64,000 nucleotides of DNA. Source: Gaiellaceae bacterium (GTDB taxonomy: Bacteria > Actinomycetota > Thermoleophilia > Gaiellales > Gaiellaceae). Shown piece by piece: positions 1 to 64,000 of the stretch. Location of the stretch: positions 2,481,988 through 2,545,987 of the forward strand of contig BPGK01000001.1 of assembly GCA_026002995.1 (NCBI GenBank), read 5' to 3'. Under the pieces are notes generated by a model. The model did no database searches. It was not told the DNA's origin and worked only from the letters and a program-made list of their open reading frames with translations. The position numbers and the translations under genes are program-made. Every line of letters starts with the position of its first letter. Positions within the stretch are counted from its first letter, which is position 1.

Positions 1-881
1 TCGACCCGCTGCCGCGCCCGGCGCCTGGCGCCGGCGAGGATCCCTCGCCCCGGCGCGAAGGCCCAGGCGAGCGCGAAGGCGGCACCGCAGCAGGCGGCGA
101 TGCAGCCCGCGATCGAGGCGTCGAGCACGAACGCGAGCCAGTAGCCGGCGACCGCGCACCCCACGCCAATCGCCGCCGCTAGGAGTGTCACCCGCCAGAG
201 CCTGTCGCTCAGGAGGTAGGCCGCCGCCGGCGGCGCAACCATGAGCGCGACGGTGAGGATCGATCCCACGGCATTGAAGGCGCCTACCGCCGTCAGCGAG
301 ACGAGGGACATGAGCCCGTACGTGACTGCAGTCGGCGCGAGTCCCAGCGAGAGGGCGAGCGCCGGATCGAAGGTCGTCAGCTTGAGCTCCTTCCAGAAGA
401 GCGTGAGCGCGGCGACGTCGACCGCCAGCACGACGGCCATGGTCACGAGCGCAGCCGGGCCGAGGTCGACTCCGCCGACGTGCACGCGGTCGAAGGGCGC
501 GAACGCGAGCTCGCCGAGCAGAACCGTGTCGATGTCGAGATGCACGCTGCCCGCGTAGCGGGAGACGAGGATGACGCCGATCGAGAAGAGCACCGGGAAG
601 ACGAGTCCGATCGCCGCGTCCTCGCGCACGAGCCGGGTCCGCGTCACGAGCTCGACGAGCGCCACGGTCACCACCCCCGTGAGCGCCGCGGCGACGAGGA
701 GCAGCGGCGAGGTCGTCGACTGGGTGACGAAGAACGCGAGCACGATCCCGAGGAGCACGGAGTGCGTGATCGCATCCGAGACGAGCGACATCCGACGGAG
801 CACGAGGAACACGCCGACGAGCGCGCAGGCCGCGGAGGTCAGGGACGCGATGGCGATGATCTCGAGCTGGCCCGACGTCAC
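1..881 (-). CDS. Metal ABC transporter permease (second subunit), 3' end beyond window
   Basis: Integral membrane permease of the ABC-3 family (MntB/TroD/ZnuB type), which together with the neighbouring permease forms the channel for Mn, Zn or Fe import. The frame starts at a GTG that overlaps the TGA of the upstream permease (GTGA) and stays open to base 1, about 293 codons, ending in an Arg-rich tail after the last hydrophobic segment, so only a few C-terminal residues are probably missing. The start reads [14 protein letters not shown] and is followed by an FLVLRRMSLVSDAITHSVL segment typical of the family (conserved Gly/Asp/His-rich cytoplasmic loop after TM1). Seven to eight hydrophobic segments are visible. 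It is the last gene of a four-gene overlapping operon. The metal cannot be told from this subunit. Confidence 0.88.
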   Translation of the reverse strand, partial: MTSGQLEIIAIASLTSAACALVGVFLVLRRMSLVSDAITHSVLLGIVLAFFVTQSTTSPLLLVAAALTGVVTVALVELVTRTRLVREDAAIGLVFPVLFSIGVILVSRYAGSVHLDIDTVLLGELAFAPFDRVHVGGVDLGPAALVTMAVVLAVDVAALTLFWKELKLTTFDPALALSLGLAPTAVTYGLMSLVSLTAVGAFNAVGSILTVALMVAPPAAAYLLSDRLWRVTLLAAAIGVGCAVAGYWLAFVLDASIAGCIAACCGAAFALAWAFAPGRGILAGARRRARQRV

Positions 882-1972
882 GCGCGCGACACCTCCGAGC
901 GGCCGCGGTCGGTGAGGAGCCAGCGATCGTCGGGCGTGCGCTCGACGAGGCCGCGGCGCTCGAGCTCGACGAGCGCGGGGAGGACGTCCGCCTGCTCCAT
1001 CGCACCCACCGTGGCGGCGTGGTGGCCGCGCGCAGGCCCTTCGTGCACCTGCTCGAGCTGTGCGAGATCGGCGAGCACCTGAGCGAGACCGAGCCGCTCC
1101 CGCGCTCGACGGGAGCGGACGGCGCGGGCGACGAGCCCGCGCCGTGGCGCGGCGAGCAGGGAGACGGCGACGAGGGCGGTCGCGACAACCACGATCGTAG
1201 GCCCGGTCGGAAGCCGCGAGACCTCGGCCGACGCGACCGCGCCGAGAGCGCCGGCGAGCGCGCCGAAGGCGGCCGCGAGGACGGTCATCGCGCCGAGCCG
1301 GTCGGTCCACTGCCGAGCGGCGGCGGCAGGGGCGACGATCATCGACGCCATCAGCACCGCGCCGACGGTCTGGAGCCCGATCACGATCGCCACCACGAGT
1401 AGCCCGACGAGGACGACGTCCACGAGTCGCATCCGCAGCCCGAGCGTCGCGCCGAACTCGTGGTCGAACGCGAGCACCTTCAACTCCTTCCAGAGGGCGA
1501 GCAGGACGAGGAGGGCGAGCGCGCCGGCTGCGGCCATGGTCACGACGTCCTCGCGGAGCAGCGTCGCCGCCTGGCCGAACAGGAAGCGGTCGAGCCCGGC
1601 TTGCGACGCGTCCGGGCGCCGCTGGAGCCAGGTGAGCAGGACGAGCCCGACCCCGAAGAAGACCGAGAGCCAGATGCCGAGCGCCGCGTCCTGCTTCACG
1701 CGGGTGGTCCGGACGACGGCCGTCACGAGGAGTACGGCCGCGAACCCCGTTAGCGCGGCGCCGATCATGAGGAGGAGCGAGCTCTTGCTGCCGGTCAGGA
1801 GATAGGCGAGCGCGACGCCGGGCAGGGCCGCGTGCGAGATCGCATCGCCGACGAGAGCTTGCCGCCGGAGGACGGCGAACGTCCCGAGCGCTCCCGCGAC
1901 GACGCCGAGCGTCGCGGCCCCGAGGACGACGACTCGGAGCGTGTAGTCGTCGAGCGGAAGGAGCGCCGTCAC
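878..1972 (-). CDS. Metal ABC transporter permease with C-terminal winged-helix-like domain
   Basis: ABC-3 family permease (TroC/MntC-like), 364 aa. Residues 1 to about 275 hold the hydrophobic channel domain, with the [19 protein letters not shown] loop near the N-terminus. After [13 protein letters not shown] comes a hydrophilic tail of about 85 residues including [20 protein letters not shown] and [13 protein letters not shown], which looks like a winged helix-turn-helix. Some TroC-type permeases are known to carry such a tail; its role here is inference. The GTG start overlaps the ATPase stop by 4 nt, and the stop overlaps the next permease start by 4 nt, so the subunits are translationally coupled. 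Confidence 0.9.
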
Positions 1973-2712
1973 GGGCCGTTCCGACGCCCGAACGCCGCTG
2001 AGCGGCCGCCATAGGCGAGGCGGAGGTTCTCCTCGGTGAAGACCTCCTCGACGGTCCCGGCGGCGACCGTGCGGACGTTGAGCAACACGACGCGGTCGAA
2101 GTACTCGGCCACCGTCTGCAGATCGTGGTGGACGCAGACGATCGTCTTGCCGTGCTCGCGCAGCGCTCGCAGGAGCTCCACGATGGCGAGCTCCGTCGTC
2201 GCGTCGACCCCCTGGAAGGGCTCGTCCATGAGGTAGAGCTCGGCCTCTTGCACGAGCGCTCGCGCGAGGAACACGCGCTGCTGCTGGCCTCCCGAGAGCT
2301 GGCTGATCTGTCGACTCGCGAGGTGCTCGATCCCGAGCTGGCGCAGCGCCTCGTCGGCGGCCTCGCGATCGCGTCGGCCCGGTCGTCGCACCCAGCCGAT
2401 CCGCCCGTAGCGGCCCATGAGCACGACGTCCCTGACGTCGGTCGGGAAGTCCCAGTCCACGGAACCACGCTGGGGGACGTAGGCCACGAGCCGTCGCTGC
2501 TCTCGGTACGGGCGTCCGAGGACGAGCGCCTGGCCCGCGGCAGGCTTCACGAGGCCGAGGATCGAGCGGAGGAGCGTCGTCTTGCCGGCCCCATTCGGCC
2601 CGACGATCGCAGTCAGCGTGCCGACGGGAACCTCGACATCGACGTCCCACAGCACCGGCTTGTCGCCGTAGGCGACCGTGAGGTCGGTGACTTCGAGCGC
2701 CGCGGTGGTCAC
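1969..2712 (-). CDS. Metal ABC transporter ATP-binding protein (MntB/TroB/ZnuC type)
   Basis: Cytoplasmic ATPase that powers the adjacent permeases, 247 aa, the normal length for a single nucleotide-binding domain. Walker A is GPNGAGKTT (about residue 38), the Q-loop is [13 protein letters not shown], the signature is LSGGQQQR, Walker B is LYLMDEPF and the switch histidine lies in CVHHD. The [19 protein letters not shown] stretch after the Q-loop is characteristic of manganese/zinc/iron ABC-3 importers. GTG start overlapping the binding-protein TGA. Confident family call; the metal is not determined. Confidence 0.93.
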
Positions 2713-3656
2713 GCTGCCTCCCCCAGGAGACCGGAGACGATCGCCCGGACGTTGTGTCGCACCATCCCCGGGTACGTGCCCTCTGGGGTCCCGGCATCAC
2801 CCATCGCGTCCGAGAAGAGGGGCTCCCCGATCTCGACGTCGAACCCCTGTGCGCGGACAGCGGCCTGGACGGCTTGGATGGTGCGCGGCGAGACGGACGA
2901 CTCGACGAAGATCACCGGAATGCGGCGCTCGACGATGACGTCCGCGAGCTCCGCGACGTCGCGAGCCCCCGCCTCGGACACCGTCGAGATGCCCTGCAAC
3001 CCGCGCACCTCGAACCCATACGCCCGGCCGAAGTAGCCGAACGCATCGTGCGCCGTCACGAGCACACGGCGCGCTCGCGGGACGCGGGAGGCCTGGGCGG
3101 TGACCCACGCGTCGAGGGCGGCAAGCTCCTTCGCGTACGCCGCGGCGTTCGCCCGGTAGAAGGCCGCATGCGTAGGATCGACGGTCGCGAGCGTGTCGCG
3201 GACCGCGCGCAGAGCGAAGCTCCAGAGCTCGACGTCGAACCAGACGTGCGGATCGACTTGGCTCTCGGAGACGGCGATCAGCCGGTCGCGTGGGATCGAC
3301 TCCGCGACGGCGCGCGTCACGCGGCCGCTCTCGCCGATCTCCTCCAGGACGTCCGCCATCTTCGCCTCGAGGTGGAAGCCGTTGTAGAGGATGACGTCGG
3401 CACCCTCGAGACGACGGAGGTCGCCCTCGCTCGCCTTGTACAGGTGCGGGTCGATACCGGGTCCCATGAGCGCCCGCACCGAGACCCGGCCGCCGCCGAC
3501 ACGCAGGGCGAGGTCGGCCACCATTCCCGTCGTCGCGACGATGCGAATCGTCCCGTCCCGGCTCGAGCTCGTCGCGCTCCCGCAGCCTGCGGTCACGAAG
3601 AGGGCAGCAGCGAGGGCGGCTGCAAGCAGGGCTCGGAGCAAGCGCAGTTTAGTCAT
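2709..3656 (-). CDS. Metal-binding lipoprotein of ABC importer (TroA/PsaA/ZnuA family)
   Basis: Cluster A-I substrate-binding protein, 315 aa from the ATG at 3656; an upstream in-frame extension exists but lacks signal-peptide character. The N-terminus [10 protein letters not shown] followed by [10 protein letters not shown] is a lipoprotein signal with a lipobox Cys, placing it outside the membrane. Expected metal-ligand segments are present: [12 protein letters not shown] (His), [10 protein letters not shown] (His), [15 protein letters not shown] (His at the third ligand position, as in TroA rather than the Glu of PsaA) and EPLFSDAMG (Asp). First gene of the operon, divergent from the DtxR-like regulator 40 nt away, which implies metal-dependent repression. 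Confidence 0.93.
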
Positions 3657-3662
3657 AGCTAA
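3649..3662. promoter_or_regulatory. Candidate DtxR-family operator between importer and regulator
   Basis: TTAGTCATAGCTAA has TTAG/CTAA half-sites around a 6-nt centre and overlaps the ATG of the binding-protein gene, in the only 40-nt gap between the importer operon and the regulator. DtxR/IdeR operators usually contain TTAGG...CCTAA arms. The match here is partial, so this is a weak candidate supported mainly by position. Confidence 0.35.
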
Positions 3663-3696
3663 TTCCGATCTGGAGTGTACGCTCATAGCGACGCCG

Positions 3697-4362
3697 ATGC
3701 GAACGCGCCCCCGAGAGCTCACCGTCGCCGCGCAGGACTACCTGAAGGCGATCCACGCCCTCGAGGACGAGGGCGTTCGGGTCACGACGTCCGCGCTCGC
3801 CGAGCGCATGTCCGTGAGCGCCCCCTCCGCGACGGCGATGGCGAAGCGTCTGGCCGGGCTCGGACTCGTCGAGCGGACGCCCTACCGAGGCGTCGCGCTC
3901 ACCGAGACCGGGCGTGCCTGCGCGCTCGAGGTCATCCGCCACCACCGCCTGCTCGAGCGCTACCTCGCGGACCGGCTCGGGCTAACCCTCGACGAGGTGC
4001 ACGCCGAGGCGGAGCTCCTCGAGCACGCCCTCTCGGAGGAGCTCGAGGCGAGGATCGACGCCGAGCTCGGGTACCCGACCCACGACCCGCACGGCGATCC
4101 GATCCCCGACGCGGAGCTCAAGCTCGACGCGGAGCGGGGGCGCACGCTGAGCGATCTCGACGAGGGCGAGCGGGCGGCGGTGTCACGGGTGCCGGACGGC
4201 GATCCGGGGCTCCTGCGCTACCTCGCCGAGCTCGGGCTCGTCCCCGAAGCGGAGGTCGAGGTGCTCAGGCGGGCGCCGTACGGCGGCCCCGTCACGGTCC
4301 GAACTGTCGTCGGCGAGCACGCGATCTCGCGCGAGCTCGCAGGTCGCATCGCCGTCGCCTAG
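3697..4362 (+). CDS. DtxR/MntR-family metal-dependent transcriptional regulator
   Basis: Metal-sensing repressor, 221 aa. Residues 1-60 form a winged helix-turn-helix (LTVAAQDYLKAIHALEDEG, then SALAERMSVSAPSATAMAKR), residues about 65-135 the helical dimerisation and metal-binding region (VIRHHRLLERYLADRLGL; AEAELLEHALSEELEARID), and residues about 150-221 an SH3/FeoA-like C-terminal domain (YLAELGLVPEAEVEVL). The HHRLLE and E..LEH residues correspond to metal ligands of the family. Start chosen at the ATG directly before RTRPRELT; longer upstream frame overlaps the divergent gene. Likely controls the adjacent importer. Whether it senses iron or manganese is not decided by sequence alone. Confidence 0.93.
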   Translation: MRTRPRELTVAAQDYLKAIHALEDEGVRVTTSALAERMSVSAPSATAMAKRLAGLGLVERTPYRGVALTETGRACALEVIRHHRLLERYLADRLGLTLDEVHAEAELLEHALSEELEARIDAELGYPTHDPHGDPIPDAELKLDAERGRTLSDLDEGERAAVSRVPDGDPGLLRYLAELGLVPEAEVEVLRRAPYGGPVTVRTVVGEHAISRELAGRIAVA

Positions 4363-4385
4363 CGAGCGAGGGCGAGGGCGAAGAC

Positions 4386-4449
4386 GCGGGCGAGGGGGCG
4401 GGCGAGGGGGCGGGCGAGGGGGCGGGCGAGGCAAGCCTCGCCCCTACGG
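4386..4449. repeat. 12-bp G-rich tandem repeat followed by a 9-bp hairpin
   Basis: Three exact copies of GCGGGCGAGGGG plus a 9-nt partial copy (4386-4430) run into a perfect 9-bp inverted repeat with a 2-nt loop, GGGCGAGGC-AA-GCCTCGCCC (4424-4443). The following TCGCCCCTACG (4439-4449) recurs at 4651-4661 and in inverted orientation at 4583-4593. The 294-nt gap 4363-4656 therefore holds a compound of short intergenic repeats and no gene that I can support. Confidence 0.8.
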
Positions 4450-4475
4450 GCGGCGGACGGTCGGGGCGTACCGCG

Positions 4476-4558
4476 CAACACCGGGGTCAGGTCCCTTTCG
4501 TTGCGCGCGTGCTCGGTGCCTTCCCTCGCTGCAACACGGGAGACCTGACCCCGTGTTG
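4476..4558. repeat. 83-nt element with long imperfect terminal inverted repeats
   Basis: The left arm (4476-4495, CAACACCGGGGTCAGGTCCC) is the reverse complement of the right arm (4538-4558) except for one inserted C and one extra T. The core GGGGTCAGGTC / GACCTGACCCC is about 40 nt apart. This looks like a REP or MITE-like palindromic repeat. It could also fold as a bidirectional terminator between the regulator (plus) and glutaredoxin (minus) genes, which converge here. Confidence 0.75.
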
Positions 4559-4656
4559 AGCACCCGGCCGTTCGTCGATCGCCGTAGGGGCGACTCTCGG
4601 GTTCCCCTCGTCCCTGCAGGACGCGGGCGAGAAAGCGGACGAGGCTCGCCTCGCCC

Positions 4657-5022
4657 CTACGCGGCGAGGTCGAGCTCGACGACCTTGATCACCTGCTCGC
4701 GCTCCGCTCCGAGCGCCGCGTCCAGACGCTCCTGGAGCTCGCCCGAGGCGTAGAGCTCCTCGGTGATGTCCGCGCCGCCGATCAACTCGCCCCTGACGAA
4801 CACCTGGGGAATGGTCGGCCAGCCGGAGATCGCCTGGAGCTCCTGACGGATCCGGGGGTCGGGAAGGATGTCCACGGCGGTGATCGGGGCGCCGGCGGCG
4901 TGGAGCGCCTTCAGGGCGCGCAGCGAGTTGCCGCACATGACCTGCTGCGGCGTCCCCTTCATGAACACGGCGACCGGCTCGTGCGCGATCACGTCGGAGA
5001 TCTGCTCGGCGAGGGTCTTCAT
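4657..5022 (-). CDS. grxD: Monothiol glutaredoxin (Grx4/GrxD family) with CGNS active site
   Basis: Iron-sulfur cluster carrier of the monothiol glutaredoxin family, 121 aa. Family hallmarks are VAVFMKGTPQQ, the active-site Cys, the SGWPTIPQVFV cis-Pro segment and GELIGGADI (GSH-binding GG-D). The active site reads MCGNSL where the family normally has CGFS; the DNA codons are TGC GGC AAC TCG, so Phe is replaced by Asn. The start overlaps the bolA stop by 4 nt, a pairing that matches the known Grx-BolA [2Fe-2S] complex. A short C-terminal extension (EREQVIKVVELDLAA) follows the usual fold. Confidence 0.92.
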   Translation of the reverse strand: MKTLAEQISDVIAHEPVAVFMKGTPQQVMCGNSLRALKALHAAGAPITAVDILPDPRIRQELQAISGWPTIPQVFVRGELIGGADITEELYASGELQERLDAALGAEREQVIKVVELDLAA

Positions 5023-5252
5023 GCGGTTCCTTTCGTCGTGATCCGGAGCTCGTGGATGCGTCCGTCCGCGAGCGGCTCGGCCAACGCTTCGTTCACACGA
5101 CGGTGCTGGTCGAGGAGCGAGAGGCCGTCGAACTCCGGGCTGACCACGACCACGTGGAAGTGGTCACCGCCGCCCGTTCGATCCTCGACGGACACCTCGA
5201 CGGCCCGCGGAAACGCCTGTACGAGCAGGCCCTTGATCGTCTCTGCCTCCAT
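5019..5252 (-). CDS. bolA: BolA/IbaG family protein
   Basis: 77-aa BolA-fold protein that partners monothiol glutaredoxins in iron-sulfur cluster trafficking. The segment GGDHFHVVVVSPEFDGLS carries the conserved His ligand region, followed by LLDQHRRVNEALAEPL and IHELRITTK, the typical C-terminal strand. Length is normal for the small BolA/IbaG branch. ATG start; its TGA overlaps the glutaredoxin ATG. Divergent from the LiaF-like gene with only 36 nt between starts. Confidence 0.92.
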   Translation of the reverse strand: MEAETIKGLLVQAFPRAVEVSVEDRTGGGDHFHVVVVSPEFDGLSLLDQHRRVNEALAEPLADGRIHELRITTKGTA

Positions 5253-5288
5253 CGCGGTCGATGCTACCTCGCGCTACGCTCGCTCCCG

Positions 5289-5750
5289 ATGCGCCTCGCG
5301 AGGCCCCTTGTCACGTTCACGCTCGGCGCATACGCCGGCCTCGCGATCGCTGCCGCGCTCATGAAGCGCGCCCTTGCCCCGCGAGGCGATGCCGGAAGCG
5401 ACGAGGTCGCGCTCGTCGCGATCTTCGACGGGGTCAGGCTCGCGAGCCGGGCGCAGGCGTTCCGCGGCGGCTCCCTGCTCGCGTGGTTCGGCGGGATCGA
5501 CCTCGACCTGAGCGCCGCGGGACTCGCGCCGGGCGCACGCCTGCGGGCGGCTGCCGTCCTGGGAGGGGTCTCGATCCGCGTCCCCACGGGCTGGCGGGTG
5601 CGGTCGGAGGCGAAGGCCCTCCTCGGCGGAATCGACGTACGAACGGGTGGCGACGAGAGCCCCGACGCGCCGACGCTCGTCGTCGAGGGCCTCGCCCTGC
5701 TCGGCGGCATCGCGATCGTCGCGGCGAGGGACGCGACGGGGACGAGCTGA
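5289..5750 (+). CDS. Small membrane protein with LiaF-like C-terminal domain
   Basis: 153-aa protein with one N-terminal hydrophobic segment ([18 protein letters not shown]) and a beta-rich C-terminal region. That region contains [41 protein letters not shown] and [12 protein letters not shown]. Repeated GG-[IV]-x-[IVLR] strands of this kind occur in LiaF / cell-wall-active antibiotic response domains. No function can be assigned. Start is the ATG at 5289; longer upstream frame overlaps bolA on the other strand. Followed after 4 nt by the GTG of the aconitase-containing frame, so probably cotranscribed. Confidence 0.72.
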
Positions 5751-5754
5751 CCGC

Positions 5755-6630
5755 GTGCGCCGCGCCACTGGCTACCTCGCCTCGCTCCCGGAGAGGATCG
5801 TGCGGGCTCTCGCGGCGATCACGGGCGGTGCGCTACACGAGACTGCCGAGCTCGTCCTCCCGCGCCTCGTGCGGCGATCGCGCCTCTACGAAGCGACGGC
5901 GAAGAACCTCCTGCGCATCGCCGTCGAGCTCGTCGGCGGCGTGGAGCGACCATCCGAGGCGACGACGGGCGAGTACGAGCCCGATCCGAAGAGGCTCGCG
6001 GCACGGAAGGCAACGGGGAACGTCGTCGAGCTCGGGTCGATCCTCGCCTTCGGCTTCTCGCCGCTCTGGCTACTCGCCGCAGCGGCCGACGTCACACGCG
6101 GCACCCGCACCTACCTGGACGCGCTTGTGGGGGAGTTGAAGGGCGCCGGCGTGCTGGCCCCGGACGTCGAGCTCGGCACGATCGACGAGCTCCTCGCCGC
6201 GCTCGAGGGCGCGAGCGGGACGACCGCGCGCCTGATCGACATCCCACCGCTCGAGCTCGAGGCGCTCCGGCGCTCGCTCGCCGAGCTCCGTGCGGACGCG
6301 AGCGGGCTCCCGACACCGCCCGAGCTCGCGGCGCTGTACGCGGGCCTGCTGAGAGAGTCGGAGCGCGAGCAACGCTCGTTGCTCGAGGTCTCCGCCGGCA
6401 TCGGCGCCGCCTTCTTCAACTCCGCGCGGAAGGTCGGTCGGCAGCACCTCCTCGCGCCGTACACGGAAGACCTGCGGCCGCTCCGCAACGAGGGGTTCGC
6501 CGCCTACGCCCGCCGGGTGGGCCGTCCCTACGCCGAAGCCGTCGCCCGCCACTTCCGCCCCGACGAGCCGACCCTGACCGAGCGCGGGATCGAGCGGCTC
6601 GCTGGTCGGAAACTGGTTGAATCGAGGTCG
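5755..6630 (+). other. N-terminal extension of the aconitase frame: unrecognised helical domain
   Basis: About 292 residues, mostly predicted helix, with [20 protein letters not shown] near residue 40, a hydrophobic patch [20 protein letters not shown] near residue 90, a linker-like [14 protein letters not shown] region, and [20 protein letters not shown] followed by [18 protein letters not shown] at the end. I do not recognise the family. The composition looks like an independent cytoplasmic or membrane-associated protein rather than an aconitase domain. The junction RKLVESRS just before the aconitase Met has a TGA in the +1-shifted frame (6618-6620), so a lost stop through an indel is possible. 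Confidence 0.6.
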
Positions 6631-9396
6631 ATGCCGCATCCCGACTCCTTCGGCGCCCGCTCCCGGCTCGAGCTCGGCGGCCGCACGCTCGAGCTCTTCC
6701 GCCTGGACGCGCTCCAGGCCCGATGGGACGTCTTCCGACTCCCGTACACGCTGCGCGTCCTGCTCGAGAACGTCCTCCGGCACGAGAACGGCGTCACCGT
6801 GACGGAGCGCGACGTCGAGGCCGTCGCCGGCTGGGTTGCAACCGCGGAGCCCTCCGAGGAGATCTCGTTCACGCCCGCGCGGGTGCTCCTCCAGGACTTC
6901 ACAGGCGTGCCGGCGATCGTCGATCTCGCCGCCATGCGCGACGCGATGCGCGAGCTCGGGGGCGACCCGGCCCGGATCGACCCCCTCCTCCCGGCGGAGC
7001 TCGTCATCGACCACTCGGTGCAGGTGGACGAGTACGCGACCCGGCTCGCGATCCAGCGCAACGCCGAGCTCGAGTTCGAGCGCAACCGCGAGCGGTACGC
7101 GTTCCTGCGCTGGGGCCAGCAGGCGTTCGCGAGCCTCGCGGTCGTGCCGCCGAACACGGGAATCTGCCACCAGGTGAACCTCGAGCTCCTCGCGCGCGTG
7201 GTCGAGGAGCGCGACGGCGTCGCCTTCCCGGACACGCTCGTCGGCACCGACTCGCACACGACGATGGTCAACGGCCTCGGCGTGCTCGGCTGGGGCGTCG
7301 GAGGCATCGAAGCCGAGGCGGCGATGCTCGGCGAGTCGATCTCGATGCTCGTCCCGCAGGTCGTCGGGTTCCGCCTCACCGGCGAGCTCCCCGAAGGAGC
7401 GACAGCTACCGACCTCGTGTTGACAGTGACGCAGATCCTCCGCGAGACGGGAGTCGTCGGGAAGTTCGTGGAGTACTTCGGCCACGGGGTGGCGACGCTC
7501 CCGCTCGCCGACCGCGCCACGATCGGGAACATGTCGCCCGAGTACGGCGCGACCTGCGGCTTCTTCCCCGTCGACGAGGAGACGCTCCGCTACCTCCGGC
7601 TGACCGGCCGCTCGGAGGAGCGCATCGCGCTCGTGGAGGCGTACTGCAAGGAGAACGGGCTCTGGCACGAGCCCGACGAGCCCCCCACGTACTCGCAGGT
7701 CGTCGAGCTCGACCTCTCGACGGTCGAGCCCTCGCTCGCCGGGCCGCGCCGGCCGCAGGATCGCGTCCCGCTCGCGCGCGCCAAGCAGGCGTTCCTCGAT
7801 GCCCTGCCGAGCTTCGGCGTCGAGTACGGCAACGCCGTGGACGAGGCGGTGGCCGAGACATTCCCCGCCAGTGACCCGCCGGCGATCGTCGAGCCCGGGG
7901 CGCACGCGCCCGAGGGCGACGTGCGTGTGCCGGTCGTCGTGGCAGAGGAGCGAACCGGCGTCCCCTGTGAGCTGGACGGCGAGACGTTCGACCTCCACCA
8001 CGGCGCGGTGGTCATCGCCGCCATCACGTCCTGCACGAACACCTCGAACCCCGCGGTCATGGTCGGAGCGGGGCTCCTCGCGAAGAAGGCCGTCGAGCGC
8101 GGCCTCGCTCGCAAGCCGTGGGTGAAGTCGAGCCTCGCGCCGGGCTCGAAGGTCGTTACCCGCTACTACGACGAGGCAGGGCTCACGCCGTACCTCGAGG
8201 CGCTCGGCTTCCACACGGTCGGCTACGGCTGCACGACGTGCATCGGGAACTCGGGGCCGCTCCCGGAAGCGATCTCGCAGGCGATCGCCGAGGGCGATCT
8301 CGTCGTCTGCTCGGTCTTGTCGGGGAACCGCAACTTCGAGGCCCGCATCCACCCGGAGGTGAAGGCGAACTACCTGGCCTCGCCGCCACTCGTCGTCGCG
8401 TACGCGATCGCCGGTCGCATGGACCTCGACCTGACGAGTGAGCCGCTCGGGATCGGCTCCGACGGCGAGCCCGTCTACCTCTCGGACGTGTGGCCGTCGG
8501 CAGAGGAGGTCGAGGCGGTCATCGCGAGCGCGATCGGGCAGCAGATGTTCCGCGAGGCGTACGCAGACGTCTTCTCGGGCGACGAGTCATGGCGCTCCCT
8601 CCCCGTCCCGGAGGGCGACCTCTTCGCCTGGGATCCCGCCTCGACGTACGTGCGCCGCCCGCCGTACTTCGACGGCATGCCGCGCGAGCCGGAGCCGGTA
8701 GAGGACATCGTCGGCGCGCGCTGCCTCGTCTCGGTGGGCGACTCGGTCACGACCGACCACATCTCGCCGGCGGGATCGATCAAGCCCGACTCCCCAGCTG
8801 GCCGCTACCTCCTCGAGCACGGAGTCGAGCGCAGGGAGTTCAACTCCTACGGCTCGCGGCGCGGGAATCACGAGGTGATGGTGCGCGGGACGTTCGCGAA
8901 CGTCCGGCTGCGCAACCTCCTCGTGCCCGGCTCCGAGGGGACGTGGACCCGCCACCTCCCCTCCGGGGAGGAGATGACGATCTTCGACGCCGCCGAGCGC
9001 TACCGCGCCGAGGGAGTCCCGCTCCTCGTCCTCGCGGGGAAGGAGTACGGCTCGGGGTCGTCGCGCGACTGGGCGGCGAAGGGGCCACGGCTGCTCGGCG
9101 TGCGAGCGGTCATCGCCGAGAGCTTCGAGCGCATCCATCGCTCGAACCTCCTCATGATGGGCGTCCTGCCCCTCCAGTTCCTGCCGGGAGAGAGCCGTGA
9201 GTCGCTCGGGCTGAGCGGGCGAGAGGAGTTCTCGATCACGGGCCTCGAGAATGCAGAGGCGCATGAGGTCACCGTGCGCGCCGACGGCGTCGAGTTCCGC
9301 GCGCGCGTGCGCCTCGATACCCCGCGCGAGCGGGAGTACTTCCGCCACGGCGGGATCCTCCCCTACGTCCTGCGGCGGCTGCTCCAAGGCGACTGA
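5755..9396 (+). CDS. acnA: Aconitate hydratase preceded in frame by a ~290-residue helical domain
   Basis: TCA-cycle [4Fe-4S] enzyme interconverting citrate and isocitrate. The aconitase part begins at about the ATG at 6631 ([11 protein letters not shown], 921 aa to the stop, full AcnA/IRP1 length). Cluster-binding cysteines lie in [17 protein letters not shown] and [40 protein letters not shown] and [18 protein letters not shown] are further signatures. Upstream the same frame is open from a GTG at 5755 with no stop, adding about 292 residues unrelated to aconitase. This may be a genuine fusion or two genes joined by loss of a stop. If separate, aconitase is 6631-9396. Cytoplasmic. Confidence 0.9.
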
Positions 9397-9450
9397 CGCC
9401 TCGGTTCGACGCGAACGCTCGTCGGTGATGACCGAGTACGCTCGGCGCCG

Positions 9451-10794
9451 ATGGGTGGACGGTATCGGAGCGAGGGGAGCTGGGGGATCACCCCCGTCCC
9501 TGAGCGGTTACGCGTCCTGAGCGGCCTCGACACCGGGCTCCTGTGGGGAAACCTCGGCGTCTCGCTCCTCGTCATCGTCGCGGGGGCGGTGCTCGTGCCG
9601 GCGCTCTCGCTCCCGCAGGCGCTCCTCGCGATCGCGCTCGGCTGCCTCGTCGGGAACCTCATGCTCGGAGCGGCCGGCGCGATCGGGGCCGACGCGCGCG
9701 TTCCGGGCATGGTGCTCATGCGCGCACCGCTCGGGCGGCGCGGCTCGTACCTGCCTACAGCGGCGAACGTGCTCCAGGGCCTCGGCTGGTCGACCTTCGA
9801 GCTCCTCGTCATCGCGACCGCCGCGGCAGCGCTCTCCGAGGAGCTCTTCGGCTTCGGAGCGCAGTGGGCGTGGACGATCGCCTTCGGCGCGGCGGCCCTC
9901 GTGCTCTCGCTGCTCGGGCCGATCGGGTTCGTGCGCCGGTTCGTCCGGCACTTCGCGATCGTCGTCCTCCCGATCGCGCTCGCCTACCTCACGTGGTGGA
10001 CGCTCGACGGCGCGGACCTCGGAGCGCTCTGGAGCGCGCCCGGCGCGGGCGGCCTCTCCGTGTGGCAGGGAGCGGACGTCGTCGTCGCCATCACCGTCTC
10101 GTGGGTTCCCTACGCCGCCGACTACACCCGCTTCTCGACAACCCGCCGCGGCGCCTTCCTCGGCACCGGCCTCGGCTACCTCGTCCCGGACGCGTGGATG
10201 CTCGGGCTCGGAGCCCTCCTCGTCCTCTCGCGCGACCTGAGCGACCCGGGCGCGCTGCCAGCGGCCGTCGTCGCCGGCGGCTTCGCTGCCATCCTCGCGC
10301 TCTTCGCGCTCCTCGTCACCGAGACGGACGAAGCGTTCGCGAACGTCTACTCCGCGGCCGTCTCGCTCCAGAACCTCGTGCCGCGGGCGCCGCAGCCGAT
10401 CCTCCTCGCCCTCGTCGCGACGCTCGCGACCGCGGGCGCCCTCCTGCTCGACTTCGCGAGCTACGAGGGCTTCTTGCTCCTCCTCGGCTCACTCTTCGTG
10501 CCCCTCTTCGCCGTGCTCTTCGCAGACTGGCTCGCCGCCGATCGGCACTATCCGTCCGAGCGGGTCTTCGAGGCGCCCGCCTGGCGACCGGGCCTCGTCG
10601 GCGCCTGGCTCGCGGGCTTCTGTGTCTACCAGTGGCTCTACCCCACCGGCCCCGCGTGGTGGGTCGACCTCGTGTCGAAGCTCGATCCCCCCTCATGGGA
10701 GATCGGCGCCACCGTTCCGAGCTTCCTCGTCTCCTTCGCGCTCGCGAGCGGTGTCGCGTTCCTCCACCGTCCGGCGAGCGGACCGATCGCGTGA
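9451..10794 (+). CDS. NCS1-family nucleobase/cation symporter (CytX-like permease)
   Basis: Integral membrane transporter of 447 aa with about 12 hydrophobic segments. The N-terminal SWGITPVPERLRVLSGLD followed by LLWGNLGVSLLV is typical of the cytosine/purine (NCS1) family, particularly the CytX branch linked elsewhere to hydroxymethylpyrimidine uptake. ITVSWVPYAADYTRFS is a conserved mid-protein signature. I see no TPP riboswitch in the 54-nt upstream gap, so the thiamine link is not supported locally. The stop overlaps the PfkB kinase start (GTGA), suggesting uptake followed by phosphorylation of the same or a related compound. Confidence 0.85.
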   Translation: MGGRYRSEGSWGITPVPERLRVLSGLDTGLLWGNLGVSLLVIVAGAVLVPALSLPQALLAIALGCLVGNLMLGAAGAIGADARVPGMVLMRAPLGRRGSYLPTAANVLQGLGWSTFELLVIATAAAALSEELFGFGAQWAWTIAFGAAALVLSLLGPIGFVRRFVRHFAIVVLPIALAYLTWWTLDGADLGALWSAPGAGGLSVWQGADVVVAITVSWVPYAADYTRFSTTRRGAFLGTGLGYLVPDAWMLGLGALLVLSRDLSDPGALPAAVVAGGFAAILALFALLVTETDEAFANVYSAAVSLQNLVPRAPQPILLALVATLATAGALLLDFASYEGFLLLLGSLFVPLFAVLFADWLAADRHYPSERVFEAPAWRPGLVGAWLAGFCVYQWLYPTGPAWWVDLVSKLDPPSWEIGATVPSFLVSFALASGVAFLHRPASGPIA

Positions 10795-11594
10795 GTCAGA
10801 TCGCCGCCATCGGCCACCTGGCTCTCGACCTGGTCGCCGGCGAGCCACCCCGTCCCGGCGGGGGCGTCTTCTACGCCGCGCGGGCCGCCGCCCGGCTCGA
10901 GGTAGACGCGCACGTCGCCGCCTCCTGCGCGCCGGGCGACCGGGACGCGCTCGTCCCGCCGCTCGAGGCCTTCGGGCTCCCCGTCCGCTGGTACCCGTCC
11001 TCCGCGACGACGACCTACCGCTTCCACTACGAGGGCGAGCGACGGATCATGCGCCAGGAGGCCGTCGGCGACCCGTGGACGCCCGACCGGGCGCTCGACG
11101 CCGTCGGCGGCGCCGCCTGGGTAGACGTGTGCGCGCTCACCCGCAGCGACTTCCCCGAGGAGACCTTCGCGGCGCTCGCGATGGACGGACGGAAGCTCGT
11201 CGTCGACGCGCAGGGCCTCGTCCGCACGCCCGCGCTCGGCCCGCTCCGAACCGACGCCGCGATCGGCGACGTGCTCCGCCGCGTCGCGATCCTGAAGCTG
11301 AACGACGAGGAGGCCGAGACGCTCGTCGGCTCCGCCGACCCGTACACCCTGCGCTCGCTCGGCGTCCCCGAGGTCGTCCTCACGCTCGGCTCGCAGGGCT
11401 CGTGGGTCGTCACCCCGGAACTCGTCGAGCACGTCCCCGCGGTTCCCGTGGAAGAGCCCGTCGATCCAACGGGGGCGGGAGACACGTACTCCATCGCGTA
11501 CCTCGTCTCCCGCATGCGAGGGGCCGAGCCGGTCGAGGCGGCGCGCTTCGCGGCCGAGACGGCGTCCGCCTTCCTCGCCGACGACGCGCAGTGA
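10791..11594 (+). CDS. PfkB/ribokinase-family kinase
   Basis: Cytoplasmic small-molecule kinase of 267 aa. Family features are an N-terminal IAAIGHLALDLV strand, a glycine-rich region RPGGGVFYAARAAARL, and the C-terminal anion-hole motif DPTGAGDTYSIAYLV with the catalytic Asp in GAGD. LNDEEAETLVG is also typical. Start is the GTG overlapping the permease TGA. Shorter than most PfkB sugar kinases (about 300 aa). The substrate is unknown; coupling to a nucleobase permease hints at a nucleoside or pyrimidine-derived substrate, which is inference only. Confidence 0.85.
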   Translation: MSQIAAIGHLALDLVAGEPPRPGGGVFYAARAAARLEVDAHVAASCAPGDRDALVPPLEAFGLPVRWYPSSATTTYRFHYEGERRIMRQEAVGDPWTPDRALDAVGGAAWVDVCALTRSDFPEETFAALAMDGRKLVVDAQGLVRTPALGPLRTDAAIGDVLRRVAILKLNDEEAETLVGSADPYTLRSLGVPEVVLTLGSQGSWVVTPELVEHVPAVPVEEPVDPTGAGDTYSIAYLVSRMRGAEPVEAARFAAETASAFLADDAQ

Positions 11595-11677
11595 CGAACG
11601 GATAGCCTGCCCGCCGAGCCGAGGCGCTCTTCGAACCACGAGCCGAGAACCAACGGGAAGAGCCTCGAGCCCGACGG

Positions 11678-12829
11678 ATGGACGACATGCCCTCGATCGC
11701 GACCCAGTACAGGTTCCACGACGTCGGCGAGGAGATCGCCCGCGAGTGGCCGCAAACGCTCTCCGAGGCGCTCGACGAGGCGCTCGTACCGCTGCTCGAG
11801 AAGCACGCGGCCGCCACGGCTCACCTCCGCGTCGGTCTCGCCACATCTGACGCTGGCCGGCTGCGCGCCACGGCGTACTTGCACCTGCCCGGGCGGAAGA
11901 CCGTGTCCGTGACCGCGGAGCACCGGGAGCCGACCGAGCTTGCCCGAAGGCTCGCGCGCAGTCTCTTCCGTCAGGCCAAGAGACACTTCGACCGTCTCCG
12001 CGCACAACGTGAGCACACGCGAAGGTCGCGCCGCGAGCGGCTGCGTACGCTCAGGGCCGAGGCTGCAGCCCTCCCCGAGCCCACGGTCGATGAGGCAACG
12101 ATCACGCTGAGAGCACTGCTTCCGAGACTGGAGACGGTCGCACGCCGCGAGCTCGCCTACCTGCACGCCACCGGCGACCTGCCGAGCGACTACCCCGCCG
12201 TGAGCGACGTCGTCGACGAGGCGCTCGCCGCCACGACGGCGGCGTGGCAGGCTGAAACGGACGAGCAGCCGGCCTACGTACGCCTGCTCCGGAACCTCTT
12301 TGCGGCGATCGACCGAGAGGTGGTCGCGAGCCGAACGTACGGCGAGGCTGTCTCGCTGGAATCCCCTTTGCCACCCGATGCGGAAGACACCGCCGAGGCG
12401 ATGGTCGAGGAGGAGTTCTACGAGTACTACCAGCCCGACGACACGCTGAGCTTGGCCGACGTGATCCCTGAGGAGCCGGTGGACGAAACGGCGACGGACG
12501 ACGAGCTCGACGAGCTCGGCGAACGCAGGAGCGAACGAGCGTACGCGCTCGCTGCGCTCAAGGACCTGCCGACGCCATGGAGGCGCGCCTTCCTGCTCGT
12601 GCGGGTGGACGGGCTCGACATCCGCAGCGTTACCCATGTCTTACGCTCCCCGGCAGAGGAGGAGCGCGTGCGACGATCGCTGGCGCAAGCGGAGGAGTTC
12701 GTCGCTGCCCGCATCGAGGACGCCGGGATCGCGTCGGACGGCGCCGCGTGGCTTGCGTCGCAGGACTGGAGCCAGGGTACGACCATGAGCGACGACACGG
12801 CGTCTCTACCACGTCCGAGCGAGCCGTAG
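11678..12829 (+). CDS. HPF/RaiA-like ribosome hibernation domain fused to sigma-70-like regions
   Basis: 383-aa two-part protein. Residues about 1-110 resemble the HPF/RaiA beta-alpha fold: TAYLHLPGRKTVSVTAEHRE followed by LARRLARSLFRQAKRHFDRL and a basic coiled tail. Residues about 150-225 resemble ECF sigma region 2 (ARRELAYLHATGDLPSDYPA; DVVDEALAATTAAWQ; YVRLLRNLFAAIDREV). Residues about 285-355 resemble region 4 (ALKDLPTPWRRAFLLVRVDG). An acidic linker (EDTAEAMVEEEFYEYYQPDD) joins them. It may couple ribosome dormancy to transcription, or use sigma-type helices for another purpose. Start could also be the ATG at 11687. Directly upstream of the aeRF1-like gene (3 nt gap). Confidence 0.8.
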   Translation: MDDMPSIATQYRFHDVGEEIAREWPQTLSEALDEALVPLLEKHAAATAHLRVGLATSDAGRLRATAYLHLPGRKTVSVTAEHREPTELARRLARSLFRQAKRHFDRLRAQREHTRRSRRERLRTLRAEAAALPEPTVDEATITLRALLPRLETVARRELAYLHATGDLPSDYPAVSDVVDEALAATTAAWQAETDEQPAYVRLLRNLFAAIDREVVASRTYGEAVSLESPLPPDAEDTAEAMVEEEFYEYYQPDDTLSLADVIPEEPVDETATDDELDELGERRSERAYALAALKDLPTPWRRAFLLVRVDGLDIRSVTHVLRSPAEEERVRRSLAQAEEFVAARIEDAGIASDGAAWLASQDWSQGTTMSDDTASLPRPSEP

Positions 12830-12832
12830 GCC

Positions 12833-14235
12833 GTGCTGCCGATCGAGGAGCAACTCGACGCCATCCGCGAGTGGAGCGGTGCGGCCCAGGACGACGTGCT
12901 CACCGTATACGCGGACATCGACCCGGCCAAGCCGGAGAACGCCCGCGGTGCGTGGGTGACGCGCGTCAAGAACAGCCTGCACGCGTTGCCGGAAGTGCGT
13001 AACCAGCACGGCAAGCGCGACCAGCCCCTCTACGACCGCGTGCTCGATCTCCTCGAGTCCGACCGCCCGGACGCGCGCACCCTCGTCCTCGTCGCCCATC
13101 GCGAGCCCCACGGCAAGCTCCACGCGGAGCGATTCGATCTCCAGGTGGAGCTACCTGTCGTCGATCTCGCTCATGGCCAAGTCGAGGCGCGCTACGGCGC
13201 ACCCCACCTCGCACCGCTCTGGTTCGCCGTCGACGAGTACGAGCGCGCCGGCATCGTCGTGCTGGAGGCCGCGGGCAGGTGGCGGTTCCTGGAGGCGTTC
13301 CTGGGAGACATTCGGGAAGCCGATGACGTGTTCGCGTCGATCTCCGACGTCGAGTGGAGGAGACTGCGCGAGGCGAGTCGGAAGATCTCCGACACGCTGG
13401 GCGCACGCGCCGCCGCGCCGGGCGGACGGTACGACAAGCTCTCGCCCAGGGACCGCACGGCTGCGCGGGTGGACGCGTGGACGCACAAGCTGTACACGAC
13501 GCTGGCGCGCCTCCTCGACCAGACCTCCGAGCGGCTCGCCGTCGACCGGCTCGTGGTCGTCGGCGAGCACTGGCCCGAGGGTGCGACGCGTGGCCACCCA
13601 CAGCTCGTCGCCCCGAGCGGCGAAGTCGCGTCGACGAGATCGGCGCCGCCACTGCCGTCGCTGCCGTCGACCGCGCCGCGCGACCGTCGGCGAGCCGTGG
13701 CGCGCTCGAGCGCACCCGCTTCGAGACGCTGCCTGCCCGAGCGCCTCGGCGTGCCGCCGCGGCCGACGCTCGCCCTTGCTCGCCCGAGGCTCCGGAGCGG
13801 AACTCGGCCGCTGCTCCGTCTGGCGCCGCGTCGGAGCGGCCGTGCCTGCCGCTGGAGCTCGGAGCGCACGGCCGAGCGTCCGCCAGCTGGGCGGTCGAGC
13901 GTGGCATCCCTCGAGGCGCCGGGCCTCTGGGGACGGCTCCCGCGCGGCCCGCTCGCTTCGGACCGCGCTCCGCTCGAGCTGGCGCACGGGTGCAGCACTG
14001 GGTGGTGCCCTGGGCGCTCGAGGCGCGGATCTGGCGCTGTCCGCGGGAAGGCTTCGTGGCGGCAACCGAGGAGACGGCTCGGATCCTCTGCGAGCACCCC
14101 GAGGAGGTCGCCCTCCGTGCGCACGTCCTGGACTTGTCCGCACGCTTCGGCGCAAGACTCGAGCTCGTTCGAGGAGAGGCGGAGCGACGCCTACTCGACG
14201 AGCTCGGAGGGATGGCCGCGCTCCTCCGCTGGTGA
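12833..14235 (+). pseudogene. aeRF1-type release-factor-like gene with disrupted reading frame
   Basis: The N-terminal part, from the GTG at 12833 to about 13,590, reads coherently (LPIEEQLDAIREWSGAAQDD, VLTVYADIDPAKPENARGAW, ELPVVDLAHGQVEARYG, LWFAVDEYERAGIVVLEA) and resembles bacterial aeRF1/VLRF1-type proteins. The C-terminal part, HWVVPWALEARIWRC to LLDELGGMAALLRW (13,998-14,235), also reads coherently but in a different frame. Between them, VDEIGAATAVAAVDRAAR (from 13,627) is in the C-terminal frame, whereas APLELAH just before HWVVPW is in the first frame. At least one net -1 (or +2) shift is therefore needed, perhaps several. Pseudogene, sequencing error or recoding cannot be separated here. 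Confidence 0.65.
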
Positions 14236-14286
14236 GGTCGGAGTTGGTGCGCTCGCTCTCCGCGGTTTAGAGTGACGAGCGGGTCC

Positions 14287-14565
14287 ATGCCCCAGAACGA
14301 GCGACGCCCTGCAACCGATCAGGTCGCGACGTGGGAGCCCGAGACGCTTCTCGCCGAGCTCAACTACGCACGCGAGCTCTTCGCGAAGGCCGACCGCCGC
14401 GCGCGCACCTTCCTCGCGGAGCGCGGCGTCATCGACCAGGCGGATCGCGACCTCGTCAGTCTCCTCCGTGCGTGCTGCGACGCCTCGAGCGCGGCTCCCG
14501 AAAGCGGACAATCGAGCCTGGGCAGCGGCCCGGAACGATCGGACTCCGCCGAATCCGCCCCATGA
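14287..14565 (+). CDS. Small hypothetical protein upstream of KhtT-like regulator
   Basis: 92 aa from the ATG at 14287 (a GTG at 14272 would add five residues). Contains a helical stretch WEPETLLAELNYARELFAKA followed by DRRARTFLAERGVIDQADRD and a Ser-rich tail. No family recognised, no signal peptide or membrane segment. Its TGA overlaps the ATG of the next gene by 4 nt, which supports it being a real, translated gene in the antiporter operon. Function unknown. Confidence 0.55.
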   Translation: MPQNERRPATDQVATWEPETLLAELNYARELFAKADRRARTFLAERGVIDQADRDLVSLLRACCDASSAAPESGQSSLGSGPERSDSAESAP

Positions 14566-14816
14566 CGCAGTTCGGTGACATCGAGGTCTGCGAGTTGCCA
14601 GGAATCGGCGTCCGCTACGACTTCGTGACCACCGCCGGCGATCGGATCGGACTGCTCGTCCACGAGTCCGGCGAGCGCGAGCTCTTGCTCTTCGACCGGT
14701 CTGACCCCGACTCCGCGCGCTCGCTTCCGCTGAGCGAGCACGACCTCGTTCGCCTCGGGGAGATGCTGGGGCTCGGCGCAGACCCCCGGCCCACGCTCGA
14801 CCGCCTTCCCGAGTGA
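14562..14816 (+). CDS. KhtT-like N-terminal regulatory protein of a cation/proton antiporter
   Basis: 84-aa protein. ICELPGIGVRYDFVT-like sequence (visible as VCELPGIGVRYDFVTTAGDR) followed by IGLLVHESGERELLLFDRSD and LSEHDLVRLGEMLGL matches the N-terminal domain of KhtT-type antiporter regulatory subunits. Typical KhtT proteins are about 160 aa and continue into a TrkA-C (RCK_C) ligand-binding domain; that second domain is absent here. Followed 53 nt later by the antiporter gene, so a regulatory partner role is likely, but without the usual nucleotide-sensing module. Confidence 0.75.
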   Translation: MTQFGDIEVCELPGIGVRYDFVTTAGDRIGLLVHESGERELLLFDRSDPDSARSLPLSEHDLVRLGEMLGLGADPRPTLDRLPE

Positions 14817-14869
14817 GGAGTCGTGAGACGAGCGAGTCTGGCCGACGATCCGAGAGCGGCTAGCAGTCG

Positions 14870-16009
14870 ATGGCGATCGGAGCGACAGGCCCCGACGCGA
14901 GCGCCGCTTATCTGGAGCTCGGCATTCTCCTGCTCGCTCTCGGGCTCGCGGCGCGTCTCGCCGTTCGGGCCGGACTCTCTCCGGTCGGCGTCTACCTGCT
15001 CGGCGGCGTGCTCGTCGGCGCGCTCGACGTTCCTGGGCTCAGTGGGCCGTTCATCGAGTTCGCAGCCGGTCTCGGCGTCGTGCTGCTCCTCTTCCTGCTG
15101 GGCCTGGAGTACACGCCGCACGAGCTGACGGCGAACCTGCGGACGAACGCGCCGGCCGGGATCGTGGACTTCGTGCTCAACTTCACGCCAGGGGCGATCT
15201 GCGCGCTGCTGCTCGGGTGGTCGACGACGAGCGCCGTGCTCTTGGGCGGCGTCACCTGGATCTCCTCCTCCAGCATCGTCGCCAAGACACTCGGCGACCT
15301 CGGACGCCTCGGTAACCGCGAGACGCCGGTGATCCTGGCGGTGCTCGTCCTCGAAGACCTCGCCATGACGATCTACCTCCCACTCGTCGCGGCGCTCTTG
15401 GTCGGCGGTGGCTTCGCCGCGGCGCTCGGGTCGGTCGCTCTCGCAGTCCTCGCCGCCGGCGCCGCGTTCGCGCTCGCCCTCCGGCACGGCGCCGCGGTGG
15501 AACGGCTCGTCGAGCACCGCTCGGAGGAGGTCGTACTGCTAACGGCGCTCGGATTCGTTCTCGTCGTCGCCGGCGGCGCGGAGCTCCTCCACATCTCCGC
15601 CGGCGTAGGAGCGTTCGTCGCGGGAGTAGCGCTGTCGGGCGAGGTCGCAGGACGTGCCGAGGCCTTGCTCCAGCCGATCCGCGACTTCAACGTCGCCCTC
15701 TTCTTCCTCTTCTTCGGGCTCCAGATCGAACTCGCTGCGCTCGGGTCGGTTCTCATTCCCGTGCTCTCGCTCGCAGTCGTGACAGCAGTCACGAAGGCCG
15801 CAACCGGTTGGTGGGCCGCGAGACGGGCAGGAATCGGTGCGCGCGGGCGCGTCCGCGCCGCCACCGCTCTCATCCCGCGCGGCGAGTTCTCGATCGTCAT
15901 CGCCGGGTTGGCCGGCGCGAGCGGCTCAGGCGAGCTACCCGCGCTCGCCGCAGGCTACGTGCTCGTGCTCGCAGTCGTCGGGCCCGCGCTTACCCGGCTG
16001 TCCAACTGA
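14870..16009 (+). CDS. CPA2-family cation/proton antiporter (KhtU-like)
   Basis: Integral membrane antiporter, 379 aa with about 12 hydrophobic segments, probably exchanging K+ (or Na+) for H+. Family features: LFLLGLEYTPHEL, the GGVTWISSSSIVAKTLGDLG stretch, the LVLEDLAMTIYLPLVAALLV helix with the ED pair, and IPRGEFSIVIAGLAG near the C-terminus. No RCK/TrkA-N domain follows the membrane part, consistent with regulation by the separate small protein upstream. ATG at 14870 chosen because it directly precedes the first membrane segment. Confidence 0.88.
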   Translation: MAIGATGPDASAAYLELGILLLALGLAARLAVRAGLSPVGVYLLGGVLVGALDVPGLSGPFIEFAAGLGVVLLLFLLGLEYTPHELTANLRTNAPAGIVDFVLNFTPGAICALLLGWSTTSAVLLGGVTWISSSSIVAKTLGDLGRLGNRETPVILAVLVLEDLAMTIYLPLVAALLVGGGFAAALGSVALAVLAAGAAFALALRHGAAVERLVEHRSEEVVLLTALGFVLVVAGGAELLHISAGVGAFVAGVALSGEVAGRAEALLQPIRDFNVALFFLFFGLQIELAALGSVLIPVLSLAVVTAVTKAATGWWAARRAGIGARGRVRAATALIPRGEFSIVIAGLAGASGSGELPALAAGYVLVLAVVGPALTRLSN

Positions 16010-16099
16010 CGTGTTCCCGCCGTCCGCGACATCAACGACGACCCTGGTAGGCTCGGTCGAGCGAAGGGAAGCTGGCGACCCGAGGGCGAGGTGGGCGAG

Positions 16100-18817
<2,718 letters not shown>

Positions 18818-18830
18818 GCCAGAACCAGCG

Positions 18831-19685
18831 ATGGATCCGCTCAGCCTTCTCTGGCTCTTCTTCATCCTCGTGTCACTGCAACCCGCCGTTCAGCGGTACG
18901 TGCTCGTCGAGCGACGGCGCCGCAGCCTCGAGCGCATCTCACGCGCGCGAGGAGCGACGGTCATCACCCTCATCCACCGCCAGGAGACGATGTCGCTCCT
19001 CGGGTTTCCGCTCTTTCGCTACATCGACATCGACGACGCCGAGAGCACGCTGCGCGCGATCCGCGCGACTCCGCCGGGCAAGCCGATCGAGATCATCCTG
19101 CACACGCCGGGAGGGCTCGTCGTCGCAGCACGGCAGATCGCCTCGGCACTCGCCGATCACGACGGCCCCGTGACTGCGGTCGTGCCCCACTATGCAATGA
19201 GCGGAGGGACGCTCATCGCGCTCGCCGCCGACGAGATCGTGCTCGATCCCCACGCCGCGCTCGGCCCCGTCGATCCGCAGCTCGGGCAGTACCCTGCGGC
19301 GTCGATCCTGGCCTCGCTCGACTGGCCCGGAACTCGGAAAGACGAGACCCTCATCCTCGCCGACGTCGCGCGCAAGGCGATCGCGCAAGTCGAGGCGTTC
19401 ACGGGCCGGCTCCTCGAGCGTCATCTACCACCCGAGCGGGCCGCCGACGTCGCGCGTCTCCTCGCGACGGGGACGTGGACGCACGACCACCCGCTCCAGG
19501 CGGCCGAGCTCGAGGCGCTTGGGCTACCCATCCGCGTCGGCGTCGGGGACGAGGAACGGGAGTTGATGCTCCTCTACCCGCAACCGCGAGGCCGAACGCC
19601 GGCGGTCGAGTACGTGCCCAGCGAGCCTGAGCGCCCGACCCTCCCCCGCCGCCGCGAACTTCCGAAGCCTTCTCGCCGACGCTGA
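18831..19685 (+). CDS. Membrane-anchored ClpP-fold serine protease (SDH/SppA-like)
   Basis: 284 aa. An N-terminal membrane segment (LLWLFFILVSLQPAVQ) is followed by a crotonase/ClpP-fold domain: IEIILHTPGGLVVAARQIAS supplies the oxyanion region and HYAMSGGTLIALAADEIVLD carries the nucleophilic Ser. This matches the serine-dehydrogenase-proteinase family (PF01972 type) related to SppA. Starts 13 nt after the ClpC-like gene, suggesting the two are cotranscribed and may work together on membrane-near substrates, which is inference. The C-terminal tail is Pro/Arg-rich. Confidence 0.87.
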   Translation: MDPLSLLWLFFILVSLQPAVQRYVLVERRRRSLERISRARGATVITLIHRQETMSLLGFPLFRYIDIDDAESTLRAIRATPPGKPIEIILHTPGGLVVAARQIASALADHDGPVTAVVPHYAMSGGTLIALAADEIVLDPHAALGPVDPQLGQYPAASILASLDWPGTRKDETLILADVARKAIAQVEAFTGRLLERHLPPERAADVARLLATGTWTHDHPLQAAELEALGLPIRVGVGDEERELMLLYPQPRGRTPAVEYVPSEPERPTLPRRRELPKPSRRR

Positions 19686-19763
19686 GGATCTCACGTCGCC
19701 GGGGAGCCGCGGTCAGAGGAGCTCGACGGTGAGCTGGCGAGGGCCCAAGGCGGGAGGCACGCC

Positions 19764-20459
19764 ATGGTGATCCCGCTCGGCGACGCCCTTCCGACTCGGC
19801 GCTTTCCCCTCGTGACGGTCGCGCTCATCTGCGCCAACGTGGCCGTGTGGCTCCTCTACCAGGTTCCGAATCTCACCCAGTCCATCGTCGAGCTCGGCTT
19901 CTACGCGTGCGAGCTCGAGCGCTCCTGCCCGGGGCACGGCGCGTCCTGGCCGGTGAACGCGTTCACCGCGATGTTCCTCCACGGGAACTGGCTCCACATC
20001 GCCGGGAACATGCTCTTCCTCTGGATCTTCGGGAACAACGTCGAGGACGCGATGGGACGAGTGCGGTTCCTCGCCTTCTACCTGCTCTGCGGGCTCGTGG
20101 CAACGGCGACGCAGGCCTTCGTCACGCTCACCGTCGGCGCCCCGGGAGACGCGGAGGTCCCGATGGTCGGCGCGAGCGGCGCGATCGCGGGCGTGCTTGG
20201 CGCGTACTTCGTTTTCTACCCGCTCGCGCGCGTGATCGCGCTCGTCCCGCTCCCGTTCCCGTTCCCGATCGAGGCTCCGGCGCTCCTCTTCATCGGCTTC
20301 TGGTTCGTCTTCCAGCTCTGGCAGGCCGGCTTCTCCCTCCTCGCGCCGGTCGCGGGCGGCGGCGTCGCCTTCTTCGCCCACGTCGGCGGGTTCGTCTTCG
20401 GAGTGCTCATCGCTGGTCTCTTCGCGGCTCCCCAACGCCCACCGAGCACGCTGCGCTGA
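19764..20459 (+). CDS. Rhomboid-family intramembrane serine protease
   Basis: 231 aa polytopic membrane protein. Rhomboid signatures are MFLHGNWLHIAGNMLFLWIF (HxxxN region), the catalytic serine in VGASGAIAGVLGAYF, and the catalytic histidine in FFAHVGGFVFGVLIAG. Six membrane segments fit the basic bacterial rhomboid core. The start is an ATG with a GGGAGG ribosome-binding site 7 nt upstream. Third protease-related gene in a row. Substrates cannot be predicted. Confidence 0.93.
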   Translation: MVIPLGDALPTRRFPLVTVALICANVAVWLLYQVPNLTQSIVELGFYACELERSCPGHGASWPVNAFTAMFLHGNWLHIAGNMLFLWIFGNNVEDAMGRVRFLAFYLLCGLVATATQAFVTLTVGAPGDAEVPMVGASGAIAGVLGAYFVFYPLARVIALVPLPFPFPIEAPALLFIGFWFVFQLWQAGFSLLAPVAGGGVAFFAHVGGFVFGVLIAGLFAAPQRPPSTLR

Positions 20460-20475
20460 CCGAGCCCGCAGCGCG

Positions 20476-21309
20476 TCAGAGGCGGAACGCGCCGCGTGCG
20501 ACGACGACGGCGCTCCCGCCGCACCACACCGCCTCGATCCGCTCGGCGCTCCCCTCGGCGCGCGCGTAGAGCGTCGATGGACGCCCGATCTCCGCGCCCT
20601 GCGAGATCACGATCTCCTGCCCCCACTCGACGAGACCGTGCCGGCAGAGATGACAGGCGAGCGGCCCGGCGGCCGAACCCGTCGCCGCGTCCTCGCCGCG
20701 CGCCCAGAACATCCTCGCCTTCCACCGTCGCCCGCTGCCCGCGACGCAGGTGATGCCGGTCAAGCCGGCACGCGCCAACCCGGGCGCTGGCCGGAGGGCG
20801 GCGACGTCGCTCTCGCGGGAGAGGACGACGAAGACGTGCGCGGCGCCGTTGTCGTACAGCTCTACGGGAAGCTCGGAGCGCGGGACCCCCAGCCCGGCGA
20901 GGAGCGGGTCGGCGTCGGCGACCGGCTGCACCGTCGGCACCGGCTGGCGCATGCGGCCGAAGACGGGGTGCCCGGAGTCGTCCCGCTCCAGCGTCACCTC
21001 GATCGGCCCCGCTCCGGTCTCGAGGACGAGGGCGTCGCGCTGGAGCGGGCCTGCGAGCACGAAGGCGGTTCCGAGGACCGGATGACCGGCGAACGGCATC
21101 TCCTCGTCCGGGTTGAAGATCCGCACCCGTACCGTGCCGCCGCGTTCGGGCGGCAGCACGAAGGTCGTCTCCGAGAAGCCGATCTCCGACGCGAGCGCCT
21201 GCATCGTCTCCTCGTCCACGCCGCGCGCGTCGGTGAAGACGGCGAGCTGGTTGCCGGCAAGCGGGCGCTCGGTGAAGACGTCGACGATCGCGAAGCGCAG
21301 ATCCGGCAC
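20476..21309 (-). CDS. PhzF-family isomerase/epimerase-like protein
   Basis: 277 aa with the two-lobed PhzF fold. ERPLAGNQLAVF is the N-terminal motif, IGFSETTFV carries the family's catalytic Glu, NPDEEMPFAGHPVLGTAF and RGEDAATGSAAGPLACHL are the signature loops. PhzF itself isomerises a phenazine precursor, but most family members have unknown substrates, and nothing phenazine-related is nearby. Convergent with the rhomboid gene and divergent from sixA. Confidence 0.9.
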   Translation of the reverse strand: MPDLRFAIVDVFTERPLAGNQLAVFTDARGVDEETMQALASEIGFSETTFVLPPERGGTVRVRIFNPDEEMPFAGHPVLGTAFVLAGPLQRDALVLETGAGPIEVTLERDDSGHPVFGRMRQPVPTVQPVADADPLLAGLGVPRSELPVELYDNGAAHVFVVLSRESDVAALRPAPGLARAGLTGITCVAGSGRRWKARMFWARGEDAATGSAAGPLACHLCRHGLVEWGQEIVISQGAEIGRPSTLYARAEGSAERIEAVWCGGSAVVVARGAFRL

Positions 21310-21357
21310 GCGCGCACCCTACCCCGAGCTCCGAGCGGTCGGGGCTATGCTCGCGCG

Positions 21358-21753
21358 GTGCTGCTCTTCCTCGTGCGACATGCGCACGCCGAGCCCGGCG
21401 AGCCGGACGAGCTCCGGCCGCTCTCGCCCCGCGGTCGGAGCGAGGCTGCCGCGCTCGGGGCCCGCCTCGCGGCGCATCCGACGCCACCGGAGCTCATCCT
21501 CACGAGCCCCCTCCGGCGCGCGTGCGAGACCGCGGAAGCGATCGCAGAGCACGTGCCCGCTGAGGTTCGCATCGACGAGCGCCTGGCGCCCGGGGCGACG
21601 GCCGACGCCGTACGGGAGCTCCTCGCCGGCCTCGAGGGACCCGTCGCGGCCGTCGGGCACCAGCCGGACTGCTCCGAGATCGCGCGCGAGCTGACGGGCT
21701 CCGATCCGGGCTTCCCGACCGCGGGCGTCGCCGAGATCACCCTCCCCGCGTGA
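21358..21753 (+). CDS. sixA: SixA-like phosphohistidine phosphatase (histidine phosphatase family)
   Basis: 131 aa, branch-1 histidine phosphatase. The catalytic RHG-like motif is LFLVRHAHAEPG, with ILTSPLRRACETAEAIAEH and AAVGHQPDCSEIARELTG (second His) following. Short length, lacking an insertion, matches SixA rather than phosphoglycerate mutases. Start is the GTG directly before LLFLVRH; earlier in-frame starts would run through sequence that is antisense to phzF. Its TGA overlaps the next ABC transporter GTG. Confidence 0.87.
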   Translation: MLLFLVRHAHAEPGEPDELRPLSPRGRSEAAALGARLAAHPTPPELILTSPLRRACETAEAIAEHVPAEVRIDERLAPGATADAVRELLAGLEGPVAAVGHQPDCSEIARELTGSDPGFPTAGVAEITLPA

Positions 21754-22607
21754 GCGCAATCTCCGTTCGCGGACTGCGTAAGTCCTACGGCGCGGTCGAG
21801 GCGCTGCGCGGCGTCACCTTCGAGGTCGAGCCGGGCGAGATCTTCGGCCTCCTCGGGCCGAACGGCGCCGGCAAGACGACCACCGTCGAGATCCTCGAGG
21901 GGTACCGGCGGCGCGACGGCGGCGAGGTCTCCGTGCTCGGCTACGATCCCGGCGACTCCCCGCGCGCGCTGCGGGAGCGAATCGGGGTCGTCCTCCAGCA
22001 CTCCGAGCTCACGCCGCTCCTCACCGTCCGTGAGACGCACATCCTCTTCGCCGGGTACTACGCGCGTCCGCGCGACGTCGACGAGGTGATCGAGCTCGTC
22101 GGGTTGGCCGAGAAGCGCGACGCCCGCGTGAAGACGCTCTCCGGCGGCCAGAAGCGCCGCCTCGATCTCGGCGTCGCGCTCGTCGGCGACCCCGACCTCG
22201 TCTTCCTCGACGAGCCGACGACAGGGTTCGACCCCGCCGCGCGCCGCTCCGCATGGGAGCTCGTGCGCGCGCTCCGCGCCCTCGGCAAGACGATCCTCCT
22301 GACGACGCACTACCTCGACGAGGCCCAGCAGCTCGCCGACCGCGTCGCCGTCATCCGCGCAGGCGAGATCGTCGAGCTCGGCACCCCGGCCGACCTCATC
22401 GGCGCGACCCGCGGCGCCGAGATCCGCTACCGGCGCGACGGTGAGGAGGTCGTGATCGCGACCGACGAGCCGACCGCGGTCCTCCATCGGCTCACCGAGG
22501 AGGCGCTGCGCGCCGGACGCGAGCTCGAGCACCTCGAGGTTCGGCGACCGACGCTCGAGGACGTGTACCTCGAGCTCGTGGACGACGAGCTGGAGCCGGG
22601 CGCGTGA
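21750..22607 (+). CDS. ABC-2 exporter ATP-binding protein
   Basis: 285 aa ATPase of the drug/lipid exporter type. Walker [17 protein letters not shown]-loop VVLQHSELTPLLT, signature LSGGQKRRLDLGVAL, Walker B LVFLDEPTTGFDP, switch LTTHYLDEAQQLADR. A C-terminal regulatory extension is typical of DrrA-like subunits. Overlaps sixA and the following permease by 4 nt each (GTGA), so a coupled ATPase/permease pair. Substrate unknown. Confidence 0.92.
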   Translation: MSAISVRGLRKSYGAVEALRGVTFEVEPGEIFGLLGPNGAGKTTTVEILEGYRRRDGGEVSVLGYDPGDSPRALRERIGVVLQHSELTPLLTVRETHILFAGYYARPRDVDEVIELVGLAEKRDARVKTLSGGQKRRLDLGVALVGDPDLVFLDEPTTGFDPAARRSAWELVRALRALGKTILLTTHYLDEAQQLADRVAVIRAGEIVELGTPADLIGATRGAEIRYRRDGEEVVIATDEPTAVLHRLTEEALRAGRELEHLEVRRPTLEDVYLELVDDELEPGA

Positions 22608-23356
22608 GGCTCCTGCTGCACCAGCTCTCCTTCGAGCAGCGCATCTTCTGGCGCAGCCGCGAGGCGGCGGTGTTCGTCTTCGTCTTCCCGCTCCTCCTCT
22701 ACGCCCTCCTCGGAACCGTCTACTCAGGCGACATCGACGGCGTGCCCGCTGAGGACGTCCTCCTCGCCGGGCTCCTCGGCTACGGAGCGGCGAACACGGC
22801 CCTCGGCGGGCTCGCGATCACGCTCGTCGTCCGCCGAGAAGCCGGGGTGCTGAAGCGGCTGCGCTCCACGCCACTGCCGCCCGGGACGTACCTCGCCGCC
22901 GTGCTCGTCTCGACGCTCCTCGTCTTCGTCCTCCAGTCCGCGGCGTTGCTCGCGCTCGGCCGCTTCGCGTTCGGGGCAAGCGCACCTGCGAACTGGCTCG
23001 GCTTCGCGGGCGCGATCGTGCTCGGGGTCGCCTGCTTCGCCGGCCTCGGCGTCGGTGCTGCCTCGCTCATCCGCTCGGCCGAAGGCGTCTCGGCGGTCGT
23101 CAACGTGATCATCCTGCCGATGGCCTTCCTGTCGGGCTCGTTCGGTCCCACCCGCGACTTGCCGGCGCTCCTCCACGAGCTCGCTGACGTGCTCCCGCTC
23201 ACGTACTTCCTCGAGGTCGTCGAGGGCGTCTACCTCGACGGCGATTCCCTCCTCGCGCACCTTGCGGCGCTCGCCGTCGTCGCGGGCTGGGGAGCATTCG
23301 GTGTAGCCGTCGCCTGGCGTCGCTTCGCATGGACGCCGCGCTCGCGCGCCGAGTAG
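22604..23356 (+). CDS. ABC-2 type exporter permease
   Basis: 250 aa, six hydrophobic segments. An N-terminal amphipathic stretch LSFEQRIFWRSREAAVFVF and VVRREAGVLKRLRSTPLPPG are typical of ABC-2 permeases of the YadH/DrrB type, and NVIILPMAFLSGSFGPTRDL is the conserved loop after TM5. GTG start overlapping the ATPase stop. Together with that ATPase it forms a complete half-size exporter. Convergent with the metallopeptidase gene. Confidence 0.9.
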   Translation: MRLLLHQLSFEQRIFWRSREAAVFVFVFPLLLYALLGTVYSGDIDGVPAEDVLLAGLLGYGAANTALGGLAITLVVRREAGVLKRLRSTPLPPGTYLAAVLVSTLLVFVLQSAALLALGRFAFGASAPANWLGFAGAIVLGVACFAGLGVGAASLIRSAEGVSAVVNVIILPMAFLSGSFGPTRDLPALLHELADVLPLTYFLEVVEGVYLDGDSLLAHLAALAVVAGWGAFGVAVAWRRFAWTPRSRAE

Positions 23357-23366
23357 GCGACCCGAG

Positions 23367-24035
23367 CTAGCGGTTCGAGAGGAGCGAGAGGTAGTAGAGG
23401 AGCACCGCGACCGCGGCCAGCGCGGCGGCGACGTACGTCCAGGCAGCCGCACGCAGCACGCTCTCGACACCCGCTGCCTCGGAGGAGGCGACGAGTCCGA
23501 GGTCCTCGAGCTGCTGCTTCGCGCGCCGGGAGGCGTCGAACTCGACCGGAAGGGTCACGAGCTGGAAGAGCACGGCGATCGCGTAGAGCGCGATCGCGAT
23601 GTAGATGAACCCGAGGATGTTGAGGAAGAGCCCGCCGAGCAGGAAGAGCATCCAGATGTTCGACGCGAACTGCACCGCCGGGAACATGGCGCTGCGCACC
23701 TTGAAGAACGAGTACGCCTGCGCGTGCTGGAGCGCGTGACCGACCTCGTGCGCCCCGACGGCGGTGGAGGCGACCGAGACGCCGTGGTAGACGTTCGAGG
23801 AGAGGTGCACCGAGCGCGTGCGCGGGTCGTAGTGGTCGCTCAGCACGCCCGGCGTCTCCTCGACGGGTACGTCTCGGAGGCCGTTGGCGTCGAGCACGTA
23901 GCGCGCGACCTGCGCACCGGTCATCCCGTTCGCGACACCGACCTGGAGGTTTCGCGCGAAGGTGCTCTTCACCTTGTGCTGCGCCCAGAAGCCCAGGAGC
24001 ATCGGTAGGACGAAGAAGATGATCAGCGAGCTCAT
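23367..24035 (-). CDS. YugP-like membrane zinc metallopeptidase
   Basis: 222 aa membrane protein of the YugP (DUF2268-unrelated, PF04298-type) peptidase family. The zinc-binding helix is VGAHEVGHALQHAQAYS (HEXXH), preceded by DHYDPRTRSVHLSSNVYHG, also conserved. Four hydrophobic segments flank it, including one at the N-terminus (IIFFVLPMLLGFWA). ATG at 24035 is chosen because it directly precedes that segment; the longer frame upstream is Arg-rich and unlikely. Substrates are unknown. Confidence 0.9.
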   Translation of the reverse strand: MSSLIIFFVLPMLLGFWAQHKVKSTFARNLQVGVANGMTGAQVARYVLDANGLRDVPVEETPGVLSDHYDPRTRSVHLSSNVYHGVSVASTAVGAHEVGHALQHAQAYSFFKVRSAMFPAVQFASNIWMLFLLGGLFLNILGFIYIAIALYAIAVLFQLVTLPVEFDASRRAKQQLEDLGLVASSEAAGVESVLRAAAWTYVAAALAAVAVLLYYLSLLSNR

Positions 24036-24115
24036 TCGGACGGGAATCGTAGCGAGCCGGGTGCGCCGGAGGAAGAGGCCCCGGCATCGTCTACGCGACT
24101 TCTTAACGCGCCCGC

Positions 24116-24685
24116 TCAGCTCTCGCCGCGGAGCGCCCGGCACGCCGGCGCGTCGGCGAAGGCTCGCTGGAGCTCAGCCCGCGTGTCCGCGGCAACGTCC
24201 GCATCGCGAAGCGCCTCCACCGCGTCGGTCGCGCTCGTGAGCAACGCCTGGAACTGCGGGGCGAGCGTCGCGAGCGACTGGAAGAGGTCGGTCGCCGTCG
24301 TCGCCTCTGCGAGGGCCTTCTCGGCAGCGGTCTCCAGCGTCTCGACCTGCTGACGCAGGCTCTCGGCCGTGTCCTCGAGCTGGCGCTCGAGTCGGTCACC
24401 GGACTCGAGGTCGGGCGCCTCGAGGTCGCGGAGCTCGGAGACGAGCTGCGACGTCGCGTCCCCGGCGGCCGCGAGCTTCCGCTCGAGCGAGGCCTTGTCG
24501 AGACCTCCCGAGACGTCCGTGAGAGCGACGATGGACGCGCGCCACTCGTCCAGGCTCGCGCACACGGAGTCGGCCCACGCCGTCGCCGACGACCCGTCGT
24601 CGTCGGTGAGACGCGCGGCGAGCGCGGCGAGCGCGATCGCGGCGAGAGCGACGAGGATCGCCGCCACGAGCCAGCTCTTGCGCAC
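24116..24685 (-). CDS. Secreted or membrane-anchored helical hypothetical protein
   Basis: 189 aa. One N-terminal hydrophobic segment (SWLVAAILVALAAIALAALA) acts as a signal or anchor, followed by an extracytoplasmic region that is almost wholly alpha-helical and rich in Ala, Glu and Leu (LERKLAAAGDATSQLVSELR; LERQLEDTAESLRQQVETLE), probably a coiled coil. Two Cys near the ends (VCASLDEW; APACRALRG) could form a disulfide. No family recognised. Begins 9 nt after potA, so likely in the same transcript. Confidence 0.72.
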   Translation of the reverse strand: MRKSWLVAAILVALAAIALAALAARLTDDDGSSATAWADSVCASLDEWRASIVALTDVSGGLDKASLERKLAAAGDATSQLVSELRDLEAPDLESGDRLERQLEDTAESLRQQVETLETAAEKALAEATTATDLFQSLATLAPQFQALLTSATDAVEALRDADVAADTRAELQRAFADAPACRALRGES

Positions 24686-24694
24686 GAGACGAGT

Positions 24695-25813
24695 CTACTG
24701 CGGCGCGGCTCCGTCGTCTTCGTCCGCGACGAGCGCGGCGTCCTCGGGCGCCCACCCGACGACGACGGCCTCGCCCGGCGCGAAGGAGGCATCGGCCCTC
24801 GACTCGAGTCGCACCTGGAGCGAGCTCCCGTCCGGGAGGTCGACGACCACCTTGCGCGCAGCGCCGAGGTACACGATCTCGGCCACGATGCCGGAGACGA
24901 GGTTCGTCGGCGCGCCTGGCCCCGGGTCCCGCACCATCGCCATGCGCTCCGGCCGGACGACGGCGAGCGCCTTCCTGCCCGGTGCGATCCCCGAGCGCGC
25001 CGCCGCCTGCGCGTCGACCCGCCAGCGCGCCTCGCGGTCGACGAGAAATGCCTCGTCCCCACGGAACTCGAGCGTGCCGGAGAAGAGGTTGGACTCGCCG
25101 AGAAAACGGGCGACGAAGGGCGAGGCAGGCGCCTCGTAGAGCGTCTCCGGATCGCCGAGCTGGACGACACGCCCACGGTCGAGAACGGCGATTCTGTCGG
25201 CCATCGTGATCGCCTCCTCCTGGTCGTGGGTGACGACCACGAAGGTGACGCCCACGGTGTGCTGGATGCGCTTGAGCTCGAGCTGCATCTCGGAGCGGAT
25301 CTGGCGGTCGAGTGCGGAGAGGGGCTCGTCCAGGAGCAGGACGCGCGGCCGCTTGACGAGCGCCCGCGCGAGCGCGACACGCTGCTTCTGACCACCCGAG
25401 AGCTGCGCCGGCCGCCGCTTGGCCAGCCCCTGGAGCTGGACGAGCTCGAGGGCCTCGTGCGCGCGCGCGAGCGCCTCTCGCTTGCGCACGCCCTCCATGC
25501 GCAGCCCGTAGGCGACGTTGCGCTCGACGGTCATGTGCGGGAAGAGCGCGTACGACTGGAACATCATGTTCACCGGCCGCCGGTACGGCTTCACGCCGGC
25601 GAGGTCGCGACCGTCGAGGAGCAGCCGCCCCGCGTCGGGCTGCTCGAAGCCGGCGAGCATGCGCAGGAGCGTCGTCTTCCCGCAGCCGCTCGGGCCGAGC
25701 AGGCCGAAGAACTCGCCCTCGCGGATCGCGAGCGTGACGTCGTCGACGGCGGTGACGGCTCCGAACCGCTTCGTGACGCCCTCGATGCGAATCACCTCGG
25801 GCACGTCCGTCAC
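24695..25813 (-). CDS. potA: Polyamine-type ABC importer ATP-binding protein (PotA-like)
   Basis: 372 aa ATPase with a C-terminal TOBE domain. Walker A LGPSGCGKTTLLRML, Q-loop MMFQSYALFPHMTV, signature LSGGQKQRVALARALVK, Walker B VLLLDEPLSALD, switch VVTHDQEEAITMAD. The MMFQSYALFPHMTV motif and the TOBE segment (GRKALAVVRPERM) match the PotA/PotG/FbpC subgroup. GTG start overlapping the PotC stop by 4 nt. Substrate inferred from the binding protein and permeases as a polyamine such as spermidine or putrescine. Confidence 0.93.
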   Translation of the reverse strand: MTDVPEVIRIEGVTKRFGAVTAVDDVTLAIREGEFFGLLGPSGCGKTTLLRMLAGFEQPDAGRLLLDGRDLAGVKPYRRPVNMMFQSYALFPHMTVERNVAYGLRMEGVRKREALARAHEALELVQLQGLAKRRPAQLSGGQKQRVALARALVKRPRVLLLDEPLSALDRQIRSEMQLELKRIQHTVGVTFVVVTHDQEEAITMADRIAVLDRGRVVQLGDPETLYEAPASPFVARFLGESNLFSGTLEFRGDEAFLVDREARWRVDAQAAARSGIAPGRKALAVVRPERMAMVRDPGPGAPTNLVSGIVAEIVYLGAARKVVVDLPDGSSLQVRLESRADASFAPGEAVVVGWAPEDAALVADEDDGAAPQ

Positions 25814-26598
25814 GCCGCCTCCTCCCTGCCGCGAAGCCGCATCGCGGCGAGCACGAGGACGATACTGACGCCGAGGACGACCGCGGCGAGCGCGTTCACG
25901 ACCGGGGTCACCCCGAAGCGCACCATCGAGTAGATCTTGATCGGGAGCGTGACCTCGATCCCGGCGGTGAAGAACGCGATCACGAACTCGTCCACCGAGA
26001 GCGTGAAGACGATGAGCGCACCGGCGATCACGCCGGGCGCGATCTGGGGCAGCGTCACCTCGAGGAAGGTCCGAAGCTCGCTCGCACCGAGGTCGAGCGA
26101 CGCCTCCACCGTCGAGTGGTCGAAGTGCGCGAGGCGCGTCGCGACCACGATCGCGACGAAGGCGATCCCGAAGGTCGCGTGGGCGAGGACCACCGACCAG
26201 AGGCCGAGCTGCTGGCCGAGCTTCTGCGTGAACACGAGGTTGAACGCCGACAGGAACGCGATCGCGTAGACGATGTCGGGGATGATCATCGGCACGAAGA
26301 CGAGCCCGTCCAGCGTCCGCGAGCGGAGTCGGTCGAGCCCGAAGGCGAGCGGCGTGCCGAGGAGGACGGAGAGCGTCGTCGCCCCGAGCGCCACGACGAG
26401 CGTCGCGAGCGCGGCGTCCTTGATCTCCTCGTCGCGCACGAGCTCGCCGTACCAGCGCGTCGAGAATCCGCCCCAGGCGGTCGGCAGGCCGGACTCGTTG
26501 AACGAGAGGCCGACGAGAACCGCGATCGGCAGGTAGAGGAACGCGAGCGTCCCGACGAAGAGCGCCCCGAGGGAGAGCTCGCCGCCCCTAGACCGCAC
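25810..26598 (-). CDS. potC: Polyamine-type ABC importer permease (PotC-like)
   Basis: 262 aa with six hydrophobic segments. LPIAVLVGLSFNESGLP near the N-terminus and the EAA loop EASLDLGASELRTFLEVTLP are typical of PotC/PotI. VIFTLSVDEFVIAFFTAG is another conserved helix. The start overlaps the PotB stop by 11 nt. Works as a heterodimer with PotB in the cytoplasmic membrane. Confidence 0.92.
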   Translation of the reverse strand: MRSRGGELSLGALFVGTLAFLYLPIAVLVGLSFNESGLPTAWGGFSTRWYGELVRDEEIKDAALATLVVALGATTLSVLLGTPLAFGLDRLRSRTLDGLVFVPMIIPDIVYAIAFLSAFNLVFTQKLGQQLGLWSVVLAHATFGIAFVAIVVATRLAHFDHSTVEASLDLGASELRTFLEVTLPQIAPGVIAGALIVFTLSVDEFVIAFFTAGIEVTLPIKIYSMVRFGVTPVVNALAAVVLGVSIVLVLAAMRLRGREEAA

Positions 26599-27454
26599 GG
26601 GTGACGGCCTCCTCCCGCGACGAGCGCTTGCCGAGCCAGGCCTGCATGAGCACGAGCGCGAGCAGCATCGCGATCAGCGAGACCGCGAGCGTCGCCCCGA
26701 ACGGCCAGTCCCGCGCCTCGAGGAACTGGGACTGGACAAGCGTCCCGACCATCTGCCGCCTGCCGCCTCCGAGCAGGTCGGGGATGATGAAGTTCCCGAG
26801 GGAGGGGACGAAGACGAAGATGCATCCGGCCGCGATCCCGGGCAGCGTCAGCGGGACGAGCACCGTCCAGAGGCGCTTCCAGGCGTTGGCCCCGAGATCC
26901 GCCGCCGCCTCGACGAGCTCGGGCCCGAGGCGCTCGAGCGCGGCGTAGATGGGGAGGATCATGAGCGGCAGGTACGTCGAGACCATGCCGACGACGATCG
27001 CGAACTCGTTGTAGAGGAGCCGCACGGACCCCTCGACGAGGCCAAGCTCGCGGAGCGCGCGGTTCGCGATGCCCTCGTCGTTCAGGATGACGATCCAGGC
27101 GTAGGTGCGGATGAGCAGGCTCGTCCAGAAGGGAAGGATCACGAGCACGAGCAGGACGGTTCGCCAGCGGGCGGGTCGCGTGGCGATGAAGAGCGCGACC
27201 GGGAACCCGATCAGCAAGGAGACGACGGTGGACTCGAGCGCGACGCGCACCGAGAACCCGAGGACGCCGAGGTAGAGCGGGTCCCACGCTCGACGGTAGT
27301 TGTCGAGCGTCCAGTCGTAGACGACGCCGCCGTAGACACCGCGCTCGAAGAAGCTGTACGCGAGAACGAGACCGACCGGCAGCACGAGCAGCCCCGCCCA
27401 CCAGAGGAGGGCGGGGCTGACGAGTGCTGCGCTGCCTACCCGGCCGCGGCGCAC
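26588..27454 (-). CDS. potB: Polyamine-type ABC importer permease (PotB-like)
   Basis: 288 aa, six hydrophobic segments. LILPFWTSLLIRTYAWIVIL (here VILPFWTSLLIRTYAWIVIL) is the hallmark of PotB/PotH permeases, and the EAA loop is EAAADLGANAWKRLWTVLVP. FVPSLGNFIIPDLLGGG is also conserved. Lies 6 nt after the binding-protein gene on the minus strand. Confidence 0.93.
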   Translation of the reverse strand: MRRGRVGSAALVSPALLWWAGLLVLPVGLVLAYSFFERGVYGGVVYDWTLDNYRRAWDPLYLGVLGFSVRVALESTVVSLLIGFPVALFIATRPARWRTVLLVLVILPFWTSLLIRTYAWIVILNDEGIANRALRELGLVEGSVRLLYNEFAIVVGMVSTYLPLMILPIYAALERLGPELVEAAADLGANAWKRLWTVLVPLTLPGIAAGCIFVFVPSLGNFIIPDLLGGGRRQMVGTLVQSQFLEARDWPFGATLAVSLIAMLLALVLMQAWLGKRSSREEAVTRAV

Positions 27455-27460
27455 GCCGCG

Positions 27461-28525
27461 TTAGCCGACGATCTCCGACACCGTCCGCGACCAGAGCGGC
27501 TGGGCCTTCCCCAGGTCGCGCTCCGTCTCGTACGTGAGGAGCTTCTTCGGCGGGATCGCCAGGTTCGGGAACTGCTTCGCGAGCGCCTTCTTCACGCTCC
27601 GCATCGCCACCTCGTTCGGCGTCTTGTAGAGCACGAGCTCGGTGACCGACTTCCCGCTGTCGGGCCGGAGCACGAAGTTCAAGAACTTGTGCGCGGCGTC
27701 CAGGTTCTTGCTCTTCGCGAGGACGACCATCGTGTCGACCCAGACGTCCGAGCCCTCCTTCGGAACCACGAACTTGATCTTCGGGTTCTCGGCGATGCCG
27801 TAGTTGCACCAGCCGTCCCAGGCCTGGACGAGGTGCGCCTCTCCGGACACGAGCTTCGAGTAGAAGGTCGTGTCGTCGTAGGCGAGGAGGTTCTTCTTCG
27901 CCTCCTCGAGGAGCGCCGCGGCCCGCTTCAGGTGCGCGGGGTTCGTCGTGTTGATCGAGTACCCGAGCACCTTGAGCGCGGGCAGCATGAGCCAGCGGTC
28001 GGTGGCGAGCATCGTGATCTTGCCCCTGAGAGCGGGCGCAGGCCTGAGCAGGTCCCACCAGCTCTTCGGCTGGCGGGTGAGGTCGCTGCGCCAGCAGAGC
28101 CCGGTCGTCCCCCACGTGTACGGGACGGAGTAGCGATTGCCGCGGTCGTAGGCGAGCTTGGACGCGCCTGGGTACAGGTTCTTCAGGTTCGGGATCTTCT
28201 TGTGGTCGAGACGAGCGGCCCAGCCGCGCTTGCGAAGCGCCTCGGCGAACGGGCCGGAGACGAAGACGATGTCGTAGCCGCCACCGTTCTGGGCCTCGAG
28301 CTTGCCCATGATGTCCTCGTTCGTCGTGTGCTTGGCGAGCTTGACCTTGATGCCGGTCGCCTTCTCGAAGCGCGGGATCAGATCCTCCGGGGTGTAGGCG
28401 TCCCAGTTCGAGATCGTGAGCGTGACGCTCTGCTCGGGCCGCGCCGTCGCGGCGCTCGCCGCGATCGCGACGACGAGAACAGCGAGCGCGGCGAGGATCG
28501 CAACTCGGGCCGGACGGTGTCTCAT
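27461..28525 (-). CDS. potD: Polyamine-type substrate-binding protein (PotD-like)
   Basis: 354 aa periplasmic-type binding protein. Signal peptide: MRHRPARVAILAALAV with a hydrophobic core ending near SAATARPEQ. LTISNWDAYTPEDLIPRFEK is the standard N-terminal strand of the PotD/PotF family, and SVPYTWGTTGLCWRSD and AHLVQAWDGWCNYGIAEN match the binding-cleft regions. Strong ribosome-binding site (AAGGAGGAGGAG) just before the ATG. First transporter gene, 26 nt downstream of the glycosyltransferase gene on the same strand. Confidence 0.92.
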   Translation of the reverse strand: MRHRPARVAILAALAVLVVAIAASAATARPEQSVTLTISNWDAYTPEDLIPRFEKATGIKVKLAKHTTNEDIMGKLEAQNGGGYDIVFVSGPFAEALRKRGWAARLDHKKIPNLKNLYPGASKLAYDRGNRYSVPYTWGTTGLCWRSDLTRQPKSWWDLLRPAPALRGKITMLATDRWLMLPALKVLGYSINTTNPAHLKRAAALLEEAKKNLLAYDDTTFYSKLVSGEAHLVQAWDGWCNYGIAENPKIKFVVPKEGSDVWVDTMVVLAKSKNLDAAHKFLNFVLRPDSGKSVTELVLYKTPNEVAMRSVKKALAKQFPNLAIPPKKLLTYETERDLGKAQPLWSRTVSEIVG

Positions 28526-28551
28526 CTCCTCCTCCTCCTTGTCGTGGACGG

Positions 28552-29853
28552 TTACCGGGTGACGGGCTCTCCGCTCAACGCGAGTCGCTCGATCAGGCTC
28601 GCCGCGCGGATGCGGCCGGGATCGGACTGCAGGCGGGCCGCGACGCCCTGCATCCGCTCGTGCAGCTCCGTGTCCGCGAGGAGCGCCTCGACGGCGTCGA
28701 GCAACTCCTCCTCGGCGAAGGTGTACGTGGGCAGCCGCCTACCGAATCCCGTCTCATGGACACGTTGGGCGTTGTCGTACTGATCCCAGAAGAGCGGCAG
28801 CGCGACCATCGGCTTGCCGTAGTGGAAGCACTCGGTCGTCGTGTTGTTGCCGGCGTGCGTGATCACGAGGTCGACGAGCGGGAGGATCGCAGGCTGCGGG
28901 AGGTACTCGCCACCCCACATGTTGTCGGCCAGCTCGAACTCCGTGTGCTGCGGCCCCTTGGAGACGATGAAGCGGTGCGGCGAGCGTGAAAGGACGTCCA
29001 CAAGTCGCTTCATCAGCTCGACATCCGCCGAGCCGAGGCTCCCGAGCGAGAGGTAGACGAGCCCCCCGCGCTCGTGCCGCAGCTCCTCCGGAAGCTCGAA
29101 CGGTTCGGTCACGTCGCGGACGCACGTGTCGATCCGGTGCCAGGTGGGGGCGAGGGGGCGTGTCCGCTCGTAGTCGACCTCCGCGGGGTAGAGGTAGAGG
29201 CCGAGGTACGGCGACTCGTGGATGAGCTCCCCCTCGGGGAGCGGCGGCGCGCCACGCTCCTGGCAGAACGCCGAGAACGACTCGTGCAGGGGAGCGAGCA
29301 CGCGCGCGTACTCGGCTCGGAACTCGTCCCAACCGGTGCGGTCGTCGGCGGGGTAGCCGGAGAAGACGGGCGGGATCCCCGGGTCCTTCAGCTCGAGCGG
29401 GTTGCAGGAGACGATCCGCACCCACGGCCGTCCGGAGGCGAGGATCGCGGGGAAGGCGACGACGTTGTCCTCGACGATGACGTCAGGCTGCACCTCGTCG
29501 AAGATCTCGACGAGGCGCTCGTCCACGTAGCGCGCTCCGTCGCAGAGCGCCTCGAAGGTCGGGGCGATGAACTCCGCGAGCTGGTCGAACGTCGACTTGC
29601 GAAAAACGGGGGCCGTGTCGCGGATGAAGTCCTTCCAGAACTGGCCGGGCTCCTCCTCGTGCTCGGGCGGCGGCCCCAGGCGCATGAGGCGCTCCTCGAA
29701 CCCCTGTGCCTCGAGCGCGCCGGCGAAAGACTCCTCCACGACGAAGACGACGCGGTGCCCGCGCTCGCGGAGAACCTGACCGATCGCGACGCAGTTGTTC
29801 GTGGGGCCGTACGCCCCCTCCGGGAAGAAGACGATGGTGCGCTGGCTCGGCAT
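28552..29853 (-). CDS. UDP-glycosyltransferase family 1 (MGT/UGT type)
   Basis: 433 aa GT-B fold glycosyltransferase. The N-terminal domain begins IVFFPEGAYGPTNNCVAIGQ; the C-terminal nucleotide-sugar domain contains GGLVYLSLGSLGSADVELMK and THAGNNTTTECFHYGKPMVA followed by PLFWDQYDNAQRVHETG, the family signature (here with NN in place of the usual GG of HGG). Acceptor unknown. It reads into the polyamine importer genes on the same strand and diverges from the kinase gene, with a 194-nt gap between them in which I see no gene. Confidence 0.87.
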   Translation of the reverse strand: MPSQRTIVFFPEGAYGPTNNCVAIGQVLRERGHRVVFVVEESFAGALEAQGFEERLMRLGPPPEHEEEPGQFWKDFIRDTAPVFRKSTFDQLAEFIAPTFEALCDGARYVDERLVEIFDEVQPDVIVEDNVVAFPAILASGRPWVRIVSCNPLELKDPGIPPVFSGYPADDRTGWDEFRAEYARVLAPLHESFSAFCQERGAPPLPEGELIHESPYLGLYLYPAEVDYERTRPLAPTWHRIDTCVRDVTEPFELPEELRHERGGLVYLSLGSLGSADVELMKRLVDVLSRSPHRFIVSKGPQHTEFELADNMWGGEYLPQPAILPLVDLVITHAGNNTTTECFHYGKPMVALPLFWDQYDNAQRVHETGFGRRLPTYTFAEEELLDAVEALLADTELHERMQGVAARLQSDPGRIRAASLIERLALSGEPVTR

Positions 29854-30047
29854 GCGGCTCCTCGGTCGTGGTACGAATCGCTCCTCGCCGAAGCGAGGTG
29901 CCGTAAACCTAGGCGAACGCCAGCCGAGGCGACGGCTCCAGCGCGCCCGACGACCCGGCGCGGGGAGCCTGCCACACCTGCTCGTGCTCGACCAATGCTC
30001 CTGACCCGCGACACGACGAGAGACGCCGAAGCCGCGTCAGGACGACC

Positions 30048-31397
30048 GTGCGGGATCTGAGGTCGCTCGAGCGTGCGCTCGGGCGACTCGACCTCGGGGA
30101 GCTCGCCGAGCGCCGCTGGTTCCACGGCAAGGCGCAGCGACCGACCGCGCTCAGGCTCGTCGACGCGTTCGCGCTGGAGGCGGTCGAAGGCGGCTGGCTC
30201 GTCCTCGCCGACGTGGCACACGAAGGCGGCTCCCGCGACCGCTACCAGCTCCCCGGTCTGCTCGAGCAGGGAGAGCTCGTCGAGCCGCCTCCGGAGCACG
30301 GTTACTGGCGGGCGCTCGCCGCGCTCGTCGCCGGGGGCAGCGAGCTCATGGGCGTGACCGGGCGGGCGGTCGCCACCCCGCCCCTCCGACCCGTCGCGCC
30401 GGAGGGCGAGGGGCGACGTCTCAGCGACGACCAGTCGAACACGTCGATCGTGCTCGGGGACCGTGTCGTCGTCAAGTGCTACCGACTCGTCCTCCCGGGC
30501 GCGCACCCCGAGCCCGAGCTCCTCGCCGCGCTCTCCGGCGTCGGCTCGCGGCGGGCGCCGAGGTTCCTCGGCTCCCTCGCGCGGCACTCCGACGAGGGCG
30601 AGGAGACGCTCCTCTGCCTCTACGCCTACGTTCCCGGCGAGCCAGTCGGCTGGGAGCCGATCATCGAGCGCGTGCGGCGAGCGCTCTCCGGCGACGACCC
30701 GGGCGCGCTCGAGGCGGAGATCGAGGAGGCGGCCACGCTCGGGCTCGCGGCGGGCGAGCTCCACGTCGCGCTCACCTCCGCGCTCGGCGTCCGGCGTGCA
30801 GGAGCGGACGTCGCCGCGCGCGCCGTCGAGACCGCGCGGAGACGGCTCGAGGAGGCGCGCCGCCTCGCGGGGGGAGAGCTCGCAGCGGCCGTGGCGAGCG
30901 TCGAGCGCGACCTCGCCGCGGCGCTCGGAGAGCTCGAGCTGCTCGCGGGCTCCCTGCTCACGCGCACCCACGGCGACCTCCACGTCGCCCAGTTCGTGTC
31001 GACCCGCGACGGCCCGGTCGCGATCGACTTCGAGGGCGAGCCCGGGCTCGAGCTGGAGGCTCGCCGCCGCTTTGGCTCTCCGCTCCGCGACCTCGCCTGC
31101 CTCCTCCTCTCGCTCGATCACGTCGCCGTGGCCGCAGCGCGGCGGCTCCCGAGCGGGGACGGGATGGAACGCGCGCTCGCCTGGAGCACACGGGCCCGCG
31201 AGGCGGCGACGTCCGCCTATCGGGAGGCCATCGCAGGCTCTCCGCTTTGCTTCGACGCCCGGCTGCTGCACGCGCTCGAGGTCGAGAAGGAGCTGCACGA
31301 GGTCGTCTACGCTGCGACGGTGCTACCCGAGTGGTCGTATGCTCCCGCCCTCGTGCTTCCGCGGCTCGTCGCTCCGTCGCGCCTGTACGAGCGGTGA
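30048..31397 (+). CDS. Maltokinase-like aminoglycoside-phosphotransferase-fold kinase
   Basis: 449 aa kinase. Residues 1 to about 100 form an N-terminal cap (ELAERRWFHGKAQRPTALRL) as in maltokinases; the catalytic lobe has LLTRTHGDLHVAQFVST (HGD, catalytic Asp) and PVAIDFEGEPGLELEARR (Mg-binding DFE). QSNTSIVLGDRVVVKCYR is the N-lobe Lys region. Maltokinases phosphorylate maltose; actinobacterial glucosamine kinases share this fold. The overlap with an SIS-domain gene makes an amino-sugar substrate attractive but unproven. GTG start; stop overlaps the next gene by 4 nt. Confidence 0.82.
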   Translation: MRDLRSLERALGRLDLGELAERRWFHGKAQRPTALRLVDAFALEAVEGGWLVLADVAHEGGSRDRYQLPGLLEQGELVEPPPEHGYWRALAALVAGGSELMGVTGRAVATPPLRPVAPEGEGRRLSDDQSNTSIVLGDRVVVKCYRLVLPGAHPEPELLAALSGVGSRRAPRFLGSLARHSDEGEETLLCLYAYVPGEPVGWEPIIERVRRALSGDDPGALEAEIEEAATLGLAAGELHVALTSALGVRRAGADVAARAVETARRRLEEARRLAGGELAAAVASVERDLAAALGELELLAGSLLTRTHGDLHVAQFVSTRDGPVAIDFEGEPGLELEARRRFGSPLRDLACLLLSLDHVAVAAARRLPSGDGMERALAWSTRAREAATSAYREAIAGSPLCFDARLLHALEVEKELHEVVYAATVLPEWSYAPALVLPRLVAPSRLYER

Positions 31398-32356
31398 GTC
31401 CCGAGGGCTTCCTCGAGGACGTCTTGGCGGCGCCCGCACGGCTTCAGTCCGTTCTCGATGCATACGCGGGGGCGTCGTCCCCGCTCGCCGCCCTCCCGAC
31501 GGCAGGGGTGCAGCGCGTCCTCTTCCTCGGCATGGGGAGCTCGCGCTTCGCCGCGCTCGTCGCGGCGACCCACCTCCGCGCGCGCGGCCTCGATGCCTAC
31601 GCCGAGCTCGCCTCCACGGGCCTGCCGACGCCGCCCAGGCCCGACACGCTCGTCGTCGGGATCTCCGCTTCGGGGTCGACGCCGGAGACCGTCGAGGCGC
31701 TCGCACGGCATCGGGGCGCGGGGCCGACGATCGCGCTGACCAACCGCTCCGGCTCGCCCATCGAGGACGCCGCCGACCTCACGCTGCCGCTTCTCGCCGG
31801 CGAGGAGGCGGGCGGTGTCGCCTGCGTCAGCTTCCAGGCCACCCTGGCCGTGCTCCTCCTCCTCTGCGGCCGTCTTGCCGGGGCGCCCTCCGAAGCCGAC
31901 CTCCGCCCCGCGGTCGAGGCCGCCGCCGCCCTCCGGGAGAGCCGCTCCGCGTGGCTCGCCGAGCTCGTCGAGCTCGTCCGACCGGCCCACACGCTCTACG
32001 TCATCGCCCCCGAGGAGCGGATCTCGTCGGCGCTTCAGTCCGCGCTCATGCTCCGCGAGGGACCGAGGATCGCGGCAGCTGCGACGGAGACGGGTGACTG
32101 GCTCCACGTCGACGTCTACCTCTCGAAGCACCCGGGGTACACGGCGCTCCTGCTCACGGGCTCGCGCTTCGACCCGGCGGTGCTGGAGTGGGCGCGGAAA
32201 CGCCGCTCGACGATCGTCGCGGTGGGTGGAGCCGTCGACGGAGCCGCGCTCCACATCCCCTTTCCCCACGCAGACAGCGGGCTCGTCGCGACGCTCGTCG
32301 AGACGGGCGTGGCCGAGCTACTCGCTGCCGAGCTCTGGCTCGCGCAGCCCCGATAG
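31394..32356 (+). CDS. SIS-domain sugar-phosphate isomerase/deaminase-like protein
   Basis: 320 aa with two SIS domains, like the isomerase half of GlmS or AgaS/FrlB deglycases. VLFLGMGSSRFAALVAATHL, LVVGISASGSTPETVEALAR and IALTNRSGSPIEDAADLTLP are the first domain's phosphate-binding loops; the second domain holds LYVIAPEERISSALQSALML. No glutaminase domain. Starts at the GTG overlapping the kinase TGA (GTGA). With the kinase it may process a phosphorylated amino sugar. Confidence 0.85.
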   Translation: MSPEGFLEDVLAAPARLQSVLDAYAGASSPLAALPTAGVQRVLFLGMGSSRFAALVAATHLRARGLDAYAELASTGLPTPPRPDTLVVGISASGSTPETVEALARHRGAGPTIALTNRSGSPIEDAADLTLPLLAGEEAGGVACVSFQATLAVLLLLCGRLAGAPSEADLRPAVEAAAALRESRSAWLAELVELVRPAHTLYVIAPEERISSALQSALMLREGPRIAAAATETGDWLHVDVYLSKHPGYTALLLTGSRFDPAVLEWARKRRSTIVAVGGAVDGAALHIPFPHADSGLVATLVETGVAELLAAELWLAQPR

Positions 32357-32360
32357 ACGG

Positions 32361-33416
32361 TCAGGCCGGGTCGAGGAGCACGAGCTCGAGGCCCCGCGCG
32401 CGGATTCCGCGCACGATCGCGGGCAAGGCCTTCACCGTCTGCGACCGGTCGCCGCCGCCGTCGTGGAGCAGGACGATCGAGCCGCGCCTGACGTCGCGCA
32501 GGACGCGGCGCGCGATTCGCGAGGCCGTCGTGCCCGGACGCCAGTCCTCGGCGTCCACCGACCAGAGGACGACGCCCTGACCCTGGGCGCGGGCAGCCTC
32601 GAGCACCTGCGGCGACACCGATCCGCCGGGGGGCCGGAACACGCTCGGCGCAGCGGCGAGCCCCGTGAGCACGGCAGCTCCCCGGGCGATCTCGGCGCGA
32701 ATCTCAGCTGGACGGCGTGAGGCGAACGGTGGTCGGTAGGGGTGCGAGTACGAGTGGTTCCCGACGGCCATCCCGTACGCGTGCGCCCGACGGACGAGCG
32801 CGGGCCGACGCTCCGCGAGACTCCCCACCACGAAGAACGTCGCCGGGACGTTCAGGCGCCGGAGCGTGTCGAGGACGGCGCGCGTGTGCCTCGACGGGCC
32901 GTCGTCGAAGGTGAGGGCGACGGCCTTCGGGCGGCGGAAAGGCCCGATCGGCACGGCAGAGCGAACGTCGATCGCGCCCGAGAGACGCCCCCTCTCGACC
33001 TCCACCCGCCGAGAGCGGGCGAGCGTCCTCTGCGGGCTCGCCGGGAGCCCGCCCTCGATGTGAACGACGACGCGATCGGCGGGCTCGCGTCGGTCGCGTC
33101 CGGGCACGACGTCGATGCGATCCCCCGCCGAGAGGCGTGTCCCGGAGGGAGCGGGGCGGCCGTTCAGCAGGAGCCGACCCGGGATCGCCCCGGCTCGCAG
33201 CACCGCGCCGGTGACGTCGAGGAGGTCGCCGGGCTCGGGCGCGAGCTCGAGACGCGCTGCGACCTGCGAGAGCGTGGAGCCGCGTGGAACCAGGGCTTCG
33301 CTCTCCCCCACGAAGACCGTGATCTGCTCGTCGCGCGCGAGCTCGACGAACAGCCCGGCAACGACGGCCGCGACGAGGAGGGCAGAGGCGGAGATCACGT
33401 GGAGCGCGCGGCGCAC
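32361..33416 (-). CDS. Exported polysaccharide deacetylase (NodB family)
   Basis: 351 aa carbohydrate esterase family 4. N-terminal membrane anchor (ISASALLVAAVVAGLFVELA), then a beta-grasp-like pair of segments (SGTRLSAGDRIDVVPGR), then the NodB domain from about residue 160. Motif 1 AVALTFDDGPSRHT, motif 2 AVGNHSYSHPY (metal His), motif 3 FRPPGGS, motif 4 LWSVDAEDWRP and motif 5 IVLLHDGGG are all present, so activity is expected. It probably removes acetyl groups from peptidoglycan or an exopolysaccharide. GTG start. Convergent with the SIS gene, 4 nt apart. Confidence 0.9.
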   Translation of the reverse strand: MRRALHVISASALLVAAVVAGLFVELARDEQITVFVGESEALVPRGSTLSQVAARLELAPEPGDLLDVTGAVLRAGAIPGRLLLNGRPAPSGTRLSAGDRIDVVPGRDRREPADRVVVHIEGGLPASPQRTLARSRRVEVERGRLSGAIDVRSAVPIGPFRRPKAVALTFDDGPSRHTRAVLDTLRRLNVPATFFVVGSLAERRPALVRRAHAYGMAVGNHSYSHPYRPPFASRRPAEIRAEIARGAAVLTGLAAAPSVFRPPGGSVSPQVLEAARAQGQGVVLWSVDAEDWRPGTTASRIARRVLRDVRRGSIVLLHDGGGDRSQTVKALPAIVRGIRARGLELVLLDPA

Positions 33417-33460
33417 GGGAGCGGTCCTTCGCGACCCGTGCAGGCGCTCCTACTGCGAGC

Positions 33461-34147
33461 TCACGTCGAGGGCGCGCCGGTCGGCGCCGACGCGAGCAGC
33501 GCGCGCACGTCCTCGTCGGTGAGCTGGTGGAAGTCCTCGTACCAGAACCCGACCGCCCCGAACGCGGCCGGCGCCACGAGGCACACGAGGGCGTCCACGA
33601 GCCCCTCGCGCTCGAACGCGACGCACGTGTCCGCGGCGCCGACGGGCACGGCGACGACGACCCGCGCGGCGCCGGCCGCCCGCGCCCAGCGCACCGCCGC
33701 CGCCATCGTGCCGCCGGTGGCGAGGCCGTCGTCCACGAGGATGCACACGCTCCCCTCGATCGGCACGCGTGGACGGCCCCGGTGCAGCCGCGCGTCGAGC
33801 TCGTCCGCCTCGGCGGCGGCGCGTTCCTGGGCACGGGCGACCTCCTCCTCCGTGAGGCCGTCTCGCCCGCGGAGGTAGACGACGCCTCCCGGCGCCACTG
33901 CCCCGATCCCGTACTCGGGCTGCCACGGATGGCGGATCTTCCGGACGGCGAGCGCCTCGAGCGGAGCGCCGAGCGCACGGGCGACCTCGGCCGCTACCTC
34001 GACCCCGCCGCGTGCCAGCCCGACGACGACGACACGCGGCGTCGCTGCGACGACGTCGAGCTCGCGGAGCGCGTCGGCCAGCAGACGGCCTGCGGCGCGC
34101 CGGTCGCGAAACGGGACGAGCGAACGAGCTCTCTCGCGTGCCTCCAC
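33461..34147 (-). CDS. Phosphoribosyltransferase-domain protein
   Basis: About 228 aa type I phosphoribosyltransferase fold. The PRPP-binding motif is CILVDDGLATGGTMAAAVRW, preceded by VVVVGLARGGVEVAAEVARA and VRKIRHPWQPEYGIGAVAPG. Proteins of this kind are common and mostly uncharacterised. They often sit alone or fused to hydrolases. Start is uncertain: a GTG at 34147 gives the usual short N-terminus, a GTG at 34177 adds 10 residues. Diverges from the Lon-family gene. Confidence 0.8.
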   Translation of the reverse strand: MEARERARSLVPFRDRRAAGRLLADALRELDVVAATPRVVVVGLARGGVEVAAEVARALGAPLEALAVRKIRHPWQPEYGIGAVAPGGVVYLRGRDGLTEEEVARAQERAAAEADELDARLHRGRPRVPIEGSVCILVDDGLATGGTMAAAVRWARAAGAARVVVAVPVGAADTCVAFEREGLVDALVCLVAPAAFGAVGFWYEDFHQLTDEDVRALLASAPTGAPST

Positions 34148-34236
34148 GACCTCATGGTGACCGATCCGCTGTCGCACCGCAGCAGGGGATTCTCGGATCG
34201 ACGCGCGAACGCCCGTCGGCGTGAGACGATACGAGC

Positions 34237-36675
34237 ATGGCCGACGACGCCCGTTCCGCGGCACGAGCGCGGCGGAGGCTGCGCCCCGAGCAGCTCCGAC
34301 GCCGCGTCGATCCGGCGCGGCTCGGCTTCTCTTCGACCGAGGAGGTGGCGCCGCTCGTCGGCACCGTCGGCCAGCCGCGCGCGCTCGACGCGCTCGAGTT
34401 CGGACTCGCCGTGGAGACGCACGGCTTCAACGTCTTCGTCTCCGGCCTGCCCGGCTCGGGGCGGCTCGCAACCGTGCTCGACTACCTGCGCGCACGCGCC
34501 GCGAAGCGCCCGGCGCCTCCCGACTGGGTGTACGTCCACGACTTCGAGGACGGCGACCGCCCGAACGCCATCGCGCTCCCCGCGGGTCGCGGAGCCGAGT
34601 TCGCGCACGCGATGGACGAGTTCGTCGAGTCCGCCCGGCGGGAGATCCAGCGGGCCTTCGAGAGCGAGGAGTACGACCGCCGTCAGCGCGAGATCGTCGC
34701 CGAGATCGCAGCCAAGCGGGAGCGCGAGGAGCAGGAGCTCACCGCCTTCGCCGCCGAGCGGATGATCGCGCTCAAGACGACGCTGATGGGTGTCGCTTCC
34801 ATCCCACTCGTCGACGGCAAGCCGATCACGCGCGAGCAGTTCGAGCAGCTCCCCGAGGAGCAGCGCGCCGCGATCACGCGGGCGACCGCGGAGGTCGAGG
34901 AGCGCGCCGCGAGCTTCATCCGCCAGATTCGCCGGCTCGAGCAGGAGGCGGCGCGGCGGGTGCGCGAGCTCGAGCGCGAGGTCGCCCTGTTCGCCTGCGA
35001 GCCGCTCCTGCGCGAGCTGCGGGAGCGCTTCGGCGACGTGGAGGGCGTGCTCGCCTACCTCGACGCGGTGCAGAACGACGTTCTCGCGAACATCGCCGAC
35101 TTCCGCGGAGAGGCGGAGCCACAGCTCCCCTTCCCGGGCTTCGTGCCCAGGCCGCGCGACTTCTCGCGCTACAGCGTGAACGTCCTCGTCGACAACTCGG
35201 GAGCGGAGGGCGCGCCGATCGTCGTCGAGCGCAACCCGAGCTACTACAACCTCCTCGGCCGCATCGAGTACCGCGCCTCCTTCGGGGCGATGGTCACGGA
35301 CTTCCGGGAGATCAAGGCGGGAGCGCTCCACCGCGCGAACGGCGGCTTCCTCGTCCTCGACGCGCTCGACGTGCTCCGCCACCCGTTCGCCTGGGAGGCG
35401 CTGAAGCGGGCCGTACGGAGCTCGGAGGCGCGAATCGAGAGCCTCGGGGAGGAGTTCAGCACGATCCCGCTCGCGACACTCCGCCCGGAGCCGATCCCGC
35501 TCGACGTGAAGGTCGTCCTCATCGGCCCGCCCTTGCTCTACCACCTCCTCTACTCGCTCGACGAGGACCTCCGCGAGCTGTTCAAGGTGAAGGCGGACTT
35601 CTCGCCGGAGCTCGACTGGACGCGAGAGCACGAGCGCAACTACGCGGCGTTCGTGAGCCGCTCGGTGCGCGACAACGGCCTCCGGCACTTCGACCCGACG
35701 GCCGTCGCACGCCTGATCGAGCACGGGGCGCGACTCCGCGAGAGCCAGCGCAAGCTGTCGGCCCGTCTGCTCGAGATCTCCGACCTCGTCGCCGAGGCGA
35801 GCTTCTGGGCCGAGCGCGCGGGACGCGAGCTCGTCGAGGCCGCGGACGTCGAGGTCGCGATCGGGAAGCGCGAGTTCCGCTCGAACCTGCTCGAGGAGCG
35901 GATCCGGGAGCTCGTCGCCGACGGCACCCTCGTCATCGAGACGCGGGGCGAGCGCGTCGGACAGGTGAACGGCCTCTCGATCCTCGACCTCGGCGACTAC
36001 TCGTTCGGTCGCCCGAACCGGGTCAGCGCGCGTGTCTCCCTCGGCCGCGGCCGGATCGAGAGCATCGAGCGCGAGATCGAGCTCTCGGGGCCGATCCACT
36101 CGAAGGGGGTGCTCATCCTCTCCGGATACCTCGCGGCGACCTACGCCCAGGAGTGGCCGCTCGCGATGTCGGCGACGCTCACCTTCGAGCAGTCCTACGA
36201 CGAGGTGGAGGGAGACTCGGCGTCGTCCACGGAGCTCTACGCGCTCCTCTCGGCGCTCTCCGGGCTCCCGCTCGACCAGGGCATCGCGGTGACGGGCTCG
36301 GTCGACCAGCACGGGAGGGTGCAGGCCGTCGGCGGAGTCACGCGCAAGGTCGAGGGCTTCTTCGCCACCTGCAAGGCGCAGGGGCTGACCGGAGAGCAGG
36401 GCGTGATCGTCCCGGCCGCGAACGTCCGCAACCTCATGCTCCACGAGGACGTCGTGCAGGCAGTCCGCGAGGGCGCCTTCCACGTATGGGCGGTGAAGAC
36501 GGTCGACGAGGGGATCGAGCTGCTCACCGGCAGACGCGCCGGCCGCCGACGCGCGGACGGCAGCTACCCGCCGGGAACCGTCCACGCCCTCGTCCAGGAA
36601 CGGCTCGCAGGGTTCGCCCGCCGGCTGCAGGAGCTCGCCGCGGCCGAGGGCGGAGAGGAGGGGGACGCACGGTGA
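34237..36675 (+). CDS. Lon-family ATP-dependent protease (LonP/YcbZ type)
   Basis: 812 aa. The N-terminal AAA part is divergent: [20 protein letters not shown] carries a Walker A-like loop (GLPGSGR), then a long coiled-coil insertion (about residues 130-260), and [20 protein letters not shown] is the Walker B region. The C-terminal Lon protease domain has the catalytic Ser in [20 protein letters not shown] (about residue 659) and Lys in [19 protein letters not shown] (about residue 703). The architecture matches the AAA_32 plus Lon_C family (E. coli YcbZ-like), not classical Lon. Stop overlaps the sigma-factor GTG by 4 nt. Confidence 0.9.
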
Positions 36676-37700
36676 CAGCGGACGCGCTCGACGCGCTCCT
36701 CGCGCGCGGCGAGGAGGAGGGGTGGCTGCCGCTCGAGGAGGTTGAGCAGGTGGCCGAGGCCCTCGAGCCCGACGAGCTCGGCGCGCTCTACGCGGAGCTC
36801 GAGGCACGCGGCATCGAGGTGCGCGAGGCCGACACCGAAGGCGAGCCCGAGGTCGTGTACGAGAACGGCGATCTCGCCGCTGCCACCTCGGACTCGCTGC
36901 AGCTCTTCCTGAACGAGATGGCGCAGCACCCGCTGCTCACGGCGGCGCAGGAGGTCGAGCTCGCGAAGCGGATCGAGCGCGGCGACCGCGCCGCGAAGGA
37001 GCGGATGATCAACGCGAACCTGCGGCTCGTCGTCTCCATCGCGAAGCGCTACCAGGGACACGGCGTCCCGTTGCTCGACCTCATCCAGGAGGGGATCATC
37101 GGGCTCATCCGGGCGGTCGAGAAGTTCGACTGGCGACGGGGCTTCAAGTTCTCCACCTACGCGACCTGGTGGATCAGGCAAGCGGTGCAGCGCGCGGTCG
37201 CGAACAAGGCGCGCACGATCCGGATTCCGGTGCACGTCCTCGACGACGAGCGGCGTATCGGCCGCGTGCAGGACCGCCTGGCGGCGACACTCGGTCGCGC
37301 GCCCGAGGACGAGGAGATCGCGGCGGAGCTCGGCGTCCCGCTCGAGCGGGTCCGCCGCGTCCGTGAGGCACCCCGCACCGTGACAAGCCTCGACAAGCGC
37401 ATCGGCGAGGACGAGGGAGCGGAGCTGCACGAGCTCCTCCCCTCCGGAGAGGAGCCGTTCGAGGACGTGGAGATCCCGCTCGACGCCGGGCCGCTCCGGG
37501 CCGCCATCGACCGCCTCCCCGAGCTCGAGCGCGAAGTCGTCCTCCTCCGCTACGGACTCGACGGCGAGCCGCTCGAGCTCGCAGAGGTCGCGAGGAGGCT
37601 CGGAATCTCCCGCGACCGTGCTCGGCGGATCGAGCAGGACGCTCTCGAGCGGCTCTCCCTCGAGCGCGAGCTGCAGGAGCTGCGCGAGCAGGCCGCGTGA
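36672..37700 (+). CDS. Primary-type RNA polymerase sigma-70 factor (RpoD/SigA-like)
   Basis: 342 aa. Region 1.2: [19 protein letters not shown]. Region 2: [20 protein letters not shown] followed by [20 protein letters not shown] and [20 protein letters not shown], very close to the housekeeping sigma consensus. Region 3 follows, and region 4 includes [20 protein letters not shown]-like sequence and [17 protein letters not shown]. The N-terminal region 1.1 is short. It may be a group 1 or group 2 (SigB/HrdB-like) sigma factor; without the rest of the genome I cannot say whether it is the only one. GTG start overlaps the Lon-family stop (GTGA). Confidence 0.9.
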
Positions 37701-37723
37701 CGCGACGGCCAGGCGCCAGGACA

Positions 37724-37795
37724 TGCCCCCGGCCGGAATCGAACCAGCGCACGCGGTTTAGGAAACCGCTGCTCTATCCACTGAGCTACGGGGGC
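37724..37795 (-). tRNA. tRNA-Arg (anticodon CCU)
   Basis: The reverse strand folds into a full cloverleaf: acceptor GCCCCCG pairs with CGGGGGC, D-arm GCTCAGTGGATAGAGC, anticodon stem GCGGT/ACCGC around loop TTCCTAA (anticodon CCT), T-arm GGTTCGATTCC. The discriminator base is A and the CCA end is not encoded. Reads codon AGG, a rare Arg codon in GC-rich genomes. Confidence 0.95.
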
Positions 37796-37884
37796 GCCGC
37801 GGGAGGAAGGGTAGCGCCGGGCTGAGCGGGATCGGCAGGGCCGGGACGACGAGCTCCGCCGCACGGAGTTCGAGGACACCGGAG

Positions 37885-37937
37885 GACACCGGTGTCTGAC
37901 ACCCGCCCACCGGTGTCAGACACTCGGACCTGACACT
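37885..37937. repeat. Nested palindromes of the GGTGTCxGACACC type
   Basis: GACACCGGTGTC (37885-37896) is a perfect palindrome and overlaps GGTGTC-T-GACACC (37891-37903), another perfect inverted repeat; GGTGTCAGACAC follows at 37912-37923 and ACCTGACAC just after. The gap 37796-37997 holds these repeats and no gene. The same 13-mer core recurs at 57592-57604, which points to a dispersed repeat family. Confidence 0.7.
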
Positions 37938-37997
37938 GGGACCTGTCCACTTCGGACCTGGCCGCGTGCTGTCACCCGCTTCGAGCGACCCCCTCCC

Positions 37998-39302
37998 TCA
38001 CGCGGGAGCGAGCTCGCGGGAGCGCTCCTCGAGCGGGACGTAGTCGCGCTCGCCCGCACCCACGTAGAGCTGCCGCGGTCGCGCGATCTTCTGCTCGGGG
38101 TCGACGATGCCCTCGAGCCACTGAGCGAGCCAGCCCGCGGTGCGCGGGATCGCGAAGAGCACCGGAAACATCGCCGTCGGCAGGCCGAGCGACTGGTAGA
38201 TGAGGCCCGAGTAGAAGTCCACGTTCGGGTACAGCTTGCGGGAGACGAAGTACTCGTCCTCGAGCGCGATCCGCTCCAGCTCGAGCGCGATGTCGAGCAG
38301 CGGGTTGCGTCCCGTCACCTCGAACACCGCGTCTGCCGTCTCTTTGATGATCTTGGCCCGCGGGTCGTAATTCTTGTACACCCGGTGGCCGAACCCCATC
38401 AGCCGGAGCTCGCCTGCCTTCACCCGCTCGACGTACGCGGGAACGTTCCGCACGTCGCCGATCTCGGCGAGCATCCGCAGCACGGCCTCGTTCGCGCCGC
38501 CGTGGAGCGGGCCGTAGAGAGCGGCCGCAGCCCCGGCCAGCGCGCTGTAGGGATCGACCTTGCTCGAGCCGATCGAGCGCATCGCGTTCGCGGAGCAGTT
38601 CTGCTCGTGGTCGGCATGGAGGATGAAGAGAACCTCGAGCGCGCGCTCGAGAGCCGGGGTCGCGTGGTAGCGCGTCTCGGCCATGCGGAACATCATCGAG
38701 AGGAAGTTCCCCGTGAACCCGAGCTCGTTGTCCGGGTACACATAGGGGAGCCCACGCGAGTGCCGGTACGCCCAGGCCGCGAGCGTCGGTACCTTCGCGA
38801 TCAGGCGCTTCGCCTGGAGGAGACGGTTCTCCGCGTCGTCAACGTTCGCTGCTTCCGGGTAGAAGGTCGAGAGCGCAGCCACGGAAGCGATGAACATCCC
38901 CATGGGGTGCGCGTCGTAGCGGAAGGCCTCCATGAGGCGCTTCATGCTCTCGTGGACGAAGGTGTGGTGCGTAATCTCGTGCACCCAGGCCTCGAGCTCG
39001 GAGGCGGTGGGGAGCTCGCCGAAGAGCAGCAGGTACGCGGTCTCGAGGTAGGTGCTGCGCTCCGCGAGCTGCTCGATCGGGTAGCCCCGGTAGCGGAGGA
39101 TCCCCCGCTCGCCGTCGATGAACGTGATCGCGCTGCGGACTGACGCCGTGTTCAGGAACGCCGGGTCGTAGCTCATGAGCCCGAAGTCCTCGTCGTCGAG
39201 AGTGAGCTGCCTCAGCCCCGTGGCACGGATCGCGCCGTCGATGATGGGCAGCTCGACGGTCTTCCCCGTCCGGTTGTCGGTCACCGTGAGCGTGTCGGCC
39301 AT
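37998..39302 (-). CDS. gltA: Citrate synthase
   Basis: Condenses acetyl-CoA and oxaloacetate in the TCA cycle. 434 aa, usual length for the hexameric type II-like bacterial enzyme. Catalytic His and Asp regions: LHADHEQNCSANAMR, GPLHGGANEAVLRML and LMGFGHRVYKNYDPRAKI; the N-terminal beta-rich domain (VELPIIDGAIRATGLRQLTL) is of the gltA type. ATG at 39302 has an AGGAGAGGAG ribosome-binding site; an in-frame extension upstream lacks one. Single gene, minus strand. Confidence 0.95.
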   Translation of the reverse strand: MADTLTVTDNRTGKTVELPIIDGAIRATGLRQLTLDDEDFGLMSYDPAFLNTASVRSAITFIDGERGILRYRGYPIEQLAERSTYLETAYLLLFGELPTASELEAWVHEITHHTFVHESMKRLMEAFRYDAHPMGMFIASVAALSTFYPEAANVDDAENRLLQAKRLIAKVPTLAAWAYRHSRGLPYVYPDNELGFTGNFLSMMFRMAETRYHATPALERALEVLFILHADHEQNCSANAMRSIGSSKVDPYSALAGAAAALYGPLHGGANEAVLRMLAEIGDVRNVPAYVERVKAGELRLMGFGHRVYKNYDPRAKIIKETADAVFEVTGRNPLLDIALELERIALEDEYFVSRKLYPNVDFYSGLIYQSLGLPTAMFPVLFAIPRTAGWLAQWLEGIVDPEQKIARPRQLYVGAGERDYVPLEERSRELAPA

Positions 39303-39396
39303 GAGTGCTCCTCTCCTCGCCGGGTCGATGGAACCGATGGTGCTCCCGGGCAGGCGGCCAGGCATCCCGAGGGGCACGGATCCGGGCTACGCGGAA

Positions 39397-39657
39397 CTAC
39401 GGAGCGTGCGCCGCGACACCAGCCGCCGCATCGACCGCAGCCTTGACCTCGTCGTAGTGCCCTCGCGCCTCGTCGAGCGTGTCCCCGATCGCGGTCAGGT
39501 CGATCCGTCCGGCGACCGCGATCGCGCTCACCATGTGGAGCCCGACGCCCGTCTCGGTCTCCGTGTCCCAGCCGAGCTCGCGTTCGGCGACGACGTCGAG
39601 CAGGTCGTCCAGCGTGAGGCTCTCGTAGGCGGGGTTGTCGAGATGGTCGGTGGCGAC
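39397..39657 (-). pseudogene. Probable remnant of a PGM1-type peptide ligase C-terminus
   Basis: About 86 residues, starting near VATDHLDNPAYESLTLDDLL, continuing TGVGLHMVSAIAVAGRIDL and TAIGDTLDEARGHYDEVKAA. This resembles the last part of PGM1-related ATP-grasp peptide ligases (GVVFHMLG...TAIGDSPEEA pattern) without the catalytic domain. The frame continues upstream but becomes unlike the family and overlaps the divergent SDR gene. Could instead be a small stand-alone protein. The start is not defined. Confidence 0.45.
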
Positions 39658-39847
39658 GGAGCGCTTCAGGCGGCCGTGACATGTCCGCCACGCGCCCGCA
39701 AGCGTCGTGGGTGCCGTCCGTGAGGGTGGTGAGAGCAGAGCGGGTGCGTGGCTCCGCCACAGGTCCGCTCGCTCATCGTCCACGACGGTACTCGGCGGTT
39801 CGACGGGAGTCGAGGCACTCGCCCGAGAGGCTGCTAGCGTCCGCGGC

Positions 39848-40558
39848 ATGGAGAGACGCGCGCTCGAGGGTCGCGTGGTGGCGATCACGGGGGCGGCGGG
39901 AAGTCTCGGGCCGATCGTCGCTCACCGTCTCGCGCCGGAGGGCGCGCTCCTTGCGCTCTGCGGTCGTCGGCTCGAGCCGCTCGAGTCGCTCGCAGTCGAG
40001 CTCGAGGGAGCGGAGCCGGCGGCGGTCGACCTGCTCGACCCGGATGCGACGAGCGCCTGGGCAGACGACCTCGCAACTCGGCACGGGCGGATCGACGGGC
40101 TCGTCCACCTCGTAGGCGGCTGGCGCGGCGGAACGCCGATCGAGGAAGCTCCGCGCGAGGACTGGGATCTCCTCCACGGACTCCTCGTCAGCACGACGCA
40201 GAACGCGACCCGCGCCTTCGCACGCCACCTCCTGGCGAGCGGCCGGGGACGGTTCGTGATCGTCTCGAGCGGCCAGGCACAGGCGCCCACGCACACGAAC
40301 GCGGCCTACGCCGCCGCAAAGGCGGCCGCCGAGACGTGGACGCTTGCGCTCGCCGACCGCTTCCGCGGCAGCGGAGCCACGGCGAACATCGTCGTCGTCG
40401 GCGCCATCGTGACGCCAGAAATGCGAGCCGCAGAGCCGGAGCGGGACTTCTCGACCTTCACGCCGGCGGAGGAGATCGCCGAGGCGATTGCGTACCTCTG
40501 CTCGGACGCCGCGGCGTCGATGAACGGGCAGCGGCTCGTGCTCCGCGGCGCCGCCTGA
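39848..40558 (+). CDS. Short-chain dehydrogenase/reductase (SDR)
   Basis: 236 aa Rossmann-fold oxidoreductase. The NAD(P) motif is AITGAAGSLGPIVAHRL (TGxxxxxG form), catalytic Ser in FVIVSSGQAQAP, and the YxxxK pair in NAAYAAAKAAAETW. HLVGGWRGGTPIEEAPREDW replaces the usual NNAG motif with HLVGG, a divergent feature. Substrate unknown. ATG at 39848 gives a compact protein. Confidence 0.85.
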   Translation: MERRALEGRVVAITGAAGSLGPIVAHRLAPEGALLALCGRRLEPLESLAVELEGAEPAAVDLLDPDATSAWADDLATRHGRIDGLVHLVGGWRGGTPIEEAPREDWDLLHGLLVSTTQNATRAFARHLLASGRGRFVIVSSGQAQAPTHTNAAYAAAKAAAETWTLALADRFRGSGATANIVVVGAIVTPEMRAAEPERDFSTFTPAEEIAEAIAYLCSDAAASMNGQRLVLRGAA

Positions 40559-40564
40559 TCCCCC

Positions 40565-41275
40565 TCAGACGTTCCAGCCACCCGCGACGTCGAGCACCTG
40601 GCCGGTCACGTACGCGGCCTCGTCGGAGACGAACCAGCGCACGGCCGCGACGACCTCCTCGATCCGCCCTTCACGCCCCATGGGGATCTCTGCCAGAGGC
40701 TTCGTCGCGGAGTTCTCGATCACTCCGGGGGAGACGACGTTGGCGGTGATCCCGTGCGCCGCCTCCGCGCGGGCGATCGCCTTCGTCAAGAGGACGACTC
40801 CCGTCTTCGCGATCGCGTACGCGACGAGGCCCGGGCGGGCGACGAGGTTCTGGGCCCCGGCGTACCCGATGTTGACGATGCGCCCTCCGCCTGCGGAGCG
40901 CATGAGAGGGATCGCAGCGCGACAGGTGACGAACGTCGCGACGAGGTTCGTCTCCACGACGTCGTCCCACTCCTCGAGCGTGAGCTCCTCGAGCGGCGTG
41001 TAGACGTAGTTGCCGACGTTGTTGACGAGAATCCGAAGCGGCCCGAGCGCCGCGTTCGCCTCCTCGACGAGCGCGGCCGCCGCGGCCCGATCCGTGAGAT
41101 CCGCCTGGAGCGCGAGCGCGCGGACGCCGAGCTCCTCGGCCTCGGCCCGCGTCGCCTCCGCCTCGGCGCGTGAGTGGCGGTAGTGGATCGCGACGTCGTA
41201 GCCGAGGCGGGCGAGCTCGAGCGCGATCCCCCGGCCGATCCCTTTCGCAGAGCCCGTGACGAGCGCGCCGCTCAC
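40565..41275 (-). CDS. SDR-family oxidoreductase, FabG/pteridine-reductase-like, with Gly at the catalytic Ser position
   Basis: 236 aa. Cofactor loop ALVTGSAKGIGRGIALELA, NNAG-like motif ILVNNVGNYVYTPLEEL, active site RIVNIGYAGAQNLVARPGL followed by AYAIAKTGVVLL (YxxxK intact). The Ser of the classic SSxxG motif is Gly here (NIGYAG). C-terminal VTGQVLDVAGGWNV is conserved. Such GYAG variants occur in pteridine/dihydrofolate-reductase-like SDRs, as far as I recall. GTG start overlaps the phosphotransferase stop. Convergent with the previous SDR, 6 nt apart. Confidence 0.85.
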   Translation of the reverse strand: MSGALVTGSAKGIGRGIALELARLGYDVAIHYRHSRAEAEATRAEAEELGVRALALQADLTDRAAAAALVEEANAALGPLRILVNNVGNYVYTPLEELTLEEWDDVVETNLVATFVTCRAAIPLMRSAGGGRIVNIGYAGAQNLVARPGLVAYAIAKTGVVLLTKAIARAEAAHGITANVVSPGVIENSATKPLAEIPMGREGRIEEVVAAVRWFVSDEAAYVTGQVLDVAGGWNV

Positions 41276-42111
41276 TCCGCGAGGGCCCTCCTTGCCAGGC
41301 GCTCTCTCCGCGCCTGGAGAACGGGCACGAGCGCGAGCGACCCGAGCACGAGCCAGAGGTACGCAGCCGGGGTGTCGAGCAGGAGCGCGGCGCCGAGAGC
41401 CAGGTGCTGCGTCGAGAGCCCGAGGTTCGCGAGCACCGAGACGGTCGCGCGGTCGTGGTAGACGCGCGTCGCGCGCCGGCGGCGCTCGGGGTCGGACTCG
41501 CTTCCGAGAGCCCGCTCGAGCCGGCTCCGCACGACGGCCTGGATCAGACGATCCTGAGGAGCGAACACGACGCGGTAGAAGGCGCCGAGCAGGCGCTCGA
41601 TCCCACTCCTGCACGATCGTGAGCTCGCTGTGGCTTCTCCGCGGGTCTCCCGGTAGAGCTGCGAGACGTTGAAGTCGACGGCGAGAACGAGCGTCAGCGC
41701 GACGAACGCGGCGAGGGCGAGCCAGGCCGAACCCGTGACGACGGCAAGTGCTGCGAAGAGCGCGAGGTTGACGACGAAGTCCACGACGGTGTCGAGGTAG
41801 CGACCGGTCAGCGTCACCCGCCCCGAGATCCGGGCGAGTCGGCCGTCGACGTTGTCGAGGAGCGTGCGCACCTGCAGGAGACAGGCGGCGGCCGCGAACG
41901 AGCCGCCGGCGAGCAGCCCCGCTGCGACGAGGCCGACGAGGCCGTGCACGACGACGACAGCGGGGGGAGAGAGCCTCGTGCGCGCGAGCGCGCGGGCGAG
42001 GGCGTTGGCGGGCGGAGCGAAGAGCACCGTCACCGCGAGCTCCTGCACCGGGCGGCTCGAGGAGGGCTGAGCCAGCAGGGGCGAAGCGGGGTTCTCGGAG
42101 GAGACCGACAT
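41272..42111 (-). CDS. CDP-alcohol phosphatidyltransferase family protein
   Basis: 279 aa membrane enzyme. The catalytic motif DxxDGxxAR(x8)GxxxDxxxD is perfect: DNVDGRLARISGRVTL then TGRYLDTVVD. About six hydrophobic segments. Family members attach an alcohol head group (glycerol phosphate, inositol, serine) or alditol phosphate to CDP-diacylglycerol or CDP-alcohol. Which head group is used here is not evident; the protein lacks the features of PgsA and PssA that I know well. The stop overlaps the SDR start. Confidence 0.87.
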   Translation of the reverse strand: MSVSSENPASPLLAQPSSSRPVQELAVTVLFAPPANALARALARTRLSPPAVVVVHGLVGLVAAGLLAGGSFAAAACLLQVRTLLDNVDGRLARISGRVTLTGRYLDTVVDFVVNLALFAALAVVTGSAWLALAAFVALTLVLAVDFNVSQLYRETRGEATASSRSCRSGIERLLGAFYRVVFAPQDRLIQAVVRSRLERALGSESDPERRRRATRVYHDRATVSVLANLGLSTQHLALGAALLLDTPAAYLWLVLGSLALVPVLQARRERLARRALAE

Positions 42112-42140
42112 CGGCCGCGATCGATCGTAATACTGGCCGC

Positions 42141-42386
42141 ATGGCAGAACCGGATCAGTGGGCCGAGGTCGAGGGCGCGCTCGAGCGCACGTTCTCGTTC
42201 CCGACCTTCGTGGAGGCGCTCGCCTTCGTGAATCGGGTCGGTGAGCTCGCGGAGGCCGAGAACCACCACCCGGACATCGCGATCCACTACAACCGCGTGA
42301 CCCTCCGCTGGTGGACGCACTCGGCCGGCGGGATCACCGATCGCGACCGCGACCTCGCGGAGAAGAGCGCGGCGCTCGCGGCGTAG
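42141..42386 (+). CDS. Pterin-4a-carbinolamine dehydratase (PCD/DCoH family)
   Basis: 81 aa. The family signature AENHHPDIAIHYNRVTLRWW followed by THSAGGITDRD is complete, including the active-site His pair and the ITxxD end. These enzymes dehydrate 4a-hydroxytetrahydropterin, regenerating pterin cofactors, though many bacterial copies may have another role (moco or folate-related). Divergent from the phosphotransferase gene with a 29-nt gap. Confidence 0.93.
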   Translation: MAEPDQWAEVEGALERTFSFPTFVEALAFVNRVGELAEAENHHPDIAIHYNRVTLRWWTHSAGGITDRDRDLAEKSAALAA

Positions 42387-42422
42387 GCAGCCGCGACGCG
42401 CCTGGGCACCTCACCCCCGGCC

Positions 42423-42884
42423 TCAGGCTTCGGCGGGCGCCTTCACGACGACGACCGGGCAGGGCGCGTGCTGGAGCACGTGCTTGCTGACGGAGCCGAG
42501 CAGCGCCGCAGCGAGGCCGGAGCGTCCCCGCGACCCGACGACGACGAGGTCCGCCCCCCGCGCCGCCTCCTCGAGCGCCTCGGCGGCGCCGCCCTCGACG
42601 AGCTGTCGCTCGATCGGGACGGGCGGGCCTTCCGGGAACGCCGCGGCGAGCGCAGTTTCGAGCTCCTCCTCGGCCGCGGCCCGCTCCGCCTCGAGCGTGC
42701 CCGCGTAGTCGACGGCCGGCAGCGGGACCATCCCCGGCTCAGCCAGCGGCGCCGGCGCGAGGAACGACCAGGCGTGCAGCGCGACGAGCCGCGCGCCCCG
42801 GAGCTGGGCCTCCTCGGCCGCCCAGCGGAGCGCCGCCTGCGAGGCGGGTGACCCGTCTACCCCGACGACGATCGTGCCGGCCAT
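42423..42884 (-). CDS. Universal stress protein (UspA family)
   Basis: 153 aa. Begins AGTIVVGVDGSPASQAALRW, contains the ATP-binding loop LVVVGSRGRSGLAAALLGSV (G-x2-G-x9-GS) and ends PCPVVVVKAPAEA. The ATP-binding type of Usp is expected. ATG at 42884 chosen because it sits next to the first beta-strand; a GTG further up adds seven residues. Single gene, 36 nt past the PCD stop, convergent. Confidence 0.92.
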   Translation of the reverse strand: MAGTIVVGVDGSPASQAALRWAAEEAQLRGARLVALHAWSFLAPAPLAEPGMVPLPAVDYAGTLEAERAAAEEELETALAAAFPEGPPVPIERQLVEGGAAEALEEAARGADLVVVGSRGRSGLAAALLGSVSKHVLQHAPCPVVVVKAPAEA

Positions 42885-42957
42885 GCCGGCAGGGTACGCC
42901 ACCAACGCCTCGAGCGGGGCGAGAGGGGAGCGCGCACGCCGGTTGTAAGGTGGGCTC

Positions 42958-43863
42958 GTGGCGAGTCGTAGCGTCCGCGTGTGCGAGGTCGGTCCGCGAG
43001 ACGGGCTCCAGAACGAGCCCGACGTGCTCGCGCCGACGCAGCGAGCCGAGCTCGTCGACCGGCTCGTTGCCGCCGGGATCCGCGAGATCGAGGTCGCGAG
43101 CTTCGTCGATCCGCGGCGGGTGCCGCAGATGGGCGGCGCGGAGGAGGTGGTCGAGGCGATCCGGCGTGAGCCCGGAGTCGTCTACGCCGGCCTCGTGCTC
43201 AACGAGCGCGGGTACGAACGCCTCCTGGCGGCCGGGCTCGACGAGGCTCGCTTCGCCTTCGGGGCGACCGACTCGTTCAACCGACGCAACCAGGGCGCGA
43301 GCGTCGAGGAGTCGCTCGCCGCCGCGATTCGGATCGCCGAGCGTGCGCGAGCGGACGGGCTCCGCTCCGCGGTCACGATCAGCGTCGCCTTCGGCTGCCC
43401 CTTCGAGGGCGTCGTTGCCGCCGCCCGCGTGCTCGAGCTCGCGCGACGGGTCGCGGAGGCAGCGCCGGATGCCCTCCTCCTCGCCGACACGATCGGCGTC
43501 GCCACCCCTTCGCACGTCCGCGCCCTCCTCTCCCGCGTGGCGGAGCTCGGAGTTCCGGTCGGAGGACACTTCCACAACACGCGCAACACGGGCTACGCAA
43601 ATGCGCTCGCCGCGCTCGAGGCGGGTGCGACGATCCTCGACGCCTCGATCGGCGGGCTCGGCGGCTGCCCCTTCGCACCCCGGGCGACCGGCAACGTCGC
43701 GACCGAAGACCTCGTCTTCCTCCTCCGCGGCGAGGGTGTAGAGACCGGCATCGACCTCGACGCGCTGATCGACGTCTCCGCCTGGCTCGAGGGCGTCCTC
43801 GGACGTCCGCTCCCAGGCCAGGTCTACCGCGCCGGCGCGTTCCTCCCTGCCGGGAGCGCGTGA
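42958..43863 (+). CDS. mvaB: Hydroxymethylglutaryl-CoA lyase
   Basis: Cleaves HMG-CoA to acetoacetate and acetyl-CoA, the last step of leucine breakdown. 301 aa HMGL-like TIM barrel. VCEVGPRDGLQNEPDVL carries the metal-binding Asp, SFVDPRRVPQMGGAEEV follows, HFHNTRNTGYANALAALEAG has the metal His pair, and IGGLGGCPFAPRATGNVAT is the HMG-CoA lyase signature with the catalytic Cys (distinguishing it from isopropylmalate synthases). GTG start. Convergent with fumarylacetoacetase, 4 nt apart. Confidence 0.93.
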   Translation: MASRSVRVCEVGPRDGLQNEPDVLAPTQRAELVDRLVAAGIREIEVASFVDPRRVPQMGGAEEVVEAIRREPGVVYAGLVLNERGYERLLAAGLDEARFAFGATDSFNRRNQGASVEESLAAAIRIAERARADGLRSAVTISVAFGCPFEGVVAAARVLELARRVAEAAPDALLLADTIGVATPSHVRALLSRVAELGVPVGGHFHNTRNTGYANALAALEAGATILDASIGGLGGCPFAPRATGNVATEDLVFLLRGEGVETGIDLDALIDVSAWLEGVLGRPLPGQVYRAGAFLPAGSA

Positions 43864-43867
43864 GAGG

Positions 43868-45016
43868 TCACTCGGCGGAGCCCGGGAAGCGAGCCGGGAG
43901 AACCGTGCCGCGCACCTCGCCGAGGCGTACGTCCCCCGCACGGCCGCGAAGGACGACCTCGTCGCCGTCCTCGAGGAAGGTGCGCGTCGTCCCGTCGCCG
44001 AGGCCGATCGGATGCTCGCCGTTCCGGGTCAGCTCGATGAGGGAGCCCTCGCTTCCGCGCTCCGAACCCGAGATCGTCCCCGACGCGAAGAGGTCGCCCG
44101 TGCGGATGGAGGCGCCGTTCACGGTCGCGTGCGCGAGCTGCTGGGGCATCGTCCAGTAGAGCCCGCGCGCGTTCGTTCGCGAGACGACGGTTCGGGCGAT
44201 CTCGACCTCGAGCTCGACGTCGAGGCCCCAGTCGCCCTCGACCCGGAGGTACGGAAGCGGCTCCGGATCCTGCGGTGGCGCCGGCACGATGCGGCTCTCG
44301 AGCAGAGCCAGCGGCGTCACCCAAGCCGAGATCGAGGTCGCGAACGACTTCCCGAGGAACGGGCCGAGAGGCTGGTACTCCCACGCCTGGATGTCGCGCG
44401 CGCTCCAGTCGTTCACGAGGACGACGCCGAAGACGTGCTCGCGGAAGGCGGCCGTCGGGACCGGGACGCCGCGCTCGGAGCCGACGCCGACGACGAAGCC
44501 GAGCTCGAGCTCGAGGTCGAGCCGCCGCGTGGGGCCGAACACGGGCGCCTCGGCTCCCGGCGGCCGGGTCTGGCCGCACGGCCGCACGACGGGTGTCCCG
44601 CTCACGACGACCGTCCCGGCGCGACCGTGGTAGCCGACGGGCAGATGGCGCCAGTTCGGCAGCAGCGGCTCTGCGTCAGGACGGAAGAGCCGCCCGAGGT
44701 TCGTCGCGTGCTCGAGGGAGGAGTAGAAGTCGACGTAGTCGCCGACCGTGAACGGCAGGTGCACCGTCGCCTCGGCGAGCGGCACGACCTCGGCGCCCCC
44801 CGACACGAGCGCGTCGATCCGCTCGAGCGCCTCCTCCCACGCCGAGCGTCCGAGGGCGAGGAAGGGGTCGAGGGAGGGAACGGCGAAGACGTCGCCGAGT
44901 CCGCCGGCGGAGAGTCCGCCGGCGGAGAGGTCGAGGATGCCGTCGCCGACCCGGAACCCGACACGCGGGGCGGTGCCCTCCGTCGCGAAGACCCCGAAGC
45001 CGACGGCGTCTCTCAC
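43868..45016 (-). CDS. fahA: Fumarylacetoacetase
   Basis: Hydrolyses fumarylacetoacetate to fumarate and acetoacetate at the end of tyrosine degradation. About 382 aa. DYVDFYSSLEHATNLGRLFR, LPNWRHLPVGYHGRAGTVVV, VVLVNDWSARDIQAWEYQPL and GPFLGKSFATSISAWVTPLA are hallmark segments (metal Asp/Glu and the GKS loop), and GTISGSERGSEGSLIELTRN near the end is conserved. Start uncertain: GTG at 45016 (VRDAVGFGVFA) or a TTG at 45097 that would add a Pro/Ser-rich stretch. No other tyrosine-pathway gene is in this window. Confidence 0.9.
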   Translation of the reverse strand: MRDAVGFGVFATEGTAPRVGFRVGDGILDLSAGGLSAGGLGDVFAVPSLDPFLALGRSAWEEALERIDALVSGGAEVVPLAEATVHLPFTVGDYVDFYSSLEHATNLGRLFRPDAEPLLPNWRHLPVGYHGRAGTVVVSGTPVVRPCGQTRPPGAEAPVFGPTRRLDLELELGFVVGVGSERGVPVPTAAFREHVFGVVLVNDWSARDIQAWEYQPLGPFLGKSFATSISAWVTPLALLESRIVPAPPQDPEPLPYLRVEGDWGLDVELEVEIARTVVSRTNARGLYWTMPQQLAHATVNGASIRTGDLFASGTISGSERGSEGSLIELTRNGEHPIGLGDGTTRTFLEDGDEVVLRGRAGDVRLGEVRGTVLPARFPGSAE

Positions 45017-45143
45017 CGCAGGAGTCTCAGCTCCTCCGGCCGGGAGTGAGAGCGAGAGGCTGGGAGCACCGGGGGATCTTCGCAGAGGCCTCCTCAAGCG
45101 GCTCGGCCTCCGTTCCGATGTGGAGGGGAGCGATCACGCCCCG

Positions 45144-47798
45144 ATGTCGACCCCTGCCCCCGAGCCACCGAAGCGCCCTTCGCGGCCCCCAATGACCCTC
45201 GTCTCGAACGGGGACGCGGAACCCTACCGGCGTCTGGCGGAGATCTTCCACGACGTCCTCTCCGAGGAGAGCCTCGACGCCTTGCTCGAGCGGATCGCCG
45301 ACGCGCTCGCCGAGCTCATTCCCTACCAGGATGTGCACATCTACGAGGCGGACGAGACGAAGCGGGAGCTCGTGCCCGTGCTCGCCCGGAGCAAGTGGGC
45401 GGACGAGGTGATGAGCGAGCGGTTCTCGTTCGGCGAGGGGATCACCGGCTGGGCGGTCGAGCACCGCGAGCCGGTGCTCGCCAACCAGGCACACCTCGAC
45501 CCTCGCGTGCGCTTCGTTCCGGGCACGCCCATCGAGCCCGAGGCCCTCATCGCTGTGCCGCTCGTCGCCAGAGGGCGCCTGCGGGGTGCGCTCAACATCT
45601 ATCGCGTCGGGGAGGAGGCGCGATTCAGCGACGAAGAGTTCTTGCTCGCGACGCGGTTCGGCGACGCGGCGGCGCTCGCGATCGACAACGCGCACGTCCG
45701 CGCGCGCCTCGAGCACCAAGCGTCCACCGATGCCCTCACCGGCCTCCTCAACCACCGCGCGTTCCACGACCACCTGCGCTCGGAGATCAGGCGCGCGTCG
45801 GCCGAGCACGACACGGTCGCGCTCATCATGCTCGACATCGACGACTTCAAGAAGGTCAACGACGTGTACGGACACGGCGTCGGCGACCTCGTCCTCCAGC
45901 AGGTCGCGAGCTCGCTGACCGCCACCGTGCGCTCGGGAGACATCGTCTGCCGCCCGGGAGGCGAGGAGTTCGCGGTCATCCTCCCGTCAGGGAACCTCCA
46001 CAGCGCCCTCGCCCTCTCGCGGCGGATCGGGGACGCGCTCGGCGAGCTCGAGGTGGAGGCAGCCGGTCGCCTGACGGTCTCGACCGGAGTCGCGATCTGC
46101 CCCGAGCACGCGGCGAACCCGCGCGAGCTCGTCGCCTGCGCCGAGGCGGCGATGATGACGGCGAAGGCGCGTGGCAACGGGCTCGTCGTCGTGTTCGACG
46201 AGGCGACCCTCGAGCGCCCCTCGACGGAGGGCGTGCCGAGCGACCACGTCCGCTCCATCGCTCACCTGACGATGCTCCAGAGCCTCTCGGGGAAGCTCGC
46301 GCGCCTGAACGACGTGTCCGGGATCGGGCAGACGATCGCCGACGAGCTACGACAGCTCATCGACTACCACAACTGCCGCGTCTTCCTCCGTGAGGGCGAC
46401 GAGCTCGTGCCCATCGCCTTCCGCGGCGAGCTCCTCGGCAACGACGAGCCAGGCGAGAGGATCGACGTGCTCCGCACGCGCGTCGGCCGCGGCATCACCG
46501 GGCGGGTCGCCGAGACGGGCGAGCCGCTCCTCGTCGGCGATGCCGCGAACTGCGAGTTCGGCGTCCTCCTCGAGGGCACGCCGATGATCGAGGAGTCGAT
46601 CCTGGCGGTGCCGCTCGAGTTCGGCTCGCAGGTGATCGGCGTGATCGTCATCTCGCAGCTCGGGCTCGACCAGTTCGACGCCGACGACCTCCGCCTGCTC
46701 CAGGTGCTCGCCGGCCACGCCTCCGTGGCGCTCGAGAACGCGCGGCTCTACGAGGCGCAGCGGCGCGAGGCCGAGAGCGCGAAGGCGCTGCTCGAGCTCG
46801 GACGGGAGCTCGCGCAAGCCGAGAGCATCGACGAGGTCGCCAAGCGGGTCGCCGCAGGGTCGGCCCGCATCCTCGGGAGCGCGCAGACCTCGCTCTGGCT
46901 CGAGGAGACTCCCGGTGGCGACCTCGTGCGCCTCGCCTGCTCCGACGGAAGCGAGCGAGAGCCGCGCATCCCCGGCGAGTACGTCGCCGCGTGGCGCGAA
47001 CGGAGGGAGCCCTACTTCATCGAGCCGTCCGACTACGCCGCGATCGCCGGGCCGCCGCCCGGCACCGAGGGGCGCTTCGCGATCGCGCCGTTCGTCGTCG
47101 AGGGCCGCTGGGGCGTGCTCGCCGCCGCGACCCGGAGCGGCTGTGCCGGCGAGCGCGAGCTCGATCTCCTCGACGGCGTCGCCCAGCAGACGAGGCTCGC
47201 GCTCCAGAACGCCCTCTCGTTCGAGTCCCTCGAGCGGACGTTCCTCGCGACCGTGGAGGCGCTCGCGAACGCGCTCGAGGCGAACGACGAGTCCGTCTCC
47301 TCGCACGCCCGCTGGATCACCGACCTCGCGCTCGAGGTCGGGCTCGAGCTCGGCCTCGAGCACGATGCGCTCAAGCGCCTCGAGCTGGGGGCGCTCTTCC
47401 ACGACATCGGCAAGATCGGGATCCCAGCGGCGATCCTCGGCAAGCCGGGGCCGCTCACCGCCGAGGAGCGCGAGCTCATCGAGCAGCATCCGGTCCTCGG
47501 GGCGCGGATTCTCGCACCCATCGAGCAACTCGCAGACGTGCGCACGATCGTCCGCTGCGCGCACGAGCACTTCGACGGCTCCGGGTACCCGGACGGGCTC
47601 GCCGGAGAGGCGATCCCGCTCGAGGCGCGCATCATCCTCGCCTGCGACGCCTACCACGCGATGACGACAGACCGGCCTTACCGCACGGCGCTCGGTCGCG
47701 AGGTCGCCAGGCGAGAGCTCGCCGAGGGCGCCGGCACGCAGTTCGACCCGCGCGTAATCGAGGCGCTGCTCGCGGTGCTCGAGCGTCGCGGCGCATAG
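45144..47798 (+). CDS. GAF-GGDEF-GAF-GAF-HD-GYP c-di-GMP signalling protein
   Basis: 884 aa cytoplasmic signalling protein with no membrane segment. Order: GAF (about 30-190), diguanylate cyclase GGDEF (about 200-370; active site CRPGGEEFAVILPSG; inhibitory RxxD site RSGD exactly five residues before GGEEF), GAF (about 395-545), a third GAF-like domain (about 545-690), HD-GYP phosphodiesterase (about 700-884; LGALFHDIGKIGIPAAIL; HEHFDGSGYPDGLAGEAIPL). Both synthase and phosphodiesterase residues appear intact, so it may make or break c-di-GMP depending on GAF ligands. ATG at 45144; upstream frame overlaps fahA. Confidence 0.92.
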   Translation: MSTPAPEPPKRPSRPPMTLVSNGDAEPYRRLAEIFHDVLSEESLDALLERIADALAELIPYQDVHIYEADETKRELVPVLARSKWADEVMSERFSFGEGITGWAVEHREPVLANQAHLDPRVRFVPGTPIEPEALIAVPLVARGRLRGALNIYRVGEEARFSDEEFLLATRFGDAAALAIDNAHVRARLEHQASTDALTGLLNHRAFHDHLRSEIRRASAEHDTVALIMLDIDDFKKVNDVYGHGVGDLVLQQVASSLTATVRSGDIVCRPGGEEFAVILPSGNLHSALALSRRIGDALGELEVEAAGRLTVSTGVAICPEHAANPRELVACAEAAMMTAKARGNGLVVVFDEATLERPSTEGVPSDHVRSIAHLTMLQSLSGKLARLNDVSGIGQTIADELRQLIDYHNCRVFLREGDELVPIAFRGELLGNDEPGERIDVLRTRVGRGITGRVAETGEPLLVGDAANCEFGVLLEGTPMIEESILAVPLEFGSQVIGVIVISQLGLDQFDADDLRLLQVLAGHASVALENARLYEAQRREAESAKALLELGRELAQAESIDEVAKRVAAGSARILGSAQTSLWLEETPGGDLVRLACSDGSEREPRIPGEYVAAWRERREPYFIEPSDYAAIAGPPPGTEGRFAIAPFVVEGRWGVLAAATRSGCAGERELDLLDGVAQQTRLALQNALSFESLERTFLATVEALANALEANDESVSSHARWITDLALEVGLELGLEHDALKRLELGALFHDIGKIGIPAAILGKPGPLTAEERELIEQHPVLGARILAPIEQLADVRTIVRCAHEHFDGSGYPDGLAGEAIPLEARIILACDAYHAMTTDRPYRTALGREVARRELAEGAGTQFDPRVIEALLAVLERRGA

Positions 47799-47867
47799 CC
47801 TGTCCCTGTATCCCTCTCCGCGACTCGTGCGTCTACGGAGTGGACATCCGAGACGAAGGAGGACACG

Positions 47868-48089
47868 ATGACGCGGAACATGGGGACGTGGGATCGCCTG
47901 ATTCGGGCGCTCGTGGTGGCACCGCTCGCGGCGATCGCCGCAGTCGCCGTCGGCGCCGGCACGGTGCTCGGGATCGTGCTGCTCGCAGTCGCGGCGATCA
48001 TGCTCGTCACCGCAGCCGTCGGGCACTGCCCGCTCTACCGGCTCGTCGGTCTCAGCACGTGCCCGCTCTCGCGAACCAGGAGCGCGTGA
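47868..48089 (+). CDS. Small DUF2892-type inner membrane protein
   Basis: 73 aa. MTRNMGTWDRLIRALVVAP is the typical start of DUF2892 (YgaP C-terminal-like) proteins, followed by two hydrophobic helices (AAIAAVAVGAGTVLGIVLLA and IMLVTAAVGHCPLYRL) and a CPLYRLVGLSTCP signature. An AAGGAGG ribosome-binding site precedes the ATG. Function of the family is not established (it accompanies rhodanese domains elsewhere). Its TGA overlaps the ECF sigma factor GTG (GTGA). Confidence 0.88.
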   Translation: MTRNMGTWDRLIRALVVAPLAAIAAVAVGAGTVLGIVLLAVAAIMLVTAAVGHCPLYRLVGLSTCPLSRTRSA

Positions 48090-48868
48090 GCCCGAGCGCG
48101 GAGGGGGACGCGCGAGAGCGGCTCGATCTCGCCGCCCTCGCGCCGTCCCTGGCGCCCCGTCTCTACCGCTTCGCACGCTCGCTCACCCGGGATGACGCCT
48201 CAGCCGAAGACCTCGTCCAGGAGACGTTCGCCCGAGCGCTCGAGCGCTCGGCGAGCTACCGCGGTGACGCTCCGCCCGAGGCCTGGCTGCGCCGCATCCT
48301 CCACAACCTCGCCGTCGACCGGATGCGTCGCAGCGAGCGCGAGACGCTCGTGGAGGAGGTCGAAGAGCGCTGGCGCGACGACGCCTACACGGTCGACCCC
48401 GCCGTCGTGGCCGTTCGGACCGAGACCCGCCAGGAGCTCGAGGACGCGCTCGTCCACCTCCCCTTCGACCAGCGGGCCGCGGTCGTGCTCCACGACGTCG
48501 AGGGCTGGACCGTGAAGGAGATCGCCGATGCCGCCGGGATCGGACTGCCGGCGGCGAAGCAGCGCCTGCGGCGCGGACGCATGATGCTCGTGTCCCAGCT
48601 CGCCCGGGGCGCAGAGCGGCGCGAGGCGCTCGCGGGCGTCCCGCTGCGGTGCTGGGACGCTCGCCGTCTCGTCTCCGACTACCTCGACGGCGAGCTCCCC
48701 GCCGACGCGCGTACCGCGCTCGAGCGCCACCTGGAGGCGTGCCCGACCTGCCCTCCCCTCTACACCTCGCTCGTCGGCGTACGCGAAGCGCTCGGCGCGC
48801 TTCGCGACCCCGACAGCGTCGTCCCTCCCGACCTCGCCGCGCGCATCGCGGAGCGCCTGCCCCGCTAG
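48086..48868 (+). CDS. ECF sigma factor fused to a C-terminal zinc anti-sigma-like domain
   Basis: 260 aa. Region 2: PRLYRFARSLTRDDASAEDL then VQETFARALERSASYRG; region 4: LPFDQRAAVVLHDVEGWTVK then EIADAAGIGLPAAKQRLRRG. After about residue 180 the chain continues into CWDARRLVSDYLDGELPADA ... ERHLEACPTC, the H-x3-C-x2-C zinc motif of ZAS/zf-HC2 anti-sigma factors. Normally the anti-sigma is a separate protein; here it appears to be one polypeptide, which suggests intramolecular, possibly redox-responsive control. GTG start overlaps the small membrane gene. Confidence 0.9.
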   Translation: MSPSAEGDARERLDLAALAPSLAPRLYRFARSLTRDDASAEDLVQETFARALERSASYRGDAPPEAWLRRILHNLAVDRMRRSERETLVEEVEERWRDDAYTVDPAVVAVRTETRQELEDALVHLPFDQRAAVVLHDVEGWTVKEIADAAGIGLPAAKQRLRRGRMMLVSQLARGAERREALAGVPLRCWDARRLVSDYLDGELPADARTALERHLEACPTCPPLYTSLVGVREALGALRDPDSVVPPDLAARIAERLPR

Positions 48869-49635
48869 GCGCCCGCTGCCTCGGCGCTTCGGAGCCCGCG
48901 GAACGACCAGAGCCAGAAGAGGCAGCCGAAAGCGAGCGCGAGCGCGAACGCACCGAGGACGTGCGGCGCGTCGCCTGCGACGAAGCCGCGCCCGGTCTCG
49001 AGCAGGTACGTGATCGGATTGACGGAAGCGACCGTGCGAAGCCAGCCCTCGAGGAGGCTGAGCGGCACGTAGACCGGCGCGAAGAAGAGGACGAGGAAGA
49101 CGGGCATCTGCATGAGGGGCGCCGCCTGAATCGTCCGGAACCGCATCGCGATCCCCGCAGCCCAGAAGTAGCCGCAGAAGTTCACGAGCATCGCCAGCGT
49201 ATAGAGGCCGACGACGTCGACGGCGCCTCCCCCGACCTCCATCCCGACGAGGAGCGCGACCACGGTCAGGAGCGCTGCGGTGATCGCCCAGCGACCGAGC
49301 GCCGCGAGCGCGTAGCCGAGGACGATGCCGCTGCGGTGTGGCGCGGCCAGGAGCAGGCGCTTCGCGAACCCGCCCTCGAAGTCGCGGGCGACCCCGAAGC
49401 CCGTGAACACCCCGCCGAAGGCGGCCGCCTGGAGGAGCACGAAGACGAACTGGAAGGCCGTGTACCCGGGCGGGAAGTCGAACCCGGGAACCTTCGACAC
49501 CTGCGAGAGCCCACCCGCGAAGGCGGTGAAGAAGAAGAGGGGGAAGAGCATGGTCGGAAGCAGGATCTGGGGGTTCGTGAGCGCGTTCTTGAGCGTGCGC
49601 CAGGCGACGCCGGAGACGACGTTCCACCTCCTCAT
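48865..49635 (-). CDS. ABC-2 exporter permease (DrrB-like), distal
   Basis: 256 aa, six hydrophobic segments, N-terminus MRRWNVVSGVAWRTLKNALT. VARDFEGGFAKRLLLAAPHR is the cytoplasmic loop seen in drug-type ABC-2 permeases, and ASVNPITYLLETGRGFVAGD the conserved loop near TM6. ATG start overlaps the stop of the next upstream gene by 4 nt. The TAG overlaps the convergent ECF sigma gene's TAG by 3 nt. Probably forms a heterodimer with the neighbouring permease. Confidence 0.9.
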   Translation of the reverse strand: MRRWNVVSGVAWRTLKNALTNPQILLPTMLFPLFFFTAFAGGLSQVSKVPGFDFPPGYTAFQFVFVLLQAAAFGGVFTGFGVARDFEGGFAKRLLLAAPHRSGIVLGYALAALGRWAITAALLTVVALLVGMEVGGGAVDVVGLYTLAMLVNFCGYFWAAGIAMRFRTIQAAPLMQMPVFLVLFFAPVYVPLSLLEGWLRTVASVNPITYLLETGRGFVAGDAPHVLGAFALALAFGCLFWLWSFRGLRSAEAAGA

Positions 49636-50405
49636 GTTCGAGTCAACCTCGTGCGCATGGCCCGCGCCGCGAGCGCGAAGGCGGCGACGCCGATGGCCGT
49701 GACGAACCCGAAGCCGAGCCCGAGGGCCTGCCAGTCCCAGCCGGTGATGATCAAGCTGCGGACGGCCTCGATCATGTACGAGACGGGGTTCAGGGTGGCC
49801 GCGATGCGGAACCAGTCGACGCCGATGAGGTTCCGCGGCGCGTTCATCGAGGAGATGAAGAGGAAGACGAAGAAGACGGGGAAGAACGCCTGGATCGCCT
49901 CCCCCGACCCCGTGCGGAACGCGAGCCAGGCACCGACCGCGCCGAACGCGAGCGCGATGATCACGCCGAAGAGGAGGAGCACGAGGATCCCCGGCACGCC
50001 CGACTCGAACCGGACGCCGACCACGAGCCCGACCGTGAGGTAGAAGACGGCCTGCACGGTCCCGAGCACGACCACGCCCCCGAGCTGCCCGAGCAGGAGC
50101 GGCCAGTCGCGGAGCGAGGTCAGCGAGAGGCGGTTCAGGAAGCCGGTCTGGATGTCCCGCGCGAGGTCGGTGCCCGCGTTCATGGTCGAGAAGAGCGCAC
50201 CTTGGATGAACGGCACCGCGAGCGCGAACGCGAGGAAGGAGGTGGTCGGGAAGCCCGGTAGCTCGGTCGACGCCCGCAAGCCGCCCGCGTTCACGGCGAG
50301 GAGCGCGACGGGGAAGACGAGCGGCGGGATGATGCTCGCAGGCTGGCGGGCGGTCCTCGTGACGGAGCGGCGGACGATCGCGCCGATCTGCGCCCACGCG
50401 CTCAT
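49632..50405 (-). CDS. ABC-2 exporter permease (DrrB-like), proximal
   Basis: 257 aa with about six hydrophobic segments. AIVRRSVTRTARQPASIIPP, LARDIQTGFLNRLSLTSLRD and ATLNPVSYMIEAVRSLIITG are the expected ABC-2 permease loops. Overlaps the ATPase start side (ATGA) and the distal permease. Two paralogous permeases with one ATPase suggest a heterodimeric membrane unit, as in daunorubicin-type exporters, but the substrate is unknown. Confidence 0.9.
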   Translation of the reverse strand: MSAWAQIGAIVRRSVTRTARQPASIIPPLVFPVALLAVNAGGLRASTELPGFPTTSFLAFALAVPFIQGALFSTMNAGTDLARDIQTGFLNRLSLTSLRDWPLLLGQLGGVVVLGTVQAVFYLTVGLVVGVRFESGVPGILVLLLFGVIIALAFGAVGAWLAFRTGSGEAIQAFFPVFFVFLFISSMNAPRNLIGVDWFRIAATLNPVSYMIEAVRSLIITGWDWQALGLGFGFVTAIGVAAFALAARAMRTRLTRT

Positions 50406-51385
50406 ACGCCGCCCCGACCGGGCTCGACCTCGGCCTCCTCGGCTGCGCCCTCGAGCGTGCGGCCCGTCTTGGCGAGGAAGACGTCGTCGAGCGTCGGGGC
50501 GCGCAGCTCGAGGTCGAGGAGCGTCAGGCCCTCGGCGTCGAGCGCACGCACGATGTCGGCCAACCCGACCCCCTCACGGAGTCGCACGGCCACGTCGCGC
50601 GTCGAGCCCAACGGCTCACCGAAGCGGCCGAGCACCCGTGCGATGGCCTCCCGGTCGCGCTCGTCGCACGGGATCGCGTGCACGCTCGGGCGGCCGATCT
50701 CGTCCTTCAGCGCCGCCGGCGACCCCTCCGCGACGATCCTTCCGTGGTCGATGATCCCGACCCGGTCGGCGAGGACGTCGGCCTCCTCGAGGTACTGGGT
50801 CGTGAGGAAGACGGTGACGCCGTCCTCGCGGCGCAGTCGCGCGACCTCCTCCCAGAGGGCGGTGCGGCTCTGCGGGTCGAGGCCCGTGGTTGGCTCGTCG
50901 AGGAAGAGGATGCGCGGCCGATGCACGAGCGCGAGGGCGAGATCGAGCCGGCGTTTCATCCCGCCGGAGTAGCCCTGCACCTTGCGATCCGCAGCGTCGG
51001 CGAGACCGACGCGCTCGAGCAGCTCGTCGGCCCGCGCCCGGCGCTCCGACTTCGGAACGCTCTGGAGTGTCGCCTGCAGCCGCAGGTGGTCGCGCGCAGT
51101 GAGCAGCGGATCGAGCGCCGCCTCCTGGAGCGCGACGCCGATGATCGAGCGCACCTTCGGCCCCTCCTTCACCACGTCGAAGCCCCCGACACGTGCCGTT
51201 CCGGCAGTCGGAGGAAGGAGCGTGGTGAGGACGTGGACGGTCGTCGACTTTCCCGCTCCATTCGGACCCAAGAAGCCGTAGATCTCCCCGGGGGCGACGG
51301 AGAGGTCGATCCCATCCACCGCCCGGGGGCCCTTGCGGTACTCGCGGACGAGCCCGACGACCTCGATCCCGTTTGCGGCGCTCAC
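50402..51385 (-). CDS. ABC exporter ATP-binding protein (DrrA-like)
   Basis: 327 aa ATPase. Walker A GFLGPNGAGKSTTVHVL, Q-loop GVALQEAALDPLLTARDH, signature YSGGMKRRLDLALALVHRP, Walker B ILFLDEPTTGLDP, switch LTTQYLEEADVLADRVGIID. The C-terminal LRAPTLDDVFLAKTGRTLEG is the DrrA-type extension. First gene of a three-gene overlapping operon. No resistance or biosynthesis genes are adjacent. Confidence 0.92.
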   Translation of the reverse strand: MSAANGIEVVGLVREYRKGPRAVDGIDLSVAPGEIYGFLGPNGAGKSTTVHVLTTLLPPTAGTARVGGFDVVKEGPKVRSIIGVALQEAALDPLLTARDHLRLQATLQSVPKSERRARADELLERVGLADAADRKVQGYSGGMKRRLDLALALVHRPRILFLDEPTTGLDPQSRTALWEEVARLRREDGVTVFLTTQYLEEADVLADRVGIIDHGRIVAEGSPAALKDEIGRPSVHAIPCDERDREAIARVLGRFGEPLGSTRDVAVRLREGVGLADIVRALDAEGLTLLDLELRAPTLDDVFLAKTGRTLEGAAEEAEVEPGRGGV

Positions 51386-51426
51386 CGTCGCACACTAACG
51401 ACCCGGACGTGCGCGCCGCGGCTCGA

Positions 51427-51729
51427 TCAGAGCGGCTCGAGGGGAAGCCTCGCCGCGACGACCGGCTTGCCGTCGCGGCGGTACGCAACATCGACCGAGT
51501 CGTCCTGGCGGTACGTGCCCGCGACACCAACGAAGATCGAGAGCCAGCGCCAGAAGCCGAGCCTGCCCTCCGTGCGCAGCTCGCGGTCGAAGACGAGCGT
51601 GCGGCCCTGCACCCGGTAGTCGCGGCCCTCCTCTTGACGGACACCGTTGACGAACACCTCGAACGGCCTCGTGACGTCGTCGGGCAGGCGGACGCGGGTT
51701 CTGCGAGACGCCCCGTCGGACACGCTCAT
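51427..51729 (-). CDS. Small hypothetical protein next to the cytochrome oxidase genes
   Basis: 100 aa, beginning MSVSDGASRRTRVRLPDDVT. PFEVFVNGVRQEEGRDYRVQ and FDRELRTEGRLGFWRWLSIF look like a small beta-strand domain with one amphipathic or short hydrophobic piece (WRWLSIFVGVAG), then DSVDVAYRRDGKPVVAARLP. No family recognised. The ATG at 51729 is 13 nt from the divergent coxB GTG, so the two share a promoter region. Confidence 0.65.
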   Translation of the reverse strand: MSVSDGASRRTRVRLPDDVTRPFEVFVNGVRQEEGRDYRVQGRTLVFDRELRTEGRLGFWRWLSIFVGVAGTYRQDDSVDVAYRRDGKPVVAARLPLEPL

Positions 51730-51742
51730 AGAATGGCAGCCG

Positions 51743-52717
51743 GTGCGCGCGCTCCTCTCCCTTGCCGGTCTCGTCTCGCTCGTCCTCGTCGCCGCACCCG
51801 CGGCGCTCGCGCAGGGGAGCTTCGCACCCGTCGAGCCGGCGTCCCCGAACGCCGAGGGCATCCGCTCGAGCTACCTCTTCGTCTCCATCTTCATCCTCGC
51901 GATCTTCGTCCTCGTCGAGGGGGCCCTGATCGCGTTCATCCTCAAGTACCGCCGCCGGCGCCGCGCGCGCTTCGCGGACGGCGCGCAGATCCACGGACAG
52001 ACCCGGCTCGAGATCCTGTGGACGACGCTCCCGGTCGTCGTGCTGTTCCTCATCGCCGCCTTCGTCTTCATCGAGCTGCCCGGGATCAAGAACGTCCCCG
52101 AGGCGGGAGCGAGCGGCGAGCTCGAGATCCGGGTCACCGGCCGGCAGTACTACTGGCAGTACGAGTACCCGAACGGCGTCATCGCGATCGATCGGATGCG
52201 GGCGCCCGTTGGCGTGCCCGTCCGCCTCACGGTGAGCGCGCCAGATAGCGATGTCATCCACTCCTGGTGGATCCCGGCGCTGGGCGGGAAGATCGACGCG
52301 ATCCCCGGGCGCGTGAACGAGACGTGGTTCGAGGCCGACCGGACTGGCGTCTTCGAGGGACAGTGCGCCGAACTCTGCGGCGTCGGGCACGCGTTCATGA
52401 CCGCCTCGGTGGAGGTCCTCCCGGAGGCCGAGTTCGCCGCCTGGCTCGAGGAGCGGAGGCAGGCGCAGACGACCGGCGACGTCGCGCTCGGTGAGGAGAC
52501 GTGGGAGGGCGTGTGCGCGAAGTGCCACGGCCTCGCCGGCCAAGGCGCTCTCTACCGCGCCGTCGCCGGCTCAGCGGTCTTGCGCGATCCCCAGGCCGTG
52601 GAGACGCTCGTCCGGAACGGCCGCCGCACGATGCCGGCCGTGGGCGCCGGCTGGACCGCGGAGCAGATCGACGCCTTGAACGCCTACCTGAAAGAGAGCC
52701 CGCCCGGTGGCAGTTAG
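51743..52717 (+). CDS. coxB: Cytochrome c oxidase subunit II fused to cytochrome c
   Basis: 324 aa membrane-anchored electron-entry subunit. Signal-like N-terminus, two membrane helices (YLFVSIFILAIFVLVEGALI; TTLPVVVLFLIAAFVFIELP), then the CuA cupredoxin domain with FEGQCAELCGVGHAFMTASV (C-x3-C-x3-H-x2-M). After about residue 245 a class I c-type heme site CAKCHG and a later Met (RRTMPAVG) make a covalently attached cytochrome c, the caa3 type. The GTG start is inferred; no ATG in frame. Upstream of coxA with an 11-nt overlap. Confidence 0.93.
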   Translation: MRALLSLAGLVSLVLVAAPAALAQGSFAPVEPASPNAEGIRSSYLFVSIFILAIFVLVEGALIAFILKYRRRRRARFADGAQIHGQTRLEILWTTLPVVVLFLIAAFVFIELPGIKNVPEAGASGELEIRVTGRQYYWQYEYPNGVIAIDRMRAPVGVPVRLTVSAPDSDVIHSWWIPALGGKIDAIPGRVNETWFEADRTGVFEGQCAELCGVGHAFMTASVEVLPEAEFAAWLEERRQAQTTGDVALGEETWEGVCAKCHGLAGQGALYRAVAGSAVLRDPQAVETLVRNGRRTMPAVGAGWTAEQIDALNAYLKESPPGGS

Positions 52718-54359
52718 GACCGAGCCACATCCCGCCTACCAGGGGAAGGTCGTGAGCTGGCTCACGACGACCGACCACAAGCGGATCGGGATCCTCTACA
52801 TCTGCACGTCGCTCCTCTTCTTCGTCCTCGCCGGGCTGATGGGGCTCGTGATCCGCCTCCAGCTCATGCAGGCGAACGGAGACGTCGTCGACCCGCAGCG
52901 CTACAACGAGCTCGTCACCATCCACGGAACGTCGATGGTGTTCCTCGTCGGCGTGCCGATCCTCGCCGGCTTCGGCAACTACCTCGTACCGCTCATGATC
53001 GGCGCCCACGACATGGCGTTCCCGCGCCTGAACGCGCTCTCCTACTGGCTCTTCGCGTTCGGCGGCGCGGTCTTGATGCTCTCCTTCTTCGCGCAGGGCG
53101 GCGCGGCGCAGGCGGGCTGGACGTCGTACCCGCCGCTCGCCGAGCAGACGGCCGGGCACGGCCAGGATCTCTGGATCCTGTCGCTGCACATCCTGACGGC
53201 GTCGTCCATCGCGGGCGCGATCAACTTCCTCGTGACCATCCACAACCTGCGCGCGCGGGGCATGACGTGGACACGTATGCCGCTCTTCGTCTGGTCGATC
53301 TACGTCTACGCCTGGCTCCTGCTGGCCGTGCTCCCGGTGCTCTCGGCGGCAATCACGATGATCCTCCTCGACCGTGGGCTCGAGCTCGGCGGGTGGGAGA
53401 TCCAGACGAGCTTCTTCGACCCGGCGGAGGGCGGGAACGCCGTGCTCTACCAGCACGCGTTCTGGTTCTTCGGGCACCCCGAGGTCTACATCATCGTCCT
53501 CCCTGCGTTCGGGATCATCTCCGAGGTCCTCCCCGTCTTCGCGCGCAAGCCGATCTTCGGCTACAAGGCGATCGCGTTCTCGACCGTCGCGATCGGGTTC
53601 TTCTCGATGCTCGTGTGGGCGCACCACATGTTCACCGTCGGGCTCCCGATCTCGCTCCAGGCCTACTTCATGATCGCGTCGATGGTGATCGCGGTCCCAA
53701 CCGGAATGAAGATCTTCAACTGGCTCGCGACGCTCTGGCGCGGAAACCTCGCCTTCGACTCGGCCATGCTCTTCGCGCTCGGGTTCCTCTCGATCTTCGT
53801 CGTCGGCGGCCTCACCGGCATCTACCTCGCGGCCTTCCCCATCGACTGGCAGCTCCACGACTCGTACTTCGTGGTCGCCCACTTCCACTACACGCTGTTC
53901 GGCGGCGTCGTGTTCGCGATCTTCGCCGGGCTCCACTACTGGTGGCCGAAGATGTTCGGCCGCATGCTCGACGAGCGGCTCGGGAAGCTCTCGTTCTGGC
54001 TCCTCTTCGTGGGCTTCAACCTCACCTTCTTCCCGCAGCACCTCCTCGGGCTCGAAGGGATGCCGCGCCGGATCGCGACGTATGCGAACGAGAGCTGGGA
54101 GGGCTACAACACGCTCTCCACCGTCGGCTCGTGGGTGATGGGGGTCGCAATCCTCGCGTTCGTCGTCAACGTGCTCGTATCGCGGAACGGGCCGAGAGTC
54201 GGAAACGACCCCTGGCGCGCGTACACGCTCGAGTGGTACACGACCTCTCCACCGCCGCCGCACAACTTCGACGACGTCCCGTACGTCACGAGCCCGCGCC
54301 CGCTCTACGACCTCCGGCGGAGGCTGCGCGAGCGCGAAGGAGCGCGCGGTGCCGCCTGA
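52707..54359 (+). CDS. coxA: Cytochrome c oxidase subunit I
   Basis: 550 aa, about 12 membrane helices; the heme a/a3-CuB catalytic subunit of an aa3-type oxidase. Heme a ligand His in LVTIHGTSMVFLVG, the His-Tyr crosslink in FWFFGHPEVYIIVLPAFGII, CuB His pair in LVWAHHMFTVGL, and heme ligands in YFVVAHFHYTLFGGVVF. SWLTTTDHKRIGILY is the standard N-terminus. Start GTG lies inside the coxB stop region (11 nt overlap). Confidence 0.96.
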   Translation: MAVRTEPHPAYQGKVVSWLTTTDHKRIGILYICTSLLFFVLAGLMGLVIRLQLMQANGDVVDPQRYNELVTIHGTSMVFLVGVPILAGFGNYLVPLMIGAHDMAFPRLNALSYWLFAFGGAVLMLSFFAQGGAAQAGWTSYPPLAEQTAGHGQDLWILSLHILTASSIAGAINFLVTIHNLRARGMTWTRMPLFVWSIYVYAWLLLAVLPVLSAAITMILLDRGLELGGWEIQTSFFDPAEGGNAVLYQHAFWFFGHPEVYIIVLPAFGIISEVLPVFARKPIFGYKAIAFSTVAIGFFSMLVWAHHMFTVGLPISLQAYFMIASMVIAVPTGMKIFNWLATLWRGNLAFDSAMLFALGFLSIFVVGGLTGIYLAAFPIDWQLHDSYFVVAHFHYTLFGGVVFAIFAGLHYWWPKMFGRMLDERLGKLSFWLLFVGFNLTFFPQHLLGLEGMPRRIATYANESWEGYNTLSTVGSWVMGVAILAFVVNVLVSRNGPRVGNDPWRAYTLEWYTTSPPPPHNFDDVPYVTSPRPLYDLRRRLREREGARGAA

Positions 54360-55572
54360 GCTACCGACTCCCGGGTGGCTGTTCCGACTCTCGGTCGTGG
54401 CCGCGTCGCTCGCAACCGGGCTCGTCGTGCTCAGCGCGGTGCTCGAGCTCGGCACGACCCACTGGGGGCTGACGCTCGTCGCGCTGCCGCTGCTCGTCGC
54501 GAACGCGCTCGTCGCGCGCTACGCGTATCCGTTCCTGTTCCGGCGCTCGGCGCTCGCCGTGGCGCTGCTCCTCGTCTCCGTCGCGCTCGGGGGCGTGGCC
54601 GCGTGGACGGACAGCGCGACCTGGAGCGTTGCGCTCCACGTCCTCGCTGCCGGTGGCGCGCTCGGCGCGTCGCTCGCGCTCGCAGCCGGGGCGCTGCGCG
54701 GGGCTCCGCCGCGTCTCGCCGCGGGCCGCGACTACCTGACCCTGACGAAGCCGCGGATCATGACCCTCCTCCTCCTGACCGGAGCGGCGGGAATGTTCGT
54801 CGGCGCGCAGGGAGCGCCGGCCGCCGACCTCCTCCTCGTGACGATGCTCGGGCTCGGCCTCGCCTGCGGAGGCGCCTCCGCCCTCAACCACGTCCTCGAC
54901 CGCGACATCGACCGGCTCATGGGCCCACGCACCCGCGAGCGTCCTGTCGCCTCGGGCCGAGTGAGCCCCGAGCAGGCGCTCGAGTTCGGTCTCCTCCTCT
55001 CGGCTCTCTCGTTCGCGCTGCTCGCGTCGCGCGTGAACGTCCTGACTGCGCTCCTCGCGCTCGTCGGAAACGCCTTCTACGTCGTCGTCTACACGCGCTG
55101 GCTCAAACGGACGACGCCGCAGAACATCGTCATCGGAGGCGCCGCCGGCGCCGTGCCGCCACTCGTCGGCTTCGCAGCGGCGACCGGCTCGCTGGCGCTG
55201 CCCGCGCTCTGGCTCTTCCTCATCGTCTTCCTGTGGACGCCGCCGCACTTCTGGGCGCTCGCGCTGATGATCAAGAAGGCGTACGCCGTGGCCGGCGTCC
55301 CGATGCTGCCCGTCGTGCGCGGTGACCGCGAGACCGCGCGTCAGATCCTCCTCTACTCGCTCGCGCTGGTTCTCTTCACGGTCGCGGTCGGGTACTGGCT
55401 CGGGCCGGTGTACACGGTCGCAGCGGCCGTGCTCGGAGCGATCCTGCTCGTGCTCTCCGTGCTCCTCCACCGCGACCTCTCGCCGCGCCGGGCGAGCTCG
55501 CTCTTCCACTACTCTCTCGCCTACCTCGCGCTGCTCTTCGTCGCGGCGGCGGTCGACCCCCTGGTCGTGTGA
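54349..55572 (+). CDS. ctaB: Protoheme IX farnesyltransferase with an N-terminal membrane extension
   Basis: Converts heme B to heme O for the oxidase. 407 aa, about 110 to 120 residues longer than typical CtaB (about 290-300). The prenyltransferase core begins at LTLTKPRIMTLLLLTGA and has SALNHVLDRDIDRLMGPRTR (first Asp motif) plus YTRWLKRTTPQNIVIGG and WTPPHFWALALMIKKAYAVA. The first ~120 residues hold about four extra hydrophobic segments (LFRLSVVAASLATGLVVLSA and following), a fusion or remnant, perhaps of a CtaA-like partner. Start overlaps coxA by 11 nt. Confidence 0.92.
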   Translation: MPPELPTPGWLFRLSVVAASLATGLVVLSAVLELGTTHWGLTLVALPLLVANALVARYAYPFLFRRSALAVALLLVSVALGGVAAWTDSATWSVALHVLAAGGALGASLALAAGALRGAPPRLAAGRDYLTLTKPRIMTLLLLTGAAGMFVGAQGAPAADLLLVTMLGLGLACGGASALNHVLDRDIDRLMGPRTRERPVASGRVSPEQALEFGLLLSALSFALLASRVNVLTALLALVGNAFYVVVYTRWLKRTTPQNIVIGGAAGAVPPLVGFAAATGSLALPALWLFLIVFLWTPPHFWALALMIKKAYAVAGVPMLPVVRGDRETARQILLYSLALVLFTVAVGYWLGPVYTVAAAVLGAILLVLSVLLHRDLSPRRASSLFHYSLAYLALLFVAAAVDPLVV

Positions 55573-55688
55573 TGGATCCCGAGCTCAGTCGCAGGAACCT
55601 CCGCTTCGGGTGGGCCCTCTTCGGGCTCTTCTGGCTGCTCTTCGCCGGTACGTTCATCGTCGCGCTGCTGTACCTGCAGTTCGACTGA
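55572..55688 (+). CDS. 38-aa single-membrane-segment protein after ctaB
   Basis: Reads MDPELSRRNLRFGWALFGLF then WLLFAGTFIVALLYLQFD and stops. The ATG shares one base with the ctaB TGA (TGATG), the classic sign of translational coupling. One hydrophobic segment of about 20 residues with a basic N-terminal flank. The length and place, straight after coxB-coxA-ctaB, suggest a small oxidase or assembly subunit, but I recognise no family. Too short for ordinary gene finders. Confidence 0.6.
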   Translation: MDPELSRRNLRFGWALFGLFWLLFAGTFIVALLYLQFD

Positions 55689-55697
55689 GTTTTTGCA

Positions 55698-55851
55698 GGT
55701 CGGGAATCCAGCGAGAGGATTCCCGACCGCGAAGATCCCTGAAGCGGGCGGCTTCGCCGCCCTGAGCGCGCCGCTCGTCCGTCCCGCGTGTGCTTTCCCC
55801 AGCTCGGGAATCCGCAGGAGCGGATTCCCGACCGCGAAGATCCCTGAAGCG
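55698..55851. repeat. Two copies of a palindromic repeat, with a 30-nt identical segment
   Basis: Copy 1: GGTCGGGAATCC (55698-55709) and GGATTCCCGACC (55717-55728), a perfect 12-bp stem with a 7-nt loop. Copy 2: CTCGGGAATCCG (55803-55814) and CGGATTCCCGA (55821-55831). The stretch from GGATTCCCGACC onward is identical over 30 nt in both copies (55717-55746 and 55822-55851, including GAAGATCCCTGAAGCG). The 230-nt gap 55689-55918 holds only these repeats plus a small GC hairpin. Confidence 0.82.
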
Positions 55852-55918
55852 CCGCGCCTCGCCGCGCCTCGCGGCACGCCCCTAAAGGGTCTGCGAAGCG
55901 GTGCCGACAGAAGGGACG

Positions 55919-57559
55919 ATGCCTGCGGCACGACTCCTCGTCACGGTGGCGCTCCTCGCGACGCTCGCAGGTGGCGCAACCTCCGCACTGGGCGCACCCG
56001 GGCCCGAGGCGCCCACGGGCTTGCACGGGTTCTTGCTCCGCCCCGGGGATACGCCGTCGCGAACGTTCGCGCGGACACCCGCGTTCGCCTGGTCACCCGT
56101 CCGAGGTGCGTCGTGCTACGAGCTCCGCCTCGCAACGAGCCGCGCGTTCGAGGACTCGACCATCGTCTGGTCGAACGTGTCGAGCGGAGGTGGCGCCGGG
56201 CGCTCCTGCAGAGGGCCCCGCGCCATAAGGATCCCCGCGGCCTCACTCGGGCTCACGTTGCCGTGGTTCACGGGACGGCCGTACGCCTTGTACGCGCAGG
56301 TGCGCGCGATCACGAGCCGGGGAGCGACTGCGTGGAGCGCCCCCTACGGCTTCAACATGCAGTGGACCGAGCGGCCGGTGCCTCTGGCCACGAAGCCGGG
56401 CCTGATCCGCTGGACACCGATCGAGGGCGCAACCGCCTACGAAGTCTGGTATCCGGACATCCGCACGTCGTTCACCACGCACACGAACGTCGCGGACCTG
56501 CGCGAGTTCTACACCTTTCACGACGACCCGGCGTGGTGGTCCACGGTGCGCTGGCGAGTACGCGCCATCAGGCAGGTGCTCGGCTCCATCCCGAACGGAT
56601 TGCCCGCAGTGTCCTACGGCCCGTGGAGCCCGCTGTACGCGACGAGGAACCCGGATCTCGTCGCCGGTCCGCTCCAGACGCGGCTCTCGGTCTCCGACGT
56701 CGTCAGCTCGAGTTGGAAGGGCGCGGCGCACCAACTCATGCCGGCGCTCACCTGGAGCGGAAACGGGCTCGGCGGGACGCCGTACGGCCTCTTCCGCGTC
56801 TACGCATTCACCGACAAGGAGTGTGTCAACGTCGTCTTCCGCGGCTCGGTCGTGGGTGGTCCGGCGTTTGCCCCTCGGCTCAGCGGGCCCCTGAAGCTCC
56901 CCGCGTCGGTCGCAGAGCTCGACGACGCCGCCTTCCAGACCTTACCGAGCGCACCGTCCGAGGGTGTGAAGACCTTCATGGCCGACGGAACGCCGCTCGT
57001 CTCGAGCGAGACGCTCGGCGAGAACTCCGCATCCGCGAAGGTCGACCTTCCCGACATCGACGCGAAGACGACCCGCTACTTCTGGACTGTGGTGCCCGTG
57101 GGCGTGCAGATCTCGACGAGCGGATCGCTCGAGTACTACGACGCCGAGATTCCGCAGGATGCGTGCGAGGCCGGTCGTGTCTCCACCTTCGCGAAGCTCT
57201 CGAAGCCTGCGATCACCGCCTCGGGTGCGCCGTACGTCGCGGGGCTAACGCCGACCGGGCGCCTCCTCGCCAGCGCGACCCCTCGTCCCACCGTTTACTC
57301 GACGCCTCTCGTCGCGTGGCGCCCGGTCATCGGCGCGACCTCGTACGAGGTGCAGTGGTCGAGGTCGCTCTACCCGTGGCGCGCGCGGGGCACGCTGCGC
57401 ACGCACGCGACGTCGGCCACGCTGAAGCTCGGAGCGGGGCTCTGGTACTACCGCGTCCGCGGCCTGAACGGTGTCCAGGTCGGCACGCCCGCGATGACCT
57501 GGTCGCGCCCGGCAGCCGTGAAGGTCGTGAGGCCGACGTTCAAGATCGCGCGCCGCTGA
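55919..57559 (+). CDS. Large secreted protein with fibronectin-III-like segments
   Basis: 546 aa. Signal peptide: MPAARLLVTVALLATLAGGA with cleavage near TSALGAPG. Then at least three or four repeated beta-sandwich-like units whose strands read like FN3 modules: AFAWSPVRGASCYELRLATS, LIRWTPIEGATAYEVWYPDI, LVAWRPVIGATSYEVQWSRS, each followed by a GLWYYRVRGLNG- or RWRVRAIRQV-type strand. No enzyme motif is visible. Probably an exported or cell-surface protein of unknown partner. ATG at 55919 has a GAAGGG ribosome-binding site; a GTG 18 nt upstream is less likely. Confidence 0.82.
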   Translation: MPAARLLVTVALLATLAGGATSALGAPGPEAPTGLHGFLLRPGDTPSRTFARTPAFAWSPVRGASCYELRLATSRAFEDSTIVWSNVSSGGGAGRSCRGPRAIRIPAASLGLTLPWFTGRPYALYAQVRAITSRGATAWSAPYGFNMQWTERPVPLATKPGLIRWTPIEGATAYEVWYPDIRTSFTTHTNVADLREFYTFHDDPAWWSTVRWRVRAIRQVLGSIPNGLPAVSYGPWSPLYATRNPDLVAGPLQTRLSVSDVVSSSWKGAAHQLMPALTWSGNGLGGTPYGLFRVYAFTDKECVNVVFRGSVVGGPAFAPRLSGPLKLPASVAELDDAAFQTLPSAPSEGVKTFMADGTPLVSSETLGENSASAKVDLPDIDAKTTRYFWTVVPVGVQISTSGSLEYYDAEIPQDACEAGRVSTFAKLSKPAITASGAPYVAGLTPTGRLLASATPRPTVYSTPLVAWRPVIGATSYEVQWSRSLYPWRARGTLRTHATSATLKLGAGLWYYRVRGLNGVQVGTPAMTWSRPAAVKVVRPTFKIARR

Positions 57560-57591
57560 ACCTCGCGCCCTGCCGATCACCCTGTGGACAA

Positions 57592-57604
57592 GGTGTCAGA
57601 CACC
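57592..57604. repeat. GGTGTCAGACACC palindrome in the gap before the inositol phosphatase gene
   Basis: A 13-nt perfect inverted repeat around a central A, matching the family seen near the tRNA-Arg gene (37885-37937). The gap 57560-57732 also contains CACCTGACCCTG (57690-57701), recalling the GGTCAGG core of the 4476-4558 element. No gene is visible in this 173-nt gap. Confidence 0.55.
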
Positions 57605-57732
57605 GCTCGTGGGAGTGCGCTCCAGGCCTCGTGGTGCGCGCTCGAGGTACCCGTCTCGACGGGACATGTCGAACCGTTCGCAGCACCCGCACCTGACCCT
57701 GTAGCGCAGAGACACCTATAAGGTCATCTCCC

Positions 57733-58470
57733 GTGAGTCCTGACCTCGCGCTCGCCCTCCGACTCGCTGATGCCGCCGACGCGCTCTCGCTTGCCGCGTT
57801 TCGCTCCGGTGTCCCGGTGGAAGTGAAGCCGGATCTGACGCCTGTGACCGAGGCCGATCGCGCCATCGAGGCCGAGCTCCGTCGGACTCTCGCGCTCGAG
57901 CGCCCCGAGGACGCCGTGCTCGGCGAGGAGCAGGGGGCAGACGGCACCGGCACACGCCGCTGGATCCTCGACCCCATCGACGGCACGAAGAACTTCACGC
58001 GCCGCATCCCCGTATGGGGGACGCTGATCGCGCTGGAGGAGAGCGGCACCGTCCGGCTCGGAGTCGTCTCAGCACCGGCGCTCGGACGTCGCTGGTGGGC
58101 GGAGCGCGGAGCGGGAGCCTTCAGCGACGGCGGTCGGATCCACGTCTCGTCCGTCGAGCGGGTCGAGGACGCTGTCCTGTCCTTCGCGCTCGAGAACGGC
58201 GTCCCCGACCTCGCTCGCCGTGCCTGGCACCCCCGTGGCTTTGGGGACTTCTGGGCGCACATGCTCGTCGCCGAGGGCACGGTCGAAGGGGCGATCGACG
58301 TCGTCGGGGTCGACGAGTGGGACGTCGCGGCCGTATCTGTCATCGTCGAGGAGGCGGGTGGGCGCTTCTCCGACTTCGCGGGCGAGTCGCGCATCGACGG
58401 GGGAACCGCGATCAGCTCGAACGGCCTCCTCCACGACGCACTCCTGGAGGCGGTCACGACGACGAGATGA
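57733..58470 (+). CDS. Inositol-monophosphatase-family protein, probably histidinol-phosphatase
   Basis: 245 aa Mg-dependent phosphatase. Metal residues: VLGEEQGADG (Glu), RRWILDPIDGTKNFTRRIPV (DxIDGT), VDEWDVAAVSVIVEEAGGRF (Asp in WDxAA). The segment FTRRIPVWGTLIAL, with an aromatic-Pro-x-W, is typical of the HisN branch, so histidinol phosphate is more likely than inositol phosphate, but this is inference. GTG start. Followed after 49 nt by transaldolase on the other strand. Confidence 0.85.
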   Translation: MSPDLALALRLADAADALSLAAFRSGVPVEVKPDLTPVTEADRAIEAELRRTLALERPEDAVLGEEQGADGTGTRRWILDPIDGTKNFTRRIPVWGTLIALEESGTVRLGVVSAPALGRRWWAERGAGAFSDGGRIHVSSVERVEDAVLSFALENGVPDLARRAWHPRGFGDFWAHMLVAEGTVEGAIDVVGVDEWDVAAVSVIVEEAGGRFSDFAGESRIDGGTAISSNGLLHDALLEAVTTTR

Positions 58471-58519
58471 CGCAGTAAGGGAACGAACGCTCGTGGCTCT
58501 GAGTCACGAACCGTCCAGC

Positions 58520-59620
58520 CTAGGCGACGAGCGTCGCTCGCTTCTCCTCGATCCCGGCGAGGAGCCGCTGGAACGACGTGGCGAACCTCTCGACGCCCTC
58601 GCGCTCGAGCGTCGCCACGACGTCGTCGTAGTCGACACCCGCCTCCGCCAGCTCGCCCAGCAACGCCTCCGCCTCTTGCACGCCCTCCGTGAGGGTGTCG
58701 CGCACGACTCCATGCTCCTGGAACGCCGCAATGGTCTCCAGCGGCATCGTGTTGACCGTCTCGGGACCGATCAGCTCCTCGACGTAGAGGACGTCGCGGT
58801 AGGCGGGGTTCTTCGTCGAGGTCGAGGCCCAGAGACAGCGCTGGGGCCGCGCGCCGGCTGCGGCCAGCCTCTTCCAGCGATCCGAGCTCGTCACCGCCAG
58901 GTAGCGCTGGTAGGCGAGCTTCGCGTTCGCGATCGCGAGCCGCCCGCGCAGATCGCTGCGCCCGAGCGCCTCGAGCCGGCGATCGGTCTCTGTGTCCACG
59001 CGTGAGACGAAGAAGCTCGCAACGGACGCGACCCGCGTTGGATCGCCTCCATCCTCGAGGAGACGCTCGAGGCCACGGAGGTAGGCCTCGGCGACGGCCG
59101 CATACCGGTCGAGGGAGAAGATGAGAGTGACGTTGATCGACCTCCCGGCCGCGATGCAGTCCTGAATCGCGCCGAGACCGGGGAGCGTCGCGGGGATCTT
59201 CACGAGCAGGTTGGCGCGCCCGACGAGCTCGTGGAGCCGTAGCGCTTCCTCGACCGTCGCCTCGCGGTCGTAGGCGAGCTCGGGATCGACCTCGAGCGAG
59301 ACGTAGCCGTCTCCGCCGCTTGTCGCGTGGAACACGGGCTCGAGCACGTCGCACGCGCGCCGGACGTCCTCGACGGCGAGCTCGAGGAAGATCTCCTTGG
59401 CGTCGGTATGACGCTCGGCCGCCTCGCGGAGCTGCTCGTCGTACCAACCACCGGCGGAGAGGGCCTGCTCGAAGATCGTCGGGTTCGACGTGACACCGAC
59501 GATCGCCTCTTCGTCGACGAGCCGCTGGAGCTCTCCGGTCTCGAGGAGCTCGCGGGAGAGCGAGTCGAGCCACGCGCTCACACCGTGGGCAGCGAGCTCG
59601 TGCAAGCGCGTCACCGCCAT
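58520..59620 (-). CDS. tal: Transaldolase
   Basis: 366 aa, the standard actinobacterial length. Pentose-phosphate enzyme forming a Schiff base through Lys; CLWASTSTKNPAYRDVLYVE carries it. IVGVTSNPTIFEQALSAGGW is the N-terminal signature and GRSINVTLIFSLDRYAAVAE the second conserved strand. ATG at 59620 directly before AVTRLHELAAHG; the longer upstream frame runs into the divergent transketolase region. Diverges from transketolase with 57 nt between starts, a natural shared control point. Confidence 0.95.
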   Translation of the reverse strand: MAVTRLHELAAHGVSAWLDSLSRELLETGELQRLVDEEAIVGVTSNPTIFEQALSAGGWYDEQLREAAERHTDAKEIFLELAVEDVRRACDVLEPVFHATSGGDGYVSLEVDPELAYDREATVEEALRLHELVGRANLLVKIPATLPGLGAIQDCIAAGRSINVTLIFSLDRYAAVAEAYLRGLERLLEDGGDPTRVASVASFFVSRVDTETDRRLEALGRSDLRGRLAIANAKLAYQRYLAVTSSDRWKRLAAAGARPQRCLWASTSTKNPAYRDVLYVEELIGPETVNTMPLETIAAFQEHGVVRDTLTEGVQEAEALLGELAEAGVDYDDVVATLEREGVERFATSFQRLLAGIEEKRATLVA

Positions 59621-59677
59621 CACGGAGAGGGTACCGCTCCGGCAACCGGGCGCACGGTGCGCTGTAGAGTGCTCGCG

Positions 59678-61528
59678 ATGAACGCCGCGGAGCGCAGGAG
59701 CGAGCTCGCCCAGCAGTTCCGCGTCGACTCCGTGCGGATGAGCGCAGCGGCCGGATCCGGCCATCCGACGTCATCGATGTCCGCGGCCGAGCTCATCGCG
59801 GTGCTGGCCGACGGCTACCTCCGGTACAACGTCGACGATCCCCACAACCCCGCGAACGACCGCCTGGTCTTCTCGAAGGGCCACGCCTCGGTGCTCCTGT
59901 ACGCGCTCTATCGCGCTCTCGGGTTGCTCTCCGAGGACGACCTCGCGAGCTACCGCCGGCATGGGAGCCCACTCGAAGGCCACCCGACGCCAGTCCTCCC
60001 GTGGGTCGACGTCGCCACCGGGTCGCTCGGGCAGGGACTGCCCATCGGAGTCGGGATGGCGCTCGCGGTCAAGGCCTTGAACCAGTCGCCGGCGCGGGTC
60101 TGGGTCCTCTGCGGCGACAGCGAGCTGGCCGAGGGCTCGATGTGGGAGGCATTCGAGCACGCGGCGTTCTACGGGCTCGACAACCTCACCGCGATCGTCG
60201 ACGTCAACCGGCTCGGTCAGCGCGGGGAGACGATGGTCGGCTGGAACCTCGACGTCTACGCCGAGCGGGCGCGTGCGTTCGGATGGCACGCGATCGAGAT
60301 CGACGGGCACGACGTCGAGGCGATCGACCGCGCGTACGCGGAGGCGGTGGCAACGACCGGCTCGCCGACCGTCGTCTTCGCGCGCACTGTCAAAGGGCGC
60401 GGCGTGAAGTCGGTGGAAGACCGCAACGGCTTCCACGGCAAGCCGCTCGAGGATCCCGAGGGCGCGATCGCCGAGCTCGGTGGGCCACGCTCGATCCGCA
60501 TCGAGCCCGCGCGGCCGGAGCCGTACTCGCCTCCGAAGATTCCGGCACGCCCGCTCGAGCTCCCTCGCTACGAGATCGGAGCCTTGGTCGCCACCCGGCA
60601 GGCGTACGGGGACGCGCTCGCCGCGCTCGGATCCGCGCGAGGCGACGTCGTCGTGCTCGACGGCGAAGTCTCGAACTCCACGTACGCCGAGGTCTTCGCG
60701 AAGGCGCACCCCGAGCGCTTCTTCGAGATGTTCATCGCGGAGCAGCAGCTCGTCGCCGCTGGGGTCGGGATGCAGGTTCTCGGCTGGCGTCCGTTCTGCT
60801 CGTCCTTCGCGGCTTTTCTCAGCCGCGCGTATGACTTCGTGCGCATGGCCGCTGTAAGCCGGGCGCGGCTCGCGCTGTGCGGCTCGCACGCCGGTGTGTC
60901 CATCGGCGAAGACGGGCCCTCGCAGATGGGCCTCGAGGACCTCGCGCTGTTCCGGGCGGTGCAGGGAAGCGTCGTCCTCCATCCGTGCGACGCGAACCAG
61001 ACGGCGAAGCTCGTCGCCGCCATGGTCGGACACGAGGGCATCTCGTACCTCCGGACGCTGCGGCCGGCAACGCGGGTGCTGTACGGTCCGGACGAGGACT
61101 TCGCCATCGGGGGAAGCCGCGTCCTGCGCTCGTCCGACGCGGACGAGGTGACGATCGTCGCCTCCGGGATCACCGTCTACGAGGCCCTGGCCGCAGCCGA
61201 CGCGCTCGCCGAGGAGGGCATCGCGGCGCGCGTGCTCGATCTGTACTCGATCAAACCACTCGACCTCGAGACGCTCGCAGCCGCGGCGGCTGTGACCGAG
61301 GGACGCATCGTGACGGTGGAAGACCACTGGCCCGAGGGTGGCCTCGGGGACGCCGTCGCCTCGGCGCTCGCCGCGACTGACGCCCCCGCCCGCGTCGTGA
61401 AGCTCGCCGTCCCGGCGATGCCGGCATCGGGCAAGCCAGCTGAGCTCCTCGCCTGGGCAGGGATCGACGCTGCCGGGATCACGAGCGCGGCGAGGAGCCT
61501 CGTCGGAGCGCCGGCAGGCGCTCGCTAG
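59678..61528 (+). CDS. tkt: Transketolase
   Basis: 616 aa thiamine-diphosphate enzyme, shorter than the usual 660 to 700 aa bacterial form and closer in length to mammalian-type transketolase. SAAAGSGHPTSSMSAAELIA, FSKGHASVLLYALYRALG, the TPP motif LCGDSELAEGSMWEAFEHAA followed by IVDVN, and the catalytic Glu in MFIAEQQLVAAGVGM are present, as is the C-terminal domain ILDLYSIKPLDLETL-like strand. Transfers two-carbon units between sugar phosphates. Adjacent to transaldolase. Confidence 0.95.
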   Translation: MNAAERRSELAQQFRVDSVRMSAAAGSGHPTSSMSAAELIAVLADGYLRYNVDDPHNPANDRLVFSKGHASVLLYALYRALGLLSEDDLASYRRHGSPLEGHPTPVLPWVDVATGSLGQGLPIGVGMALAVKALNQSPARVWVLCGDSELAEGSMWEAFEHAAFYGLDNLTAIVDVNRLGQRGETMVGWNLDVYAERARAFGWHAIEIDGHDVEAIDRAYAEAVATTGSPTVVFARTVKGRGVKSVEDRNGFHGKPLEDPEGAIAELGGPRSIRIEPARPEPYSPPKIPARPLELPRYEIGALVATRQAYGDALAALGSARGDVVVLDGEVSNSTYAEVFAKAHPERFFEMFIAEQQLVAAGVGMQVLGWRPFCSSFAAFLSRAYDFVRMAAVSRARLALCGSHAGVSIGEDGPSQMGLEDLALFRAVQGSVVLHPCDANQTAKLVAAMVGHEGISYLRTLRPATRVLYGPDEDFAIGGSRVLRSSDADEVTIVASGITVYEALAAADALAEEGIAARVLDLYSIKPLDLETLAAAAAVTEGRIVTVEDHWPEGGLGDAVASALAATDAPARVVKLAVPAMPASGKPAELLAWAGIDAAGITSAARSLVGAPAGAR

Positions 61529-62350
61529 CTACAGCGAGCAGAGGGCGTACGCGGTGACGGTCATCGTATGACCGCCGCCGAGCGCCGCGATGGTCACCAC
61601 GCCGACCGCCGTCCACTCGCTCGTCGAGCTCGGGTACGAGCCGACGAGCTGCACGCGCTCCTTCTGGCTTGCGGTCGTGGTCACGCTCGCGCCGCCGCCG
61701 AGGAGCACGCTCCCCGCGGGACAGGAGGCGGTCGCGGTGACCACGGTGTTGCGCGCCGCGTTCGGGGCGGAGGTGACAGGCGTTCCCGTGACGAGCTGAG
61801 CGCCGGCCGGGCCGGGAGGCCCTTGCGGACCGACGGGCCCCTGCGGGCCAACTGGTCCCGGATCACCCTGAGGCCCGGCCGGACCCGGCGGACCCGGCGG
61901 ACCCGCTGGGCCGGGATCGCCCTGCGGACCAGCCGGTCCCGGGGGGCCCTCGGGCCCAGGCGGACCCTGGCGGCCGGGATCTCCCTGAGGCCCGGTCGGA
62001 CCCGGCGGCCCCTGCGGCCCGGTCGGACCCGGCGGCCCCTGCGGCCCGGTCGGCCCGGTCGGCCCCTGCGGGCCGGCGGGGCCCTGCGGGCCAGCGGGAC
62101 CTCGCGCTCCCCGACGGTTCCAGGTCACGCGCTTCTCGCCTTTCCGGCAGCCCTTCGTCCCGGGTACGAGGCGGAGCGTGCCGGTTCCCGTCTCATGGCA
62201 GGCCGAGAACACACCGCGGGAGTTCGGAATACCCGTGCGAGAGGCCGCATCGCCCCCGGCGCTCGCGACCTGGGTCGTGAGCAGCGCGACGAGGGCGAAC
62301 CCTGTCAGGCTGCCGAGCCGCAGTCGCGTTTGTGTACCCGTTCCTCTCAC
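61529..62350 (-). CDS. Secreted collagen-like repeat protein
   Basis: 273 aa. GTG start, signal peptide ([20 protein letters not shown]), a short N-terminal domain with Cys pairs ([20 protein letters not shown]), then 35 uninterrupted Gly-X-Y triplets ([16 protein letters not shown] and so on, rich in GPQ, GPP, GPT and GDP), then a beta-rich C-terminal head ([20 protein letters not shown]) ending CSL. Such proteins form triple helices on the cell surface. The underlying DNA is a degenerate 9-bp-multiple repeat. The convergent transketolase gene ends directly before it. Confidence 0.88.
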
Positions 62351-62459
62351 GCGCGCCGCATCGCGTGGTCTTGCCGCTTGTCACTCCCCGTGTGGGGCCC
62401 CTACGAGTACCACACCGGCCGGACGACTCCTCCCCGGCACGGACACTACTCTCCGCCCC

Positions 62460-64000
62460 GTGTCCGTGGTCATCGCGTCCGCGCTCCGCAAGGAGCTCTC
62501 CGGCGAGCCGCTCTTCGACGGCGTCTCGTTTACCGTCCGCCGTCGCGACCGACTCTCGCTCGCGGGCGCGAACGGCGCCGGCAAGACGACGCTGCTGCGG
62601 GCGATCGCGGGCGAGACCCCGCTCCATGGCGGCACGCTCGCGCTCGCGAAAGACACCCGTATCGCTCTGCACGACCAGCGTCCTCCCCTCGACGTCGATG
62701 TCACGCTGTACGCGTACGTCCTCTCCGGCGCTCGGGACGTGCTCGAGGCCGAGCGCGTCCTCCGCTCCCTCGAGCAGGCGATGGCGCATGGGGCCCACGA
62801 CGAGGCGACGCTCCGGCGCTACGCCGAGGCCCAAGCGAGGCTCGAGCACGCAGGCGGGTGGGCGTGGCGGGAGCGCGCGGCGGCGACCGTACGCGGCCTG
62901 GGCTTCGTCGACGACGACCTCGGCCGCCCGCTTCGCACCTTCTCCGGGGGAGAGCTGACGCGCGCCTCGCTCGCGCGCGCTCTCGCCGGCGATCCCGACC
63001 TCCTGCTGCTCGACGAGCCGACGAATCACCTCGACTTCGACAGCCTCGAGTGGCTCGAGAGCGAGCTCGAGTCGCTCGACGCGGCCGTGATCCTCGTCGC
63101 CCACGACCGCTGGTTCCTGGAAGCCGTGACGACGGCGGTGCTCGAGCTCGCACCCGGCGGCGCGCACTTCTTCGCCGGCCCCTGGCACGAGTGGCGGCGC
63201 GAGAAGGAGGCCCGAGCCGCAGCGGCCGGGAAGAGCGCGGAGCGCGTCTCCGCGGACATCGCTCGACTCGAGCGCTTCGTGGAGCGGTTCCGCTACAAGC
63301 GCTCGAAGGCGAAGCAGGCGCAGGCGAAGCTCACCCAGATTGGCCGGCTGGAAAGAGAGCGAGCCGCCGCTCGGAGGGAGCTCGAGTCGCTGACGACGAG
63401 GCGGCGCTCGCTGGCATTCGACTTCCTCCGGCCCGCACGGAGCGGCCGCATCGTGCTCGAGATCGACAAGCTCACGCTCTCGGCGGGCAGCAGACCGCTC
63501 CTCGAGGATGCGAGCATGGTGCTCGAGCGGGGGGAGAAGGTCGGGCTCTTCGGCCCGAACGGCGCCGGCAAGACGACGCTCCTGGCCGCGATCGCCGGCC
63601 GACATCCCGTCGAGCGCGGCTCGATTCGACTCGGCCACGGCGTCGAGCTCGGGCTCTTCTCCCAGCACGCGCTCGAGCTTCCCGAGCACGGAACCGCGCT
63701 CGAGGCCACGCTGCATGCGACGGGGCTGAGCCGACCGCAGGCGCAGGCGCTGCTCGGCCGCTTCCTCTTCTCGGGACGAGAGATGCACGAGCGGCCCGTG
63801 CGCGCGCTCTCGGGTGGAGAGCGCCGCCGCCTCGCGCTCGCGCTCCTCGTCGCCTCCGGGGCGAACCTCCTCCTGCTCGACGAGCCGACGAACCACCTCG
63901 ACGTCGAGAGTCGCGAGGCGCTCGAGGCCGCGCTCGAGGCGTTCCCGGGCACCGTGCTCCTCGTCTCGCACGACCGGGCGCTGCTCGACGCCGTCCCGAC
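62460..64000 (+). CDS. ABC-F family ATPase (cut by window end)
   Basis: At least 513 aa, two ABC domains with no membrane part. First: [64 protein letters not shown]. Second: [69 protein letters not shown], ending at the window edge. The linker ([19 protein letters not shown]) is typical of ABC-F proteins, which act on ribosomes. GTG at 62460 assumed; a second GTG lies 6 nt downstream. The C-terminus is missing. Confidence 0.9.

Follow-up and report, generated by a model that had tools for sequence, protein, structure and literature searches.

We analysed a window of 64,000 nucleotides of DNA from a Gaiellaceae bacterium, in which an open reading frame at 11678-12829 has a coding-type composition (G+C of 0.73/0.50/0.84 at codon positions 1/2/3). 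A PfkB-like frame upstream of it ends at 11594, and its stop codon is separated by 3 nt from the next start, a GTG at 12833. The gene heads a run of genes for a KefB-type antiporter, ClpK, an SDH-type ClpP-like protease and a rhomboid protease. The features of the gene and its surroundings are as follows.

11678-12829, plus strand: HPF-sigma fusion gene, relative of tLST orf11, 383 amino acids
11696-12010, plus strand: HPF/RaiA (Ribosomal_S30AE) domain, residues 7-111, beta-alpha-beta-beta-beta-alpha (fold match, profile matches, PF02482 in the relative at locus L051)
12011-12076, plus strand: basic extension of the second HPF helix, residues 112-133, leading to the sigma part (helix 85-130 of the model)
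12077-12343, plus strand: sigma region 2-like domain, residues 134-222 (fold, alignment, hhalign), with the RNA polymerase-facing motif DVVDE at residues 177-181 (alignment)
12392-12469, plus strand: acidic linker motif AEAMVEEEFYEYYQPDDTLSLADVIP, residues 239-264 (conservation, dN/dS)
12518-12727, plus strand: sigma region 4-like domain with an altered recognition helix, residues 281-350 (profiles, fold; PF08281 in L009 and L051)
12833-14275, plus strand: baeRF family 10 gene, reading frame intact to ~13570 only
14870-16009, plus strand: KefB/CPA2-type cation:proton antiporter, transmembrane part only
16091-18817, plus strand: ClpK/ClpG-type disaggregase with a cysteine-containing N-terminus
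18831-19685, plus strand: ClpP-like SDH-type serine protease, with 55% identity to its counterpart next to the L050/L057 fusion gene
19764-20459, plus strand: rhomboid protease, with 38% identity to its counterpart in the L057 island

When the window protein (P0001) was searched alone, no Pfam domain was matched, NCBIfam returned weak sigma/PhyR matches only (at 278-346), and searches against Pfam, PADLOC and PDB sequences gave nothing useful. Since P0001 alone matches too weakly, we turned to relatives to test the two resemblances, of an HPF/RaiA-like domain joined in one polypeptide to sigma-70-like regions 2 and 4. Eight loci emerged when 84,980 species genomes were scanned, six of them near-identical copies with 49% identity to the window protein over residues 6-376 and two at 37-38% identity over the best segments. 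Genome searches and plasmids supplied other full-length relatives (L049, L050/L057, L051/L058 and, in Cupriavidus, L056), and seven full-length relatives display both the HPF and the sigma halves. L053 and a protein of Azospirillum are stand-alone sigma-like relatives with an EEFYEWYQPDE-type linker. At L010, a match at residues 26-117 (E 8.8e-5) lies in a frame with a stop. About 150 profile matches in the phylum fell almost always on the region-4 part; they were taken as ordinary sigma factors and not as members. Phage genomes and viral contigs yielded no relatives, and there was no second full-length copy in the 60 nearest genomes, 299 genomes of the class and 396 of the phylum; this absence suggests that the fusion gene reached the window genome horizontally.

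The relatives also gave the gene an identity. At the Pantoea locus the order is ClpK, Hsp20, YfdX, YfdX, HdeD, fusion gene, thioredoxin, KefB, GGDEF protein, PsiE, HtpX and DegP. Because of its position between hdeD and trx, this relative is orf11 of tLST1, a long-unexplained gene that E. coli and Klebsiella carry in a mobile heat-resistance island (E. coli protein accession WP_001222629.1), and it is apparently the same as ORF10 of P. aeruginosa TLPQC-1. The window protein is homologous to the tLST orf11 family over its full length, linker motif included, with 49% identity over nearly the whole length, the same architecture and the same model. Matches were found in 287 plasmid records, mostly from Klebsiella, Enterobacter, Acinetobacter and Escherichia, while a near-identical gene of L007 is present, on the chromosome, in 4 of 5,426 complete E. 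coli genomes. The orf11 protein has been published as hypothetical, sharing <30% identity with every protein whose function is known, and a 'sigma 24 like' factor has been mentioned in the island of Methylobacillus flagellatus (PMC8290217); the latter may belong to the HPF-sigma family. No HPF-sigma fusion was found described in the literature searched, which comprised main texts and few subscription papers. Pseudomonas lundensis DSM 6252 carries two different orf11 copies, ~71% identical, in two island versions (second copy, L049 1480-2646). Near-identical tLST copies also occur in records labelled Desulfovibrio sp. MES5 (MAG; L003) and Spirochaetia bacterium (MAG; L005), which reflect either very recent transfer or bin contamination.

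For the N-terminal half, the relative L051 passes the curated cut-off of PF02482 (23.7) with a score of 24.0, so that in this one chain PF02482 and sigma-70 region 4 both stand over the Pfam curated cut-offs. In L007, L008 and L009 the PF02482 matches are below cut-off and in register; the HPF scores of the window protein itself are weak, and P0001 misses the cut-off. When a profile of the eight N-termini was compared with the PDB, the best matches were HPF/RaiA/YfiA of E. coli and Thermus (best E 4.7e-5). In an AlphaFold model of the window protein, built from four sequences and with a mean pLDDT of 73, residues 8-130 run strand-helix-strand-strand-strand-helix. VIA-align placed residues 7-107 on V. 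cholerae HPF (4hei_A; Z 13.6, 1.6 A over 92 residues) and residues 7-112 on RaiA of the Balon-RaiA ribosome complex (Z 12.8), and a model of tLST orf11 from the same four sequences repeated the HPF/RaiA fold match (Z 13.7 and 13.8). The HPF-type beta-alpha fold that a structure prediction had been expected to reveal is therefore present in the model of the window protein, at residues 7-111. Like RaiA, HPF and YfiA (PF02482), the fusion has the beta-alpha-beta-beta-beta-alpha fold, the strand-turn LhLPg and a basic second helix, the net charge of the window protein over 95-135 being +8. Unlike the fusion, members of that family are short or have a small C-terminal dimerisation domain, and in the literature searched none was found described with sigma regions. 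The window genome encodes an ordinary HPF elsewhere, so the fusion protein is an extra one.

For the C-terminal half, PF08281 stands over cut-off in L009 (32.8) and L051 (26.8), as does PF04545 in L051. PhyR models are among the best annotated models matched by the family. The family profile matched sigma factors in the PDB down to E 1.9e-8, and hhalign against a small ECF alignment, which includes two stand-alone relatives and is not fully independent, gave a probability of 98.2 and an E of 5e-14 over 133-349, covering both region 2 and region 4. In the models, residues 134-357 were superposed on Bartonella RpoE bound to NepR (Z 14.6 for the window protein and 15.1 for tLST orf11) and also on other anti-sigma-bound ECF factors and on PhyR; helical fold matches at Z ~14.6-15.1 can be unspecific, but the sequence evidence likewise points to sigma factors. 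The modelled sigma2-sigma4 pair adopts the closed form of sigma/anti-sigma and PhyR-NepR complexes, an arrangement that is tentative because linker residues 222-284 are of low confidence (pLDDT <50).

Thus the relatives and the models together bear out the fusion put forward in the preliminary description, and the borders claimed there (~110; ~150-225; ~285-355) are near those found (HPF, ~7-111; region 2, ~134-222; region 4, ~281-350). Profile searches of each half succeeded in the relatives but not with the window protein alone, which remained without a Pfam domain. We regard the architecture of HPF plus sigma regions 2 and 4 in one chain as close to certain. Like ECF sigma factors (PF04542, PF08281), the fusion has the folds of regions 2 and 4 in order as well as a region 2.2 RNA polymerase motif; unlike them, it has an inserted ELAYLxAxGDLP segment in region 2, a long acidic EEEFYEFYQPDD linker and an N-terminal HPF domain, and it has lost the recognition-helix arginine. 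PhyR is a sigma mimic and does not act at promoters. It resembles the fusion in that a degenerate sigma 2 and sigma 4 are attached to an unrelated domain, but in the fusion a ribosome-binding fold stands in place of the receiver domain, and neither Pfam nor the model revealed a receiver domain in the window protein.

The sigma part had at first been read as a promoter-recognition module, a reading that the evidence supports only in part. All eight sigma-like members aligned (RVRRSL, AVRAGL, RAETWI, EIEDIF, TVETWL, EVAEIA, EVRSWL and EVGPML) lack the arginine in the recognition helix of region 4.2, with S, G, W, I or M in its place, and the ECF pattern [KRS][SGT]R[LM] does not occur in this helix in the family; three ordinary ECF factors of the window genome keep the arginine (TIKSRM, TVKGRM and AVSTRL). 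The recognition-like segment has a low or negative net charge in most members. In region 2, conservation of the -10-contact asparagine was not apparent, at a place where the alignment is uncertain by a few residues and the -10 contacts may be better kept than they appear; the RN of the -10 loop, as in ECF factors, is present in P0001 and L050. A deleted -10 loop in region 2 was considered and dropped, the ungapped reading aligning the RN motif. The region 2.2 motif, D-[VI]-V-D-[EA], is conserved in the fusions and is predicted to contact RNA polymerase. In sigma-70 the region 2.2 motif, D-L-I-Q-E, faces the beta-prime clamp. Within the family, and also between its distant members, conservation is highest in the acidic linker, part of which is common to the stand-alone sigma relatives. 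Between two tLST-type copies the dN/dS is 0.24 overall, 0.24 in HPF, 0.27 in region 2 and 0.30 in region 4, and it is lowest in the linker (0.145). Both halves are under purifying selection in these copies, which speaks against a chance reading. A sigma-70 promoter scan of the window region, a scan that is uninformative in GC-rich DNA, found nothing. Since the RNA polymerase side is kept and the DNA side lost, we favour a pseudo-sigma.

The surroundings of the gene connect it with the tLST island as well. The window ClpK is 52% identical to the tLST ClpK over 905 residues, including the cysteine-bearing N-terminus, and the combination of a ClpK/ClpG with this N-terminus, KefB and orf11 in one cluster, which marks tLST, is present in the window. 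Neighbours of the same kind (ClpK, KefB) are thus common to tLST orf11 and the window gene, but the latter has the SDH protease and rhomboid nearby and not YfdX, HdeD or Hsp20, while tLST orf11 is without an adjoining baeRF gene. As none of Hsp20, the YfdX pair, HdeD, thioredoxin and DegP was recognised in the window between 11.6 and 20.5 kb, the cluster is a tLST-like relative and not a tLST variant, and it lies outside Proteobacteria, in an actinobacterial genome. The phylum follows from WhiB, an actinobacterial marker: the window genome lacks it, but all eight genomes tested from its phylum have it. The other fusion genes are flanked by KefB, thioredoxin, SDH protease, rhomboid, FtsH, PsiE and ClpK in L057 (some named from ORF reading), by KefB, HdeD, ClpK, Hsp20, YfdX and PsiE in L058, and by cardiolipin synthase, KefB and Hsp20s in L008. 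In Gammaproteobacteria bacterium KatS3mg121 (L009 5001-9120) a DegP-type protease gene and a frame resembling the RNA ligase RtcB come after the fusion gene. The window antiporter, of 379 amino acids, is without C-terminal TrkA domains and is preceded by a short ORF (14575-14816) that reads as a KefB/KhtT-type regulatory subunit and has no Pfam match.

The gene 3 nt downstream of the fusion gene, which had been called release-factor-like, encodes a product that indeed matches Pfam baeRF_family10 (57.4 bits; cut-off 27.1). The match ends at position 101 of 143 and the codon pattern is gone after ~13570; near 14032-14232, a different frame has a weak C-terminal baeRF match (E 0.16). This frame break is due to decay or a sequencing error, and the gene may be broken. 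A second baeRF10 copy is located elsewhere in the window genome (G000:C1:1807275-1807712). Family 10 falls in the bacterial aeRF1 clade, in which several families have HPF as a neighbour (PMC6514570). Balon is an aeRF1 homologue that, with RaiA, binds ribosomes; genes for it lie most often beside RaiA and also near alternative sigma-70, Hsp20, HdeD and RtcB genes (PMC10901736). We provisionally count baeRF family 10 as Balon family, a grouping made in this analysis. The window fusion gene, with its adjoining baeRF gene, is like the loci of Balon and other bacterial aeRF1 proteins; unlike at Balon loci, the RaiA-like and sigma-like parts form one polypeptide, so that two known Balon neighbours are combined in it, and the baeRF copy is frame-broken. 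When the sharing of this neighbour was counted, however, few relatives had it: among eight fusion proteins a baeRF gene was seen only beside that of the window, and it was also seen beside one stand-alone sigma relative, whose gene overlaps a baeRF10 gene in Azospirillum. Commoner neighbours of the fusion relatives are ClpK, KefB, thioredoxin and HdeD. Since the baeRF proteins of the window and of Azospirillum are only weakly similar, the association could have arisen twice. On plasmids of Azospirillum (L054 7594-9865) and Phenylobacterium (L055 7594-8600), DUF5335 directly precedes the stand-alone sigma relative and is a candidate partner or anti-sigma of it; stress genes nearby are TrxC and DegQ in L054 and Hsp20, Lon and TrxC in L055.

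The domain architecture is conserved in stress-tolerance islands of proteobacteria and one actinobacterium. With a confidence that is about evenly balanced, we interpret the window gene product from its sequence as a ribosome-hibernation factor with a C-terminal pseudo-sigma, whose most likely target would be RNA polymerase or an anti-sigma factor and not a promoter. Upon heat or oxidative shock, the N-terminal HPF domain would dock in the mRNA/tRNA channel of the 30S, as RaiA/HPF does, possibly with a Balon-type baeRF alongside it in the A site, and on the long basic helix the sigma-like module would protrude outwards. Given that the -35 recognition-helix arginine is lost but the region 2.2 motif and the acidic linker are kept, this module would most likely attach to core RNA polymerase (or, as PhyR does, to an anti-sigma factor) and choose no promoter. 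Ribosome parking would in this way be tied to transcriptional shut-down or reprogramming, and meanwhile ClpK, small heat-shock proteins and proteases would repair damage. The gene set of the tLST island is extended to Actinomycetota, and tLST orf11 gains a domain-level identity in an island that confers heat and chlorine resistance and is found on many plasmids of Klebsiella, Enterobacter, Acinetobacter and E. coli. Through the fusion, the transcription machinery would be physically and directly connected to ribosome hibernation; no single protein that does so was found described in the literature searched.

Published deletions bear on this role. Seven tLST1 genes lower heat or chlorine resistance when deleted in E. 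coli MG1655, orf11 not being among them, and deletion of orf11 left membrane lipid oxidation unchanged (PMC8407380); orf11 is also interrupted in LHR2 variants (PMC5383660). These data only weaken a hibernation role, because the effect would be expected in long-term survival or recovery and not in five-minute killing. More tentatively, the protein may be a dual hibernation factor, whose HPF part would bind idle 30S and whose pseudo-sigma would bind core RNA polymerase, both being parked or coupled during heat or oxidative shock, and which would have spread between phyla on mobile stress-tolerance islands.

An active, promoter-specific ECF sigma factor, sequestered while its HPF domain is on the ribosome and driving a stress regulon in its free form, is in our estimate unlikely. 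Regions 2 and 4 in an ECF fold, the retained RNA polymerase-facing motif, the RN of the -10 loop in P0001 and L050, the stand-alone Azospirillum relative, annotated 'sigma factor' in a stress cluster, and the published presence of alternative sigma-70 genes among Balon neighbours (PMC10901736) would all agree with it. The absence of the recognition-helix arginine from 8 of 8 members, the low or negative charge of the recognition-like segment in most and the lack of a conserved -10 asparagine argue against it.

We give somewhat less credence to a hibernation factor only, in which a sigma-derived helical module would have been recycled for dimerising or positioning on the ribosome, off the transcription machinery. 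Long HPFs carry a C-terminal dimerisation domain, the HPF fold is the cleanest match and the region 4.2 arginine is lost; yet the best conserved parts are the region 2.2 motif and the linker, which would lie on the RNA polymerase side, and regions 2 and 4 are both retained in sigma-factor order. Slightly less probable again is a PhyR-type anti-anti-sigma, a special case of the pseudo-sigma, which would titrate a host anti-sigma and so release the general-stress sigma factor. The PhyR-family models among the best matches and the closed form of the model are consistent with such a protein, but no anti-sigma gene was recognised beside the fusion gene. Moreover, NepR is alphaproteobacterial, and as the HPF-sigma family is spread over different phyla, one would rather expect a partner that is present everywhere. 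Finally, a chance resemblance or an assembly chimera, with which the missing Pfam match of P0001 alone and the want of another full-length copy in 60 kin, 299 class and 396 phylum genomes might agree, is refuted by full-length relatives from several bacterial groups, which have the same order of parts and are under purifying selection, and its probability is close to nil.

An aconitase frame (5647-9396 of the window) stays open for ~330 codons ahead of the point where aconitases usually start, and this added stretch may be a second gene fused to it.
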